Assembly (NCBI RefSeq): GCF_000219625.1
Contig: NC_018209.1
Span: 248,001-312,000 of the forward strand
Source: Zymoseptoria tritici IPO323
Taxonomy: Eukaryota > Ascomycota > Dothideomycetes > Mycosphaerellales > Mycosphaerellaceae
DNA: 64,000 bases
Direction of reading: 5' to 3'
Within the stretch, counting starts at the first letter, position 1. Each line of letters starts with the position of its first letter. A model generated the notes under the pieces. That model was given only the letters and a program-made list of their open reading frames with translations. It was not told where the DNA came from and did no database searches. Shown here one piece after another: positions 1 to 64,000 of this stretch. The position numbers and the translations under genes are program-made.

Positions 1-1
1 T

Positions 2-430
2 TCTAGGTTTGTCAACCTCACAGCCTGTGGTGTGCTTATCAGCTGGATCTCCATCCTCATCAACCACCAGCGTTTGATTCTGGCCATGCGAAAGCAAGCA
101 ATACCGATGTCACTTCTACCATGGCACAACAAGTGGACGAAGGTCTCTACTCCAGCCGCATTGGCGATGTGCGTTGCTCTGCTCTTCACTTCTGGATACT
201 CTGTATTCACCCAGGGAAACTGGAGTGCTAGCAGCTTCGTAAGCAGCTACCTGGACATTGGACTGGTATTGGTAGCGTGCTTGATCTGGAAATTTGTGAA
301 GAAAACCAGCATCGTACGTTTGGATGAGATACCCTTGAAAGAGGCTTTGGACGAGATTGCGAGAAATCCCGAGGAGCTGGAACCAGAGAAGAAGGGCTGG
401 GTGAAGGTGGTTGGGTGTCTGTGGGATTAG
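2..430 (+). CDS. Amino-acid permease, C-terminal part (truncated by window edge)
   Basis: An open frame enters from the left edge and ends at TAG 428-430. It reads as the last two membrane helices and cytosolic tail of a fungal AAT-family (APC superfamily) amino-acid permease. Recognisable pieces are a segment like SWISILINHQR, then LPWHNKWTKVSTPAA, a helix around SYLDIGLVLVACLIWKFVKK, and the family-typical tail KTSIVRLDEIPLKEALDEI. These proteins are proton-coupled plasma-membrane importers of about 520-560 residues, so roughly three quarters lies outside the window. The bases ctag just before the frame could be an intron acceptor, so position 2 may be close to an exon start. The substrate cannot be told from the tail. 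Family assignment is firm; the 5' structure is unknown. Confidence 0.85.
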   Translation, partial: SRFVNLTACGVLISWISILINHQRLILAMRKQAIPMSLLPWHNKWTKVSTPAALAMCVALLFTSGYSVFTQGNWSASSFVSSYLDIGLVLVACLIWKFVKKTSIVRLDEIPLKEALDEIARNPEELEPEKKGWVKVVGCLWD

Positions 431-1574
431 CGGCTTGCTGATCGGAGTCCGTTCCTCCAAAAGAGGGACTGACTCTGGCTCAGGACCGAAATGTCATTAC
501 TTCATTCATCTTCCGGAGGCCACAGCATCCAGTTCGAGCATCTTCATTACTCATTTGGATTGCGTCAGTTACAGGCAGACGAATCAAGACGGAAGAGTGA
601 TCCACAACAGCACACGCCAGCCTTCGATCTAGGGCGGAGACTTACACAGGCCAATGGCCGAGGGATCCGGCGGTTGCTCCTCACGGACCCTGGTCGACGT
701 AGTACGACACGGAGGGTGTGCTGATGATCGTCGTCAGATGGCAATGGCATTGAGAGACTGGCGCGCAGCCAGGGCCCTTGCTGACGTCTCGCATGGACTT
801 CCGAGAACATGCAGCTCTCCATGCAGCTTCTTTGCCTCTTGGCTACCACGCTCTTTGCCAATCCGGCTTTGGGAAATTGTTATCTCGGAGTAGCTACAGC
901 TCTCTCCAGCTGGTGGTCGTGAACTTATGCTGAATGCGCAATTTCAGTCCAGTACTCCGTCCCCCATTCCGTGCTGCAACAGATGCACCTCTAGTAGCTA
1001 CTGCGATTAAGCTCAGGCGCCATCCTCCGACGATCATCTTCTGAATCCTAACCAAAGTCGGCGCAACGGCGCTGATAGTGCATATAGCAGCCTAGAGTAC
1101 CGATGGGCCGTTCGTTCGTAAAGCCGGCAGTCTGTTGCACTGACCTCGTACCACAATCTCCGGCGACGGGCATAGACAGGGATGAACACTGGCCAGCCCG
1201 ATACAACACCTGAACCAAAAGCAAAAAGTAGTGCATACTACGTAGTCCCTTGGGCATGTCACCGGCCTTTCCGCGCCAATGCGATCTCTCAATCAACTGC
1301 CGAAATGTGCTCAAGCAGGGTAGATAGACCTTGTCGGCCGTCCGCGCGATTCCAGGACACGGGGGAGGGTGGCGTCTGACGGACGCTCAGATGAACAACT
1401 TCCCGAGAACAGTTCAGGGATGCTCAAAGGCCTTGCCCTGCCAACATATTCCCTCTTATTTGGTATATCTTTTTGGCACCTGACTCGAGGCTCGATATCG
1501 CGACCGACACGTCCAAACAATCAAGAAAGACCAGGCACTCAAGAACGACTAAAGTCAAGATTGCATCGACGACC
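431..1574. other. Gene-poor stretch, nothing recognised
   Basis: Short overlapping open frames on both strands show no signal peptide, family motif or believable splice structure. Part of it should be the 3' UTR of the permease and the promoter of the small secreted protein that follows. Confidence 0.5.
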
Positions 1575-1799
1575 ATGCAGATCTTTCGGCTCTCTTATTT
1601 TCTCGGAATGCTTTCGACTTCCCTCGCCGACAGCTGGTGGACCTGTGAAGGGCTCGATTCGCACGATGGATATCCTCTTGGGGCATGTGCCAGAAATGAC
1701 CATGACTGGAACAATCCGGATGACGGTGGAATCCAAAGTTGTCATTGGCAGAAAACCGAAGGGCAGAACGCCTGTAGCTGTGCCCGAACGATTTGCTGA
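1575..1799 (+). CDS. Small secreted cysteine-rich protein (effector-like)
   Basis: A 74-residue frame starts at ATG 1575 in a good context (gacgaccATGc) and ends at TGA 1797-1799. The longer in-frame extension upstream is rejected because the peptide from this ATG opens with a clear signal peptide: a basic start, hydrophobic LSYFLGMLSTSLA, then a likely cut before DSWW. The mature part of about 55 residues has six cysteines, ending in a C-x-C-x4-C cluster (ACSCARTIC), is acidic and rich in Trp and Asp, and has no lysine until late. Size, secretion and even cysteine number fit fungal apoplastic effectors or small antimicrobial proteins. No named family is recognised. It lies alone in gene-poor sequence, as effectors often do. 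There is no intron in the model, and transcript support is unknown. Confidence 0.55.
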   Translation: MQIFRLSYFLGMLSTSLADSWWTCEGLDSHDGYPLGACARNDHDWNNPDDGGIQSCHWQKTEGQNACSCARTIC

Positions 1800-1968
1800 C
1801 CCTACTGCCCTTCTGTTTTAGGCATCCATGCAACCTTGCGCCATTCCCCCATGGTTGCAGCCCGAATTTTGAAAACTCAGGTACGGCGTGGTGCTGAAGA
1901 GCCAAGCAGAAGTCCCAAACATCAACTTCGCACACCACTTATAGTCTCGAACACTTTCGACATTCGAT

Positions 1969-2225
1969 CCTCGAGACGACGGGCGAAGACAATGCAAGGC
2001 AAAAGACATTTCGTCTGGCGGAAGGCCTTGGCTGTCGCGAAGCGGACTTGGAGTTTTCTGATACCTGGGCTTTGAGATGGAGGATCAATACGAAGGGATG
2101 GACATGTGTGTGATTCTCGCGGCGGGGCGGAGACAATGCAACGACCCAGACGCCCCGTCTGCTACAAGTTCTTGGCTGATGCGAAGAGGACCTGTGCATT
2201 TTTGACATTTGGATTTTGTGGAGGA
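1969..2225. repeat. Diverged tandem duplication of about 110 bp
   Basis: Two stretches, about 1969-2083 and 2113-2225, share blocks in the same order: a gacaatgcaa core, then a tggctg..gcgaag block, then a ttttctga/tttttgac block ending in gatggagg/gtggagg. Both strands stay open across both copies, but neither translation is recognised. Identity is partial, so the copy is old or was mutated. Confidence 0.45.
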
Positions 2226-3599
2226 GTCGATTATGTCGGAGCATCACCTGGCTGCCATGGTCTCTGGCCAAGCATAGAAGGAGATATAGCTGTCAGCAAC
2301 TTTGAATGCTCACGAACCATACCTTCTCGCGTGTCTCAAGTCTCCAAGGAAGAGTGATGGCAATTACATTGTCGTCCGAGCTCTCGACGACGACAGGGGC
2401 GTCCTCTGCCTCGAGAAGCCGCGCAGTTGTGCAGCTTGCCAATCGTGAGAACCGACTCACTCCGCCTGTACAAAGAGCAGCACAAGTGCATCTCCCTTCT
2501 CCGCTCTCCTCCGCAGCACCACTTGTGATCTCGATCACCCCATGCTTCGGAGCTGTGTTTCCACTTGAGCTCTCTGCCGGTTCAGACTATTATTGCACGT
2601 GAAACGTCCCTCGGATGTCGATGGGTGAGACACCGCCAGAGCGGGCTGGATCGGACTCTAGCGCTGGAGAGGATGTGGGTGTCCTCCTCAATATCCAGCT
2701 CCATGATCAGCGACGAGAGGTGTGAGAAGTCATGTCGAGAAGAGAATGCACAACCAAAAGAACTTGGAGCTATCGTGAATACTAACCAAGTCACTGCAAA
2801 CGGCGATCTAGGCCAAAAAGATGAGAAGAAGACGTTCGTAGAACGCCCGAAGAGCAAAAGAACGCCTCCGAAGAGACATGAACAACCGACTTGGCCACGG
2901 CGACTGAAAACAACCCCCTTCGATATGGACACGGTCCCACATGCGCCGCATCGAGGTCGGCTGGTCGGAGAATGTCTCACCGCGGCTGGTTGAACACCCG
3001 TGGTGCCGTACTCCTTCATTGTCGATGATCCGTCGTGGGACCCCTTGCGAAATCGAGCTGTCGGCCGCTGTCTTTGGACATTGAGACACCACTCTGCTCT
3101 TCCCGACTCTCGCCGGGACGAACCTCGTCGGGGCCAATCTCGTATCGGCCAAGTCTGCGACGTCTAACTGCCGTGGGACTCTTGCCTCAGCTCCTCTTGC
3201 CCTACTTCTTGGGTGCGAGATTTTCCCTCAAAGCCGGGAGCTTCTGGACGGTCCATCACTACGCAAGGATGGTGGGAAGGAACGGTTTTGAAGGCTGGGA
3301 GCCGGTCAGTGGTGGCTAGAGGTCCATACTCTGGACCTCTTGGGCGGCTTCATCACGTTGTGGAGCCTGAGCCTGAGCGGTGGCGGTTACGATGGGGAGG
3401 CCTGGGAGTGGTGTTGTGACCTGGCGGGTTGTGTCGATTAGATTGCCTGACGATCTTTGTATTCCGCCCTTTGTCTGTGCCTTCCCGCGATCGTTGCGCT
3501 TGAATCTGGGGAATTCCCTACCAGGCTGGAGAAGAAGTCATCAGTATCTTGAACTCCATTCTCTTCTTCCTTCGTGTGCTCCAGCGACACCCCACCCGG
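2226..3599. other. Gene-poor stretch, nothing recognised
   Basis: Several frames of 80-145 codons overlap on opposite strands with no recognisable domain, signal peptide or consistent splice signals. I see no gene here that I can support. Confidence 0.45.
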
Positions 3600-4413
3600 A
3601 GTCGTTGACCTCTTGTCCCTGACAAACTGCTTGTCCTTGGCGCCAGCATCGCTTGGTGCATCAGTGAAAGGGTGTCGGGATCAGCGGCTGATGGCGGGTC
3701 TTGATCGCTGCCATCGCTATGATCGCCATCGTCGGGCCTAGCGCCGCCTCCGCCTCCTGGGCCGCCACCACCACCTGGACTTCAACCACTTCATCCTGGG
3801 CCGCCATCTCTGCCAGGTCCATGTCCGCCTCCTCCCTCAACCGGACTGTCGCCTTTGCCATCGTTGCCGTCGCAGTCGGCGTTGTCATCATCATCGTTGA
3901 CAATATCGGAGTCGTCAGTTGCGCCCTTCTGCGATGTGCTGCCATCCACGCCATGCTCTGCAAACCAGGCGGCTCTCTCCTGCTTATCCGTCGCTCTTCG
4001 TGTCTCATCAAAAATATCTCAACGATCTTGGTGAAGTGCAGTGCGAGCTTGCCATTCCTGAAGACCTCGCTGTGAACGTCATGCGCGGCCTTCTCGACAT
4101 TGGTGGCTTTCCCCTGATCGACTTCTTCCATCGTCATACCCTTGCTCAAGTCAAGTCCAGGCGCCGGGCCAAGCTCCTATGCCGGTGGAAGCAACGACCT
4201 CGCAAGACTGTTGGCCATAGCCCTTGGGGAGCGCGGCTTGTCCTTACTCAGTTCCTTGCCGGGACTCTGGCGCCACGCTGTACGACCGATGTCCAGTTCA
4301 TCAGGCGCTGCTTTACCGTCGAGTTCAGGCAATACCTGTACATACACCACGGCAACATGCTTGAGTACAAGCTCAATTTCGTTGGCGACGGCAAAGAGCG
4401 CGGAGTACGACAT
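3600..4413 (-). pseudogene. Decayed gene of unknown family (in-frame stop plus frameshifts)
   Basis: Reading the minus strand from ATG 4413 (MSYSALFAVANEIEL) gives a believable acidic, helical protein interrupted by one TAG at 4177-4179, after which the same frame continues (ELGPAPGLDLSKGM) to about 4015. At a run of five A/T bases at 4010-4014 the sensible frame shifts: the natural continuation is DETRRATDKQERAAWFAEHG, followed by an Asp-rich and then a Gly-rich tail. A second shift near 3790 is needed to follow the Gly/Asp-rich tail to about 3600. One stop and two shifts in a continuous reading suggest a pseudogene. The stop could be a C-to-T change of CAG. The family is not recognised. Alternatively there are introns I could not place, but the gap at the stop is too short for one. 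Confidence 0.45.
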
Positions 4414-4636
4414 CGCCGGCAGAAATGACTCATTGGCTCCACTTTGGTATTGGATGCGTTCGCCTGTTCGGCTGTTGCATCGGCGTCCTGTGCCCAAGCC
4501 AAAGGTCTGGAATGCACACTGTTTGTTGCCGTTTAAAGGCAGGCCTTGGAAAGGCTAGAGTCCGCCCTCAATTACTCTCCTCTTGAAGTTGTTGTTGCTT
4601 CGGCGCAGCACATTCATGATCTGTTGAGGTTCCTCA

Positions 4637-6271
4637 TCACACGGCCTTCATTACCTTCCACCCTCCGTGAGAGATTCTTGCCGCAATCAGCAAGCAGCCC
4701 GCGGCGACTGTCAACAGACCGCCAAACAGCCAGACATATCGATAGTCACTGGCATGCAAGATGGCCCCTGATATTGGCGCTCCCACCAAAAATCCAATCG
4801 ACATGATCGCCAAGCCCATCCCAATTCTGATGCCAATCACTCCTCGATCTTTCGTAATGGCCACAAAGATGGTCGGCGGAAGACTAACGAAAGTCCCCGA
4901 CACAAAGCCGTATAGCACGCAGATGACTATCACAGAAGCGATGCTGTGAGTGGCAATCAGACAGATGCATAATACACCTGCTGCGAACACGCAGGGTATG
5001 ACCACATTGAATGGGCCCACACGATCGGCGATGATACTTGGAATGACACGACCGAACGCGCTGGCAGCGTTGAGAATGGCGAGGAGGTAGAAGGCGAGGT
5101 CTGCTTTTGCCAGACCAGTGTCGATGGCGTATGACTGGACGTAGAAGAAGGGCGTGTATAGACCCTATTCGACAGGCGGTACGATCAGCAGAGACTCGGA
5201 CACGATGAAGCCTCGATCAGGAGCTAGCGAGGCGTGCTGAAAGCAAGCTCAAGAATCATGCTGCCCTTTGGTCTTACTCACGAGGAATCCAACAAAAGTT
5301 GCGAGGGAGAAAAGCACAAAAGGCGGCTCGCGAAATGCGGAGAGGTCGATGATTTTGCGCTGTCCAGCAGGGAGCACTCGGACTTTGAGAACCAAGTTGG
5401 AGATGGCAAGCGTGGCGAGCATAATAAAGCCAAGGACGCGAGTGGTCCAAGGGAATCCAATGGTTGGCAGAAGACGATGGAACACAATCGGATATATGAC
5501 CCCACCGATAGAGGATCCAGCAGCAGCGAGACCTTGGGCAGTGGACATGCGTGTAGAGAAGTAGGTGCTCAGAATGGCGACACTAGGGGTGAACATGCAG
5601 CCTGTGCCGAGGCCGATACACAAGCCTTGCGAGAGGAAGACTTGCCAGTATGTGGTGGACAAGGAGAGCATCATTTGGCCGAAGACGACGAGGAAGGATC
5701 CCGTGAGGACGAGGGAGCGGACGTAACCGGCGTCGTAGATGGGGCCTGTAAAGATACCGCAAAGCATGAGGAGCGTGCCTTGGAGGGATCCGATCCAGGA
5801 GATGGTGGATGGGGATTCTTTCGAGAGAAGGCCAGTTTCGTAGTACGTCTGGTACGACTAGATCAGAAGGGCAGAAGGGTCAGCGGTTCGAACTCAGGGT
5901 ATGATCGCAGACTAAGACCTGCTGGCGGAGCCCGAGAGACAATTTCGCACGACTACAGGCCTTCGACCCTTCGGGTTCCTTACACCGAAAGTGTTCACAA
6001 CGCCCCATGTGTTCACAATGAGCATGAAGGAGGACAGAACCTGAAGCCATGCGGTGAGGCCGCCGTTCGGAACGAGGGAGATATCGTTGACGGAGGGTTT
6101 GGCGAAGGCGGTCTTGGAAAGTTCGCCCTCATCGTGTTGAGAGGGGCTGAGATCGCTGGGTGTCTGTTCCGGAGACTCCTCATGGTGTTCTTGCCGATCG
6201 TGGTTCTGTCCATCGCTTGTGCCGATATCCTTGGTCTCGATCTCGACATGGAAGGAAGAGTGGCGAGACAT
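4637..6271 (-). CDS. MFS transporter, monocarboxylate-transporter (MCT/SLC16) type
   Basis: Three exons, complement of 5984-6271, 5282-5857 and 4637-5164, give 463 residues. Introns use GTAAGG..CTAG and GTGAGT..ATAG and are 126 and 117 bp. An acidic cytosolic N-tail of about 75 residues is followed by the first helix (GGLTAWLQVLSSFMLIVNTWG) and the MCT-typical FGSYQTYYE at the first exon junction. Next come repeated Gly-rich helices (GLCIGLGTGCMFTPSVAIL, GLAAAGSSIGGVIYPI). After the second junction GLYTPFFYVQSYAID opens the C-terminal half, with GRVIPSIIADRVGPFNV between helices. Length and pattern match fungal MCT-like permeases at the plasma or vacuolar membrane; the substrate cannot be read. 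It is 563 bp downstream of, and on the same strand as, the UstYa-like gene, so it is the natural candidate exporter for that locus (inference). Confidence 0.88.
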
Positions 6272-6834
6272 GGCTGCGGGCAGCCAAGAGCTGGGAGATT
6301 GCGTCTGAACTCGCGATATGTTCGCAGAAGCACCGTCCGACTTTCGATACTGGCGTCCGACCAGCGACTCGATGGTCCATCGAGAGGAATGTCAAAGGAA
6401 CGTCTATTGGTGTTTGTGACATGGCTGCGCCGGGTAAAAGTCGGTAGGTTTCCAGCGGAAGGGTGACAGGGATATTCCACTGTATATCCCGGTACATCCG
6501 GAAAAGCATATCGCACCGCTGTCGATGGCGTCGTCCAAAGAAGCTTACCCGCGCTCTCACGCGTAGAAAATGATCAGGTGTAGTCGGAAAAGAGTACTTC
6601 CTCACTTCGGGACAGCATAGCGCTGGCCGGATACCCGGTGCCGTGATGTACCCGACTCGCAGGAGCTAGATAGCCGAGATCGGATTCCGATTTTATCCCG
6701 CGCCTCCTTCACCGCCTTAGTGTGGTGCTGTTGCTGACCGAAAGGGTGGTGTGCGTCTTCTTGGGAGGTGATATCTGGCGACTAATCGCGCTGAGCGCTC
6801 GAGTACCATGCTACCTTCAGTACATTGGACCGCA
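6272..6834. other. Intergenic, MFS promoter and UstYa-like 3' flank
   Basis: About 560 bp between two same-strand genes. No open frame with recognisable content is seen, and no clear repeat. Confidence 0.4.
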
Positions 6835-7914
6835 TCAAAAGAATTCCTCCTCCGGATGCAGGACAGCTTCTGGAGGTGGAAGAACCCTGACGTCTGACTG
6901 CTTGAGCGGTATTGCGTGGTCCTTCCACCAAGATATCACAGCGTTATGATCATGGCACTTGTGCTCCGTCTCAAAGTCCGGCATTGTCCTGCCCTCTTCA
7001 TCCCGCCACAAAAAGGGTGTGACTCCAACGTCGGCAAGACAGAGAAGACGTTCTCGCAGAGCGTCTACACAGTGGTCTGGCGAGTCTCAGCTTCCCGTTT
7101 CCTCGCGGAGGCTTCGTGGGCTCGGACTTACTGAGGTGAGCCTTCATGAACGATTCATCCATTTCTTCACCGGCCTGAGTACTCTTTTCGGCGTAATACT
7201 CATGGTTGTAGTACAGGCTTTTCCGGATCGAATTCTGCCACGGGTAAGTCAAGGCACCGACAGGGTAGCGAGCAAGGTGTAACTCACAAGACAGTGAAGT
7301 TGATGGATCATCTCTGGCACAACTGGGTATCCTTCTGTTCCGTGCGTCTCCTCAGGAATCCAGTAATGGCTGTTGTTCAAGCCGAAAGTGGGACCCAAAG
7401 ATTTGGGCAGGATGAAGTGCGGAACTGTCGATCGAAGGTCAGCCGGGTGAAGACCCCACGGGACTGTGAATACCAACGCCATATTCCAAAATCCGCCCAT
7501 GCTCGCTCGACCTTCTCGCTTGGTGGAGCAGTGTATTCACTGTTCAAATGGAAGTGGAACCGGTCAAACCTCCTCAGAGAAAGGTCGCGATTGACCTTGC
7601 CGCCATATACTGCATCAACTAGATCTCATCAGTGGATGGCGACTTCTATCAGCATGAAAGACTGCGGCCTTACCTTGGTTGCGGAAGTCCAAAGAGTAGT
7701 GGTTTCGAGCGTAGTCCATCATTGTGAAAAGAGTCGTCAAGTTTGACACCACCAGTGCAGCAATGAACCAACGGAACTTCCAAATGTGGGCTGGCCATGT
7801 TTGGTGCTCGGATGCCACCTCATCCTTGGCCTCTACATTTCCAAGGAGCGTCATGGCGTCTTCTTTCTGGTCTGCTCGTAGCATGTTCGTGCTTTTCAGT
7901 GCTTTGAAAGCCAT
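6835..7914 (-). CDS. UstYa-like (DUF3328) oxidase-family protein
   Basis: Five exons, complement of 7674-7914, 7460-7618, 7288-7424, 7132-7234 and 6835-7076, give 293 residues. Introns are 55, 35, 53 and 55 bp. The N-terminus is cytosolic, with one membrane helix at about residues 49-65 (WFIAALVVSNLTTLFTMM), as in the family. Both diagnostic HxxHC motifs are present: IHQLHC just before intron 3, and HLNHCVDALRE, whose Asn codon is rebuilt by splicing of intron 4. Between them is SIRKSLYYNHEYY, also typical. UstYa-type proteins oxidatively cyclise or hydroxylate ribosomal peptides (ustiloxin, asperipin, victorin) and act in some other clusters. The gene diverges from the Kex2-repeat precursor with 886 bp between starts. 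The 35-bp intron 7425-7459 is the weakest call; a frameshift there is the alternative. Confidence 0.85.
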
Positions 7915-8419
7915 CGCGTGTCGGATTTACCAGAAATTGGTTGTTGTCGTAGGATGTCGACGACAGCACCGTACTCGGAAGTGACTTCAAACGCCGTGCC
8001 GAGATATGGGAGATAATGACGTTGCATCGTGCGTCCGTATTGCAAAGGGTACCAGCTTTGCAGGCTTAAGGTCACCCCGAGCAGGATGGGTCATCAAGCT
8101 CGGACGACATCTGAGAGGTGTCGATTCCGATGCGCTCACCTGACAGTCCTATCGGTGTCGGTGTGTGTAGTTCTAGTTCCTATCCCTGCGACCGACCTCT
8201 GCCGACTTTGACCCGGCCTTGGGCAACACACACTTTCGACGGCCGCTCCAACCTTGTACATGGGGCCATCCAGTTGTTATCAACGAGGTGAACCGAGTCG
8301 TGAGCTCAAAGGTCTCCCATTGGCGCGATAATTGTTGAAGGTGCCATGAAGAAACCCGGGAGCTCGAACAAGGGACAGCTATCTCGACGGCACTACTTCT
8401 CGTATCGCCAGGTATGCGC

Positions 8420-8630
8420 GAGCTCTCACGACATTCTTCCTCGACAGTACATCATGTCCATTCCAGATCGAGACGGTATGCCAGAGCTAGGCCTGTCATT
8501 GGGACACACTCATCGACGGCAAACCACGGCAAATCACTTGATCGAAATCATCTGCCGAAGCTAGGCCTGTCATCACGACATTCCTGCTCGACGGCGCATC
8601 ACGTCCGTTCCAGATCGAGACGCTGGACAG
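8420..8630. repeat. Three imperfect tandem copies (about 64-75 bp) upstream of the repeat-peptide gene
   Basis: Copies start near 8420, 8484 and 8557. Copies 2 and 3 share agctaggcctgtcat at their start; copies 1 and 3 share tcacgacattc and ttccagatcgagacg exactly, 147 bp apart. All three carry a c-tcgac-g core and an agatcga-like block. They lie 170-380 bp before the ATG at 8801, on the far side of the TATA-like site, so they are in the shared upstream region of the divergent UstYa-like gene. Confidence 0.7.
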
Positions 8631-8686
8631 AAGCGGTGTAGATAGCACGTTCTTCACCAGCACCTACAAGTGATAGCTCGAGAGAG

Positions 8687-8694
8687 CATATAAC
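8687..8694 (+). promoter_or_regulatory. TATA-like element for the repeat-peptide gene
   Basis: The sequence gagagCATATAACactc lies 107 bp before the ATG at 8801, followed by a C/A-rich leader (aatcatcaatcatcattcac). Spacing suits transcription starting near 8720. This is a motif reading only. Confidence 0.4.
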
Positions 8695-8800
8695 ACTCTT
8701 CAAGGTCCCTCATTCTTCCGGCGTCCAAGTCAACCACTCATTCCACCTTGCAGATCACATCAATCATCAATCATCATTCACCGTCGAACCCTGCTACCAC

Positions 8801-9791
8801 ATGGCGATGATGCGAGCAGCCCTCATATCCCTACTGCTGACCGCAGCGGTCGGTAGCCCACTGCCAGCCAACCCGGCGACGGTGACGAGCTCCGGCAAGG
8901 ACATCAACAACTATCCGAAGGCGAATATTTTCGAAAGTGAGCTCAACCGCTTGAAGTCATGCTCGAGCGTCGGCCTTTGCTGATCCCATGAGCCAAAACA
9001 GAGGAGAAGAGAGACGTCGCTCGTGAAGCTGCCCGTGATGTGGGCTCGGTGACGAGCTCCGGCAAGGAGATCAACAACTATCAGCATGCGCGTATTTTCG
9101 AAGGTAAGCTCAACTGCTTGAAGTCATGCTCGAGCGTCGGCCTTTGCTGATCCCATGAGCCAAAACAGAGGAGAAGAGAGACGTCGCTCGTGAAGCTGCC
9201 CGTGATGTGGGCTCGGTGACGAGCTCCGGCAAGGAGATCAACAACTATCAGCATGCGCGTATTTTCGAAGGTAAGCTCAACTGCTTGAAGTCATTCTCGA
9301 ACGTCGGCCTTCGCTGATCATATGAGACAAAGCAGAAGAGAAGAGAGACGTCGCACGTGAAGCTGCCCGCGATGAGTCCGAAAAGAGAGACATCTCGACC
9401 TCCCGTCTCCCCTTCGAATACCCGATCGTTCGCTTCTTCAAGTCCGCCGGCAAGTCGATCGATATTGCAATGAAAGAGAACCTTGCTGACGTTCCGATTA
9501 GATGTCGAGGCCAAGAGAGACGAGACGGAGTCGAAGGCCGGACCCGGATACGCCGACCGTGTGCGCTTCTTCAAGTCCGCAGGTACACTTCCATCTCCCA
9601 CCAGCAAGAGAAAGAACAAAGCTGACCATTCCCAATTCCAGATGTCGAGGAGGCAAAGAGAGACGAGACCGAGTCGAAAGTCGGACCTGGATATCCGATC
9701 GTGCGCTTCTTCAAGTCCGCCGGTAAGTTGCCCTGTTAGCCTCTGCGAGAGCACCACGTTGACGTTCCGTCCAGATGTCGAGGCCGAATAG
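8801..9791 (+). CDS. Kex2-processed repeat protein, candidate dikaritin-type RiPP precursor
   Basis: Seven exons (8801-8936, 9002-9103, 9169-9270, 9336-9449, 9502-9582, 9642-9722, 9775-9791) give 210 residues. All six introns are phase 1. Residues 1-18 are a signal peptide (MRAALISLLLTAAVGS). Lys-Arg sites at 48-49, 82-83, 116-117, 130-131, 156-157 and 184-185 are each followed by Asp, as expected for Kex2/KexB cutting in the Golgi. Each repeat carries one Tyr segment: YPKANIF (Y38), YQHARIF (Y72, Y106), YPIVRFF (Y142, Y196) and YADRVRFF (Y168); five fit Y-x3-[RN]-[IF]-F. Spacers are acidic (DETESK, DVGSVTSSGKEINN). This matches ustiloxin/asperipin-type precursors, and a UstYa-like gene lies alongside. 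Intron 4 (9450-9501) is GC-AG. The product is inferred; a secreted peptide signal or effector without cross-links is the alternative. Confidence 0.85.
8881..9375 (+). repeat. Tandem 167-bp exon-plus-intron units inside the precursor gene
   Basis: Units start at 8881, 9048 and 9215, exactly 167 bp apart. Each contains the Tyr-segment end of one exon, a 65-bp intron, and the KR start of the next exon. Units 2 and 3 are almost identical through 9300, intron included, so the last copy is recent. The first unit differs at the Tyr segment (YPKANIF instead of YQHARIF) and in its donor (gtgagc instead of gtaagc). Confidence 0.9.
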
Positions 9792-10183
9792 GCAGCTGCA
9801 AGAGCGTGATTGAGCTCGAAGATGGTGGAGGCGAAGATTCTGTAGTGGATGAGGTGCTCCATAGATCATGGACGGCAACGGTTGTCCACTTGTCACTGGA
9901 AGTAGATAGTGCGAAGGTATTCGAATATGATAGTCGAATTGCAAGTCCAATCTCCTCGCTCTGATGTCCAGCCATTTGCGAACCACAGTACCGGTCGGCG
10001 ATGAGCAAGTCGAAGTGACCTTCTGCAGCGCACTCCTTGACGCCGTAGATCCGCATCGGTATCAGGAAAAGCCTTGACATGTCCATTTCCGGCGGCCAGC
10101 TCCAGGAAGCCCAGCGGAAGCCGACGCGGATCGCGCGGAGGGGAAAGGTGATCGTCGAACCATGGCCAAGGTGTTCGGCACCA

Positions 10184-11402
10184 TCACAACTCCCCACACC
10201 ACTTCATCAACTCCGCATGACTTCTTCCCGGCTTCTCCCCACTCGCCACATCCACAACACACTGAACATGCACCTCGCCCTCCGCCTCCACAAATCTCAA
10301 CTCCCCACCCATCGCCCTCTCCAACCTTCCCGCCACATCCCTGATATCATCCCTCAGCGCCTCGAAGCCGCCCGCCACGATGAACATTTTCTCCGCCGGC
10401 ACGGTATCCCAAAACTCCTTCGACCCAGGTGCGTTGGTGAAGTTAGCGTAGATTTCGTGGCGAGGCCGCCAGAGGTCGACGAAGATGTGCATGTTTTCGG
10501 AGGAGATGTAGTCTTTGTGTGCGTTTTCTGTGAAGCTCAAGGCGTGAGTGGTGTTGCTGACCCTGTTTTGATTGTCAAGTCAGCGGGATCTTCAAAGATA
10601 GCCTGTGTGCAGAGAAGCCTGGGAGATGCGTACCACGGACTGAGCAGCACCACACCCCTAACCTTCCCTCCCTCACCAAACCCGTCCACAACAGGAGCCT
10701 CCAGCAGCGGTTTCTTCAAGTGCGCCAACAATGCCAACACTAGATTTCCACCAGCGGAATCTCCTCCAACGATAATATGCTCCGGCTTCATACCCCTCTC
10801 CATCAACGCTTTCAAAGCATACGCCGCCTGCACGAGTTGACCCGGATACTGCATCCTCAACGTAAGAGTATACTCCAAAAAGACCACCTTCTCACACTTC
10901 GCCGCCCGAGCAGCTTCCAGCACAAGAGGCACATGTCCATTCCCGACGATGGGATTGCGATACCCGCCGCCGTGGAAGTAGAGGAAGACATTGCCTTCGC
11001 CCGAAGGGGTGGACAGCTGAATTTCATGCAGTGTGGCATCAGGGAATGGACCGCAGGAAATCACAGTCGAAGACACTTGAAGACCAAGTTTCTTGCACTC
11101 CGCGTGAATGGACTGTCCGGTCGTAGGAGATGCGGCGAGAAGAGCTTCCCGACGGTTGAGGATTGTGGAGTTCCAGAGGAAGGAGACGATGGCTTTGCGT
11201 TTGAAGGACCAGTTTGCTCCGTTTGTGGCGGACGAGACTGTGGGGAGGGTAAGGAGGGCGGAGAGGACTGTTGAGACGGTTAGACGAGTGAGCCGTGGGG
11301 GATGGAATGAAGACTCGGGATGCTCGTACTGGTTTTGAGGACGGCGAAGGCGTTGCCGAACTTCTCCGATGCAGAGAGCTGGCGTTGGACGTGGCTAGCC
11401 AT
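10184..11402 (-). CDS. Alpha/beta hydrolase (lipase/esterase type)
   Basis: Three exons, complement of 11330-11402, 10634-11267 and 10184-10562, give 361 residues; introns are 62 and 71 bp. The oxyanion-hole motif FLYFHGGGYRNP and the nucleophile elbow GGDSAGG, followed by NLVLALLAHLKKP, place it in the HSL/alpha-beta-hydrolase-3 branch. The acid/histidine end lies in exon 3 (FVDLWRPRHEIY.., GGFEALRDDIRDV.., AEGEVHVQ), where the His of GEVHVQ is the likely catalytic one. There is no signal peptide; a hydrophobic stretch near residue 20-35 (FAVLKTILSALLTLP) could be a membrane anchor. It ends 393 bp beyond the Kex2-repeat precursor, tail to tail. A role in trimming or esterifying that peptide is possible but has no sequence support beyond position. 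Confidence 0.82.
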
Positions 11403-12013
11403 GTTTGTAAGTGAAGCCGGGAGCGAAGATGGGCTCGGGACGATAATTCTGTTGCTCTTTTGATGTAGATCTGGGAAGTGATGTGTTAAAGTATAGAGAG
11501 AGTAGTTCAAGGAAATCAAGGAGCGGATGCGATCGTCCGAATTCCGATTGGGACTGGAACCTTTCGCATATGATCAGATGGACCAGCACCGCAATACGTA
11601 TGACTTACAGTAGACGGCCTACTGCTGCTGCCTGAGCACAAACGGCGATGTGGTCACAGCAATTGGAGAAGTCGATAGGAAGGATTCTGATCAACCCTCA
11701 ACTCCTCCACTTCGCCGGTGCACATCCTGGTCATGATGGCATGTACGCCTAACATAAAGAGCGATGGACGGAGACTGAAGGGGTAATGTCTGCCTTCTGT
11801 CGTCGCATAAGAAACCGAAGCTCAAACTCAGCGACTTCCACGAGACCAGCGAGAAAAAAGGGAACGACAAGAGTATTGAACGAATGTCTTCGTATTCAAT
11901 AAGGTAGTAAGGTGTATATACAAACAACGCCAAGCTCGCGTGCAAAATTTTGTCTGGTATCGTAAAAGTCTATCAACATCAACACCACCCGAAACACTCC
12001 GACTTCAGACAAT
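11403..12013. other. Intergenic, nothing recognised
   Basis: About 610 bp between the hydrolase start and the 3' end of the phosphate permease, both on the minus strand. Short frames only. It should hold the hydrolase promoter. Confidence 0.4.
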
Positions 12014-14001
12014 CTAGTAAGAAGGAGCATTGAGGAAGAGACCCATGGTGATGCCACCGATCAGACCGGCGATCGGGATGGTCATGACCCAGGAGAAGAA
12101 GAGGAGACCGACTCGTTGCCAGTTGACGGCGCGGAAGGTACCGTTGCAGAGACCGACTCCGACCTGAGAATGTTGTTAGCCGTGTACCACGTACGAGAGT
12201 GCGTCGAGGTCTTACGGTGGCGCCAGTTATACACATGGAGGTGGAAACAGGGAGTTTGTATTGCGAGAAGATGAGGATAGTGATGGCGGCACCCATTTCC
12301 ATGGAGGAGCCACGAGATGGAGAGTGGTAGGTGATCTTGTTACCCATGACTATTGACAATGTTAGCAGATTGCTCGAAAGATCATCCAGGATGCGGTCAA
12401 CTCACCTCGCATGATGTTGTAACCATATGTGCAGAAACCGAAACAGATGGTCAAAGCAATGACAGCAATCTGCCAAAGCGGCACAGGCTCCTTGCTCTTG
12501 ACGGTATCACCAGTCGACCAGGCAGCGTACATGGCTGCCCACACACCGACCGCATTACCAACATCGTTGGCGCCGTGAGCGAACGAAGCAGTGCAAGCGG
12601 TGATGATCTGGACGAACGAGTACAGGTACTCGGTCTCGTTGGAGTACTTGGCGGCGTTGTTGTAGACACGGTCCATGCGACGACCCTCGGGAGTGCCCAT
12701 GACACCGACCTGCGCCTTGTGGATGTCAAAGTTGACTCCGTACAGAGCCATGACGACGATCTGAGCGGGAACACGCTTGACGACAGCGATGAGGTTGTGC
12801 TTCTCGTAGATGGAGCCGGCGCCGATTTGGTTGCGGTGGAGGTGGCGCATGGCCCAGCCGAGAGGACCTCTGTTCTTGCGGAGGTCGGCGTGGTGCATCT
12901 CGCGGGCGCGAGCCATTTGGACCTTGTAGTCGGCTTGGGTGCCGGTGGAGAGGGCGGACTCGTCGGAGAGAGCCATGGGGTTGCGGCCGGCGGAGATGAC
13001 CGTCTCGTGCTTGCCGTTGGGTGCGATGACCTCGTCGGAGCCCTCGGATTTGGTGTCGGTGATCTCGGCGGTCTCCTCACCACCGTGCTGCATGACGGCG
13101 TAGTTGGGAACACGAGCGAACTCGGCATCGGCGGGAGCGGGGCGGCTGAAGAGAAGAGGTCCCTTGAACAGGTCGTACCACTTGAGGGTGTAGTCCTTCT
13201 TGATGACACGAGCGTGAACGTATGGCACGAAGAAGAGGGCGGCGAGGAGAGCGAGCGCCATGCCGGTTCCGACGGAAACACCGGCGATCCAGTAGCCAGG
13301 CTTCTCGGTCAGACCGAGACGTGGGGAACCCTTGTAAATGATGGACAAGCAGCAAATGGTTCCGGCGACGAGGAAGAAGAACGGAGAGGTCCAGACAGCC
13401 CATGGGACGGGGTTGGAGCGGAGGTGAACGGTCAACTTGATGAGGAGGAAGATGGCAGCTCCGAAGAGAGCGGATCCAACGGGAGCGATGATCAGACCCG
13501 AGAAGATGGCTCCAAGACCAGATCCGTTGTTCCATCCCCATTGCACCTTGTCGGCTCCCACAGCGGCAACACCAACACCAGCGATGGCGGAAACGAGGGA
13601 GTAGGTCGAGGAAACGTGAGCGGAGTGGCGCGTGCACCACATGACCCAGATGGATGCACCGGCGGCGGCGCATGTGAAGGCGAGGAGTTGAACGGGAGCG
13701 TTGCCATTGAAGGCGGCGATTGGGATGATTCCGTTCTTGATGGTGGAGGCGGTACGGGCGCCGACGGTGAGAGCGCCGGTCAATTCGAAGATGAGACAGA
13801 GGACCATTGCCTGTTGGTAGGTGACGGAGCGGGAGGACACCGAAGTGGCCCATGCGTTGGCGACATCGTCTGAGTGAGGTGTTAGTGATGATGAGGAGGG
13901 ATATGCCAGTCATTCCACGTACTAGCACCGTTGTTGTAGGCCTCGAGCAACGCAAAGAACGTTCCAATGGCGAACACGTAGGTGTACTCGGTCAAGACCA
14001 T
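12014..14001 (-). CDS. PiT-family phosphate permease (PHO89/PHO-4 type)
   Basis: Four exons, complement of 13923-14001, 12406-13869, 12216-12349 and 12014-12163, give 608 residues; introns are 52-56 bp. The two inverted PHO4 domains are clear. The N-terminal signature NNGANDVANAWATSV is split by intron 1 after GA. The C-terminal copy reads CTASFAHGANDVGNAVGVW. A long hydrophilic loop (about residues 260-370, rich in Glu/Ser/Asp) lies between them, and the last helices read GLLFFSWVMTIPIAGLIGG. The family imports inorganic phosphate with sodium (PHO89) or cation coupling (Neurospora PHO-4) at the plasma membrane under phosphate shortage. Length and domain order are complete. Promoter phosphate-response sites were not searched in detail. 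Confidence 0.95.
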
Positions 14002-17000
14002 CTTGTCGGTATTGGCTCAGGGAACAGAAGCACTGCTTGGCTGAGGCACAAGAGGACAAGAGAGGAGGAGACAAGAATTGAACAAGAGTCTTGAGAGATG
14101 TGTACCAAGGGAGAGGAGGAGTGAGCAGGCGGTGCTACGATGGGGTCTTATATCATGTCTACCAGGGCAGGTTGAGATTCCCTCAGCCTCCCGGGTCCGC
14201 TTACTCTCAATCTTTCCTCTCACCGAGGGAAGACTATTCTCCATTGCCACGGACGAAGAACCACTTCTGCAGTGAGCATGGCGTCTAGAATCGAGAGTGT
14301 CTCCGGTCGCGAGGCTTGGGAGGTGTATCGGGTCGTCTTGGTATAGAGAATCGCATCTTCAATTGTAGACAATGCAGCCAATCAGCGACGAGCATATCGA
14401 CACGTTGTCCTGACATGCGGTCCTACAAGCTCACAGACTTTCTTGGCCGTCACTTGGCAACAGCGCCTCTTTCTGTAGCCAAGCCCGAGATCCTACGCTG
14501 CAAACCTCTTCCACCTCGTTCCACCGAAGGACTGTCCGTTGGCTTGATCAGCCTAGAGGATCTCTCCGTTGCGCCGCCGCCGCCGCCATGTGAAGGGCTT
14601 GGAGGGTTTGCCTTTTCCCTCTCACTCCACCGTTGGACCACCCGCGCAAATCTGAATCCATGTCTTGCCCACGTGCGAAGTATATCTTCCGTCCCTGCTC
14701 CCACCTCCACGAGTTCAGCTGTCCCACGCGCCAGCGGACCTGGTCTGGATGGGGTCTATCCCCGAGCTCTCTTCCCCATGCCCTCCTACCACGAGATGGG
14801 GCTATACATTGACTTTCCGGCCATCGCCTATGCCTGCTGGAATTCCCACGTGCTCGAGCGGTCGACTGCTCGTACGAAGGTATTTCCACCATCTCGGCGC
14901 GGAACGAAGAACTCCGAGGCTCGACGTTCTCTCTCTCAGCCATAGCACGGCACGGAAAGGTCAGAAACTGTCTCAGCTGTCATCCTGCACCATCGATTGG
15001 ACCCTCGCATCTCGCCGGCCATCGCCTTACGGCTATCCTTCTCCACAGCTTCTTCCATGGTTGTATGCACGGCACGTGCGGAGGCACTGGCTCGCAGCAG
15101 TGGGATGCATACCAACCCACTCTATCATCATGCGTGGGTCGAAATTTTCCTCGAGGCTACCTGAGTAAGACAGCTACTTCGCTACACATCACTTTTCCAT
15201 TCCCTGAGAGCCACCCAACCGACGATATGACCTGCGATCTACAAACATATGTGGATCTCTTGCCACTTTCATCCATCTCGCTGCCTTTCTCTGCCATCTC
15301 TCCACTCCCAAGATCGTCCACCGATTTTCGACGACAACGATCGCCGAGAAGCAATAATGCCAATCTTGCCAACCTATTCAAGCTCGACGACCCTGATCAC
15401 TCGGCGTGCTTCAATTGCAGTCGTTTGATGGCACACGTGCTCTACTTATGAGCGAACTCCCGCGGACGCGGAAATCTAGATTCTTGGCGGGAGGATTTGT
15501 GAAGCTGGTCTTGGCTCCCTCGGTCGTCCACTACGGCCGCGTCTTATGAAGATGATTCTACGGGATGAGAGGAGTCTGGATGCATGACATGGTTTGAGAG
15601 AGAATATGTCGTTGCCTCCGCCGGGCTCGACAAGAAGCGATCTTCGTTCGATCGATCGCAACATCGATTTGAAGTCATGCCGCTGGCATGTTGAACGTCC
15701 GCCCGCTCTGAACAAGCAATAGGACGTCACGATCAACGACAATATCATGTCACGGGATCTGAACAATCTTTTGGGCATCCTCTGATGTCCGAAGAAGGCG
15801 GTCAGATGTGATCATGCTAATCGCGGTAGATCTCGACGAATGTGGCGACCTGCCCTTCCAATATCGCACCTCTTCGGCGCTGGAGAAGCGTACCTGGTGA
15901 CTGACGGCAACTAGATCATGTTCTACGCCTGCACTCAACACCTGTGCTGCGTGTATGCGCTCGCCGGTCATACTCGACGCCTGCTCCGACAGCTCCCTTT
16001 CTTCCCACGATGAATCCGTCCCTTCTCTTGCATCATATCAGAATTTGACGTCGATGTGTCTCGCAGCTGACATGCACGTCACGCAGATCAGATGCGTCGC
16101 CATCTCCCAAAAGATATACTTCGCCCTCACTTGCTCACCTCTGCCAGGCGCCACGACATCCTCGTACACACTCCAGGCGCAGAAGGACGCAGCGGTCAGC
16201 AGACTAGCGCCCGGTAAGAGTCTTTTCCCGAAGCTCTGAGATACGGCCACTACTGGGTGAATGGAGATGAGGCGACTGGCGGCGATGAAGAGATAGATCC
16301 TGGAGCCGACAACAATGCCCGCGGTGCTGCTGTTGAGAGCTTGTTGCAGACGGAATTGTCGTGCTTGTCGAAGATGATGTGGCAGGAGCTGTACATCGTC
16401 AGTACGCTGAACTTGTGACCAGACTGAACGGAACTCACTTCTCGACCAAGCAATCAGCGGCGATGAAGCTGCTGACGTAGCAGAGACCGCTCCTTTGCCG
16501 AACTCCGCTCCCGGCCCTTCAGAGCTAGATCCTCGCCGGATGGGTCTAGCTGTGACCTTTCGAACAAAAGTAGCGAGTACAATACGGTTTATTGCATGTG
16601 GTAGCTGGCACGGCTGGGTCTGGTCTGGTCTGGTCAAACCGCTGGTACTTTTGAATGGGCGGATGCATGGAAGTCTGGAGTCGTTGAATCGGTAAACAAG
16701 ATGGACGCACTGGACACTTGGATACCATGTGGGAGATTCTGTGGGCTGTGGGTTTCACGAGCGAAGAGGAAAGGGTTCCAGGTGGAACGACAAGCTCTTC
16801 ACAGGCTATCCTCATATACGTCAAACGCCGGCGAGTTGTGGTCTATATACATCGGACAGAGAATCGCTGCACTTGATGCATGACCACCCAGAAACATCCT
16901 TCCCATCAACGCGCCCTCGATATTCGAGAACAGCATCCTCGACCAGTCTCCAGTCTCGAACCATCTCCTTCGCAGCCCCTTCACTCCGGATTCCTTTCAC

Positions 17001-17252
17001 AAGGGAGAGCTGGCTCACTCAACCGACCCGCTCATTCCTTCGAAGCGCTTGCGTGGAGGTGGGTCTCGATGCTGCTTGTTACACTTGACGAGCCCATTCA
17101 GTCCATTCTGAATCTTTCCCCCGTCTCGATTGCAAATGCGAAGGGGGTGTCAGCGATGGCTCGGATGCGGAAGATGTTGTTGTCTGAGCAGGAAACCGGA
17201 CATAGCTCGAGAAGCAATGTCGCTGAAGGCGTCCTGCCTGCCCTGCACACAC
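14002..17252. other. Gene-poor 3.2 kb, possible remnants on the minus strand
   Basis: Only weak candidates are visible. A minus-strand frame at 16038-16637 has helix-like segments (IVVGSRIYLFIAASRLISIHP), but another frame over the same bases can be spliced into a Cys-rich piece (GLCYVSSFIAADCLVE joined to NSCHIIFDKHDNSVCN through a GTGAGT..TACAG intron at 16386-16436). Minus-strand fragments at 16799-17018 show no motif. I cannot choose a model. Frames at 14316-14945 (both strands) look like chance. Confidence 0.35.
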
Positions 17253-17796
17253 TTACATTCTGTACGCTTCGACCCAGGCAGGGTCAAGGCAACACACGTG
17301 GTAGCTGTCGGTGCCGACCTGCATCTCCCCGAGCTGTATTAACAAGAGCAGAGTCAGCAAGAAGCCCTGACTGCAGACATTCGAGACGATGCAAGACTCA
17401 CATCTCCTCCGTAGGCGTTGTCTAGAACAAAAAGGCGAAAGGTCAGCGGTAGCCCGAGTGCAAAAGGTGTATAGAAAGTCTGAGGCTTGCAGGCATTAGC
17501 CCGAGAGACGCTCTCGGACCGTTGCAGGCCTTCTGCTCTATGAATCTCTTACCGCAGGTCTGAGGGAACAGCGGTTAGCGATGGTCAGGCAACGACGACT
17601 GGACGAGCCCAAGACCTAGCATAGCCCGAGACAGTCTCGGACGCTGCAAGGCTTGTACCCTTCAGCGACTTACAGTCCACCAATAGGCGTAGGACTCCCC
17701 CGTGCCAGAGCACCAGTGTGCTTCGGTGTTGCGAGCGCAGACGGAGGCCGCCGAGAAGATGGCCGTGGCCATGAGGAGAGATGTGGTGAACTGCAT
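17253..17796 (-). CDS. Small secreted protein, intron-rich (effector-like)
   Basis: Four exons, complement of 17674-17796, 17553-17559, 17402-17421 and 17253-17333, give 76 residues. ATG 17796 opens a clean signal peptide (MQFTTSLLMATAIFSAASVC) followed by RNTEAHWCSGTGESYAYWWT. Exons 2 and 3 are only 7 and 20 bp and restore a sensible Cys/Trp/Tyr-rich reading (TTCDNAYGGD). Exon 4 adds LGEMQVGTDSYHVCCLDPAW and stops shortly after. All junctions are GT-AG, with donors gtaagt, gtaaga and gtgagt. A strong donor overlaps the stop codon (agaatGTAAGT), so a further 3' exon is possible. The first two introns share homologous sequence with palindromes. The family is not recognised; size, secretion and cysteines suggest an effector or small antimicrobial protein. 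The micro-exons make the model tentative. Confidence 0.45.
17501..17517 (+). repeat. Hairpin palindrome, intron copy 2
   Basis: CCGAGAG-ACG-CTCTCGG is a perfect 7-bp inverted repeat with a 3-base loop, inside intron 2 of the small secreted gene. It is preceded by cattagc and followed by a gcaggc block that matches the copy at 17626-17640. Confidence 0.7.
17626..17640 (+). repeat. Hairpin palindrome, intron copy 1
   Basis: CCGAGAC-A-GTCTCGG is a perfect 7-bp inverted repeat inside intron 1 of the small secreted gene, preceded by catagc and followed by acgctgcaaggc. Compared with the copy at 17501, both arms changed together (C:G here, G:C there). Confidence 0.7.
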
Positions 17797-18869
17797 TGTA
17801 GCTTGTCGGATGGAAGATATCGAGTTGTTGTAGATTGGAAATCGTCGGAGTGAAGTCGTGGAGTCCAAAGTCTCGATTCGCGGAAGGAAGGTGCGAAGGG
17901 AAAAAACGCAAGAGAAAAGGTAGACGCGAGTGATTACTTGTAAAAGGTAGACGCGAGTGATCACTTGTACACTGCGCGAGTACCCATTTATAGATTCGCA
18001 CGTATATAAGCTCCCGAGCGACAAGGATAGAACCCAGATGCAAATTTCAATTCCAGTCCCGATCCTGGCTTCCGTCGAACGCCGGCCTGTTGCTATGTGC
18101 TTCTAAACTACGCGAGAACTAGTGTCGACTCTGTTTCGAGTTACCTTGCAGGCTCGTACCCGGTATCGTAAGAACCCCTGCATCGGCATATGAACATGAT
18201 TTGAAGTTTCAAGTGCCGAGAACACTGAGAGACTGCGTGATATTTGAGAAGAGCAGAGGTTTAACGATGACCCGGACGTAAGAGCAGTGGGATAGGCACC
18301 CGTCGGGAATGACAGCCGATGATCTCGTTCCGATTGCACCCTTTGCACGTTTGAAATAGGCATAAACCTCTTCTCCTCCCTCCAGAGCTTAGTGCGTTGC
18401 TTGTAGTGACCTTTCTGCTAAGATTACGATACAATGCGGTCTTCATCCATACACTCTTCCACATCATGATCAAGTGTAACGGTCATCAGTCCATGCCTAA
18501 AATATCTGCATGTACAAAGCAAAGCCTTCGTGTACAATCTCACACAGGTGCTGTCCGACCATGCACGCTTCGTGAACGGATCGACGGTGGTGCCTTTCCT
18601 TGCTCAGTCCCGGCTTCTGCTTCGATATGCGCATTGCTCCAGCGATGGCCTCTGATAGCAAGACATCCTCGAGCTGTGAAAGCATCGTCTCCATCCAAGA
18701 ATGACATTTCTCGTAGTCGAGACACTCGAGCTCCAGTGTACATGTAGAGCGCAACTCTTAACCGCGATTCTGCAACTAGCAAATGCAAGAACAGAGAGCT
18801 CTTCTGTTCGCCCCAGACCCAACATCCTCTGGCCAAGTCACCAAACGTCACCTGTTGAGACCACCAGAC
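17797..18869. other. Intergenic; upstream region of the small secreted gene
   Basis: On the minus strand TATA-like sites (CTATAAATG near 17985-17993 and TATATA near 18002-18008) lie about 190-210 bp before the ATG at 17796. A 27-bp tandem repeat sits between them and the gene. From 18050 to 18869 I see only short frames without motifs. Confidence 0.4.
17915..17968. repeat. 27-bp tandem repeat (two copies, one mismatch)
   Basis: aaaaggtagacgcgagtgat is followed by tacttgt in copy 1 (17915-17941) and by cacttgt in copy 2 (17942-17968). Both lie 120-170 bp before the start codon of the minus-strand small secreted gene, so they are probably in its leader or core promoter. Confidence 0.85.
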
Positions 18870-19955
18870 TTACTGGCGCTTCCACATCGGATCATCCAAA
18901 CGAAACTCCCTCGCCACTTCCTTGATGTCCTTCAACGTGAAGCCACAAAAGCCCGGCCTCTTCACAATGTCCCATGCTAGAGCTCGGATCGGCACGGCGA
19001 CCTTGTCGTTCCACACATCCAGAAAGTTCCGATCATACCCACTATGAACCGGTTCCAGCTTGGACACTCTGAGACCGTCCACCGGGTCCCAATGCAGCGT
19101 GATCGACGAGTCGTGGTGGTATGGTCGACCCGGCGGCGGCGTGTCGGAGCCAGAAAGTCGCACTTCATCGTAATACATATCGTCAGGATCAACTTTCTCG
19201 TCAACGTCGAGGGTGGTCGAATAGCTGTAACTGCGGAAATCGATGTGATAGACCACGGGTTCCATAGTACCATGGCGGGCGTCGAGTTTCGTCTTCAAGC
19301 TACGTCGAAGGCCGAGCTTGCCTGCTGGGAGGTCGTAGTCGTTGCCGAAGTGAGCCCTGGCAAAGTGGTTGGGTACGATGACCTCCGAGGGTTCTTCTTC
19401 AGATTCGAGATTTGTGCGAACAATGACGATGAGCTTTGCGGATTTGAGATACTCTGGCAGCATCTCTGCGCGCAGTGCCGGGTAGATCTTGAGGAGAGGC
19501 GGCTCTGTAAAGTGCGCGAGGTGCTGTTCGGCGCCGTGGAAGACGAGTTCGTATACTCGAACGCGCAGCTCGACTGGAAGGTCTAGGAAGGTTGTCGATG
19601 CGTTGGGCTTCGTTGGTGGATAGCCGGTCAGCCATGGAAAGGTGATGAGTGGTAGTGGTGAGTCGGAGTCGCTGGAGTCATCATCTGAGTCGTCCGAATC
19701 GCCTGACCAATCCGAGTCGTCTGGATCGTATGCCATTCTGCCTGAACTTCTCAAACCACGTCTTGAGCCTTTCTGCGGTGGCGGAGGCGGCGGTCTACTG
19801 ACTGGACGTGAAGGCGCTGTGTTCCTGGGCGTCGGTCTCATGTTTGCGCGCCTTTCCGCGGAATAGTCTTTGTTCGCGGATGGTCTCCCACCCCGGTTCA
19901 TGACTGGGAATGGACCGAGTAGGTTTGAGAATATCGGATGATGAGAGTTTGACAT
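18870..19955 (-). CDS. Conserved acidic-linker protein of unknown function (paralogue A)
   Basis: A single-exon frame of 361 residues from ATG 19955 (MSNSHHPIFSNLL), ending at 18870. The N-terminal 60 residues are basic and Pro-rich (SRPVSRPPPPPPQKGSRRGL), followed by a Ser/Asp block (about 75-100). The conserved domain begins at ITFPWLTGYPP and contains LDLPVELRVRVYELVF, which resembles the F-box or 2EXR-type start of many fungal orphan proteins, then LPEYLKSAKLIVIVRTNLES, GNDYDLPAGKLGL and RPGFCGFTLKDIKEV near the end. The gene at 39505-40551 has the same order and many identical blocks. Function is unknown; a substrate-adaptor role is only a guess from the LPVELR-like segment. ATG 19901 (MNRGGRPS) is the other possible start. 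Confidence 0.7.
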   Translation of the reverse strand: MSNSHHPIFSNLLGPFPVMNRGGRPSANKDYSAERRANMRPTPRNTAPSRPVSRPPPPPPQKGSRRGLRSSGRMAYDPDDSDWSGDSDDSDDDSSDSDSPLPLITFPWLTGYPPTKPNASTTFLDLPVELRVRVYELVFHGAEQHLAHFTEPPLLKIYPALRAEMLPEYLKSAKLIVIVRTNLESEEEPSEVIVPNHFARAHFGNDYDLPAGKLGLRRSLKTKLDARHGTMEPVVYHIDFRSYSYSTTLDVDEKVDPDDMYYDEVRLSGSDTPPPGRPYHHDSSITLHWDPVDGLRVSKLEPVHSGYDRNFLDVWNDKVAVPIRALAWDIVKRPGFCGFTLKDIKEVAREFRLDDPMWKRQ

Positions 19956-19978
19956 ATCAGACGATGAGAGTTTGACAT
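19940..19978. repeat. 23-bp direct repeat spanning the start codon of paralogue A
   Basis: gatgagagtttgacat occurs at 19940-19955 and again at 19963-19978. On the minus strand each copy begins with ATGTCAAACTCTCATC, so the start codon context is doubled. The upstream copy is 23 bp away and therefore out of frame. Confidence 0.8.
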
Positions 19979-20270
19979 GAGAGGAAGAAAGAAAGAAAGA
20001 AACTCGACTTCCGGTTTGCATTACATTCGACGGAAACGGCCGTGCACGGACGTCGAGGCTGCTCTTCACATGTCAAAAGCTGTTATTCACCTGGCGTTGC
20101 CTAGATAGTGCCAAAGCTTGTTCAAGGAAACCCTCCCAGGAAGCAAACCGGAGATGGAGCAACAGCAACATGTCCACTCGACTGTATTGATAAGACAGCA
20201 AAGCAGACCAACCTTGTATGCCGTATCTCCTCCTGCGCATCGTCCTCTCTCTTCCACACACCTCCGCTCC

Positions 20271-21239
20271 TCATACCGTCAGAATCGCCCTCTTCACATT
20301 CTCAGTCGCACTCTTCGCATACTGCGCCTCAGGCGCATACATATTGAAACCATGAATCTGGCCCGGATAAATATGCAGCTCAGTCTGCACGCCCGCAGCC
20401 ATCAACCGCGCCGCAAACTGGACATCTTCGTGCACGAAAATGTCCAGCTGTCCACAATCGATATACGTCTCCGGCAGACCGCTCAGATCCTTGGCGCGAG
20501 CAGGCGCAGCATACGGAGAGACCTCGTCGGTCCCGCGAGCTTTGCCGAGCAAGGCGGTCCAGCCGGTGAGATTGTAGCCTGAGTTCCAAGTGGCGTAGGG
20601 CTCGATGCCGGCGATGGGCTCGATGTTCGTGTCGTCCAGCATGGGGTAGATGAGGATTTGCTTGCGTAGGGGCGGGTTGAGGCCTTGATCGCGAGCCATG
20701 AGTGCGGTGCCGGCTGCGAGGCCGCCGCCGGCGGATTCGCCCATGATGATGATTTTGGCCGGGTCGACGCCGACTTCTGCGGCGTGGGAGGAGAGCCATT
20801 GAAGGCCGCTGAAACAGTCTGTGACGGGAATAGGATCGGGAAATTCGGGAGCGAGGCGGTAAGTTACGGCGAAGACTGGGATGCCAGTGAGGTGGACGCG
20901 CTGTTTGATGCCCGGGGTAAACATGTCGACGCTGCCGAGGATCATGCCACCGCCGTGGATATAGAAAATGGCTGGAGAGGGCTCTTTGTTGGAGGCTGGA
21001 GTGGTTTCGCTGCGGAACTCGGCAATGTTGACGGTGTGTCCGTCCGGAGCGGTGGTTGTATGGTCTTTGCGTTCGATGGAGGATATGTCCGGCGTGGTGG
21101 CGGCGCGGGCAGTGAGCATGCCTCCTACGCGATCACGGAGAGCCTGAGGGTCGTTGGGAGGTAGTGGAGGAAGGCTGGCGAGGACGGTCGCCAAAGGAGC
21201 CAGGGCCGCAGCCAGCTCAGGGTCCAGGGTGAGAGCCAT
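20271..21239 (-). CDS. HSL-type alpha/beta hydrolase (esterase)
   Basis: Single exon, 322 residues from ATG 21239 (MALTLDPELAAALAPL). The hormone-sensitive-lipase branch is clear: oxyanion hole AIFYIHGGGMILGSVDMF, nucleophile elbow MGESAGGGLAAGTALMARD, catalytic Asp likely in the YIDCGQLDIFVHED region, and catalytic His in YPGQIHGFN close to the C-terminus. It has no signal peptide, so it is probably cytosolic. Family members hydrolyse short-chain esters, lactones or amides; the natural substrate is unknown. Compared with the hydrolase at 10184-11402 it lacks introns and is more like bacterial-type esterases, but no other sign of transfer is seen. Neighbours give no pathway hint. Confidence 0.9.
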   Translation of the reverse strand: MALTLDPELAAALAPLATVLASLPPLPPNDPQALRDRVGGMLTARAATTPDISSIERKDHTTTAPDGHTVNIAEFRSETTPASNKEPSPAIFYIHGGGMILGSVDMFTPGIKQRVHLTGIPVFAVTYRLAPEFPDPIPVTDCFSGLQWLSSHAAEVGVDPAKIIIMGESAGGGLAAGTALMARDQGLNPPLRKQILIYPMLDDTNIEPIAGIEPYATWNSGYNLTGWTALLGKARGTDEVSPYAAPARAKDLSGLPETYIDCGQLDIFVHEDVQFAARLMAAGVQTELHIYPGQIHGFNMYAPEAQYAKSATENVKRAILTV

Positions 21240-21849
21240 GGTAGGTGATGTGGTGAGATATGCCTGCAAATGCTTTCGGTTTCACTATGTTGTGTTGCTT
21301 TACTTGATGTGTATGCAGCGAAGTCGACTGGATGAGGTTGGCACTGTTGAATCCCTCGGGTTGGAACGCCTGAAAGCTGCGGGGTCCTGAAGTCAATTGG
21401 TAGCTTCACAGGCCGAGCATCCGAACACGAGCGCAGAGAAATGATAGCCGGTAGGCGCGGTAGTTGAGGTTGGATGCATCCTGCGTATTTCACAAGCTCT
21501 CGTTGGTCTGCGACCTCGATTCATTGCGCCTGTGCTTTGTAATACAGCTTCGTGAAAACGAGCCCGGAACAGCATGCTGATGGCTGACGTGGAGGAAGCT
21601 CGGCCATGGAGACAGCAGACGAGATGATCTCGAAAACCTTCGCTGTCCATGATATTCGAGCTGGATCCAAATTTTGAAAATGGTCCCAGTCAGAGTGCGG
21701 GCTTTCAGTTCGCAATCTGTCGCATGCTACTCCTCGCAGTCGATCGAACGCGAGTGCCGGTCACTGGCGAGGTCCAGGTCAACCCTCAAGACGTACAATC
21801 ATAATCCCGACGCATGAACCCTGCATACTTTCTGCACGAGAGGCTTAGT
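21240..21849. other. Intergenic, nothing recognised
   Basis: About 600 bp between the esterase start and the 3' end of the dihydrouridine synthase gene. Short overlapping frames only. Confidence 0.4.
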
Positions 21850-23643
21850 TCATCCGCAAACCACGCCCTCCTTGGGTATCTCGACTTGTTCCTGGCCACC
21901 TTCTTCAATGGCAGCATCCTGCGCGGCATCGCCGTTCGTCTCCACAGTCTCAATCCTCTCCTCAACACCCACGCTCGCTTTCTCCTTCTGCTCCTTTTCG
22001 GCCTCTAATTTCGCCAAGTCCTTCTTGCTCAACCTCAACGATCCTTTCTCATACGCCTCCTTCGGTAGAGGTCGCACTCGAGACTGACATACCCAGAATG
22101 GACGCTTGCATCTCTTGACGGCCTCCATGCTAGACTCTGTATTTAGCTCTGCCGCCTCTGTCTCAGCAGCAGTCTCGCCATCTGCTTCTTCGAAGTCTGC
22201 CGGATTCTTCTCATACGCGAGCAGTCCTTCCTTCACGGCCTGCTCGGTCAAGGTGAGGACATTCTCGTATGCGTCCAGATCGCCCGGCCGACATCTTGCA
22301 AGCGCATCACGCACGGTGTGATGTGTTCCGACCAGTGAACGAAGAATATGAAAGCAATGCGGTTGCATCGCCGTGAGATTCGGGTCTGTGCACTTCTCCT
22401 TCTTGCCGCCATTGGTCTTCTTTGCCTCAGCTCGCTTTTGCTTCTTTGGAGGTGGTGGACCTTCTCCGTCTGGCAGACTCCGCTTCTCGCCCGTTTGTAA
22501 TGCTGCCTCCTCGGCGGGCAGCGGATCGGATGGCAGGAAGAGAGGCTCCCTTTTCGGCGGATCTTGTCGCAGAACGTGCTCGTGAATGATATCGAGATAT
22601 CGTCGCAGTACTGCATCGGCTCGATAGCCTCCCTTTCCATCACGACCTCGCCAGTACTCTCGTCCCTCTTCGCCAGGCGGAGGACCAGGAGCAAAGATGG
22701 AAGGATCGTAGAGGTTGCCTTCCGCGCTCATCACAGCATCCGCTCCGGTGGCGTCAAGGCATTTCTGCAGATCGTCATACTGCAGAATGTTACCGTTGAC
22801 GAACATGACCGTATCTGGTGGGATGTTGTCTCGAATGTATCGCAGAATCGTCCAGTCTGCCAGCCCTGTGTTATGACCCTTCTGCTCTCGCTGTCGCCCA
22901 TGAACCGTGATGATACTCGCGCCCGCACTGAGAATCATCTTCGCATATTCCAAGCTCTTCTCCTTCGTCTCCAGGATCCGCATCTTTGCCGTCACAGGAA
23001 TGTCCAGATTTTTGTGCAGTGTGTTGATCAGCTTGTAAATCGTGTCCCAGTCTTCCTGCAAGAATGCTCCGTAGTGTCCTCTCTTCGCAATACCCTGTGG
23101 GCAGCCCAAGTTCAGATCTACCGCATCACAATACGGTTGCACGATCTTCGCCGCTTGCAACAGAACGTCCGGCTCATTCGCACAGAACTGCACGAACAAT
23201 GGCCGGTCCATCTTCGGATTGCCATCGAGATATGCATCCTCCTCGCTGATCGTCTTTTGGTGTTCAGAGTCACCTCCCGGCGCAGGCAGCACGAGCGGCG
23301 GCTTGACCGGTTCGAAGTGAGATGAGCGGTATTTCGGGGAGTCGATAAAGAGCTTCGCATGCAGCATGGGAGAGTATGCGAGGACTGTCGCGCGGAGGTC
23401 TGGAGGGAGGAATGATCGAGTGAGGAGTCGCCAGGCGAACTCGGACTGGTCGACCATAGGCGCGACAACATATTTGGGCGAGCCGATGCTCTCGTAAAAG
23501 GCTCGACCGTGGAGTTTGGTGGGAGTCATGGTTGCGAAGAGTCGTGACGACAAGATGGCGGGAGTGGCGGCTTGAGGTGTGAAAAGTCGGATTGTCTGAG
23601 CAGTGAGCGAGCACGTGAGACGACGACCGAGTTTCTCCCACAT
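21850..23643 (-). CDS. DUS1: tRNA-dihydrouridine synthase, Dus1 type
   Basis: Single exon, 597 residues. The FMN-dependent TIM barrel shows VVAPMVDQSEFAWRLLTR, FVQFCANEP, the catalytic-Cys segment DLNLGCPQGIAKRGHYGAF, TAKMRI, IITVHGRQREQKG and FVNGNI..GADAVMSAEGNL. This enzyme reduces uridines 16 and 17 in the D-loop of cytosolic tRNAs. The C-terminal 200 residues form a Lys/Glu-rich extension, longer than the yeast protein (about 420). The frame from ATG 23643 begins with an Arg/Ser/Thr-rich, acid-poor 38 residues (LGRRLTCSLTAQTIRLFT..), like a mitochondrial presequence; a second ATG at 23529 (MTPTKLHG) would give the cytosolic form. Two starts producing two locations are an inference. Confidence 0.93.
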   Translation of the reverse strand: MWEKLGRRLTCSLTAQTIRLFTPQAATPAILSSRLFATMTPTKLHGRAFYESIGSPKYVVAPMVDQSEFAWRLLTRSFLPPDLRATVLAYSPMLHAKLFIDSPKYRSSHFEPVKPPLVLPAPGGDSEHQKTISEEDAYLDGNPKMDRPLFVQFCANEPDVLLQAAKIVQPYCDAVDLNLGCPQGIAKRGHYGAFLQEDWDTIYKLINTLHKNLDIPVTAKMRILETKEKSLEYAKMILSAGASIITVHGRQREQKGHNTGLADWTILRYIRDNIPPDTVMFVNGNILQYDDLQKCLDATGADAVMSAEGNLYDPSIFAPGPPPGEEGREYWRGRDGKGGYRADAVLRRYLDIIHEHVLRQDPPKREPLFLPSDPLPAEEAALQTGEKRSLPDGEGPPPPKKQKRAEAKKTNGGKKEKCTDPNLTAMQPHCFHILRSLVGTHHTVRDALARCRPGDLDAYENVLTLTEQAVKEGLLAYEKNPADFEEADGETAAETEAAELNTESSMEAVKRCKRPFWVCQSRVRPLPKEAYEKGSLRLSKKDLAKLEAEKEQKEKASVGVEERIETVETNGDAAQDAAIEEGGQEQVEIPKEGVVCG

Positions 23644-24685
23644 CCAGTGTTGGTGTCGTTCGTGTAGTGGGGAGTGAGATCGTCAATGGAAGGAAGAGCA
23701 GAGAGCTTCATCCGCCGACATCGACAAAATTTAGTCTGGCGCGGCTAAACTTTGAACCCTGCATCTCACCTGAAGCTGACCTCACTGCATTGGAGCTCCT
23801 GACTTCACATCATCCTTCACTCTCACGCTTCACACTTCACGTGGCTCCGCGATTATACTATGATAAAAACCATGGGTCTTGACTGCCATTAGCTAGTCAC
23901 CCGACTTAGGGTGGGCGAAGAGACCTGGAACGCTTACCCGAAGAAATTCCACCACTATTCCGAGCCTGACCTCGCGTCCATACCCGAACACAAGTACGAT
24001 CAAACGTTCTGGATAGTGCACTGTGCCTTTCGACAGATCGAGTACCCATGGGACTGGTCTAATGCCGAACTTGCGAGACCAGGCTTGCCAGAGGAGATCC
24101 GGCAAGTAACTATCGTGCGGGTGCGAGTCACAAGGGAAAGAATCGTTCAGCGGCTGTGTGAACAATACGGATTTGGCGTGTAAGTGGGCTAGGGGAGACC
24201 TGCACGTATTTGGAACCAAGTATCGATGGGGTGTAGTTGGACTGGATCCAGGAACGGTCGATTGGTGGGCGCGGATGTTACCGCCTCCAGTCTTTGCGGC
24301 TAATGTCTCGAGGACAACCCTACGCGCGGTGGTAATGTGGCGATCCAAGGCGAAGAGGCAGTCGGCAGAGAGACGGAGCCTCAAGAGCCGCTGCCAACAA
24401 GAGCATTAGGAGCAGCAACTGAAGGCGATCCACCTTTCTGGACTCGAAACCTCCCTCGGCAGACTCTCCGCTGCCGCATCCGGCTAGTATGTCGGTGCAC
24501 TCGAGCCCACTCGCGACGTTCTTTCAACCTGAGGCAGATGTACGTGTCACATGCTTCACGTGTCAGCGTTTGCATGGTCCAAAGCTGAGCTTGGACGACT
24601 ACTTCCGCTTTCTTTCTCTGTCCTTTCTTCCTCTTACACACCACCTCTTCACATTCGATACCTTCCACACTTGCGCCCGTCAGTC
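23644..24685. other. Intergenic with an orphan open frame (23911-24183, +)
   Basis: A plus-strand frame of about 90 codons without a proper ATG reads like real protein (FWIVHCAFRQIEYPWDWSNA, LPEEIRQVTIVRVRVTRERI) and may continue in another frame after 24180 (WARGDLHVFGTKYRWG). It could be an exon of an unrecognised gene or a gene remnant. The minus strand is also open across part of it. No family is recognised. Confidence 0.3.
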
Positions 24686-26331
24686 ATGATGCTGATGCTG
24701 TCGGCGCTTCTCGCGCTTTTGCCTGCGCTGGCTAATGGCCTGCGCATCGAGCTCCCCTCGTTCACCTCGCCCGGCGCACCGACTAATGGCCTGCGCATCG
24801 AGCTCCCCTCGTTCACCTCGCCCGGCGCACCGACTACGACTCTATCAGATGCGAGTATTCCCCTTCACTTCAACTCGACAGTTGCGCCACTCCCGCACTC
24901 GACCTCCGCATACTCTCTCGACTCGACTGCTGCAGCCTCTCCGACCTCTACTTTTGCATATGTCAACACGACCGACGCGCACTTCTTCAACTCGACCGAT
25001 AATCACTCCATCGATCCACCAGATGCGCACGAGCACATAGTCCTCGTTGGATTCGAAGGCTGCAGCTATGAACAAGAGCGTCTCGTTCACATGGCTAGGG
25101 GGGATGCTCTGAAGATCTCCCGCGCCGTCGGCGACCCCAAATGGATGAATTTCGACGCTCACAGGGGCTCACTCATGTACGATTACTTCGGGAAATTCGA
25201 CCCATCCTCACTTGGTCCCTTCAACCTGTCATACACTCGGGACATCATTCGAAACAACTATCGCCAATTGCAGAGGTTCGGTCACGACAACGACAACTGG
25301 GACTTCGCTTTGGGAAAGTACGAACTTCCTTTGACTTCTCCGACAAGTGCAAGCTGATATACTGTCTAGTTACATCCAAATCCGATGCGGCGACGACAAC
25401 GACATTCCGTACAGGCTCGGAGACGGCTTTGGTGGTTGTAAATATGGAAACGCGAAGGCTCACGTTCTGTTCCATCCAAACAACGATGTCGAACTTCAAG
25501 GATATCCATTCAGTACGATTGTCCTCTGTAATAAGTTCTTCGATGAGCCCACACTCGACGAGCGAGTGTTTCTCTTACAGTCGCAAGTGCCGGACAAGAA
25601 TGGGGAACTTCAGCACAAGCTTGAGGATGTTCGAAACCTCGCAAGTCAAGGTATGTTCTCTTCCATCTGGCACGGCGTCACGTTGAACCACATTTTAACT
25701 CCTCATAGCCACCTTGTTCTTACACGAGCTCATCCACATTCCGCGCAAGACCGAGTACGACGCAGGCGTGTCCGATCCGAGATGTGAGGACGTCGTCGTC
25801 AACGACTTCGGCGTCAGAATGGGACGAGCATACGGTCCGAGACAAGCAAAATGGCTCGCGCGAGCCGAGAAGTACGGAACGTACTACGCCATCAGAAACG
25901 TCGACAACTTCGTCAACTACGCCCTTGCCAAATATGCCGAGACAGTCTTCACGATTCCGAAGGCATACCTGCCCAAGTTCGAGTGGCACACTGGTATCAG
26001 AGGTGCGAAGAAGCGTCAGGGTTGGGGCGGCGACGAGGACCCCCATGATGATGAAGCCGCCGGGTTTTCCGTGACGGTCACTTCCCTGGACGCTGTGCTC
26101 GACGACTGGAACTTCTACGGCGGCGACTGGTGTCTGCGCGACGAGGCCTGTCAGTACGATTGCCCGCCGGATTTGTCTCCCGTCTGCTCAGGCGGATCCT
26201 GCCATTGCCTCGACTGCGAAGCGCTCGGCTGCTCTGCCAAGTTACAGGATCCGAGCGGTACTGCATTCATGAACTTGACCATGGGCGCGAATGGAAAACT
26301 AGTCGATTTGGTGGGGACTGAAGACTTATGA
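24686..26331 (+). CDS. Secreted HExxH metallopeptidase-like protein (aspzincin-like)
   Basis: Three exons (24686-25317, 25370-25650, 25709-26331) give 511 residues; introns are 52 and 58 bp. Residues 1-17 are a signal peptide (MMLMLSALLALLPALA). A Ser/Thr/Asn-rich region with an exactly doubled 17-residue block follows (about 18-110). The core has ALKISRAVGDPKWMNFDAHR, a Cys pair (IRCGDD..GGCKYGN), and the zinc motif FLHELIH at 308-314, followed about 65 residues later by AIRNVDNFVNYALAKY, whose Asp could be the third zinc ligand as in M35-like enzymes. The C-terminal 60 residues are Cys-rich (CPPDLSPVCSGGSCHCLDC). It is probably an extracellular protease. Distance from true deuterolysins is unclear, so the M35 label is an inference. 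Confidence 0.8.
24733..24834 (+). repeat. Exact 51-bp tandem duplication in the metallopeptidase gene
   Basis: Bases 24733-24783 are repeated without change at 24784-24834. In frame this doubles NGLRIELPSFTSPGAPT just after the signal peptide. Perfect identity means a very recent event. Confidence 0.92.
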
Positions 26332-26629
26332 GTTCACACGAGCAGGAGGACCGATGGAGAACGAACTTGATACGACTTCGGCATTTGGGCACGAGGTGTG
26401 TGGTAATACGGCCTGGATTATGGCTGCGAACGGATTGGATAGTACGGAAGACTCAGTAGTGTCTGTAGAGTAGCTACATCGTGGCCGTACTCGATCCAGA
26501 GGTTCATAACAACTAGTCCGTCGTGTCCCGCGCGCTCGTGTTATCTCCCATATTCATGATCACTTGGATCTGCCATCATCTGTCCACTATTTTCAGGCAC
26601 TGTGCATTCAATCAGGTACCTCAATCTAT

Positions 26630-27880
26630 TCAGAGCTCCCCATGCTCTACGATTGCAAGCGCATTCTGCCCACTCGGAATCAAATCATCTACCTCTTCCG
26701 GGAATGACAACACAGGCAAGTCCCCGACATGAATCAATCCCAACCCCATTGAACCGTACGCTGCGGCCGCCATGCTCACCCCGAACACCTCCGACTCTTT
26801 CGTAGCGCCCTCCAACATCGCGGTATTCATCCCGAGTCCCTCGACAACGCTGCGAAACGCCACTCTAGCTGCATCCGTCCACTCGCCGCTTGCGACAACG
26901 ACGGACACTTGCGCCGGCGCAAACCACAAGCGCTCCGCTGCGCGCTCAATGTTCCAACGAACCGCCGCAGTCCACTCTTCACTCAACTCTCCCACATGAC
27001 CCAAATACACCACCTTCAAGCCCTCGTGGAAGCTCCACTGCGTGATGACAGCCTGACACCCCCTGCTTTCCTGAGCCCAGAACAACAGTCCGACATCGCT
27101 CGTGTGCACCACCAGCACCAATTGTTCTGGATTCTCGCATTCTGTGTACCATCGAGACCACATCCTCGGCGTGCTGAGGCGCATCCCCGCGCATATGTCG
27201 TTGCGCGCAGCAGATCTGTTCCAAGCGCATTGATGGCCCGACTGGTCGCCGCCCGGGCCGTTGAAAGGTCCAATCGGGTGGAAGCCTGCGGAAGAGGCGA
27301 CTTGTTGAAGAGAGTCGAAGATGTGGCCGAACAGGAGTCCCTCTTTTTCCGAGGCGAAGCGTGAGAGACTGACTCCCAAGTTGGAACCGAGGTAGTAGGG
27401 GAATGGTGAACTTGTCATGAGGAAGCGTACGTCGGAGATGACCACGTTTGGACGCACGTCCAGGGTGGTGACGATGTGTTGAGACTTGAGTCGTTGCAGG
27501 GCATGGTTCTTGGCCTTGAACACCGTATCCACCAAAGGTTTGAGGTCGAGGACGGATTGTAAGTCTCCGTACGTGACGGGATTCTCGGTTCTGTCCATCC
27601 AGTTCGGGAATCTTCCTTTGAGAGCGACGTCTTCTGCCCAGTCGAACATCTTGCGCATGGTTTGTCTGTAGGCAAAGCTGCCTCTTTCGTTCACGAGTCC
27701 CACGACTGAGCCATCGGGAAGAGACACAGAGCAGATGACGCCGTTGGGAGTGAAGTCGAGTGCGAAGATTGGTTGCGAAGCCGGAATTGAGAGGGCCTGG
27801 TCGGCTGCAGTGTCGAGTGAAGCATCCACTATAGAGAAGGTGAGGAGGACCAGTAGCAACATGGCGCATAGGTTGCGCAT
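26630..27880 (-). CDS. Secreted protein of unknown function, possibly Hsp70/actin-fold
   Basis: Single exon, 416 residues from ATG 27880. The signal peptide MRNLCAMLLLVLLTFSIVDA is clear, and no membrane helix or ER-retention tail follows. Near residue 38 a strand-turn-strand FALDFTPNGVICSVSLPDG resembles the phosphate-1 loop of Hsp70/actin-type ATPases, and near the end VSVVVASGEWTDAARVAF and SMAAAAYGSMGLGL fit the adenosine loop and the AA-YGAA-like region of Hsp70s. The middle contains paired cysteines (HQCAWNRSAARNDICAG, RWYTECENPEQ). I infer a diverged, secreted Hsp70-like fold; the Gly-Thr-Thr of active ATPases is missing. It is convergent with the metallopeptidase gene, leaving about 300 bp between. 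Confidence 0.65.
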   Translation of the reverse strand: MRNLCAMLLLVLLTFSIVDASLDTAADQALSIPASQPIFALDFTPNGVICSVSLPDGSVVGLVNERGSFAYRQTMRKMFDWAEDVALKGRFPNWMDRTENPVTYGDLQSVLDLKPLVDTVFKAKNHALQRLKSQHIVTTLDVRPNVVISDVRFLMTSSPFPYYLGSNLGVSLSRFASEKEGLLFGHIFDSLQQVASSAGFHPIGPFNGPGGDQSGHQCAWNRSAARNDICAGMRLSTPRMWSRWYTECENPEQLVLVVHTSDVGLLFWAQESRGCQAVITQWSFHEGLKVVYLGHVGELSEEWTAAVRWNIERAAERLWFAPAQVSVVVASGEWTDAARVAFRSVVEGLGMNTAMLEGATKESEVFGVSMAAAAYGSMGLGLIHVGDLPVLSFPEEVDDLIPSGQNALAIVEHGEL

Positions 27881-30090
27881 TCTCGCGGAGTGCTGAGCTG
27901 AAGTGGTCTGAGTCTAATGATGTATTGTAATGAACAACGCGCCAGATTCAGCGTTTGAAGTGTTGATGCAGAGCTCGAGGCCACGTTTGTTCGTGAGAAT
28001 TGCTAAGCGAACGGGAAGCCTGAAAGTGCGCTAGAGGAAAGGAAGTGAAGTGAAGTGACGTGAATATGAAAGCAGGCCTACGGTACCTCACTTGACGACA
28101 TCTGGCTTGCAATGCATGTGTGCCTTTCTTCTTCTAACAAAACAGCTGTACATACCATTTGTCACACGACACAACAGCTTACCAACTAGTTCCCTTCTCG
28201 TTGTGGCACGGCTCGTGGTTGTGTGCTGCGTGGATGGATTGAGGATGATTTCGATGCCTGTTGCAGCCATGACGTCCTCATGCTCGTCCCACGCCGGGAG
28301 ACGCTGAGTTTGTGCGGTCTCGACATTGACATTGTGAGGTCGCCGCTTCGACGAGGACATGTTGATCGTGTCAGAAGCCGACACTTGATCATGAAGAGAC
28401 CGCCTCCGGCTGCATCACCGTCGCAGCCTGTTTGTTGTCTCTTGCACCTGTCCCGACGACGCGGCATCATGGCCGATGAGGACCTTGCATCAAAACATGT
28501 CGCCCTCGCCCCGTTGGGAAGAATTGTGGTCTAGATGGAATCTGGGCTCGTTGCCAGGCTGAGACCGTTTTAACGGCCATGTTGATGTCGCCTCCTCTTT
28601 CCACCATTCTTGCGGCAAATCCTCGTGTCATCCTCCGACATCATCATCGCATGACGTCGTTCCCTTCATGGGTGATGAGGCTGATGGAGGGTTTGCCGGG
28701 GTGCACGAAAACTCTCTCATCGTACGACCACAAACCCATCGCAACCTTGAGAACCTTGGATCAACCTCACTCGTCATCCTCTCACCGTCAGCAGAGTAGA
28801 GTCTCCCGTCACCACACACATCACCCGATGATACCACGTCGCACCGTCTCCGCATCCACTCCGCCATGCCACACGATAGGCGCTTGAGGGAAGGACGAGG
28901 ATGTTTGTGCGCTCGGCGAATGGAGCAAGATGGAGCCGGTGGCAGGGGTGTCATTGGCTCGGCGGCTTCGCTGTCAGGTACACCAATCAGCGTGGACTTG
29001 GCCCTGAATTGTGAAACTTCGATGCATGACCGGGTTTGTCCGTTGCTTGATGTTGGCGCCGAGGAATTGAATGGGAGAGGCGAGGAGAATGTCGAGTGGC
29101 AGAGTATGCGGTGAAGGATGAAGTCGTCCGCCAGACCCGAGATGCGACCTTGAACCCGTCTGCACCAAACAGCGACATCTCCATCCACCTCGAGACGAGA
29201 ACAGGGCATTCATCAATCAAGAGAATCATCATCGGGTTGTGATCCTATTCTTGCCTCTCCATCCGCTTCACTCGGCCCAGCCCTTCCTTCCTTTCCCCTC
29301 CTAGCGGGAACACGGACATCCGCCAATTTCTCAACCACCAAACCCGACTGACTTCCCGGTTCTCTCACAGTCTTGCTACACTCAACTTCCCTCCTTCATC
29401 TCCGCCACTCAGAACCTTCACTTTTGCCAGTATTCTCCTTTGTCGACACAGACGACATATTGTGTAATTCCAGAATCGCATCTTTAATCGCCACGACATC
29501 CCCACGGAACTCTTCACCGACACTCCCCGGGCAACGCTAGGACGACGGTTGTGGCTTGCGTGGCGGGCAATCTTGAACGGGACCCACAGGACTCACGACA
29601 ATTCCAATCAAAAAGAACGGACAATCCGCCACCTCTTTCTTTGCAGAGAGTCATCTCGACGACAACCGCGAATACAATGCCGCCGCCGTGAATGGCATTG
29701 TATAGTCAATTCGACCACCTGATCCAGCAATCGCCCACTTTGCATTGCATTCTTCATTCATTCACTCTTTTGGGCCATACTTAAGGACGCGCCCAGCTGG
29801 ATTTCGCGCGCGCGTCGAGCAAATACCAGACAACTTCATCAATTCACAACCTCTTCGCCACTCATTTCAATAACACGAAAGTCATCACATCGACTACCGA
29901 AACCTACATCACTCCCGTCGATTCTCCGACCACAATCGAACAAAGCCTTTCCCGCGTGGCCTCGGGCCTCTAATTGCCTACCGTTCTTGGGCGGATCGAC
30001 CCCCCCTATCCGCGCGACTCTTTGTCCTCCGCACGGGCCATTCACGGAAACCTCCCATCACAGTCGCTGGACGACTCGCCTCCATCCGTC
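27881..30090. other. 2.2 kb intergenic; promoter and leader of the ferric reductase
   Basis: Several overlapping frames of 80-190 codons on both strands carry no motifs. From about 29230 to 30090 the plus strand is C/T/A-rich with few G runs, as in long fungal leaders. Iron-response GATA-type sites may lie here but I did not score them. Confidence 0.4.
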
Positions 30091-32313
30091 ATGGCCTTTC
30101 TCCAACACAACCATCGCTCACATTCTCACCTCCACGCCCGCGGGCTCACACTCCCTTTGGATGCCGGACGAAACGACGACCGAATAATGGCACCTCGAGA
30201 CGCGGATGCATTACCGGACGCGATGCCCATTCCACGACCGGTCGTGACGGATTTTGGCGATGCGCTGAACTTGACCGCCGCCGCGTCGCCTTTCTCGCAT
30301 GGACTGAATGGCGTGGATCAGTACATGAATTATTTGTTTGCGAATGCTATTGTCGGGTCATTTCTGGCTCTTCTTGGATTAACACTAATATACCGATGGA
30401 TCAAGATGGGAAATGCGCATATGCGGCATTTATTCACGATGAATCGCGACTCTGACCAGAGATATTTCATGCACAATCATGGAGATTTCTGGCCGAAGGT
30501 GAAGAGGTCCATTCTATATGCGCCGCTGTGGAAGAATCGCCACAACAAGGAGATTCAGATTACGCAGGCCGTCACCATCGGCACGTTGCCATCTCGATTT
30601 CATACAGTGCTTTTGCTGGCGTATGTTCTCAGTAATATCGCATACTGCCTCGCTCTGGACTGGACGAAGCCGGATTACGAAGTTGTTGCAGAGCTGCGCG
30701 GACGAACTGGAGTACTGGCTGCACTAAACCTCATCCCGACGGTCCTCTTCGCACTGAGGAACAACCCATTAATACCGATCCTCAAGGTTTCCTACGACAC
30801 ATTTAATCTCCTCCATCGATGGTGTGCCAGGATCATGGTGTTCGAGAGCATCATCCACACCATCATGTGGGCAGTGAACGCAGTCAAGGCGGGAGGGTAC
30901 GATCAGATCTCCATCTCGCTGTCCACCAGCATGAGCTACACCTGGGGAATGGTCGGAACAGGACTGTTCACTTTCATGGCATTGTCGGCGTTTGGACCGT
31001 TGAGACATGCTGCGTACGAGACGTTCATCAACTCGCATCGACTGATGGTGTTGGTTTCGATCATTGCGGTGTACCTCCACCTGGATCTGGCGAATCTGCC
31101 GATGCTGCCGTATGTGCAGTTGAGTTTGGCATTCTGGGCTGCGGAGGTGGTGTGGAGAATAGGCAGGATTCTCTACCACAATGCGAGCCGTAAGCGAGGA
31201 TTGACCAAAGTGACGGTGGAATGGCTACCGAATGACGCCTGTCGGGTGACATTCGAGTTGTCAAGACCGTGGAAGTGGAGGCCTGGATGTCATGTGCACG
31301 CGTATATTCCTACGCTAGCATTGTGGTCCAGCCATCCCTTCTCCATCGCTTGGGCGGAGAACCGCTCCCAAGGAGCCCCGATGGAGATTGAGATGGAGAA
31401 GTTTGACAAGATGCCCGCATCCTCAACAGGCATCTTCGACCCGGCCGCCGCGCAACGAAACAGCCACTTTGGCGCACGATCGTCCGTCTTCGCATCCCCT
31501 CTGCGAAACTCCGTCGCCGCGCCTCGAACCTCCGTCTTCGCCCAACCCGTCCGCTCCTCCAACTACATGTCCCCAATCGTCGAGTCACCCACCTCCTCCA
31601 TCCACAAACTCCCAAAACTCGCACCCACCACCACTCTCACCCAAACGACATCTCACGCCTCCTCAAATCACGACCACCCCACCCCCGACCTCACCCTCCC
31701 CCGCGACGCAAACGTCACCTCCCTCTCCCTCGTGATCCGCGCTCGCACCGGCATGACCCGCCACATGTACAACCGCGTGGCCGCAAGTCCAACCCGCTCC
31801 TTCACAACCTGGGGCGCCATCGAGGGCCCTTACGGCGGGCATGAATCCCTCTCCTCCTACGGCACCGTCATCCTCTTCGCCGGCGGCGTGGGAATCACGC
31901 ATTGCATCGGCTACATCCGGCACCTGCTCCTGCAATACCAAGCCGGCACGACATCCACACGGAAAATCCTTCTCGTATGGTCCGTCCCCACGACGGAATC
32001 TCTCGAATGGGTGCGCGCATGGATGGACACGATTTTACGCATGGAATGTCGGAGAGAAGTCCTCCGCATCCAACTCTTCGTCACAAAACCACGGCATCGA
32101 GGAGAGGTTGTCAGCTCGACGGGAAGCGTGCAGATGTTTCCCGGACGATGTAATCCCACGACGATTTTGAAGAGGGAGGTTCCCGAGCGGATTGGAGCGA
32201 TGGGCGTCACGGTTTGTGGACCGGGAGCGTTTGCGGATAATGTGAGGGCGGCGTGTCGGAGTGTGGTGAGGGAAGTCCAATTGGACTTTGTGGAGGAGGC
32301 GTACACGTATTGA
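30091..32313 (+). CDS. Ferric/cupric reductase transmembrane component (FRE family)
   Basis: Single exon, 740 residues from ATG 30091; the in-frame stretch before it begins without an ATG. A His-rich N-terminal segment (HNHRSHSHLHARG) precedes the first helix at about residue 90. The ferric-reductase domain has the paired haem histidines: HRWCARIMVFESIIHT (about 243-258) and NSHRLMVLVSIIAVYLHL (about 314-331). The FAD site HPFSIAW is near 415, and the NAD(P)H site FAGGVGITHCIGYIRHLL near 595, with CGPGAFADNVR close to the C-terminus. A Ser/Thr-rich insertion (about 440-550) interrupts the flavin domain. The enzyme moves electrons across the plasma membrane to reduce extracellular Fe(III)/Cu(II) for uptake. 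No permease or multicopper oxidase is adjacent. Confidence 0.93.
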   Translation: MAFLQHNHRSHSHLHARGLTLPLDAGRNDDRIMAPRDADALPDAMPIPRPVVTDFGDALNLTAAASPFSHGLNGVDQYMNYLFANAIVGSFLALLGLTLIYRWIKMGNAHMRHLFTMNRDSDQRYFMHNHGDFWPKVKRSILYAPLWKNRHNKEIQITQAVTIGTLPSRFHTVLLLAYVLSNIAYCLALDWTKPDYEVVAELRGRTGVLAALNLIPTVLFALRNNPLIPILKVSYDTFNLLHRWCARIMVFESIIHTIMWAVNAVKAGGYDQISISLSTSMSYTWGMVGTGLFTFMALSAFGPLRHAAYETFINSHRLMVLVSIIAVYLHLDLANLPMLPYVQLSLAFWAAEVVWRIGRILYHNASRKRGLTKVTVEWLPNDACRVTFELSRPWKWRPGCHVHAYIPTLALWSSHPFSIAWAENRSQGAPMEIEMEKFDKMPASSTGIFDPAAAQRNSHFGARSSVFASPLRNSVAAPRTSVFAQPVRSSNYMSPIVESPTSSIHKLPKLAPTTTLTQTTSHASSNHDHPTPDLTLPRDANVTSLSLVIRARTGMTRHMYNRVAASPTRSFTTWGAIEGPYGGHESLSSYGTVILFAGGVGITHCIGYIRHLLLQYQAGTTSTRKILLVWSVPTTESLEWVRAWMDTILRMECRREVLRIQLFVTKPRHRGEVVSSTGSVQMFPGRCNPTTILKREVPERIGAMGVTVCGPGAFADNVRAACRSVVREVQLDFVEEAYTY

Positions 32314-33207
32314 GGCAGAGGATGGAAGTGGATTCTTGAGGTGGATTCTTTTTTTTTGTTGATTTTGTTGCGCTTGAGCGAGCATTTTTCTTGTTCTTTC
32401 TTGGATGGAAAGTTGCGAGTTTGGAGAGGAGGATACCACAGTTTGGAAACCTGGAAAGTTGCATGGGAGAGTAAGGTACAGTTGCATACGACAGAGCGGG
32501 TTGATAGCAGACGAGCAGTGAGCAGCGAGCAAGTGAGCTAGAGAAGCTCTTAACAGCAGATGTCCAGTAGTTTGGACAGAATTGAAAGGGAAGATTATGC
32601 CCTTCTACACTCATCAACAATATTCCGGTGACTTTGCCCATACCGTCTATGGTCCTCTTTTTGCGTCTCTCCTCTCGAATGCTCGCCTGAACAACACAGC
32701 GTCTACCCTCCGTCGTGATTCCGTAGTTTGACTTCGCTCATGGGTCAATGCAAGAACCACAGTGGGGAGAAGATAAATATAGCAATAGACCCTCGTGTTT
32801 GGGTCGGAGGAGGTTTTAGGCCTGAGGAATTCGAGGGTTCACCGTTTCTGAACCGGCATCCCCTTGCGTCGTCGGTGACGAGGTTAGCTTTGCATTGACC
32901 CGATACCGAAGGACATTGATCTTCACTTTCACACATACTCGCGTGGTCGTATCGCTTGGCCGAGTTGATCGAGCCACTGACTGGGCGGACACCGTTCTGG
33001 CGTATCGTATTGCATTGCACTGCATTCTCTGCCCACGACCTCCTCGTCATACCCCAGCAGCAAAAGCGCCAGAAACCCCGCCAAGCCAGCATCTCGAGTT
33101 CGACAACCCCATCGCCTCCGAACCCACACGACTCACACGAACCCAGCACAGCGCCCACCTGCGGCCATCCCATATCACCCTCCATCCGCGACCCTGATGC
33201 CCTCACA
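32314..33207. other. Intergenic; promoter of the Cps1-like gene
   Basis: About 890 bp between two plus-strand genes. The open frame of Cps1 extends upstream to 32956 without a better ATG context, so some of this is leader. No repeat or other gene is seen. Confidence 0.4.
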
Positions 33208-36200
33208 ATGGCAGACCACCTCCCCCCCGAACTCTCCGCGCAACTGCGCCAACTGGACATCGACCTCGAAGAAGGCGACATCACGCGGAAAGGATACGAG
33301 AAGAGGCGGGCGATGATTCTGGCGCAGTTTTTACCGGCCGCGGTGAATGAGGGACAAGATGGGAGGACGGGGAGTATGCTCAGCCACGAACAGGCGCAAG
33401 CACAATTGTCACAAGTCGGAGGAGGAGGACATTCGAGACAGACGAGTCGAGGGAGTGTCATTCCCGCGGGACCGTTTATGCAGGATTATTCATCAGGAGG
33501 TCCGGGAGATGGGTATGCGGGGCAGCAACAATATGATGGACGAGGAGGGGAGGGATTCGAGCCGCCGAGCCAGGTGCAGCGGTTTCAAGAGCAGCAGTTG
33601 GGAATGGTGCCGCCGCCGAGGGCTCAGGCTTCGCAGCAGTTCGCTCAGCAACAACAACAGTCGCAACGGCAGAGTTCGTTTAGTATGCTGCAACCTGCTC
33701 CACAGGGGAATCGGCCGGGGAGTAATCACAGTCGGTACAGTTCGATGGTGAGGGATGATTATGCTTTCAACCCGGATGCGAAGACGCCAGGAGGAGGAGG
33801 AGGATGGGGAGGGAGTGAGGCTGGGAGCAGGATGAGCACGATGCTGGACTCTCAACAGGGATATTTTTCGGATTTCGCGGGACAGCAACTCGCGGATCAG
33901 AGGCCGCGGGAGAGTTATGGTGGACCGCAGAGGTATAGCATGGGCGAAGCCTTTTCTCCCACGGCGATGATTCCGCCTCCGTTGATGAGGGATGATCTAC
34001 CGAGTGCGCATGTTCATCAATTACCACTGGAGCCGAGAGATGTGCCTTTTGCCGTGCACGATCCGCATAACAGCAGTATTCCCATGTCGAACTTCGACAA
34101 CATTGGAGCAGTCCTGCGACATCGAGGAAAAATGCAAGCCCGCCAACCAGCGTACTGGGTTCTGGACTCCAAGGGCAAAGAAACAGCGAGCATCACCTGG
34201 GATAAATTTACCTCTCGCGCGGAGAAAGTCGCCCAAGTCATCCGGGACAAGTCGAATCTCTACCGCGGCGACCGCGTAGCTCTCGTATACCGCGACACGG
34301 AGGTCATCGAATTCGCCATCGCGTTGATGGGATGTTTCATCGCGGGGGTAGTGGCCGTACCGATCAACAATGTCAACGACTATCAGAAACTATCCCTCCT
34401 CTTGACCACCACGCAAAGTCACCTCGCCCTCACGACGGATAACAATCTCAAAGCCTTCTCGCGGGACATTTCAAATCAGAAATTGAAGTGGCCGACGGGC
34501 GTGGAGTGGTGGAAAACAAACGAGTTCGGGTCCTATCATCCGAAAAAGAAGGATGGAGATGCACCGTTGCAGGTCCCGGATTTGGCGTATATTGAGTTCT
34601 CGAGAGCGCCGACGGGGGATTTGAGAGGAGTGGTGTTGTCGCATCGCACGATCATGCATCAGATGGCGTGTTTATCCGCGATGGTGGCAACGATTCCGAC
34701 GACTTCGGCGAAGGATGTGGATACGTTTTCGAGTACGCTGAGGAGCACGGATGGGAGTTATATTGTCAATCGACCGGGACGGCATGAGACGATCATGAGT
34801 TACCTGGATCCGAGGGAGAGTTGTGGACTTATTTTGGGCGTACTGTTGGGGGTTTATGGCGGCCATACGACGGTCTGCTTTGAGAGCAAGACGGTCGACA
34901 CACCGGGTTTGTATGCCCATCTGATCAGCAAGTATCGCGCGACGATCATGGTGGCGGATTATCCCGGACTGAAGAGAGCGGCGTATAATTACCAGCAGGA
35001 TCCCATGGCGACGCGGAATTTCAAGAAGAATATGGAGCCAAATTTTTCCAGCGTCAAGATTTGTCTGATTGACAGTCTGACGGTCGACGCGGAGTTTCAC
35101 GATATCTTGGCGGATCGATGGTTGAAACCGATGAGGAATCCGCGCGCGAGGGAATTGGTCGCGCCCATGTTGGCGTTGCCGGAACATGGCGGGATGATCA
35201 TTTCCGTCCGGGACTGGCTGGGAGGGGAAGAGAGGATGGGGTGTGATCTCACACTGATGAGGGAAGAGGAGGATGTCGAAGGGGATAGTGATGACAATGT
35301 TCCTGAGAGTCCGAGCACGGCGAATAATTACACCAGTCTGCTGGATAGCACACATTCTGGGAAAGGACGCAAGGCGGTTGCGTCGTCGCAGAGTAAGAGG
35401 GGACGCACCGAGTTGAGCGAAGTCCTGCTGGACAAGGAGAGTTTGAAGACGAATGAGGTGGTTATCATCGCGATGGGGGAGGAGGCGGTGAAACGAGCCA
35501 ATGAACCTGGGACGGTGAGGGCGGGTGCGTTTGGATATCCCATTCCGGACGCGACATTGGCGCTCGTGGATCCGGAGACGAATTTGTTGTGTGCTCCCTT
35601 CACGGTCGGCGAGATCTGGGTGGACTCACCGAGTTTGAGTGGAGGTTTCTGGGCGCTGCCGAAACATACCGAGACGATTTTCCACGCGCGGCCGTATCGA
35701 TTTGTGGAAGGATCCCCGACGCCGGTATTGGTGGAGCCGGAGTTCCTCCGCACGGGACTTCTGGGGTGTGTGATTGAAGGCAAAGTCTTCGTCTTGGGAC
35801 TGTACGAAGACCGGATACGACAGCGAGTAGAATGGGTCGAACACGGCGCGCACGAAGTCGAACACCGATATTTCTTCGTCCAACACCTCGTCGCGAGCGT
35901 GATGAAGACGGTGCCGAAGATTTACGACTGCTCCGCGTTTGACGCGCATGTGAATGGCGAGTATCTCCCCATCATCCTCATCGAGACGCAAGCGGCGAGC
36001 ACGGCGCCGACGAATCCCGGTGGTCCGCCGCGGCAACTGGATATTCCTTTCCTCGACTCGTTGAGTGAACGGGTCATGGAGGTGTTGTATCAGGAACATC
36101 ATTTGCGGGTGTATTGCGTGATGATGACGGCGCCGAATACGCTTCCCCGAGTGATTAAGAATGGGAGGAGGGATATCGGGAATATGCTCTGTCGGAAAGA

Positions 36201-38883
36201 ATTCGATAATGGGAATTTACCCTGTGTGCACGTCAAATTTGGCGTGGAGCGCGCGGTGCAGAATTTGCCGCTGGGTGATGATCCGGCGGGAGGGATCTGG
36301 AGTCCCATGGCGAGTCAGGTCAGGCAGGATATGTTGGCCATGCACTCGGATAAGCAGTACTCGGGGGTCGATCACAGGGAGGTGGTGATTGACGACCGAA
36401 CGAGTACCCCGCTGAACCAATTCAGCAATATCCACGATCTGATGCAGTGGCGGGTGACTCGCCAGGCGGAGGAATTGGCGTACTGCACGATTGATGGACG
36501 AGGAAGGGAAGGGAAAGGTGTGAACTGGAAGAAATTCGACCAGAAAGTCGCGGGCGTGGCGATGTACCTCAAAACAAAGGTCAAAGTCCAACCGGGCGAT
36601 CACCTCTTGTTGATGTACACCCACTCGGAAGATTTTGTCTACGCGGTCCACGCGGCGATGTGTCTGGGAGCCGTGGCGGTCCCGATGGCGCCTATCGACT
36701 CGAATCGCTTGAACGAGGACGCCCCGGCATTGCTGCATATGATCGCCGACTTCCGCATCAAAGCCATCTGCGTGAACGCGGACGTGGACGCGTTGTTGAA
36801 GCAAAAGGTCGTCAGTCAGCATTTGAAGCAGTCGGCGTTGATATTGAAGGTCAACCTGCCGCCGACATTCAACACGAGTAAACCGCCGAAACAATCCCAC
36901 GGATGTCGAGACTTGGGACTGACGATTCGACCCGCGTGGATCGGAGCGGGGTATCCCGTTGTGATTTGGACGTACTGGACGCCGGATCAGAGACGTATTG
37001 CCGTCCAACTGGGGCATAATACATTGATGGCGCTGTGTAAAGTGCAAAAGGAGACGTGTCAGATGACGTCGACCCGGCCGGTGTTGGGGTGTGTGAGGAG
37101 CACGATGGGACTGGGATTCTTGCATACCTGTCTCATGGGTGTGTTCCTCGCCACGCCGACGTATCTCGTCAGTCCGGTGGACTTTGCGGGGAATCCGAAT
37201 ATTCTCTTCCAGACGCTGGCGAGGTATAAGATCAAAGACACGTATGCGACGTCGCAAATGCTGGATCACGCGATTGCGCACTCCGCTGGAAAAGGACTGC
37301 ATTTACATGAGTTGAAGAACCTGATGATTGCGACCGAACAACGCCCCAAAGCAGATGTGTACAACCGCGTACGCCTCGCTTTCGCGCACTCCGCGCTCGA
37401 CAAGACGGCCATCAACACGATTTACTCGCATGTGCTGAATCCCATGGTCGCGAGCCGGAGTTACATGTGCATCGAGCCGATTGAGCTCTACCTCGACCCT
37501 GCATCCCTGCGGCGAGGACTGGTGGTTCCCGTCGACCCGGACCAGGAACAATTCGCGTTGCTGGTGCAGGATTCCGGTATGGTGCCCGTGAGCACGCAAA
37601 TCAGTATCGTCAACCCGGAGACGAATCGCCTCTGTCTCGTCGGCGAGTACGGGGAGATATGGGTGCAGTCGGAAGCGAACGCTCACTCGTTTTATGGGAC
37701 GAAAGATGCGTTTGATGCGGAGCGGTTCAATGGACGGACGGTGGATGGAGACCCCGGGGTGAGGTATGTTCGTACGGGAGACTTGGGGTTCTTGCATAGT
37801 GTCAGCCGACCGATTGGCCCGGGCGGGAATATGGTGGAGATGCAGGTGTTGTTCGTCCTGGGGAGTATCGGGGAGACGTTTGAGGTGAATGGCCTGCAGC
37901 ATTTCCCGATGGATGTCGAGGCGAGTGTGGAACGATGTCATCGCGCGCTCGTCCGGGGAGGGTGTGCGATTTTCCAAGCGGGGAGTTTGCTCGTGTTGAT
38001 TGCGGAGGTGAGGACGCGCGCGTTCCTGGCGAGTCTGGTGCCGATTATTGTCAACACGGTGTTGAATGAGCATCAACTCGTCCTGGACATCGTGGCGTTT
38101 GTCGCGTTGGGGGATTTTCCGAGGAGTCGGTTGGGGGAGAAACAGAGGGGGAAAATTCTCGCGAGTTGGGTGAGTCGCAAGATGAGAACCATTGCGCAAT
38201 TCTCGATCCGCGACCCGGATGCGGAGGGGAGTGTGGGCACTGCGGTGCCGGAAGAGGCGGCGTTGGTGAGGAGGCATAGTGGTCCCGCGACGAATGGGAG
38301 TAGCTCTGTGCATAATGGGTCGAGTTTGAGACAGATGGAGAGCGCGCAGGAACTTGGTAGGTCTGGTGGTGGGGAGGGAGGAGGGTTGATGCCGCCGCCT
38401 ATGCCGGAGGATCATCTCATGTTGCAGACGCATCCGGCGGTGATGAGCAGAGGGGACGATGTGGTGACGCCGACGGGGGAGACGCCGAGGCCGCTGGCAC
38501 TGAATACCACGCTGGAGTACTCGCCTGTGAACTTTTCGTTGACGCCGGGGGAGGGCGATAGGAGGGGTCCGCCGCCTAGTGGACCGAATTGGGGACTGGA
38601 CGATGAGTTGGATTTACCCACGCCGGATAGTTATGGGAAAGGGTTGATGGGCGAGGATGCGTTCCGGCATGGGTATCCGGAGTATCCTTCTGGGGGGGAT
38701 GGCGGGTATGATACCGAGAGTCCGGTGGAGATGCCTCGACCACTGGGAGGGGGGTTGAGGGTGGCGAATGCGGGGAGGAGGGATAGTAGTAGTAGTGGTA
38801 GTGAAGAGGGGATTGGAGGAGGGGAAAAGGGAGGGGATGATTGGGCGGGGGAGGCATTGAGGGATTTGAGGATTGAGAAGTAG
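33208..38883 (+). CDS. CPS1: Cps1/DIP2-like protein: DMAP1-binding domain plus two adenylate-forming-like domains
   Basis: Single uninterrupted exon of 1,891 residues; ATG 33208 opens MADHLPPELSAQLRQLDIDL, the usual start. Residues about 5-110 form the DMAP1-binding region, followed by a Gln/Gly-rich linker (about 120-280). The first ANL-like domain spans about 290-870 and the second about 1075-1640; a Gly/Ser/Pro-rich tail follows. Both ANL cores are degenerate: where active enzymes have S-G-T-T-G-x-P-K-G the first reads FSRAPTGDLRGVVLSHR (about 463) and the second WTYWTPDQRRIAV (about 1253). The second keeps YVRTGDLGFL (about 1520). In other ascomycetes Cps1 is required for virulence and normal growth; animal DIP2 relatives act in lipid metabolism. 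Here the biochemical activity is not readable. Fungal relatives are about 1,770-1,900 residues, so it is complete. Confidence 0.92.
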   Translation: MADHLPPELSAQLRQLDIDLEEGDITRKGYEKRRAMILAQFLPAAVNEGQDGRTGSMLSHEQAQAQLSQVGGGGHSRQTSRGSVIPAGPFMQDYSSGGPGDGYAGQQQYDGRGGEGFEPPSQVQRFQEQQLGMVPPPRAQASQQFAQQQQQSQRQSSFSMLQPAPQGNRPGSNHSRYSSMVRDDYAFNPDAKTPGGGGGWGGSEAGSRMSTMLDSQQGYFSDFAGQQLADQRPRESYGGPQRYSMGEAFSPTAMIPPPLMRDDLPSAHVHQLPLEPRDVPFAVHDPHNSSIPMSNFDNIGAVLRHRGKMQARQPAYWVLDSKGKETASITWDKFTSRAEKVAQVIRDKSNLYRGDRVALVYRDTEVIEFAIALMGCFIAGVVAVPINNVNDYQKLSLLLTTTQSHLALTTDNNLKAFSRDISNQKLKWPTGVEWWKTNEFGSYHPKKKDGDAPLQVPDLAYIEFSRAPTGDLRGVVLSHRTIMHQMACLSAMVATIPTTSAKDVDTFSSTLRSTDGSYIVNRPGRHETIMSYLDPRESCGLILGVLLGVYGGHTTVCFESKTVDTPGLYAHLISKYRATIMVADYPGLKRAAYNYQQDPMATRNFKKNMEPNFSSVKICLIDSLTVDAEFHDILADRWLKPMRNPRARELVAPMLALPEHGGMIISVRDWLGGEERMGCDLTLMREEEDVEGDSDDNVPESPSTANNYTSLLDSTHSGKGRKAVASSQSKRGRTELSEVLLDKESLKTNEVVIIAMGEEAVKRANEPGTVRAGAFGYPIPDATLALVDPETNLLCAPFTVGEIWVDSPSLSGGFWALPKHTETIFHARPYRFVEGSPTPVLVEPEFLRTGLLGCVIEGKVFVLGLYEDRIRQRVEWVEHGAHEVEHRYFFVQHLVASVMKTVPKIYDCSAFDAHVNGEYLPIILIETQAASTAPTNPGGPPRQLDIPFLDSLSERVMEVLYQEHHLRVYCVMMTAPNTLPRVIKNGRRDIGNMLCRKEFDNGNLPCVHVKFGVERAVQNLPLGDDPAGGIWSPMASQVRQDMLAMHSDKQYSGVDHREVVIDDRTSTPLNQFSNIHDLMQWRVTRQAEELAYCTIDGRGREGKGVNWKKFDQKVAGVAMYLKTKVKVQPGDHLLLMYTHSEDFVYAVHAAMCLGAVAVPMAPIDSNRLNEDAPALLHMIADFRIKAICVNADVDALLKQKVVSQHLKQSALILKVNLPPTFNTSKPPKQSHGCRDLGLTIRPAWIGAGYPVVIWTYWTPDQRRIAVQLGHNTLMALCKVQKETCQMTSTRPVLGCVRSTMGLGFLHTCLMGVFLATPTYLVSPVDFAGNPNILFQTLARYKIKDTYATSQMLDHAIAHSAGKGLHLHELKNLMIATEQRPKADVYNRVRLAFAHSALDKTAINTIYSHVLNPMVASRSYMCIEPIELYLDPASLRRGLVVPVDPDQEQFALLVQDSGMVPVSTQISIVNPETNRLCLVGEYGEIWVQSEANAHSFYGTKDAFDAERFNGRTVDGDPGVRYVRTGDLGFLHSVSRPIGPGGNMVEMQVLFVLGSIGETFEVNGLQHFPMDVEASVERCHRALVRGGCAIFQAGSLLVLIAEVRTRAFLASLVPIIVNTVLNEHQLVLDIVAFVALGDFPRSRLGEKQRGKILASWVSRKMRTIAQFSIRDPDAEGSVGTAVPEEAALVRRHSGPATNGSSSVHNGSSLRQMESAQELGRSGGGEGGGLMPPPMPEDHLMLQTHPAVMSRGDDVVTPTGETPRPLALNTTLEYSPVNFSLTPGEGDRRGPPPSGPNWGLDDELDLPTPDSYGKGLMGEDAFRHGYPEYPSGGDGGYDTESPVEMPRPLGGGLRVANAGRRDSSSSGSEEGIGGGEKGGDDWAGEALRDLRIEK

Positions 38884-39504
38884 ATGGATGTGGTGGTCAT
38901 TGAGGGCGTTCTTTCTGCATGGGGAGCGGGATGTGCATGGCGATGTACGATGGCGTTTTTCTTTTTTGATGGAGGCATTTGTGTACGTTTTTTTGGCGAT
39001 GTCATGGGGTAGGTGTGGCTGCATTTTTCACTGTGCACGTGGAGACTATGCATGAGGATGAATTGATGGAGACTTTGAGTAGGGAATCGTTTCTTCCTTC
39101 GCATTGCACTACGAGCATCGAGGGTAATATTGTCCACGGCAGAAGTGTCTTTGTTCGCTGCTGAGCACAGAAAGGGGTTGCGTCTTTCAGATGCTGGAAG
39201 GCATATCCACGAAGTCACACTCATCGGCAACACGATTTATTTCATGATCTTGGGCTGACGATCCTGCTTGTGGTAGTCACACGATCCCGCAATGCTACAA
39301 GGTAGCGCACTGTCAGCCGCTTTTGGTAGGCACGACTGACAGGCTTTGTTCGAAGTGAATGAAACTTCTTTGACGCTGACGCTTCCGGACAATGGAAACA
39401 TGTTCCTTCCCGGAGTCCCGACCTCGCCACCCCTCGTACATGGATTTATATCTACCTGTCTTGGTCTCGCTGCTTACTGCTCGTCAAGCAATCATTCATT
39501 CGAT
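38884..39504. other. Intergenic, nothing recognised
   Basis: About 620 bp between two plus-strand genes. The frame of the next gene is open back to 39346 but starts without an ATG there. Confidence 0.4.
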
Positions 39505-40551
39505 ATGACTATCCACACCGCGGGCAGTATCGGGAAGGGGAAGACCAAAATCTCCAGGCCAGTCCCTAAACCCCCGATCTCAGTGAAGGGACGACTGCCG
39601 CCTCCTCGCAAAGGCACAAGACGTGGTTTGAGGAGCTCAGGCAAGACAGCAGGATATCGAAGCAGCTCAGACGACTCCTCCGATGGCTCCAGCAGCTCAG
39701 ACGAATCCGACCAAGAAGACGCCGAAGAAGATTCAGACGACTCGGACGATTCAAATCATTCGCAAGAATCAGAAGACTTCGTCCCGCCACTGCCGCCAAT
39801 AACATTTCCATGGCTCGTGGGCTACCCGCCGTACAAAGAGAATCCATCAACGACCTTCCCTGACCTCCCTCCGGAGCTAAGATCGGCAATATACGAAATG
39901 CTCTGGGAGGACGACGAACAACACATCGCTTACTTCGTCGAGCCACCTCTTGCAAAAGCTTACCCGATGCTACGCCCGGAGATACTCCCCGAGTACCTCA
40001 AACTCGCCAAGCTCATCGTTATCGTCCGATCGAACTTTCAATACGATGAAATTGCCTCGACAGTGCACTGCATCGTCAGCCAAGAAGCCTCCTGGGAATG
40101 GGCAAACGACTACGACTTACCCGCTGGTAAAATCCACCTCCACCGCGAGGTGAAGCGCAATCTCGACGCCTCGGACGGTGTCAGGGAGCCGGTGTTTTAC
40201 CATATTGAAGTGAGATCTTTCGACATGTCCCGCGTGATGGAGTCGGCTTTCGACGCGGAAGTGCACGATTCCGAATCCAAGACAGACTATCCTGGTCGAC
40301 GCTTCCACTACGATGCATCGGTTACGTTCAAGTGGGATACAACCTCGAGCCTGCGAGTCTCCAAGGTCGGCCCGTTTGGTGTCAATGATGCCAACTTCCA
40401 GGGGGATTGGATAAGGAGGATCGCGCGTCCAGTGCGTGCTACGGCTTGGGAGATTGTGAATAGGCCGGGCTTTTGTGGATTCACGCTAAGGGACTTGAAG
40501 GATCTGGCGTGGGGGTTCCGGCTGATCGATTCGAATTGGGAAGTGATTTGA
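39505..40551 (+). CDS. Conserved acidic-linker protein of unknown function (paralogue B)
   Basis: Single exon, 348 residues from ATG 39505 (MTIHTAGSIGKGKTKISRPV). It mirrors the gene at 18870-19955: a basic Pro-rich start, then GTRRGLRSSGK, a Ser/Asp/Glu block (about residues 50-95), ITFPWLVGYPPYKENPSTTF, LPPELRSAIYEMLW, LPEYLKLAKLIVIVRSNF, NDYDLPAGKIHLH and RPGFCGFTLRDLKDL. The LPPELRSAIYEMLW segment looks like the start of an F-box/2EXR-type domain, but no function follows from that. The two genes are 20 kb apart in opposite directions and differ over most positions, so the duplication is not recent. An in-frame ATG at 39400 is an alternative start. Confidence 0.7.
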   Translation: MTIHTAGSIGKGKTKISRPVPKPPISVKGRLPPPRKGTRRGLRSSGKTAGYRSSSDDSSDGSSSSDESDQEDAEEDSDDSDDSNHSQESEDFVPPLPPITFPWLVGYPPYKENPSTTFPDLPPELRSAIYEMLWEDDEQHIAYFVEPPLAKAYPMLRPEILPEYLKLAKLIVIVRSNFQYDEIASTVHCIVSQEASWEWANDYDLPAGKIHLHREVKRNLDASDGVREPVFYHIEVRSFDMSRVMESAFDAEVHDSESKTDYPGRRFHYDASVTFKWDTTSSLRVSKVGPFGVNDANFQGDWIRRIARPVRATAWEIVNRPGFCGFTLRDLKDLAWGFRLIDSNWEVI

Positions 40552-40887
40552 TGCTTGGTACAGAAGGTTTCAAGAGTCGGCCGATGACAGCTCACTGAGA
40601 ATGTGAAGAGGGAGATTCTTTCGGTGTAATGGGGAGGATCGTTTGAGAGGATAGATGAGCTTCATCGAGAGACTGCGGCGTCGATATAGTGTATAGACAT
40701 GTGTACGTCAGTGTGTTGATGAAGTAATATGCATGCAGGCTTTGTCATACTTCATGCGTCGTAGAATTCCACCGCGGAAATGGAGACCCTTTGGCGGCCA
40801 TGGACAATTTCCTCCATCTTGAACGATCTCTGGGTCTGACTTAGGAGCCTCCTCCTACGTTGCGATACCAGCGACATACGCTTCTCT
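40552..40887. other. Short convergent intergenic region
   Basis: About 335 bp between the 3' ends of paralogue B (+) and the dehydratase-like gene (-). It holds both 3' flanks and nothing else seen. Confidence 0.4.
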
Positions 40888-42025
40888 CTACCACTCTCGG
40901 ATCTCGCCTCCAGGCCCATAAAAGATCGGCGATCTCCACGCCTCTGTATCAATCGAAGCAGCACGAACGGCCTCCTCATCAATCTCGATGCCCAGTCCTG
41001 GACCTGAGGGTAGCTTGATCATCCCATCCTTCACATCCCAGATCTCCGGATTCTTCGTATAGCTCAGCAGGTCCGCTCCGCCCACATTGTAGTGGATCCC
41101 TAGCGGCATCTCCTGAATGGCAAAGTTGCTGCACACTGCGTCAACCTGTAAACTTGCAGCCATCGCAATGGGCCCAAGAGGGCAATGCGGAGCCAGTGCG
41201 ACATCATACGCCTCTGCCATGCGAGCAATGCGCAGTGTCTCGGATATGCCTCCACAGTGACATATATCCGGCTGCAAGACGTCCACACATCTCCCCTCCA
41301 AGAACGGTTTGACATCCCATCGACTGTGCAACCTCTCACCCAGCGCAATAGGCGTACTAACCAACCTCGCCAACTCCTGAATGCCCTCCACATTCTCACT
41401 CAACAGCGGCTCCTCGATAAACATCACCCTCTCCGCCTCCAACAACTTCGCCAATTGCTTCGCCATCGGCTTATGCACCCGACCATGAAAATCCACACCC
41501 ACATCCAACCCCAACCCCTTCACCGTCCTCACCCTCTCCACCGCAGCGTCCAACTTCCCGGGTGAATCCAACCACCCCAAATCCTCCGTCGCATTCATCT
41601 TCACCGCCTTAAACCCCTGCTCCACCCGTCCCTTCGCCATGACTTCCACATCCCCCGGCCGATCTCCTCCAATCCACGCATACACTTTCAATTCCGTCCT
41701 CACCTTCCCTCCCAATAACTCATAAATCGGCACATCCAATTTCCGCGCTTTCAAGTCCCGCGATGTCGATCCCAGATAAAGCAGACATGAGAACTGGTCC
41801 TCCGCGGTAAAACCCTCCGCGATATCCGAGCTGCCAGATGTGTTCGATGTCGTCGGCTTCGAGACCGAGGAAGCGGGTGCGAAAGGCATCGAGACAGCCT
41901 TCGACGGCTTCTGTGTGGCCTTCGAGGGAGGCTTCGCCCCAGCCGGTGTTGCCTGAGGAGTCGATGATTTTGACGAAGAGCCAGCGGGGTGGGAGGCGGA
42001 AGTATTCGATTGATGTTATGAGCAT
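40888..42025 (-). pseudogene. Galactonate-dehydratase-like enolase-superfamily gene with a frameshift
   Basis: From ATG 42025 the frame reads an intact N-terminal capping domain (MLITSIEYFRLPPRWLFVKI) to GPVLMSALSGIDIA, then runs out of frame at 41758-41762. One frame over, it resumes DLKARKLDVPIYELLGGKV to the stop at 40888. Relatives have Ala-Leu-Trp-Asp here; only one base lies between the Ala and Asp codons, a net loss of five bases. Everything else is conserved: K in KAVKMNATEDLGW, DVGVDFHGR, FIEEP, ALGERLHSR, DICHCGGISE and APHCPLGPIAMAASLQ, matching DgoD-type D-galactonate dehydratase with His and Glu/Asp metal ligands. No intron can explain a loss. It is either a very young pseudogene or an assembly error. 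The remaining product would lack its cap. Confidence 0.8.
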
Positions 42026-42498
42026 TTTGGCGAGGGCCTTGGTCGGGTGAACGGTGTATGATGAGAGATGATGAGACTGACCATGGGAAAGGCTCAGGTA
42101 ATGACTTACGGATGCGCGAGACTGTGGGTCGTCATGTACATGTATGTCGCTGGCATTTGACCCGAAGGGCAGGTGGAAGCGGAGAAATGTTCAGACGGAA
42201 CATGAACGACATGGAAAGTGTATTCTCGAGTCGTCTTCTGCGCGGGCGGCATGTTAGGAATTGTCAGCGACATCGAGACTGCCTTGCATGGACTGTGAAA
42301 TGGAGGAAATAGAAAGGAAGAGGAGAGAAAGGGAGATAAATATATACTACTACTCCCCAGCACGGACCCAATGATGACTTTCACGTTCACTTTCATGTGC
42401 GTGTCTTGCCCCACGTCTTCCAGAAATTCCATCTTCCAATCTCCAAAAATGTACACCGACATCTTTGCCCTCTCAACGACATCTACGGCCCTGCGGAC
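42026..42498. other. Divergent promoter region, dehydratase-like gene and helicase
   Basis: About 470 bp between two divergent starts. A purine-rich stretch (gaaaggaagaggagagaaag near 42310-42335) is followed by TATATACTACTACT (42340-42354), which could be the helicase TATA region. Confidence 0.4.
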
Positions 42499-45400
42499 AT
42501 GGTCAACAAACCGCATGCGCCACGAGCCGGCAATAAAAAGAAAACTCCCGCCTCCGCCGCCGCATTGAACGAGGAAGACACCAGCTATATTGTCTTTGGC
42601 AACGAGAAACCGAAGAAACCAAAACCGACGAATACAGAGGAGCCGCAAGCGAGCGGAAGCAAAGCAAAAACTTCCGCTGCTGGTTCAAATGGCGCAGCTA
42701 CAGAAGAGACGAAACCCGAGGAGAAAAAACCAGATCCCAAGATCCTCATTGGAGGCCCATCATGGACCGGCAAACTACCCATGACCCTCTTCAACGAGCA
42801 TTGCCAAAAGCAAAGATGGGAAAGAGTCGAATACACAGTCCACCGCAACGGCCAAGGCTTCACAGGAGGCGTGATCATTAAGAAGAAGGATCCCAAAACT
42901 CACGCCTTGACCATTCTCCCACCGATCATGCCGCCAATAGACTACAACAAAGAGCGAGGGACACAGGAAACCGCGATCGAGGCGCGACATTTCGCCGCGG
43001 CGTATGCTCTGTTTCGAGTGAGCAATATGAAGAATATACACATGATGCTGCCGCCGAAATATCGAGATTTGTGGAAGGGAGATTTTCAGGACCTGAAGAG
43101 CGAGGCGACGGCGAGCGGGCAGGGATATCTGTATGAGGCGGATCCGTTTCTGGCGAAGAAGAAGCATGATGAGGCGATGGTTGCGAAGGAGAAGGCGAAG
43201 GTCGACAAGGCGAAGCAGAAGGTTGAAGATAAGAAGCTGGAGGTTGTCAGCCTGGACGGGCAAGTGCAGAGCAAGCATGTTCTGAAAGGATGGATGCGAG
43301 TGCCCAAGGTTGAGATGGGTTTGAGGACAAGAAGAGAGGTTGAACGATTGATCCGACAAGGCGGAGCGTGGAATCCGCACGAGGTGGTGTTGACGGCTGG
43401 ACAGCGCAAAGCCATTGTGGACGACTTGTCGAATATTGGCTTTCGCAGAAGTCATGCTGAAGAGGCGAGTGAGATTTGCAAGGATCGAGAGGAGTGTCTG
43501 GACTGGCTGCTCATTCATGTGCCGGAGGACGACCTACCGAAGTGGACATTGCCGGACAACTATCTCGCAGGTGTGAGCCTGGCCAGTGGTGACATGAAGC
43601 GGGAGGGGAGATTGAAGCGACTTTCTGCTGCTGGATATTCCGCCGAGCTCTGTGCGGACGTTCTCGACTCTTGCAATGGTGACGAAGCACGGACGGCGGA
43701 GATCCTGCAGGCAAGACTTCTGGAGCAAGAGGCTATGCCTTCGGCAAGCTCTCCTGGATCGTACGGGGTATGGGATGAAGAGCAAGCGACGCTCGAGGCC
43801 ATTTTCGGCGATCGTTACACCAACCACGACAGATTATGCACAATCACACTGGAGTTGCAGACACCTTCGAAACAACCGATCGTGCTCCGCGCTCGCCCTC
43901 CGAGCGATGGCTACCCATCAGCACTGCCTGTACTGTCAGTCGATGCCGACTTGCCAGCATACGTCAAGCTTAGTCTTCTCAAGAAGGTACTCACCGTTGC
44001 AAAGGAAGAGTACAGCGGCGACCAAATGCTTTTCAGCATCATCGACTGGCTGGAACAGAATATTCCTCGTGTGATCGAGAACCCCGGCAAGCTCAGCGAA
44101 GTCGCCAGTGCGACAGCTGCTTCCACCACGGAGCTCGCCCGTCCGCCGAGAGCGAAGAAACAAAGAAGACAACCTCATCCCATCTCTTGGAACTCCCAAA
44201 GTGGTGTCAGCCAGCGTCTACTGGATGCTTGGAGGTCAAGACAATCGACTCCCGACCAGCAGCGAATGATGAAAGGTCGACAAGGCTTACCAGCCTGGAA
44301 GTTGCAGGATGCCATCATCCGATCAGTGACGGACAACCAAGTCACTATCATTTCTGGAGAGACAGGATCCGGAAAGTCCACACAGTCCGTGCAATTCATC
44401 CTCGACGACCTCCTCGAACGTGGTTTCGGTGAGCAAGCGAATCTAATATGCACGCAGCCACGCCGAATTTCAGCTCTCGGTCTGGCTGATCGTGTGGCTG
44501 ATGAGCGGTGTGGCAGAGTTGGAGAAGAAGTCGGCTTCGCGATTCGAGGCGAGTCGAAACAGAGACAAGGTGTGACCAAGATCACATTCGTGACGACCGG
44601 TGTCTTGCTTCGAAGGTTACAGACCTCAGGAGGCAGCACTGATGACGTGGTGAGAAGTCTGGCGGACGTGAGCCATGTTGTTATCGATGAGGTGCATGAG
44701 CGCAGTCTAGACACCGACTTCTTGCTTGTGCTGTTGAGAGACGTGCTGAAGAAACGTAAGGACCTGAAGCTGGTGTTGATGAGTGCTACGCTTGATGCCA
44801 ACACTTTTGAGAACTACTTCCGAGCGAGCTCCACTGTTGGTCAGGTGGAAATTCAAGGTCGAACATATCCAGTGCACGACATCTACCTCGACGAGATCGT
44901 GCGCATGACGGGGTTCGGCACTGTCGAGCCTGAGGACCCCACCGAGCCAGAGATTGCTCCGAATGATCCTCACTTCCATGCTTCCGGCACTTCGACACCT
45001 ACCACAGGCGCTCCCAGCATCGGCAACGCTTTACGAGCCGTCGGTACGAGGATCAACTACGAACTCATCGCACGAACAGTAGAACACATCGACCACCGTC
45101 TCGGCGACATCGAAGGCGGCATCCTCATCTTTCTCCCCGGTGTGGCAGAAATCGACCAAACTCTCCGAGCTCTCCGGAGCATGTCTAATCTCCACGCCCT
45201 GCCCCTTCATGCCTCCCTCCAAAGCTCTGAGCAACGAAAAGTCTTCCCTCGAGCTCCCTCCGGCATGCGAAAAGTCATCTGCGCCACCAACGTCGCAGAA
45301 ACGTCAATTACGATAGAGGATATCGTGGCAGTCATCGATACTGGCCGAGTCAAGGAAACGAGCTTCGACCCTGCTAATAACATGGTCAAGCTCGCAGAAG

Positions 45401-46653
45401 TCTGGGCGTCTCGAGCGGCATGCAAACAGCGGAGGGGTCGTGCTGGACGTGTGAGGGCTGGTGAGTGCTACAAGCTGTATACACGCTCTGCGGAGGCGAA
45501 GATGGCTGAACGACCGGATCCGGAGATTCGTCGTGTGCCGTTGGAGCAGCTTTGTCTGTCAGTGAGAGCGATGGGTGTGAGTGATGTACCCGCGTTCTTG
45601 GCTTCAGCATTGACTCCACCCGAGTCTCTGGCTGTGGCTGGTGCACTGAAGCTGTTGACGAGGATGGGAGCGCTAGACAGCGCTGACTTGACGGCACTCG
45701 GTCGGCATCTCTCAATGATCCCAGCTGATCTCCGCTGTGGCAAGCTCATGGTCTACGGCGCCGCATTCGGCTGTCTAGAAGCCTGCTTGACCATCGCCGC
45801 CATCCTCACCGTCAAATCTCCCTTCGTCAGCCCTCAGCCGAAGCGAGAAGAATCCAAAGCCGCCCGCGCAGCCTTCGGCGGTGGCAACGGCGACCTCCTC
45901 TGCGACCTCCACGCCTTCGAAGAATGGTCCTCCCGCCGGTCGGCCGGTGAGCCTACCTCCATCACCCGCCGCTGGTGCGACGAGAACTTCCTCAACCACC
46001 AAACGCTCATGGACATCTCCACCAATCGCACGCAATACATCTCCTCGCTCCAAGAAATCGGCTTCCTCCCTCTCTCCTACCGCCCCAACCACCCTTCCGC
46101 CGCCGAATTCAACGCCCATAACACCAGCGAAGTCCTCATCCGCGCGCTCGTCGCAGGATCTTTCCAACCTCAACTCGCACGCATCGAGTTCCCCGACAAG
46201 AAATACGCCCAAGCATCCTCAGGGGCCGTGGAAATCGACCCGGAAGCCCGCACGATCAAATTCTTCAACGAGGAAAACGGGCGGGTGTTCGTACATCCTT
46301 CCTCCACCCTCTTCGGCGCGCAGACATTCCCCGGGAATAGCATGTACATGAGTTACTTTACGAAGATGGCGACGAGCAAAGTGTTCATCCGCGACTTGAC
46401 GCCTTTCAATGTGTATAGCTTGTTGATGTTCTCGGGACCGGTGACGATTGATCCGCAAGGGAGAGGGTTGCTGGTGGATGGATGGGTGCGGTTGAGGGGA
46501 TGGGCGAGGATTGGAGTGTTGGTGAGTCGGATGAGGATGATGTTGGATGAGTTGTTGGCGAGGAAGTTGGAGGATCCGGGGTTGGGGATGGGGGAGAGTG
46601 AGGTTGTGAGGGCGGTGAGGAGGATGGTGGAGTTGGATGGGTTGGATCGATGA
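42499..46653 (+). CDS. DExH-box RNA helicase, DHX57/YLR419W-like (UBA-RWD-helicase)
   Basis: Single exon, 1,384 residues from ATG 42499 (MVNKPHAPRAGNKKKTPASA); the open frame before it starts without ATG. The N-terminus is Lys/Ala-rich, then a charged coiled stretch (about 240-260). UBA-like segments lie about 300-395 (DDLSNIGFRRSHAEEASEIC) and an RWD domain about 421-520 (WDEEQATLEAIFGDRY). The helicase core has motif I GETGSGKST (about 619), motif II DEVHER (about 729), SAT in VLMSATLDA, and motif VI QRRGRAGRVRAGE (about 977), followed by HA2 and OB-fold regions. Such proteins are ATP-dependent RNA helicases, probably in ribosome-associated processes; the exact role of this fungal branch is not established to my knowledge. 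Complete relative to family length. Confidence 0.92.
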   Translation: MVNKPHAPRAGNKKKTPASAAALNEEDTSYIVFGNEKPKKPKPTNTEEPQASGSKAKTSAAGSNGAATEETKPEEKKPDPKILIGGPSWTGKLPMTLFNEHCQKQRWERVEYTVHRNGQGFTGGVIIKKKDPKTHALTILPPIMPPIDYNKERGTQETAIEARHFAAAYALFRVSNMKNIHMMLPPKYRDLWKGDFQDLKSEATASGQGYLYEADPFLAKKKHDEAMVAKEKAKVDKAKQKVEDKKLEVVSLDGQVQSKHVLKGWMRVPKVEMGLRTRREVERLIRQGGAWNPHEVVLTAGQRKAIVDDLSNIGFRRSHAEEASEICKDREECLDWLLIHVPEDDLPKWTLPDNYLAGVSLASGDMKREGRLKRLSAAGYSAELCADVLDSCNGDEARTAEILQARLLEQEAMPSASSPGSYGVWDEEQATLEAIFGDRYTNHDRLCTITLELQTPSKQPIVLRARPPSDGYPSALPVLSVDADLPAYVKLSLLKKVLTVAKEEYSGDQMLFSIIDWLEQNIPRVIENPGKLSEVASATAASTTELARPPRAKKQRRQPHPISWNSQSGVSQRLLDAWRSRQSTPDQQRMMKGRQGLPAWKLQDAIIRSVTDNQVTIISGETGSGKSTQSVQFILDDLLERGFGEQANLICTQPRRISALGLADRVADERCGRVGEEVGFAIRGESKQRQGVTKITFVTTGVLLRRLQTSGGSTDDVVRSLADVSHVVIDEVHERSLDTDFLLVLLRDVLKKRKDLKLVLMSATLDANTFENYFRASSTVGQVEIQGRTYPVHDIYLDEIVRMTGFGTVEPEDPTEPEIAPNDPHFHASGTSTPTTGAPSIGNALRAVGTRINYELIARTVEHIDHRLGDIEGGILIFLPGVAEIDQTLRALRSMSNLHALPLHASLQSSEQRKVFPRAPSGMRKVICATNVAETSITIEDIVAVIDTGRVKETSFDPANNMVKLAEVWASRAACKQRRGRAGRVRAGECYKLYTRSAEAKMAERPDPEIRRVPLEQLCLSVRAMGVSDVPAFLASALTPPESLAVAGALKLLTRMGALDSADLTALGRHLSMIPADLRCGKLMVYGAAFGCLEACLTIAAILTVKSPFVSPQPKREESKAARAAFGGGNGDLLCDLHAFEEWSSRRSAGEPTSITRRWCDENFLNHQTLMDISTNRTQYISSLQEIGFLPLSYRPNHPSAAEFNAHNTSEVLIRALVAGSFQPQLARIEFPDKKYAQASSGAVEIDPEARTIKFFNEENGRVFVHPSSTLFGAQTFPGNSMYMSYFTKMATSKVFIRDLTPFNVYSLLMFSGPVTIDPQGRGLLVDGWVRLRGWARIGVLVSRMRMMLDELLARKLEDPGLGMGESEVVRAVRRMVELDGLDR

Positions 46654-47024
46654 GGTGGTCGTTCAAGAGCTGGAAGTGCTTTCTTGCGAACCCGCCTGGC
46701 CTTTCTACGCTGCATGGCTGCCTCACCGCTACAGAGCTGCTCCACCGCTACCACTTCACTGCTACTGTATCGTTGACTCGCTTCAAGCTACAGAGTACTA
46801 CGAATTACGCCCAATATGACTGAGTCTCCGCAGTCTCCCACAGCTCCAACAACCAGTGCGGGGATGTTCTGCTTGCGACCTCACGTCCGAGGTCTTGAGA
46901 AGAATGCATTTAATCCGAGAAGAACATTTATTCTGCTGGTCTGTTTTGCGGGACGACTTGATATTGTTGCGAACATCGATTTCGAGCAAAAGATATAGAC
47001 CATTGTGGTAGAACGGAAAGAAAG
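46654..47024. other. Intergenic, nothing recognised
   Basis: About 370 bp between the helicase stop and the ligase start. No motif seen. Confidence 0.4.
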
Positions 47025-48896
47025 ATGGCGGCCTCAACTACAGAACGAATTTACCACCATCCCTCCAAGCGGCATGTGGATATACCTCCCGTCGATCTGC
47101 TCACATTGCTCTTCGGTATACAACATTTCCCATCTTCAATAACACTGTTCAGCTTACCCTCCTCCCAGACTCCGAACACAGCGTCGCGGAAGACTCCACA
47201 GTCCTGCACATCGAAGCCGCCGACCCAACCAACAAGATAACCAAGGCCCAACTCCGGCTTCTAGTTGAGAACATCGCCCACGGTCTGCGAACGCAATACC
47301 GTATCGGCTGGAACGGCCCCAACGTCGACACTGTCACGGTCATCACTCACGGCCAAATCCTCGTGCCCGCAGCTTTGTACGCCGTCATTGCTGCGGGAGG
47401 TGTCTACTCTGCTGCGAGTCCGTCTTCTACCGTGTCTGAATTGGCTCGCCAAGTCAAGATCGGTAAGAGCAACTTGATCATTTGCGGAGCGGAGCACGTC
47501 GATGTTGCGTCGAAAGCGGCGAAGGAATGTGGTCTCCCATTGAAGAATGTATTGCTGCTGGAATCGGAGAAGGGGAAGTGGGGACTAAAAAGTCTGGAGG
47601 GAGAAGTGAACGTCGTGAGTAAAGGCAAGCAGAAGTGGAGGAAAATCTTCAACCCGCAGGTGTTGAAGGAGAGTCTGATTGTCATTCTATGGAGTTCTGG
47701 GACGACTGGTCTGTATCTCACCAAACCCATCTGAATAGACGTCAGCTGATAGGGAGAATAGGCCTCCCCAAAGGAGTGATGCTCTCCCACGCCAACCTCG
47801 TAGCAGAAACCTACCTCATGGCCCTCTCCGGCCGGGAATGGGCCGCCACGGAAATGGAAAAGGGGACCTACACCCCGTCCGAATACAACACCCTCGCACA
47901 CCTGCCGATCAGCCACATCGCCGGACTCTTCGGATACATGGTGTTCCCCTTCTACTCCGCCGGGACCGTGATCTGGATGCGGAAATACGAGTGGAGTAAA
48001 ATGCTCGCCGCGTTGAAAGCGTTCAAGATCACGGCTTTCTACACCGTGCCGTCGATTTGGTTGCGGATCTCCAAGGCGAAGGAGATCACCGATCATTTAC
48101 AGTATGTCGAGGCTGTGAGCACAGGCGCTGCGCCGATGGATAGCGAGTTGCAGAAAGCGGCGAATGCGAGAGCCGGCGATGGGAAGAGTTTGTTTATTGG
48201 GCAGACGTGGGGATTGAGTGAGACGACGGGTGCGGTGACGGCGATGCCGAAGGGGGAGTCGGATGATACGGGGAGTATTAGTCCGATTTTGCCGATGGTG
48301 GACTTGAGGATTGTGGATGAGGAGTTCAAGGATGTGGAGCCGGGTCAGGAGGGAGAGCTGATTGTGAGGAGTGTGTTGGTGACGAATGGGTATTTTGATA
48401 ACCCGCAGGCGACGAAGCAGTCGTTTCATGGGGATTGGTTCTTGACGGGGGATATTGGTGTTATGAGGGATGGGAAATTTTATGTTGTTGATCGGAAGAA
48501 GGTAAGATTCGCTCGTGTGATCTCTTGTGGTATCATGCTTGCTAATTGCGCGATTTGTAGGAACTGCTGAAATACAAAGGCCTCCAAGTCGCTCCCGCCG
48601 AGCTCGAAAACATCCTCTTTACCCATCCGAAAATCAAAGAAGCCGCCGTGGTCGGCGTGCCCGCTCCTAACGACCCTACCACCGATCTGCCACGCGCATA
48701 TGTGGTTGCCGTGGACAAGAACGATATCTCCGAGGAGGAAGTGAAGGAGTTTGTGAAGGCGAGAGTTGCGCAGTATAAGCAACTGCGCGGTGGTGTTGTG
48801 TTCCTGAATGATATTCCCAAGAATGCGATTGGGAAGTTCTTGCGGAGGGAATTGAGGGAGAGGGCCAAGAAGGAGTTGAAGACGGCGAAGCTGTGA
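47025..48896 (+). CDS. 4-coumarate-CoA-ligase-like acyl-CoA synthetase, peroxisomal
   Basis: Four exons (47025-47115, 47169-47708, 47762-48501, 48561-48896) give 568 residues; introns are 53, 53 and 59 bp. ATG 47025 starts MAASTTERIYHHPSKRHVDI; the first junction rebuilds LTLLFDSEHSVAEDS. The AMP-binding motif SSGTTGLPKGVMLSH is split by intron 2 after the last Thr. Next come HLPISHIAGLFGY, GQTWGLSETTG, FLTGDIGVMRDGKFYVVDRKK (intron 3 follows) and ELLKYKGLQVAPAELE; the catalytic Lys is in IPKNAIGKFLRREL. The last three residues are AKL, a type-1 peroxisomal signal. It should activate a carboxylic acid, probably an aryl or medium-chain acid, to its CoA thioester. No other pathway gene lies next to it. 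Confidence 0.93.
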
Positions 48897-48924
48897 TAGT
48901 TCAGCCAGGTATTGACGCCGGTAT

Positions 48925-49728
48925 TCAGCTTCCAGCCGTCTGTAACGATGTCGAGGTTGAAACCGCTGTGTCGTTGGTGGGATTCATGTACCTCATCAAT
49001 ATCTCCAGGGTCCACAGTCCTGCCAGGAGGACCAGATAGAACATGAAGTACTCGAACATTGACCGTGGGCCACGCTCAGGATGTCTCCACCAATCTGGGC
49101 GTCCTGACCAGCGAGCTTTGCATAGCTTGGCGATGTCGGCCATGAGAACCACCGCAGCGAGGTTTGCTAAGCCATAGATAAAAGTAATCAATGGTGCAGC
49201 TTGGGGTGACTTGTGAGGAGTAATTACTCGAAAGATCCAGGCCATCCACAAAGTGACAGCGCTGACCATGAAACATGTGTTGAGTTTCCATAAGATTGGG
49301 ACGCTCTCGCGATCAGGCTCGTTGTCCTTATATGATTCTTGTAACTCAGTTGGGCGGCAGCAGTGCCGTTTGGTGTACCACCGAGGCATGCATGTGCGGC
49401 AGCAGATGTGTCCGCATGCGATAAGGAGATAATCCTTGCTTTTTTTCCTGCAGACAATACAATCGTCCGAGTTCATTTCCCTCAGGCATAATTCCCGTGG
49501 CGTGCGAGCAGCTGAGAGTGACGGAGGCGATGTTTGGTCTCTTGACGGTGGTAGTTGGACAGCTGTCGATGAGCGCGACACCAGTTCCCAGACCCCGATA
49601 GTTTGAAAGAGGAGGAAAGTCGAGAGTGGAGGCAAATACGCTGCTGCCAGTAGACCCAATGCCATGTGCGCGGTCGTGGAGGCCATGATCTGATCAAGAA
49701 TGCAGGACATGAATTGAATGCCGGCCAT
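48925..49728 (-). CDS. Membrane RING-finger-like protein 1 of 4 (degenerate RING)
   Basis: Single exon, 267 residues from ATG 49728, chosen because MAGIQFMSCILDQIMASTTAHM lines up position by position with its paralogue at 51449-52330; an upstream ATG at 49773 is also in frame. Helices lie about 22-45 (GLLAAAYLPPLSTFLLFQTIGV) and in three segments after the RING. The RING region reads CIVCRKKSKDYLLIACGHIC then CRTCMPRWYTKRHCCRPTE: the first six ligands are present, but the final C-P-x-C pair is replaced by HCCRPTE, so the second zinc site is doubtful. Paralogues suggest an endomembrane E3 ubiquitin ligase; this copy may be inactive. It converges on the 4CL-like gene with 28 bp between stops. 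Confidence 0.72.
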   Translation of the reverse strand: MAGIQFMSCILDQIMASTTAHMALGLLAAAYLPPLSTFLLFQTIGVWELVSRSSTAVQLPPSRDQTSPPSLSAARTPRELCLREMNSDDCIVCRKKSKDYLLIACGHICCRTCMPRWYTKRHCCRPTELQESYKDNEPDRESVPILWKLNTCFMVSAVTLWMAWIFRVITPHKSPQAAPLITFIYGLANLAAVVLMADIAKLCKARWSGRPDWWRHPERGPRSMFEYFMFYLVLLAGLWTLEILMRYMNPTNDTAVSTSTSLQTAGS

Positions 49729-50132
49729 GAAGTATCTTGATGGTGCGCGAGGGTCGGTCTGGAACAGAAGCATCGTGGCTGTTCAATCGGCTTCGCCGGA
49801 AGGGTAGAGAGAATTTCGGTTGTTTGTTCTGCCGTGCGCAAGCAAATTTAAGATAGCGATCGAATGGGATGAAGGGCGATGATCCCATGCAGACGGATAT
49901 GTTCGCGCTAGTGCCGTTTGTCCTTCGCTTGGACGTCTTTCATCAGAGCAGCGTCTTCCATTCAAGCTGCCGTCATAGCAATTTGTGCTGCAGATGAGAG
50001 TGATCAAGGTGTGAGGGTTGTCGCGCAGTGTGCCATTCGCAGGTTGACTTCTCGATCAGTGCTTGTGCCAAGCTGTTCATGCGCGGTACCGTGATCAAAC
50101 AGTGCTAGAGACCTTTGGCAGAGATGAAGTGC

Positions 50133-50852
50133 CTAGTGGAGAAGCTCGTACTGCAGCTGACCGATCAAAAGCAGCACTGAAAACCCGCGAACACCCACCA
50201 GGATTGGAGCTGCGTGTCCCGTCAGTAGAGAGGGATGCCTCCACCAACCCGAGCCGTGGGAGTGCCAGAGTTTCCAGAATATGGCCAGCTCGTACATTGT
50301 GACCAGGAGATTCAACGTTTGCATTACACCGCAATAGACCAGATCCCAGAATCCGAAGCCCTTCCATGATTGGTGAGTCACTAGGAGGACGGGGAACATC
50401 AGCGAGGCAGTAAGGTTGCTGACCGACACACATACATAAATCTTCGTAAGTGTGGGCACCCTGTGCTCATCTCGAAGCCTGTACGAGTACACCACGCGTG
50501 AGCACAGTGGACAGTAGTTCTTCCCGAACGCGATCCATGAGTAGATGCACTCACGGCAGTAGACATGCCCGCACGAGAGGACAACAGGATCTTCGAAGCT
50601 GTCCTTGCAATGAATGCACTCTTCTGGCTTGAATATCCGGAAAGGCGATGGTAAGGTATCGAGGTATGCTCGGATCGATGGAAGTGCTGGGATCTCGGAT
50701 GACAGGCGGGACACTAATTCGTAGACGCCGAGAAATTGGAGGACGAAGAAGAAGGGGAGTTTCGGGAGAAACATGGCCGCCAGGGCGCCGATGATCGCAT
50801 GCGCCGTGCTAGAAGAGGCGAGTTGACCGAGTGTGGAGCGAGTGAAGGCCAT
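50133..50852 (-). CDS. Membrane RING-finger protein 2 of 4 (complete C3HC4)
   Basis: Single exon, 239 residues from ATG 50852 (MAFTRSTLGQLASSSTAHAI). A hairpin of hydrophobic segments (IIGALAAMFLPKLPFFFVLQ) precedes VYELVSRLS, shared by all four genes. The RING at about 78-120 is complete: CIHCKDSFEDPVVLSCGHVY, CRECIYSWIAFGKNYCPLCS. After it come two or three further membrane segments and the family WWRHP block (HGSGWWRHPSLLTG). It fits a membrane-anchored E3 ubiquitin ligase whose RING faces the cytosol (inferred). Of the four neighbours this is the only one with a textbook CPxC end, so it is the best candidate for the ancestral active copy. Confidence 0.78.
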   Translation of the reverse strand: MAFTRSTLGQLASSSTAHAIIGALAAMFLPKLPFFFVLQFLGVYELVSRLSSEIPALPSIRAYLDTLPSPFRIFKPEECIHCKDSFEDPVVLSCGHVYCRECIYSWIAFGKNYCPLCSRVVYSYRLRDEHRVPTLTKIYVCVSVSNLTASLMFPVLLVTHQSWKGFGFWDLVYCGVMQTLNLLVTMYELAIFWKLWHSHGSGWWRHPSLLTGHAAPILVGVRGFSVLLLIGQLQYELLH

Positions 50853-51448
50853 TGCGTGGGAAATATGGCGATGATGATGCTCATAAGCTGTTGGAAAGGC
50901 TATGAGTGTGATTCTCTGAATTGTGTTGTCTGAAGAAACCAACTAAACTGAAGGAAAGGACGGCCTAATAAGGCTTACCCATGTGCTTGCTAGCACGATT
51001 GCTGTCTTCTTTGACAGCTAAGACTTGCATGAGAAGAAGGTGTGAGAAGAGTCTGTGACCAGCATATTACTGTGCAATGTTGATGTACTGTTGAAGGTTG
51101 AGGTTGTCTCAGATGGAGAACTTCGTCGAATGGGATGATATTTGAGAGTGAAGTGCGCAAGCGAAGTTTAATGACGCATTTTGAAAGTGAAGTGAAGTGA
51201 AGGAGCAAAAAATTGGAAGGCACCAACCTAGCGTGCTCTGTCACGCATCTTACAAAATACTTTCTGCACCATTCCCGAAGCCATATCAAAGCCGCAAAGA
51301 TGGCAGCATTTGGGCGAAAAGCCATGCATTCTTCACGTTCCTCTGCCTCGGCCACCTCTCTCTCATCCATGCAGCGCAGTAACTGCACTATCCAGAATCG
51401 TGTCTGTCCTGCTCGAAGCGTGGTGTACCGAGTACATGGTGATTGCCT

Positions 51449-52330
51449 TCAGTGTGGGCGCATCAATGCCTGCGATGAAGCTGTGCAAGACTCCGCTTTG
51501 TAGGCTGAGGCTCTCATCTGCAGCATTTCCTTGAGTAGCCACAGCCCGACAGGTACCGCAGAGTACAGAATGAAGACGGCGTTGGGCATTCTCTTTGCAT
51601 GATCGAAACCTTTCCACCACCCAGGGCCTTTTAGCCACCGAAGTCGGCACAGTCTGACGAGCCATTCCGAGAATATTAGCACACCCCGCAGCATGAGAAC
51701 TCCGGCATACCAGACTGACAGTAGGATGATGCAGAGCTGCGGTTCTCCGCGTATATCGATTGTTCCGTGTAAGGTTGTCGACTGGTGGAAATTGGTTGAC
51801 GCAGTCCCGAATGCAACGAGGTGCGCAATCCGGAGAGTGCAGATCATGCAGAACACCACACTGTTGACCATATGACATATCTTGACTTTCAGCATGAGCG
51901 GCATCTTCCTCTTGACTGCCTTCTTTCCCTGCAAGCCTTTCTTGAACAGTACGCGGAAGTCCAGCGGACAGGTGTTGTTGCCTTGGTCGAACCATCGATC
52001 GATACAGGCACGGCAAAAGATGTGTCCACACGCGAGGATGACTGGATCTTGGCAACCGTCCTTGCAGATAGTGCAGTCATCTTGCACAAGGAGGCGGGCG
52101 GCGGAAGGTAGGGCGTTAATGAACGAGTCTCGCGTTGGCAGCGTTGGCGTTGTTTGCCGCGCTGTGGTCGACGTGCGCGATACCAGCTCCCACACCGCAA
52201 TGGTCTGGAAGAGGAACAAAGAAGCGATCACAGGCAGGTAATTGGCTGCCAGTATTGCTAGGAGCATGTGCGCAGTGGTGGATGTGATGATCTGGTAGAA
52301 GTTGTGGAAGCCGCAATGGATAGAGGCCAT
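51449..52330 (-). CDS. Membrane RING-finger protein 3 of 4 (final ligand Asp)
   Basis: Single exon, 293 residues from ATG 52330 (MASIHCGFHNFYQIITSTTAHM); the frame stays open a further 99 codons upstream, but the paralogues begin here. After a hydrophobic stretch and AVWELVSRTSTTA comes CTICKDGCQDPVILACGHIF, CRACIDRWFDQGNNTCPLDF: seven normal RING ligands, with Asp in place of the last Cys (CPLD). Basic residues follow (LFKKGLQGKKAVKRKMP), then several membrane segments and GPGWWKGFDHAKR. Asp as the last zinc ligand is known in RBX1, so the domain may still fold. An endomembrane E3 ligase is likely by family. Confidence 0.75.
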   Translation of the reverse strand: MASIHCGFHNFYQIITSTTAHMLLAILAANYLPVIASLFLFQTIAVWELVSRTSTTARQTTPTLPTRDSFINALPSAARLLVQDDCTICKDGCQDPVILACGHIFCRACIDRWFDQGNNTCPLDFRVLFKKGLQGKKAVKRKMPLMLKVKICHMVNSVVFCMICTLRIAHLVAFGTASTNFHQSTTLHGTIDIRGEPQLCIILLSVWYAGVLMLRGVLIFSEWLVRLCRLRWLKGPGWWKGFDHAKRMPNAVFILYSAVPVGLWLLKEMLQMRASAYKAESCTASSQALMRPH

Positions 52331-52750
52331 GTCGCGCCGTGGTGCGCGCCGTGGTGGTTGCGCGGTGAATGCGTGGTGAATGATGTGTTCTGTAAGCGGT
52401 GCGACCAGTCGATGATGGATTTGAAGAACCACGAGCAAAGGGCCAGGTTGTGTCTGCGTGTGCTTTGCGCGAGTGGGGTCTGAGTGCGGGATGATAATGA
52501 AGTGAAGCGCCATAGTTTCGGTCGGGTCGAGTTTTGCGCTAGCACTGTTTGCTTGCTGCCAGCAGTTTCTTGCAACAAGGTTAGAATGAGAAGTTGATGC
52601 AAACTTCCGTCTTATCAGCCTCTGCACGTACAGGTGCGTTGAAAGCTCTTGCGCCGACTTTGTATGGCGTTCAGCGTCTTCCCGCTTGCATCTCTCGGTG
52701 TAACATGCTGAAAAGTGGCTTTTCCTCGCTCGCGCTGTGAAGACATATGC

Positions 52751-53563
52751 TCAGGCGTGCCAAAGAACTCCCGCTTGCACGAAAGACTCCAGTAGCCACA
52801 TTGCAAGCATGATGAGAAACCAGAGTATGTAGTAGAGAGCGGCTTGTGCCTCATCCACGTGAAGGTGTCTCCACCACCCTGGACCGATAGCTCGCATTTC
52901 GCGATGAATCTCGAATGCGAGGACAGTGAGTAGTAAGGAGAGGCACAGCGCAATAGCAAAACAGGAGCCAGGGACGAGCAGACCCAGCAGCGCACCGGTG
53001 GCGTTGCGCACTTTGAGTTGCCAACCGGTGTAAATCGCCAGGTTGCGCCAGACCTCCATCTTTGCCATGAATTCGTGGGCCAGGAAGCGAGCGAGGACAA
53101 ATGTCCACGACCATGCTACAGTTGAAGTGGCGAGCACGGCGCATCTTGCAGCTTTGTAGAAGGTGGAGACGCTTCCTTCCGAGACGCTACGCTTGAACAG
53201 CTGGCGGAAGTCAAGCGGGCAAGTGTTCCTCCCCGACTCAAACCAGGACTCGATGCATGCGCGGCAATAGACATGACCGCATGGCAGGATGACCGGCCCT
53301 TCGAAGTCGTCCCGGCAGATGGCGCAGATGTCGGGTACGGCGAGTCGAGCGGCGGAAGGTAGAGCGGTGATGATCACATCTCTGGTGGGCAGTGTTTGGT
53401 CTTCCGTTGACAGACGAGAGACAAGGTCCCAGATTCCGGCGATCTCGAGGACGAAGAGGAAAGTCAGCTTGGACAGGTAAACAGCTGCCAAAGATCCGTA
53501 AAGCACGAGGGCGACAGTGGAGGTGGCGACCTGGCCGAAGATCTGGGTGCTGGTAGAAGGCAT
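52751..53563 (-). CDS. Membrane RING-finger protein 4 of 4 (final ligand Asp)
   Basis: Single exon, 270 residues from ATG 53563 (MPSTSTQIFGQVATSTVALV). It has the same plan as its three neighbours: a hydrophobic pair, IWDLVSRLSTEDQTLPTRDV, a RING with CAICRDDFEGPVILPCGHVY and CRACIESWFESGRNTCPLDF, then LFKRSVSEGSV, further membrane segments, and GPGWWRHLHVDEA before the last helix. As in copy 3 the last zinc ligand is Asp. The spacing LPTRD..IxALPSAARL is shared with copy 3, so these two are sister copies. Role by family: membrane E3 ubiquitin ligase. Confidence 0.77.
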   Translation of the reverse strand: MPSTSTQIFGQVATSTVALVLYGSLAAVYLSKLTFLFVLEIAGIWDLVSRLSTEDQTLPTRDVIITALPSAARLAVPDICAICRDDFEGPVILPCGHVYCRACIESWFESGRNTCPLDFRQLFKRSVSEGSVSTFYKAARCAVLATSTVAWSWTFVLARFLAHEFMAKMEVWRNLAIYTGWQLKVRNATGALLGLLVPGSCFAIALCLSLLLTVLAFEIHREMRAIGPGWWRHLHVDEAQAALYYILWFLIMLAMWLLESFVQAGVLWHA

Positions 53564-54527
53564 GGTGCATATGGGTGGAGCTTGAGAGCACTTGGATTCC
53601 GAAAAATCTTCTTTAGCTGAAAGATGGAGTGCCGGTGGAGACAAAAGTAAATTTCCATTCACGTATTGACACAGCAATCCCGTCTGGATCAAGCGTCTCA
53701 CGCACCGTGCAGTCTCTCTAGTGAGTGACAGCAGCAAGGTGAGACGCACAACAAAGCTTTTGACTTGCGCTTCGCCGCTCACTCGCCCGCCAGTCCCGCT
53801 ATTGATCAAAAGTAGTAGGAAGCTTGTGAAGCATGCGATACTGGCCAGAGTAGTCGAGAATGACCTCGCGCCTTTCACTGATTCCAGCATCGGGGATGAT
53901 CTCGCAGCGTCTGTAGATCCCTCAGCCAGCGGTATGGTCGTCATTGGGCACAGATTTTGCCATGCCGGATGCTCTGGGTATGCTCTTGCTTATGGGTCAT
54001 GGTGCCCGAATGATCGAATCTAACACTGTTGTGATCGTCAAAGCACGCGGTTTCTATCTTACCTTTCCCTGCCCGTCGTACAGACCCTGCCTGCCACCGA
54101 GTGAGAGAGACATGTTGCCCGCTTAGCAACACCGAGCGAAACAGGCATGAAAGCCGCCTTAGTCTGATCGGCGCTTGTTCGAGCCAAGGGGGCATGGAAA
54201 AAGTTTGCAAAGTACATCGCAGGGGACGTTCAGCGATCTTCTTGGTGGCGGGAGGATTGTAGCAGATGGCGGCGATGCGCCAGAGGTTCAAGACTGGAGT
54301 ATAGGAAGAAAGAGGAGTGACAGACGACGAGAATGGTCGTCGTCGGCCATGATCAATAGTACGCAATGATGAATTCTGCCGCAGTATGCCCTCGCCACAA
54401 CGACGACTCACTTGGAAGCCTACATCCATCCACATTCATCGCAATAACCACGAGAGTCGCAGCGTCCACTCTCCGGATTCTTCTCGACCTTGCATACGTT
54501 ACGCTCATCTACACCAAGGTCGTAGCC
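53564..54527. other. Divergent promoter region between RING copy 4 and the PPPDE gene
   Basis: About 960 bp. Frames here are open (the RING frame extends to 53944 and the PPPDE frame starts at 54366), but neither adds a recognisable domain. Nothing else seen. Confidence 0.4.
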
Positions 54528-56261
54528 ATGGACGTTCAACTCTACGTCTACGATCTCACAAAAGGCCTGGCACGGCAGATGTCCCAGCAGTTTCTCGGAA
54601 TTCAGATCGATGCAGTTTACCATACGGCTGTTGTGATCGACGGGATCGAGTATTTCTACGGAGCCGGCGTTCAAACATGCTATGCAGGCTCAACCCACCA
54701 CGGTCGCCCGATGGAGATCATCCCAATGGGAAAGACGGAACTTCCGATCGAGACAATTTTGGACTATCTGGAAAGCCTAAAGGAGGTCTACACGGCGGAG
54801 AGCTACGATCTGTTTGCTCACAACTGCAACAACTTCTCGAACGATTTTGCTTTATTCCTTGTCGGAAAGGGCATTCCCAGCCACATCGTCAACCTACCGA
54901 AGCGCGTCCTCGACACACCATTCGGACAAATGTTGAAGCCTTCGTTAGAGGCGAGCATGCGCTCTGTTACCCAAGCCGAAGTCCCGGTTCAAAACCGTCC
55001 ACCGCCAGCAATAAATGGCGCGGCTACTTCTGGAATCCCTACATCAAGCCCAGCGATACCTACAACGCAGCATCGCTATGGCAAGGTCGTCAACCTTACC
55101 TCTCTCAGCACACTCGACAGCCACATGGCCACGGCATCCGATACTTGCACAACCATCTTCTTCACATCATCGACATGCGCACCATGCAAGCTCGCATACC
55201 CCATGTTCGACACTCTCGCCGGAGAACATCCTCAAGCTCTTTTCGTCAAGGTTGATATCAACGAAGCTCGGGATGTGGCCTCCAGATACCAAATTCGAGC
55301 AACACCAACATTCATGACCTTTTCAAAAGGAGCCAAACAAGATGAGTGGTCGGGAGCCGATCCAAACCTTTTGAAGTCCAACGTGGAACGACTCATACAG
55401 CACACATTCCCTCCACATCGTCATCTTACCCTCAGCCTGCCAACTCTCCAATACGGAAGCATGAAGCCTGCCACATTTGCCAAGGTTCCTCCTCTCGACA
55501 AGCTCATGGCAAAGCTGGGTGGTGCTTCAACCAAGAAGACATTCACTGAGCTACGCACATTCATCGACAAGCGCACCGCGAGTCCCAAAGATGCCCCGCT
55601 TCCAGATCTACCCAGCATATCAAAGTCTTTCAAGCCGGACCTTCTGGCATTACCTGTCGAGGCACGCTTCGCAGCAGTGGACCTGCTGAGGTGTGCCATG
55701 GTCGATTCAAGAGCTAGTGGATACCTCGCCGAGGAGAAAGACGCCAAAATTGTCTCCACGGTGATCGACCATGTCAACAAGCTGGATGGCTGTCCACATA
55801 ACCTACGACTTGTCACAATCCATCTGGCCTGCAACACGTTTTCCTCGCATCTCTATGTGAAGGAGCTGATGGCGAGCGACGACAATTCTCTATCGCAACT
55901 GATCGAGCTCATCACATCATCTCTGCTGGACGTGTCACATCCGACGACCCGTGTGGCAGCTGCTTGGCTGGCCTTCAATCTCGCCACCACAAACTACAGG
56001 ATTCGCCGCGAGGAAGAACAGGAGGCATTGGCAGAAAGCGAACAAGTCGAACTTGCGGCCTCTCTGCTGGAAGGTCTCGCCGAAGAAGAGAATCCAGATG
56101 CTGCAAAGGCATTGCTGCTTTCATTGGGCTACCTCGTGTACTGCTCGCCAGAGAAGGGGGAGCTTGCTGATTTGTGCTCTGTGATGGAGGCCAAGCAGAC
56201 TGTTGGTCGGGTGAAGTCGAATGAACCGCTAGCGAAGGAGGTAGCGAGTCTGTTCGCATAG
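54528..56261 (+). CDS. PPPDE peptidase-thioredoxin-PUL fusion protein
   Basis: Single exon, 577 residues from ATG 54528 (MDVQLYVYDLTKGLARQMSQ), the normal start of PPPDE proteins; in-frame codons upstream to 54366 lack a domain. Residues 1-150 are a DESI-type PPPDE cysteine peptidase with catalytic His in AVYHTAVVIDGIEYFYG (about 31) and Cys in AHNCNNFSNDFALFL (about 99). A linker is followed by a thioredoxin domain (about 195-300) with CAPC active site (TSSTCAPCKLAYP) and the cis-Pro segment IRATPTF. The C-terminal 230 residues are a PUL domain (armadillo-like), which in Ufd3/PLAA binds Cdc48/p97. This order is common in filamentous fungi. Probable role: deubiquitin/deSUMO-type cleavage tied to Cdc48 and redox state (inference). 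Confidence 0.9.
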   Translation: MDVQLYVYDLTKGLARQMSQQFLGIQIDAVYHTAVVIDGIEYFYGAGVQTCYAGSTHHGRPMEIIPMGKTELPIETILDYLESLKEVYTAESYDLFAHNCNNFSNDFALFLVGKGIPSHIVNLPKRVLDTPFGQMLKPSLEASMRSVTQAEVPVQNRPPPAINGAATSGIPTSSPAIPTTQHRYGKVVNLTSLSTLDSHMATASDTCTTIFFTSSTCAPCKLAYPMFDTLAGEHPQALFVKVDINEARDVASRYQIRATPTFMTFSKGAKQDEWSGADPNLLKSNVERLIQHTFPPHRHLTLSLPTLQYGSMKPATFAKVPPLDKLMAKLGGASTKKTFTELRTFIDKRTASPKDAPLPDLPSISKSFKPDLLALPVEARFAAVDLLRCAMVDSRASGYLAEEKDAKIVSTVIDHVNKLDGCPHNLRLVTIHLACNTFSSHLYVKELMASDDNSLSQLIELITSSLLDVSHPTTRVAAAWLAFNLATTNYRIRREEEQEALAESEQVELAASLLEGLAEEENPDAAKALLLSLGYLVYCSPEKGELADLCSVMEAKQTVGRVKSNEPLAKEVASLFA

Positions 56262-56521
56262 AGAGATAGAATGCCTCATCGAGCATACATCGAATCCGAA
56301 CCACTCTTTTGCACCGCCTCACACAACGCGCTTAGCGCCTCAATTTTGCCGCTGATATGTGGCGTTTATTTTAAAGTTTAGGGGTCTGCAACATTCAACG
56401 AAGGGATGAACATTGGGACTTTCTCTCGACGAACCGACTCTCCTGCATTTACACATCAAATCCTTCTCGTCCCTCTCGGTCGCTCCTTCAGACAGGCAAT
56501 GCTCCAAGCAGCCACCGTTTA

Positions 56522-58219
56522 ATGTCCTCCAAAAATCCCAACGCGCACCAACGGCCCAACATCTGGTCATACGTATCCTTCTCCTCCCAGACCCGCCGAC
56601 GATCCTCCTCTGCCCTGCCTCGACGCGAAGACCGACACGAAAAAGCCGACCGCCACGTCTCGTACGGGAAACAACCTGACTCCATGCAAGAAAAGGTCAA
56701 GGACGCCTTCATGAATCAAGGCACGCGAGCGCGGTACATCAAGACCGGCTGCTTGATATTCTTCGTGCTTGCGGCGCTCTATTACATCTTCCCGAGCGAT
56801 GCGAGTGTAGGCTCGTTCTCTACCGGCGATGTCGCGAGCGATCCGTCAGTCGGCACGGCGAAGTGCACGAAGAGCTACTCCAAGGACAAGCCGCTCATTC
56901 AATACGCGCTTATGATTGATGCTGGCAGCACGGGCAGCAGAATCCATGTCTACCGGTTCAACAACTGCGGACCCACGCCGGAGCTGGAGAATGAGGACTT
57001 CAAGATGACGGAGAAGAAGGAGGGAGGCTCAGGATTGAGCAGTTACAAGGGAGATGCGGAGGGTGCTGCGAAGAGCTTGGACGTGCTGATGGAGGTCGCG
57101 ATGAAGAACGTGCCAGACAAGCTGAAGGGCTGCACACCAGTCGCTGTTAAGGCGACCGCTGGGCTGCGGAAGCTGGGACCAGAGATGAGTGATGCAATCT
57201 TGAAGGCTGTCCGGACAAGACTGGAGACGGTATACCCTTTCCCTGTCGTCAGCGAGGCCAATGGCGGCGTTGAAGTCATGGACGGCAAAGATGAGGGCGT
57301 CTACGCGTGGATCACGACCAACTACCTTCTGGGCAAGATTGGTGGACCGGACAACACCCCCACCGCTGCAGTCTTCGATCTCGGCGGTGGCAGCACACAA
57401 ATCGTGTTCCAGCCTACATTCCCGGCACCACACGGCGGCATGCCCGAGCAACTTCAAGAGGGAGACCATAAGTACAAGCTGAGCTTCGGTGGACGCGACT
57501 TTACGCTTTACCAGCACTCATATCTGGGCTACGGATTGATGGAGGCGCGAGACCATCTCCATCGCGTGGTCGTGGAGGGCATGTACGAGAACTACGGCCC
57601 ATCGAAAGACTTTCTGAGCCAGCCGATCCGAAACCCTTGCTTTGGCATTGGCATGAGCAAGAACGTGAAAGTGCCATTGAGCGAGGGACACCCACTTGGC
57701 GCATCTGTCACCGTCAACATGACTGGCCCCGCAGTCAGCAGCCCAGCGCAGTGTCGTGCATTGGCCGAGAAGACGCTCCTGAAGGAGGCAGAGTGCAAGC
57801 TCGCCCCATGCGCTTTCAACGGTGTCCACCAGCCCAGTCTGGAGAAGACATTCGCAAAGGAGGACGTATACCTCTTCTCGTACTTCTACGATCGCGTCCA
57901 GCCTCTTGGCATGCCCGAATCATTCACTTTGCGTGAGCTCAAGGAGCTCACCGCTCGTGTGTGCCAGGGTGGAGATGCTTGGAAGGTGTTCGAGTCCGTT
58001 CCAGGAGCGTACGAGGAGCTGCAGGACAGACCGGAGACCTGCTTGGATTTGAACTTCATGTTGGCGTTGCTGCACACGGGGTATGAGATGCCGATTGACC
58101 GAGAGGTCAAGATTGCGAAGAAGATCAAGGGTAACGAATTGGGATGGTGTTTGGGTGCGAGTTTGCCTCTGTTGAGCCAGGAATCGGGATGGAAGTGTAA
58201 GGTACAGCAGGTCGCATAG
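56522..58219 (+). CDS. GDA1: Golgi guanosine diphosphatase (GDA1/CD39 nucleoside phosphatase)
   Basis: Single exon, 565 residues from ATG 56522. A basic cytosolic tail of about 75 residues precedes one signal-anchor helix (TGCLIFFVLAALYYIFPS). The lumenal GDA1_CD39 domain has the apyrase conserved regions: LMIDAGSTGSRIHVYRFN (about 130), VAVKATAGLRKLG, NGGVEVMDGKDEGVYAWIT and AVFDLGGGSTQIVF (about 285). It hydrolyses GDP to GMP in the Golgi lumen, so that GMP can be exchanged for GDP-mannose during mannosylation. Length matches fungal GDA1 (about 520-600), and no key motif is missing. It is 260 bp after the PPPDE gene on the same strand. Confidence 0.94.
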   Translation: MSSKNPNAHQRPNIWSYVSFSSQTRRRSSSALPRREDRHEKADRHVSYGKQPDSMQEKVKDAFMNQGTRARYIKTGCLIFFVLAALYYIFPSDASVGSFSTGDVASDPSVGTAKCTKSYSKDKPLIQYALMIDAGSTGSRIHVYRFNNCGPTPELENEDFKMTEKKEGGSGLSSYKGDAEGAAKSLDVLMEVAMKNVPDKLKGCTPVAVKATAGLRKLGPEMSDAILKAVRTRLETVYPFPVVSEANGGVEVMDGKDEGVYAWITTNYLLGKIGGPDNTPTAAVFDLGGGSTQIVFQPTFPAPHGGMPEQLQEGDHKYKLSFGGRDFTLYQHSYLGYGLMEARDHLHRVVVEGMYENYGPSKDFLSQPIRNPCFGIGMSKNVKVPLSEGHPLGASVTVNMTGPAVSSPAQCRALAEKTLLKEAECKLAPCAFNGVHQPSLEKTFAKEDVYLFSYFYDRVQPLGMPESFTLRELKELTARVCQGGDAWKVFESVPGAYEELQDRPETCLDLNFMLALLHTGYEMPIDREVKIAKKIKGNELGWCLGASLPLLSQESGWKCKVQQVA

Positions 58220-58659
58220 ATTACGAGCGTGATGATGTTAATTGGATGGCGTTATGAAGAGGCATGTGCATATAGCTTGATCTCCATATGACATCTGGCA
58301 GTATCATGCAAAGACCTGTGATTCTCGTATTCGTCTCATGTTCTCGGATAGCAGCCTGAGGCATCAGTGATCGTGTGGGACCCGCGTTAGCGCCATTCTG
58401 ATCGACCGGGCGGGCGCTCCTGCCCCAAACGTGAACCCTTGACAACACCTCCACCTTCAACTTCCACCTCCTTCCGAAACCACAACTTCCATTCTCCAGT
58501 CCATCTACGACCACATTTGCAGAGACAAACATATCACCGACTACATCATACGAATCGACATCTCCATCCTTGCTCTGTACACGAACAGAAAGCACGAGAC
58601 AGCCACCGACTTACTCCTGGTCTTACCTTCCAACAACACCACAAAACACATCTTCAGCC
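58220..58659. other. Intergenic; promoter and leader of MKT1
   Basis: About 440 bp, becoming very C/A-rich from 58430 to the ATG (caacacctccaccttcaact and similar), typical of a fungal 5' leader. No gene seen. Confidence 0.4.
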
Positions 58660-60989
58660 ATGAGTGCAGAGTCGCTAGCATTCAAAGAATGGGCGAGAGC
58701 GGAGGGTCTTGTGCTCTCGGGTGACGTGGCGGAATTCGATGGCGCCACGATCGGCTTCGATGCCGAAGATTACCTCAACTCACTACTCAATAATGTCTCA
58801 ACACGCGAGCCCCTCCTTCCCGCGCTCGGCGGTCTACCTTTCGCGCTCCAACAGCACGTGGATAGCGATCTCAGCAGCCTCGAAGATGCAGGCATCAAAG
58901 CGATTTTCATGTTCAATGGACTGGACATTGCATGCCACGACCGCAAAAGCATCATGAGGGAAAGTCAGAAAGCGACCAAGACTTTGAACGAGGCATGGAG
59001 CGTCTACGATCAGGGGCGAGGAGATGATGCCGTGGTGGCTTTCGGCCGAGCATGTAAGTCGGATTCTTTGTACTCACTTCACAAGCTTTACTGACGATCA
59101 CCAGGCACATACCGCACATCACACATCCTGCGGTACCTGTTCCATTACCTCCACAAAAAGGGCGTACACGTTCAAGTCGCTCCATACAATGCCGCAGCAC
59201 AACTGGTCTACCTGGATCAGGAAGGCTACATCTCTGCTTGCTATGGCTCGGCATCATGCTTAGTGTTCGGCGCGGACAAGGTCGTCACACATTTCGACTG
59301 GGATACCAAAAAGGCCTCCTGGATCGAGCTGAGTCAAGTTCTCAGCAAGCTCATGTTTAAGCAACACCAATTCGTTGACCTATGTCTCTTGTCTGGATCC
59401 AGCATTTTGGCGACGATGCCTGAAATCGACATCGATGCACCAATCCCAAAGATTGTAGCCGCGCGGACGGTCCTTAACAGAGCCAACCAAGACGGCCATC
59501 TTGCCTGCCTGCAGTCCAAGGACGAGGAGTACCTGGCTCTGTTCCGGAAAGCAAAATTTGCAGTCAAGCACATGGTGGTACTGCATGAGAATGGCGAGAT
59601 CAAACAGCTGGACTTTGAGAACGCGCCAAGCGATACTCACGAATTCATCAACACACGCCTGCCAGAGGAGCTGATGGCATACCACGCGCATGGTCTAATT
59701 GGGTCTCGCATCCTAAACTGGCGGACAAGACAGGAAATCCTCGAGACACCTCCTCTCGACGGAGGCACCTCAAAAGCGTACCAAGACCTCGTGCAGGACA
59801 AACTACGGCCACTGCGAGCTCGATCGCTCACTGTGCTGACCAACCGTCTGCACCGATACTTCCACAAGCAGGATGTCAATCTCGTCTGCTGGTTCAATGA
59901 GAGCAATAAGAAGGCTCTGGGAATTAAGGATCCATCGCAAGACACCATCACGAAGGATGCTGAGAGCTGGCATGTGAGGGACTCTTTGGCCAATCAGTCT
60001 GCCGAAGCCAAGTCGATCAAGCTCAACCAATCGCCCATCCAATACGCAATTGCAGTGCTCTCGGACGATGCACTGGCTAAGAAGACAGTCACGCCGCGCA
60101 AGGAGGGCGAGCACTCTGTCATCAGCAAGCCGTCCGAGCTTCTGTCCAACACGATGTGGCGCTTCCTGCAAGACCGAGGCTACATTAACTCGAACCACAC
60201 CCTCTCGGCATGGGGTAAAGCTCTCAAGGCGGCATTCGACCATACCAGCAGTGATAAGTATCTTGGAGCCACAAATCCTCCCAATGAAGCCGAGGAATCC
60301 ATCTTCGTCGCTTTCGAGCTCCTCCGCCTCGACCTGCTCAACGCCAAGCAATTTCCAATTCCGCCATACTCTGGAGCACCGTTGCGAGGGACTGAGGCTG
60401 ACAAGGCGCACACTCTCCTTATCAGCCGCATCGCCTGCCTCGGAACCTTCGAGCATGAGCAGATTGGCTACACAGGTCCTCTCTCGCGTAATCTCCTCGC
60501 CTTTCAACAGTTGGCCGCCGCCGTGCGGGACAGTCTCCGCGATCTTGCAGAAGTACATGCGTGCAACATGATGCTCAGTGGGAGCGCTGTACGTATAAGA
60601 GACACAGCTGATTACACCGACGTCGGCGGAAGACTACCTTTTGGCAAGGAGCCTGACATCGGTCTGGCTCTCGTGGTGAAGAGCCATCTTGACGAGCTTT
60701 CGAATACACCGGATCGGCGATCGGACATAAAGCGCTGGTTCAATCACGCTCACAACATCGATGCGGATCTGCAGAAGGCATGGAAGCTGTGGGATGCTGT
60801 GAGTACTGTACATGCTGATCGACCGTGACATCTACTAAACCCTCGCAGATCAACGCCGGCATTCAAGCGGCCGACAGCGCCATCGTCAACTCCGAGACAA
60901 AGAACCTCTTCCAAAACACCGACGCGTGGCTTCAGAAGAAGCGACAAGAAGCCGAATCCCCAATCCCGGTGCAGAACGGAGAATCCTAG
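58660..60989 (+). CDS. MKT1: Mkt1-like post-transcriptional regulator (XPG-fold)
   Basis: Three exons (58660-59053, 59105-60798, 60850-ish start at 60849 to 60989) give 742 residues; introns are 51 and 50 bp. The N-terminal XPG-like region has FNGLDIACHDRKS (about 80-100) and, after intron 1, RTSHILRYLFHYLHKKGVHV and VYLDQEGYISACYGSASCLV, the XPG-I segment; several acidic nuclease residues of true XPG/FEN1 enzymes are not conserved, as is known for Mkt1. The rest matches the MKT1 N and C domains (SIKLNQSPIQYAIAVLSDD; HTLLISRIACLGTFEHEQIG). Yeast Mkt1 binds Pbp1 and supports translation of selected mRNAs (HO, mitochondrial proteins). Start MSAESLAFKEWARAEG follows a C/A-rich leader. Confidence 0.92.
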
Positions 60990-62245
60990 GCGGTTCTTCA
61001 CGATGGGCAGCTTGCGTATGATCCACTGATCCTGGATGGCACGGTCGAAGGATCCATGATATCCTTTCAGCGCCAGATGGCAGAGATTCTGGCCAGCATC
61101 AGATTTGAGTGGACCTTCGAGGACCCCGAGGCATTCTTTTGATCATGCGTGCCTTCCTCCGCGTGAATGCGGGTAATGTCGTCGATACAGCCGGTAAAAC
61201 AGTCTTCATGTCCATCATTGTTGTCCTGTGATCTTTCGGCGGTCTCGGGTATTCATTGTGGTCCACGTGCTTCAAGAGGAGTTGCATGATGGATGGAGAC
61301 ACCTCGGGCAAAGCTACAACATCTGCCATGTCCAGCCGCTTTGGTATGGGCCAGGCCCAGCAATGGTGAGTACTAGGCTGCAAAGAGCCTTGCGTGGACC
61401 GCTGTGGCCTTCACATGCCGCGTGGTAGACTCGATTCGGCCTCTCTGGTTCATGACTTTTATTGCTTCTCCAGATCGGAGTTGTCAGAGTCGTCTGGCCG
61501 TAGGGCTAGCCGCGCTCCAACCAGACCTGCCGAAACTGTCTATTGAAGCATAACCTCACGCCACGGAAACATAGGACCAACCCTAGCGAATTTAACCCGT
61601 ACCCCGGCCAATGCCGGTGTTCTAGCCGCTGGAAAGTTAAAAGCTCCTTCTTCTTTCGATCAGTTTATGCATGCAGGTATACTAGCGTGTTTGATGTAGA
61701 TATGGGAACCAATCTGTTCTACTTTTGATTCCTCCGATATACAATCGTACCTTGGTATCGGTATTGTTTCGACATGCCGTGTACCACTGAACCTGTTCTC
61801 ACGATCCGGAATGCTCGTTCCGTGCTGAGACAAAGATTTGCAAACGTCGCAAAGTCCAGACCATCGGAGAATAAATTCCATCGTGGTGAATGTCTCACAT
61901 ATAATGTTCCAGGCTTGCAGAATCTAAAGCTGAGAAAAGGCCAGATCGGCCAAGACCGACCGCCACGACCGCCTCTTTTGAACGGAAGCAGTAATTGTGG
62001 CATGGCATATATTGATTAAGCGTAGATCGACCATTTGTCTGGGAGTGGTGGTTGTCTCACTTTCATCCTCTTTTTCCAGGTTCTGGATGTATGGAGGCGT
62101 TTTTACAAGGTCAGAAACTTTCTCCTCCAATCGAATTGCACATGCGTGGTCCAGCCGACGGGTTCTGTTGAAGCTCGTTTATTCGAAGCAGCCGATATTG
62201 GATACCACCTGGCATCCATCGCTAGGACTTTAGGCGAAGGAATTG

Positions 62246-62255
62246 GGTATATAGG
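62246..62255 (+). promoter_or_regulatory. TATA-like element for the GH12 gene
   Basis: aattgGGTATATAGGgtcag lies 181 bp upstream of ATG 62436, which leaves room for a leader of about 150 bases. Motif reading only. Confidence 0.45.
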
Positions 62256-62328
62256 GTCAGTGGAAACTCCAACGGTGGTACCGATAGTTTTCACTTCACC
62301 ATCGTCAAGCAACTACATACCAAGCATC

Positions 62329-62430
62329 ACTCCAACATACCAATCACCAATCCAATATACCAATTGCCTCTTCACCATCCGGCACCTCTCCAACATACCT
62401 ATCACCTCACCAACATACCAATCAACTCTT
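62329..62430 (+). repeat. Short imperfect tandem repeats in the GH12 leader
   Basis: Variants of the unit ccaacataccaatca recur at about 62331, 62345, 62392 and 62410, with related fragments (ccaatataccaattg) between. They lie just before ATG 62436 and are almost free of G, so the leader would be unstructured. Confidence 0.7.
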
Positions 62431-62435
62431 CAACA

Positions 62436-63176
62436 ATGTTCGCCACAAAACTCAACGTCTTGCTTCTTGCAGGCCTCGCCATGGCAGCTCCAGCCAGCAG
62501 AGCAGCACCAACCAACATGTGCACAAATCAAGAAGGCTACTCCAACAGCGGATACCGCGTACAAAACAACCTCTGGGGCAAGGACGCCGCAACCAGCGGA
62601 TCGCAATGCAGCGCCGTCAACAGCATCTCCTCAGGCGGCGTCGTATGGTCCACAACCTGGGAATGGTACGGCGGCCAAAACAACGTCAAGAGCTACGCCT
62701 TCTCCGCCCTCGAAGGCTTCACCAAGAAACCCGTCTCGCAAATCAACTCCATGCCCTCCACGGCAGCCTGGTCCATGAACAACCCCGCCGCCCGCTGCAA
62801 TGTGGCGTACGATCTCTTCACGGCGGCGGATCCCAACCATGCGACCTATACCGGGGACTACGAGCTCATGGTCTGGCTCGCTCGGTACAATGGTGTCGGT
62901 CCCATCGGAAGCAAGAAGTACTCGGTCAACATTGGCGGCATCAACTGGGACCTGTACTACGGCCTCAACGGCCCGATGAAGGTGTACAGCTATGTTGCGC
63001 AGAGCACGCAGGCCAACTTCAATGGAGACATCAAGTCGTTCTTCAACCATATGACTTCTGCGGAGGGTTTCCCGGCTTCGAGCCAGAATCTCATCACTTT
63101 CCAATTCGGCACTGAGCCTTTCACTGGTTCCAAGACGACCTTTGATGTTTCCAAATGGACCGCAAAGGTCAACTGA
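62436..63176 (+). CDS. Glycoside hydrolase family 12 endoglucanase/xyloglucanase
   Basis: Single exon, 246 residues from ATG 62436. Residues 1-17 form a signal peptide (MFATKLNVLLLAGLAMAAPA) with a likely cut after the Ala/Pro region. The mature GH12 beta-jelly-roll begins at NMCTNQEGYSNSGYRVQNNL with a conserved Cys pair (MCTNQ/SQCSAV). The nucleophile Glu is in DYELMVWLARYNGVGP (about 142) and the acid/base Glu in TFQFGTEPFTG (about 224). VWSTTWEWYGG and SYAFSALEGF line the cleft. The family cleaves beta-1,4-glucans or xyloglucan of plant cell walls with retention; relatives also act as apoplastic elicitors. There is no carbohydrate-binding module. Length is typical (220-250). Confidence 0.94.
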   Translation: MFATKLNVLLLAGLAMAAPASRAAPTNMCTNQEGYSNSGYRVQNNLWGKDAATSGSQCSAVNSISSGGVVWSTTWEWYGGQNNVKSYAFSALEGFTKKPVSQINSMPSTAAWSMNNPAARCNVAYDLFTAADPNHATYTGDYELMVWLARYNGVGPIGSKKYSVNIGGINWDLYYGLNGPMKVYSYVAQSTQANFNGDIKSFFNHMTSAEGFPASSQNLITFQFGTEPFTGSKTTFDVSKWTAKVN

Positions 63177-63563
63177 GTGGAGTCGACGGCATGGCCATCG
63201 CTGCGGGCAGGGTCGGTCATCGGGTAAAGTGCTGGTCGAGCGGACGTGAACGGTCGGATTTGGTGGACCAGATTGCAGATTAGCATAGCGAGTAACGAAT
63301 AACGAACTTCTCTTGTCATTGTCGTCTTTCCGTTGTGTGCTTGATCCAGACCATGTTCCATGTATTGTAAAGGTTCGCAAGGTGTCAAGGGTGTTCAGCG
63401 CAGAGTGGAGAAGATTTGAGAGCGAGTGAGACGGAGCTGATTCCGCCGGCCAAGCGTTTGAACCCTGCCCGCCTCCGCAACTTTTTCAGATCCAAGACGA
63501 TCGCCCGAGTGAACAACACCATCCGCAGTCTCTGATCATTTTCTCATAAGACAGAGCAGCAAG
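63177..63563. other. Intergenic; promoter of SPB1
   Basis: About 390 bp between two plus-strand genes. Nothing recognised beyond flanking UTR and promoter sequence. Confidence 0.4.
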
Positions 63564-64000
63564 ATGGCGATTCAGAAGAAGGTATAGCCATACGAACTCC
63601 TCAGACGTACCCCTCATATACTGACAATCCTCCCCCACAGCACGGCAAAGGTCGTCTCGACAAATACTACTATCTCGCCAAAGAAAAGGGCTACCGTGCC
63701 CGAGCCGCCTTCAAGTTGATCCAGCTCAACAAGAAGTACTCCTTCCTCCAGAACGCAAAATGTCTCATCGATCTGTGCGCCGCGCCCGGATCATGGCTGC
63801 AAGTGGCGGCGGAGATCATGCCACAGAAGTCGCTCATCGTCGGAGTGGACTTGGCTCCCATAAAACCCATCCCGAAGGCGATTACCTTCCAGGGCGACAT
63901 CACAACCGATAAGACGAGAGCGATCATTCGGGGACATCTCAAGACTTGGAAGGCCGACTGTGTCATCCACGACGGTGCGCCCAATGTGGGTACCGCTTGG
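63564..64000 (+). CDS. SPB1: SPB1-like rRNA 2'-O-methyltransferase, N-terminal part (cut by window edge)
   Basis: Exon 1 is only 18 bp (63564-63581, MAIQKK); a 59-bp intron (GTATAG..CACAG) leads to exon 2 at 63641, open to the window end, so about 125 residues are visible. [20 protein letters not shown], then [16 protein letters not shown] and the SAM-binding motif [19 protein letters not shown], followed by [20 protein letters not shown], match the FtsJ domain of Spb1 very closely. Spb1 is a nucleolar enzyme that methylates G2922 in the A-loop of 25S rRNA during 60S assembly. The first ATG followed by a tiny exon is typical for this gene in ascomycetes. The rest (about 700 residues) lies outside. 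Confidence 0.94.

Follow-up and report, generated by a model that had tools for sequence, protein, structure and literature searches.

Positions 8801-9791 (+) of the window (the whole 64,000-nt stretch that was analyzed, G000:C10:248001-312000) probably encode the precursor of a small RiPP locus of the dikaritin type; this product would be cut by Kex2, trimmed, and cross-linked by a UstYa-family enzyme. The evidence lies in seven exons that encode Tyr-containing segments set between six KR-D sites, in an adjoining UstYa-family gene, and in searches of the genome (39,686,251 bases on 21 contigs). What we infer for this locus comprises splicing in the cell, cleavage, trimming, cyclization, the positions of cross-links, secretion, and biological role.

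Structure of the Precursor Gene

The in-frame join of seven predicted exons yields 210 residues and a stop; this spliced translation, which agrees with direct repeats in the DNA, reproduces the preliminary description of a 210-residue protein with six predicted introns and six KR dipeptides, each followed by D. Exon 1 (8801-8936, +) encodes a signal-like N-terminus with the hydrophobic stretch ALISLLLTAAV and the first A-type core (A1, YPKANIF, 8912-8932, +); the signal peptide is judged by hydropathy alone, which peaks at 2.53 over 11 residues and does not exceed 0.79 in any window that starts beyond residue 25. Exon 2 (9002-9103, +; 102 nt, phase 1-1) carries core A2, YQHARIF, at 9079-9099, and exon 3 (9169-9270, +; 102 nt), identical to it at 102/102 bases, carries core A3, again YQHARIF, at 9246-9266. 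Exon 4 (9336-9449, +; 114 nt, phase 1-1) joins a Tyr-less piece to core B1 (YPIVRFF, 9419-9439); exons 5 (9502-9582, +) and 6 (9642-9722, +), each 81 nt and phase 1-1, encode cores B2 (YADRVRFF, 9549-9572) and B3 (YPIVRFF, 9692-9712), and exon 7 (9775-9791, +) supplies the last part of the C-terminal tail (DVEAE) together with the stop.

The six predicted introns (65, 65, 65, 52, 59, and 52 nt) are all in phase 1, and the internal exons (102, 102, 114, 81, and 81 nt) are multiples of three in five cases out of five. Five introns have GT-AG borders; intron 4 (9450-9501, +; 52 nt) is GC-AG, with a non-canonical donor in a register that matches the other B repeats. Five of the six contain a CTRAY branch-like motif close to the acceptor; the intron at 9723-9774 has none. 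Each intron comes just after a core; in five cases the next KR is a few codons away, and in the sixth the C-terminal tail follows. The KR that closes the Tyr-less piece has no intron ahead of it.

No homologue of the precursor was found at E ≤ 10 among 7996 scored database proteins of 115-367 aa, other Z. tritici strains included, nor a second copy in the genome, where all five search matches fall within the gene itself. Could the locus then be decaying or mis-spliced, and unexpressed? The GC-AG intron and the lack of a homologue in that size range would fit, but the idea is hardly credible given that the seven exons are open in frame and the five internal ones multiples of three, that B1 and B3 differ only synonymously from Tyr on while their introns drift, and that the partner UstYa-family gene is intact both here and in a second strain. 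The one Tyr-less piece, the GC donor in intron 4, and the missing precursor homologue also count against the dikaritin reading.

Predicted Kex2 Sites, Peptide Pieces, and Cores

All six KR-D sites are written with the same codons, AAGAGAGAC. Six or more KRD occur in 0 of 20,000 shuffles of the precursor after residue 19 (six or more KR in 34 of 20,000), so their count exceeds what composition would give. The sites split the precursor into seven predicted Kex2 pieces: an N-terminal one ending in NNYPKANIFEKEKR; DVAREAARDVGSVTSSGKEINNYQHARIFEEEKR, present twice; the Tyr-less DVAREAARDESEKR; and DISTSRLPFEYPIVRFFKSADVEAKR, DETESKAGPGYADRVRFFKSADVEEAKR, and DETESKVGPGYPIVRFFKSADVEAE. The preliminary description had listed one Tyr segment per repeat (YPKANIF, YQHARIF twice, YPIVRFF twice, and YADRVRFF); these six stand as listed, but only four are distinct and one of the seven pieces lacks Tyr. 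They belong to two repeat types, A and B, with three copies each: the A cores are YPKANIF and YQHARIF, the B cores YPIVRFF and YADRVRFF, and all six segments conform to Y-x(3,4)-[NR]-[IF]-F. In the DNA, the repeats appear as units of 167 nt, in three copies, and B-type units of 38 nt, also in three copies.

A secreted repeat protein, an effector or a wall protein, might instead act whole, its KR sites being incidental to tandem duplication. KR-D may indeed be copied along with a repeat, as the same codons at all six sites would allow, but KR-D delimits the Tyr-less piece too, as it does both of the unlike repeat types, and the adjoining UstYa-family gene and the KR arrays in seven of 20 other UstYa regions favor processing; we regard an intact, functional repeat protein as very unlikely.

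The Adjacent UstYa-Family Gene

The nearest gene found on the upstream side of the precursor is a UstYa-family (PF11807/DUF3328) gene at 6835-7914 (-), with exons 7914-7674, 7618-7478, 7424-7288, 7234-7132, and 7076-6835. This five-exon gene is intact and lies 886 bp from the precursor on the opposite strand, in divergent orientation. Once spliced, it matches PF11807 with 125 bits (E 4.5e-36, profile positions 59-220), and its protein has a hydrophobic N-terminal stretch and the motifs HQLHC and NHC. A 287-aa protein of Z. tritici ST99CH_1A5 is 99% identical to it, which supports the splicing; the start of exon 2 was set from that protein. (Two proteins of the window are 99% and 100% identical to ST99CH_1A5 proteins.) A damaged gene with a frame change was considered and rejected: a 53-nt GT-AG intron accounts for the shift, and the other-strain protein is spliced in the same way. 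Relatives are few, seven at E ≤ 0.001 among 514 candidates with the ST99CH_1A5 copy included; Fulvia fulva CLAFUR0_08698 is 55% identical, and no solved structure matches at E ≤ 1. Across the genome, PF11807 has 61 exon-level matches, one of them on contig 10 (window 6916-7365). The region between the two genes (7915-8800; 886 bp), which contains direct repeats at 8426-8475 and 8573-8622 (86%), is probably their shared promoter.

The UstYa family is needed for the cyclization of ustiloxin, asperipin, and phomopsin. That such a gene adjoins the precursor, which the preliminary description did not include, strengthens its dikaritin-like reading; the layout it proposed is supported by the KR-D repeats, the Tyr segments, and this gene at the level of the class, not of the chemistry.

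Other Neighbors

An MFS transporter gene follows at 4637-6271 (-), with exons 6271-5984, 5857-5282, and 5164-4637 and PF07690 matches in two of them; our model has 463 aa and the ST99CH_1A5 copy 571 aa, so its ends are uncertain. As a cluster marker it was set aside: 825 proteins match it at E ≤ 1e-100 among 7997 scored, and its presence says little. With 825 such relatives against seven for the UstYa-family protein, it is probably a general neighbor; it could export the product but is probably not specific to the locus. On the other side lie an alpha/beta-hydrolase gene (PF07859, also PF10340; 10184-11394, -), whose membership is uncertain and exon ends approximate, and a Pfam match to a PHO4 phosphate transporter (12362-13909). 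Among the frames and families tested, the surroundings of the precursor yielded no gene for a peptidase, a tyrosinase, or another tailoring enzyme. Of the 18 exon-level PF00264 (tyrosinase) matches in the genome, taken from the best candidates, none is on contig 10; one of three S41 peptidase matches is, about 379 kb further on, and the single match to the kexin-type P-domain is on contig 5.

Far from this locus, four adjacent long open frames at window 48925-53989 (-) show, by eye, RING-finger-like Cys/His motifs and hydrophobic stretches; they look like a tandem gene family.

KR Repeat Arrays at Other UstYa Regions

Is a repeat precursor beside a UstYa-family gene a single case in this genome? 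In the repeat scan, seven of 20 UstYa regions show arrays with three or more similar KR contexts: L015, L023, L026, L028, L029, L031, and L033. The 20 regions are a non-random sample, mostly the better-scoring UstYa matches, and include three pairs of adjoining or nearby regions; a further 13, among them the flank upstream of the window, fall outside the scan. Window 12001-64000, a small control that represents the rest of one window, has no array. The stricter scan misses our own precursor on the coding strand, because the introns put stops into the context, and gives an antisense reading only; a looser scan recovers three of its sites.

The arrays vary in sequence and length. L015 has four KR sites with GEWDYEPTPHYYPPAADSANIPVEKR at 7044-7278 (+; ~G000:C3:1704743); L023 has seven KR-D sites with DPEAQRGGIMDYIKR at 3079-3349 (-; ~G000:C6:722078); L026 has 11 KR sites with SISPSVESYDGASVEEKR at 7113-7695 (+; ~G000:C1:5652412); L028 has seven KR-D sites with DEAYDYPRDSGYSFITKPEEETEQKVKAKR at 8025-8559 (+; ~G000:C2:1922724); and L029 has 10 KR sites and both Tyr and Trp in YEGDVEWKDKTKR at 5907-6258 (-; ~G000:C7:1320406). 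The KR-D array of L031 (2092-2515, -; ~G000:C13:833791) alternates the Trp segments DSEVWF and DSEVWL in a repeat that lacks Tyr, and is a case for asking whether UstYa enzymes use Trp. L033 (2861-3197, -; ~G000:C7:826860-827196) consists of 168-nt units with the repeat DPAFAPISVGED..SPYYGDRQNYKR, in each of which a single phase-1 intron seems to follow KR directly; L015, L023, L026, L028, L029, L031, and the YVIP array described below seem intronless, to judge from their short, regular spacing. For L028, L031, and L033, the stricter scan also reads these repeats in another frame or on the other strand. Two-copy pairs, which were not counted, came from the looser scan at L014, L021, L024, L027, and window 2040/2184; in the UstYa region L027, EKRAPIQGTGPDCK is present in two copies at 248-393 (-), a possible short repeat precursor.

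These arrays bear on the question of whether the precursor simply releases linear, unmodified secreted peptides, pheromone-like or signaling, with the UstYa-family gene beside it by chance or acting elsewhere. In the available text of PMC7329392, a DUF3328 gene lies no more than 15 genes away for 1758 of the 7878 Kex2 repeat proteins, only 22% of them, and the yeast mating factor is linear; in addition, with 61 exon-level UstYa matches in the genome, some neighborhoods are expected by chance. But the gene here is divergent and the nearest found on its side of the precursor, arrays occur in seven of 20 UstYa regions and not in the small control of window 12001-64000, and the same text places putative pheromone genes near DUF3328 in only three cases (PMC7329392). 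Linear peptides are thus an unlikely outcome, and a precursor of cross-linked peptides is preferred.

Divergence of the Repeats

A1 and A2 differ in five of 19 codons (seven bases), all amino-acid changing and confined to a stretch that begins four codons ahead of Tyr and ends two past the last Phe; the introns that follow them are identical at 63 of 65 positions. A Fisher test gives p = 0.0027 for a 36-nt segment that was picked after the differences were seen, and the plain comparison of exon tail with intron gives p = 0.08; the pattern around the core may hint at selection and goes no further. The introns that follow the identical exons 2 and 3 differ at seven of 65 positions (Fisher p = 0.001), and the identity of these exons could be due to purifying selection or gene conversion. 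From Tyr on, B1 and B3 differ at two of 31 bases, both synonymous, and the introns that follow agree at 31 of 52 positions. B2 is one residue longer than either and shows amino-acid changes relative to both. All of these repeat comparisons rest on small counts.

Since the introns are in phase 1 and the internal exons are multiples of three, A and B look like duplicated exon modules of common origin. Five symmetric internal exons mean that exon duplication or in-frame exon skipping could alter the mixture of cyclic peptides, and five amino-acid-changing codons between A1 and A2, set against introns identical at 63 of 65 positions, suggest that core residues diversify under selection. Taken together, this would make a peptide-cassette gene with one core per exon, symmetric phase-1 internal exons, and cores diversifying under selection, a doubtful proposal that, if true, would give a plant pathogen a combinatorial source of RiPPs.

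A Model for Maturation

By analogy with characterized members, on which the published descriptions in PMC9233826 and PMC7329392, in the parts available, provide a model in which the peptide is secreted, cut by Kex2, trimmed, and cross-linked through side chains by UstYa proteins, the precursor would enter the secretory pathway and be cleaved by Kex2 after each KR. Further peptidases would then shorten the pieces to Y-x(3,4)-[NR]-[IF]-F cores that run from Tyr to Phe, and the membrane-anchored UstYa-family oxidase would cross-link these through Tyr or another side chain to form rings; as for asperipin-2a, no tyrosinase would take part. With its two core types, the precursor would yield a small mixture, at most four products. 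The calculated [M+H]+ values of the linear cores are 852.461 for YPKANIF, 934.489 for YQHARIF, 941.524 for YPIVRFF, and 1073.553 for YADRVRFF, each falling by 2.016 per cross-link, although the true ends of the peptides may extend further. These may act as secreted bioactive peptides toward the plant or microbes or, less likely, in sexual development.

If the cores are cyclized, Y-x(3,4)-[NR]-[IF]-F would widen the known substrates of the UstYa family. A precursor with cores found nowhere else in the search, together with a candidate enzyme partner, is added to the few characterized UstYa pathways.

Comparison With Known Systems

The working definition of a dikaritin locus in PMC9632046, as far as the available text goes, requires a DUF3328 gene near a precursor that has a signal peptide and kexin-separated repeats; the present locus would qualify, with the signal peptide judged by hydropathy only. 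The DUF3328 gene lies 886 bp away (PF11807, 125 bits), repeats of at least 10 residues (34-residue A-type and B-type) are separated by six KR, and Tyr is present in six of seven pieces. In the available text of PMC7329392, DUF3328 counts are highest at the position next to the precursor, and Tyr occurs in 65.6% of DUF3328-linked repeats versus 38.2% of those without DUF3328. About a third of DUF3328-linked repeats in that text therefore lack Tyr, and the cross-link may involve a different residue.

How new is the precursor? The preliminary description called it new, and its cores are indeed without a match among the 7996 scored database proteins, but a Zymoseptoria dikaritin-type precursor is already known and arrays occur in seven of 20 UstYa regions; the precursor is thus one of a set and, to judge from its sequence, a new candidate member of an established class of fungal natural products. 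We recognized no paper on this locus in the literature available to us, including PMC6339444, PMC5006380, and PMC9453070; the supplementary tables of PMC7329392 and PMC8939313 may list the gene. Zymoseptoria is assigned the core YVIP in the available text of PMC7329392. The EDYVIP codon pattern has 10 genome matches, one on C2, nine on C4, and none on C10; the nine lie at G000:C4:1706288-1706688 with 48-bp spacing, and C4:1682555-1691926 holds UstYa, tyrosinase, and weak S41 matches, a phomopsin-like setting. Identity with the known Zymoseptoria YVIP precursor was ruled out, the YVIP array being on contig 4: the present locus is distinct from it and has fewer components. According to the available part of PMC8939313, six of the seven genes in a ustiloxin-like cluster of Z. 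tritici, not matched to one of the loci here, rise during infection. Together with the present precursor, the arrays in seven of 20 UstYa regions suggest that the ribosomal cyclic peptides of this wheat pathogen are not limited to those of the one named YVIP precursor.

Ustiloxin, phomopsin, and the Zymoseptoria YVIP system resemble the present locus in KR-separated repeats, Tyr in the core, and UstYa-family genes. Unlike in ustiloxin and phomopsin, whose subgroup is defined by an EDYxI core and a cluster tyrosinase, EDYxI is absent from the present cores and none of the 18 tyrosinase matches (best candidates) falls on contig 10. Ile stands third in YPIV, as in YAIG and YVIP, and in no other segment; therefore, a ustiloxin-type Tyr-Ile link cannot be general here.

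Asperipin-2a of Aspergillus flavus is alike in its repeat precursor with Kex2 sites and its single UstYa-family gene, and to our knowledge its cluster has no tyrosinase. The present locus shows the same minimal set, with one of 61 PF11807 matches and none of 18 tyrosinase matches (best candidates) on contig 10. The asperipin-2a core, FYYTGY, has three Tyr, whereas each core here has one Tyr and one or two Phe, the core types are two, and there is an intron per repeat. A pathway with a single DUF3328 gene is also how asperipin-2a figures in the available text of PMC7329392. Epichloecyclins, as the accessible part of PMC7317419 describes them, likewise arise as several cyclic peptides from the imperfect repeats of one precursor, GigA, with a DUF3328 gene; GigA differs in its 27-residue repeats and the kexin gene in its cluster, whereas the sole P-domain match here is on contig 5. 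Venturia inaequalis, another plant-pathogenic fungus, has nine dikaritin clusters defined by a DUF3328 gene and a precursor (PMC9632046, in the text available), a likeness by description rather than by sequence. Set beside these systems, our precursor is distinctive: each core has its own exon, two core types occur together, and A1 and A2 differ only at amino-acid-changing codons.
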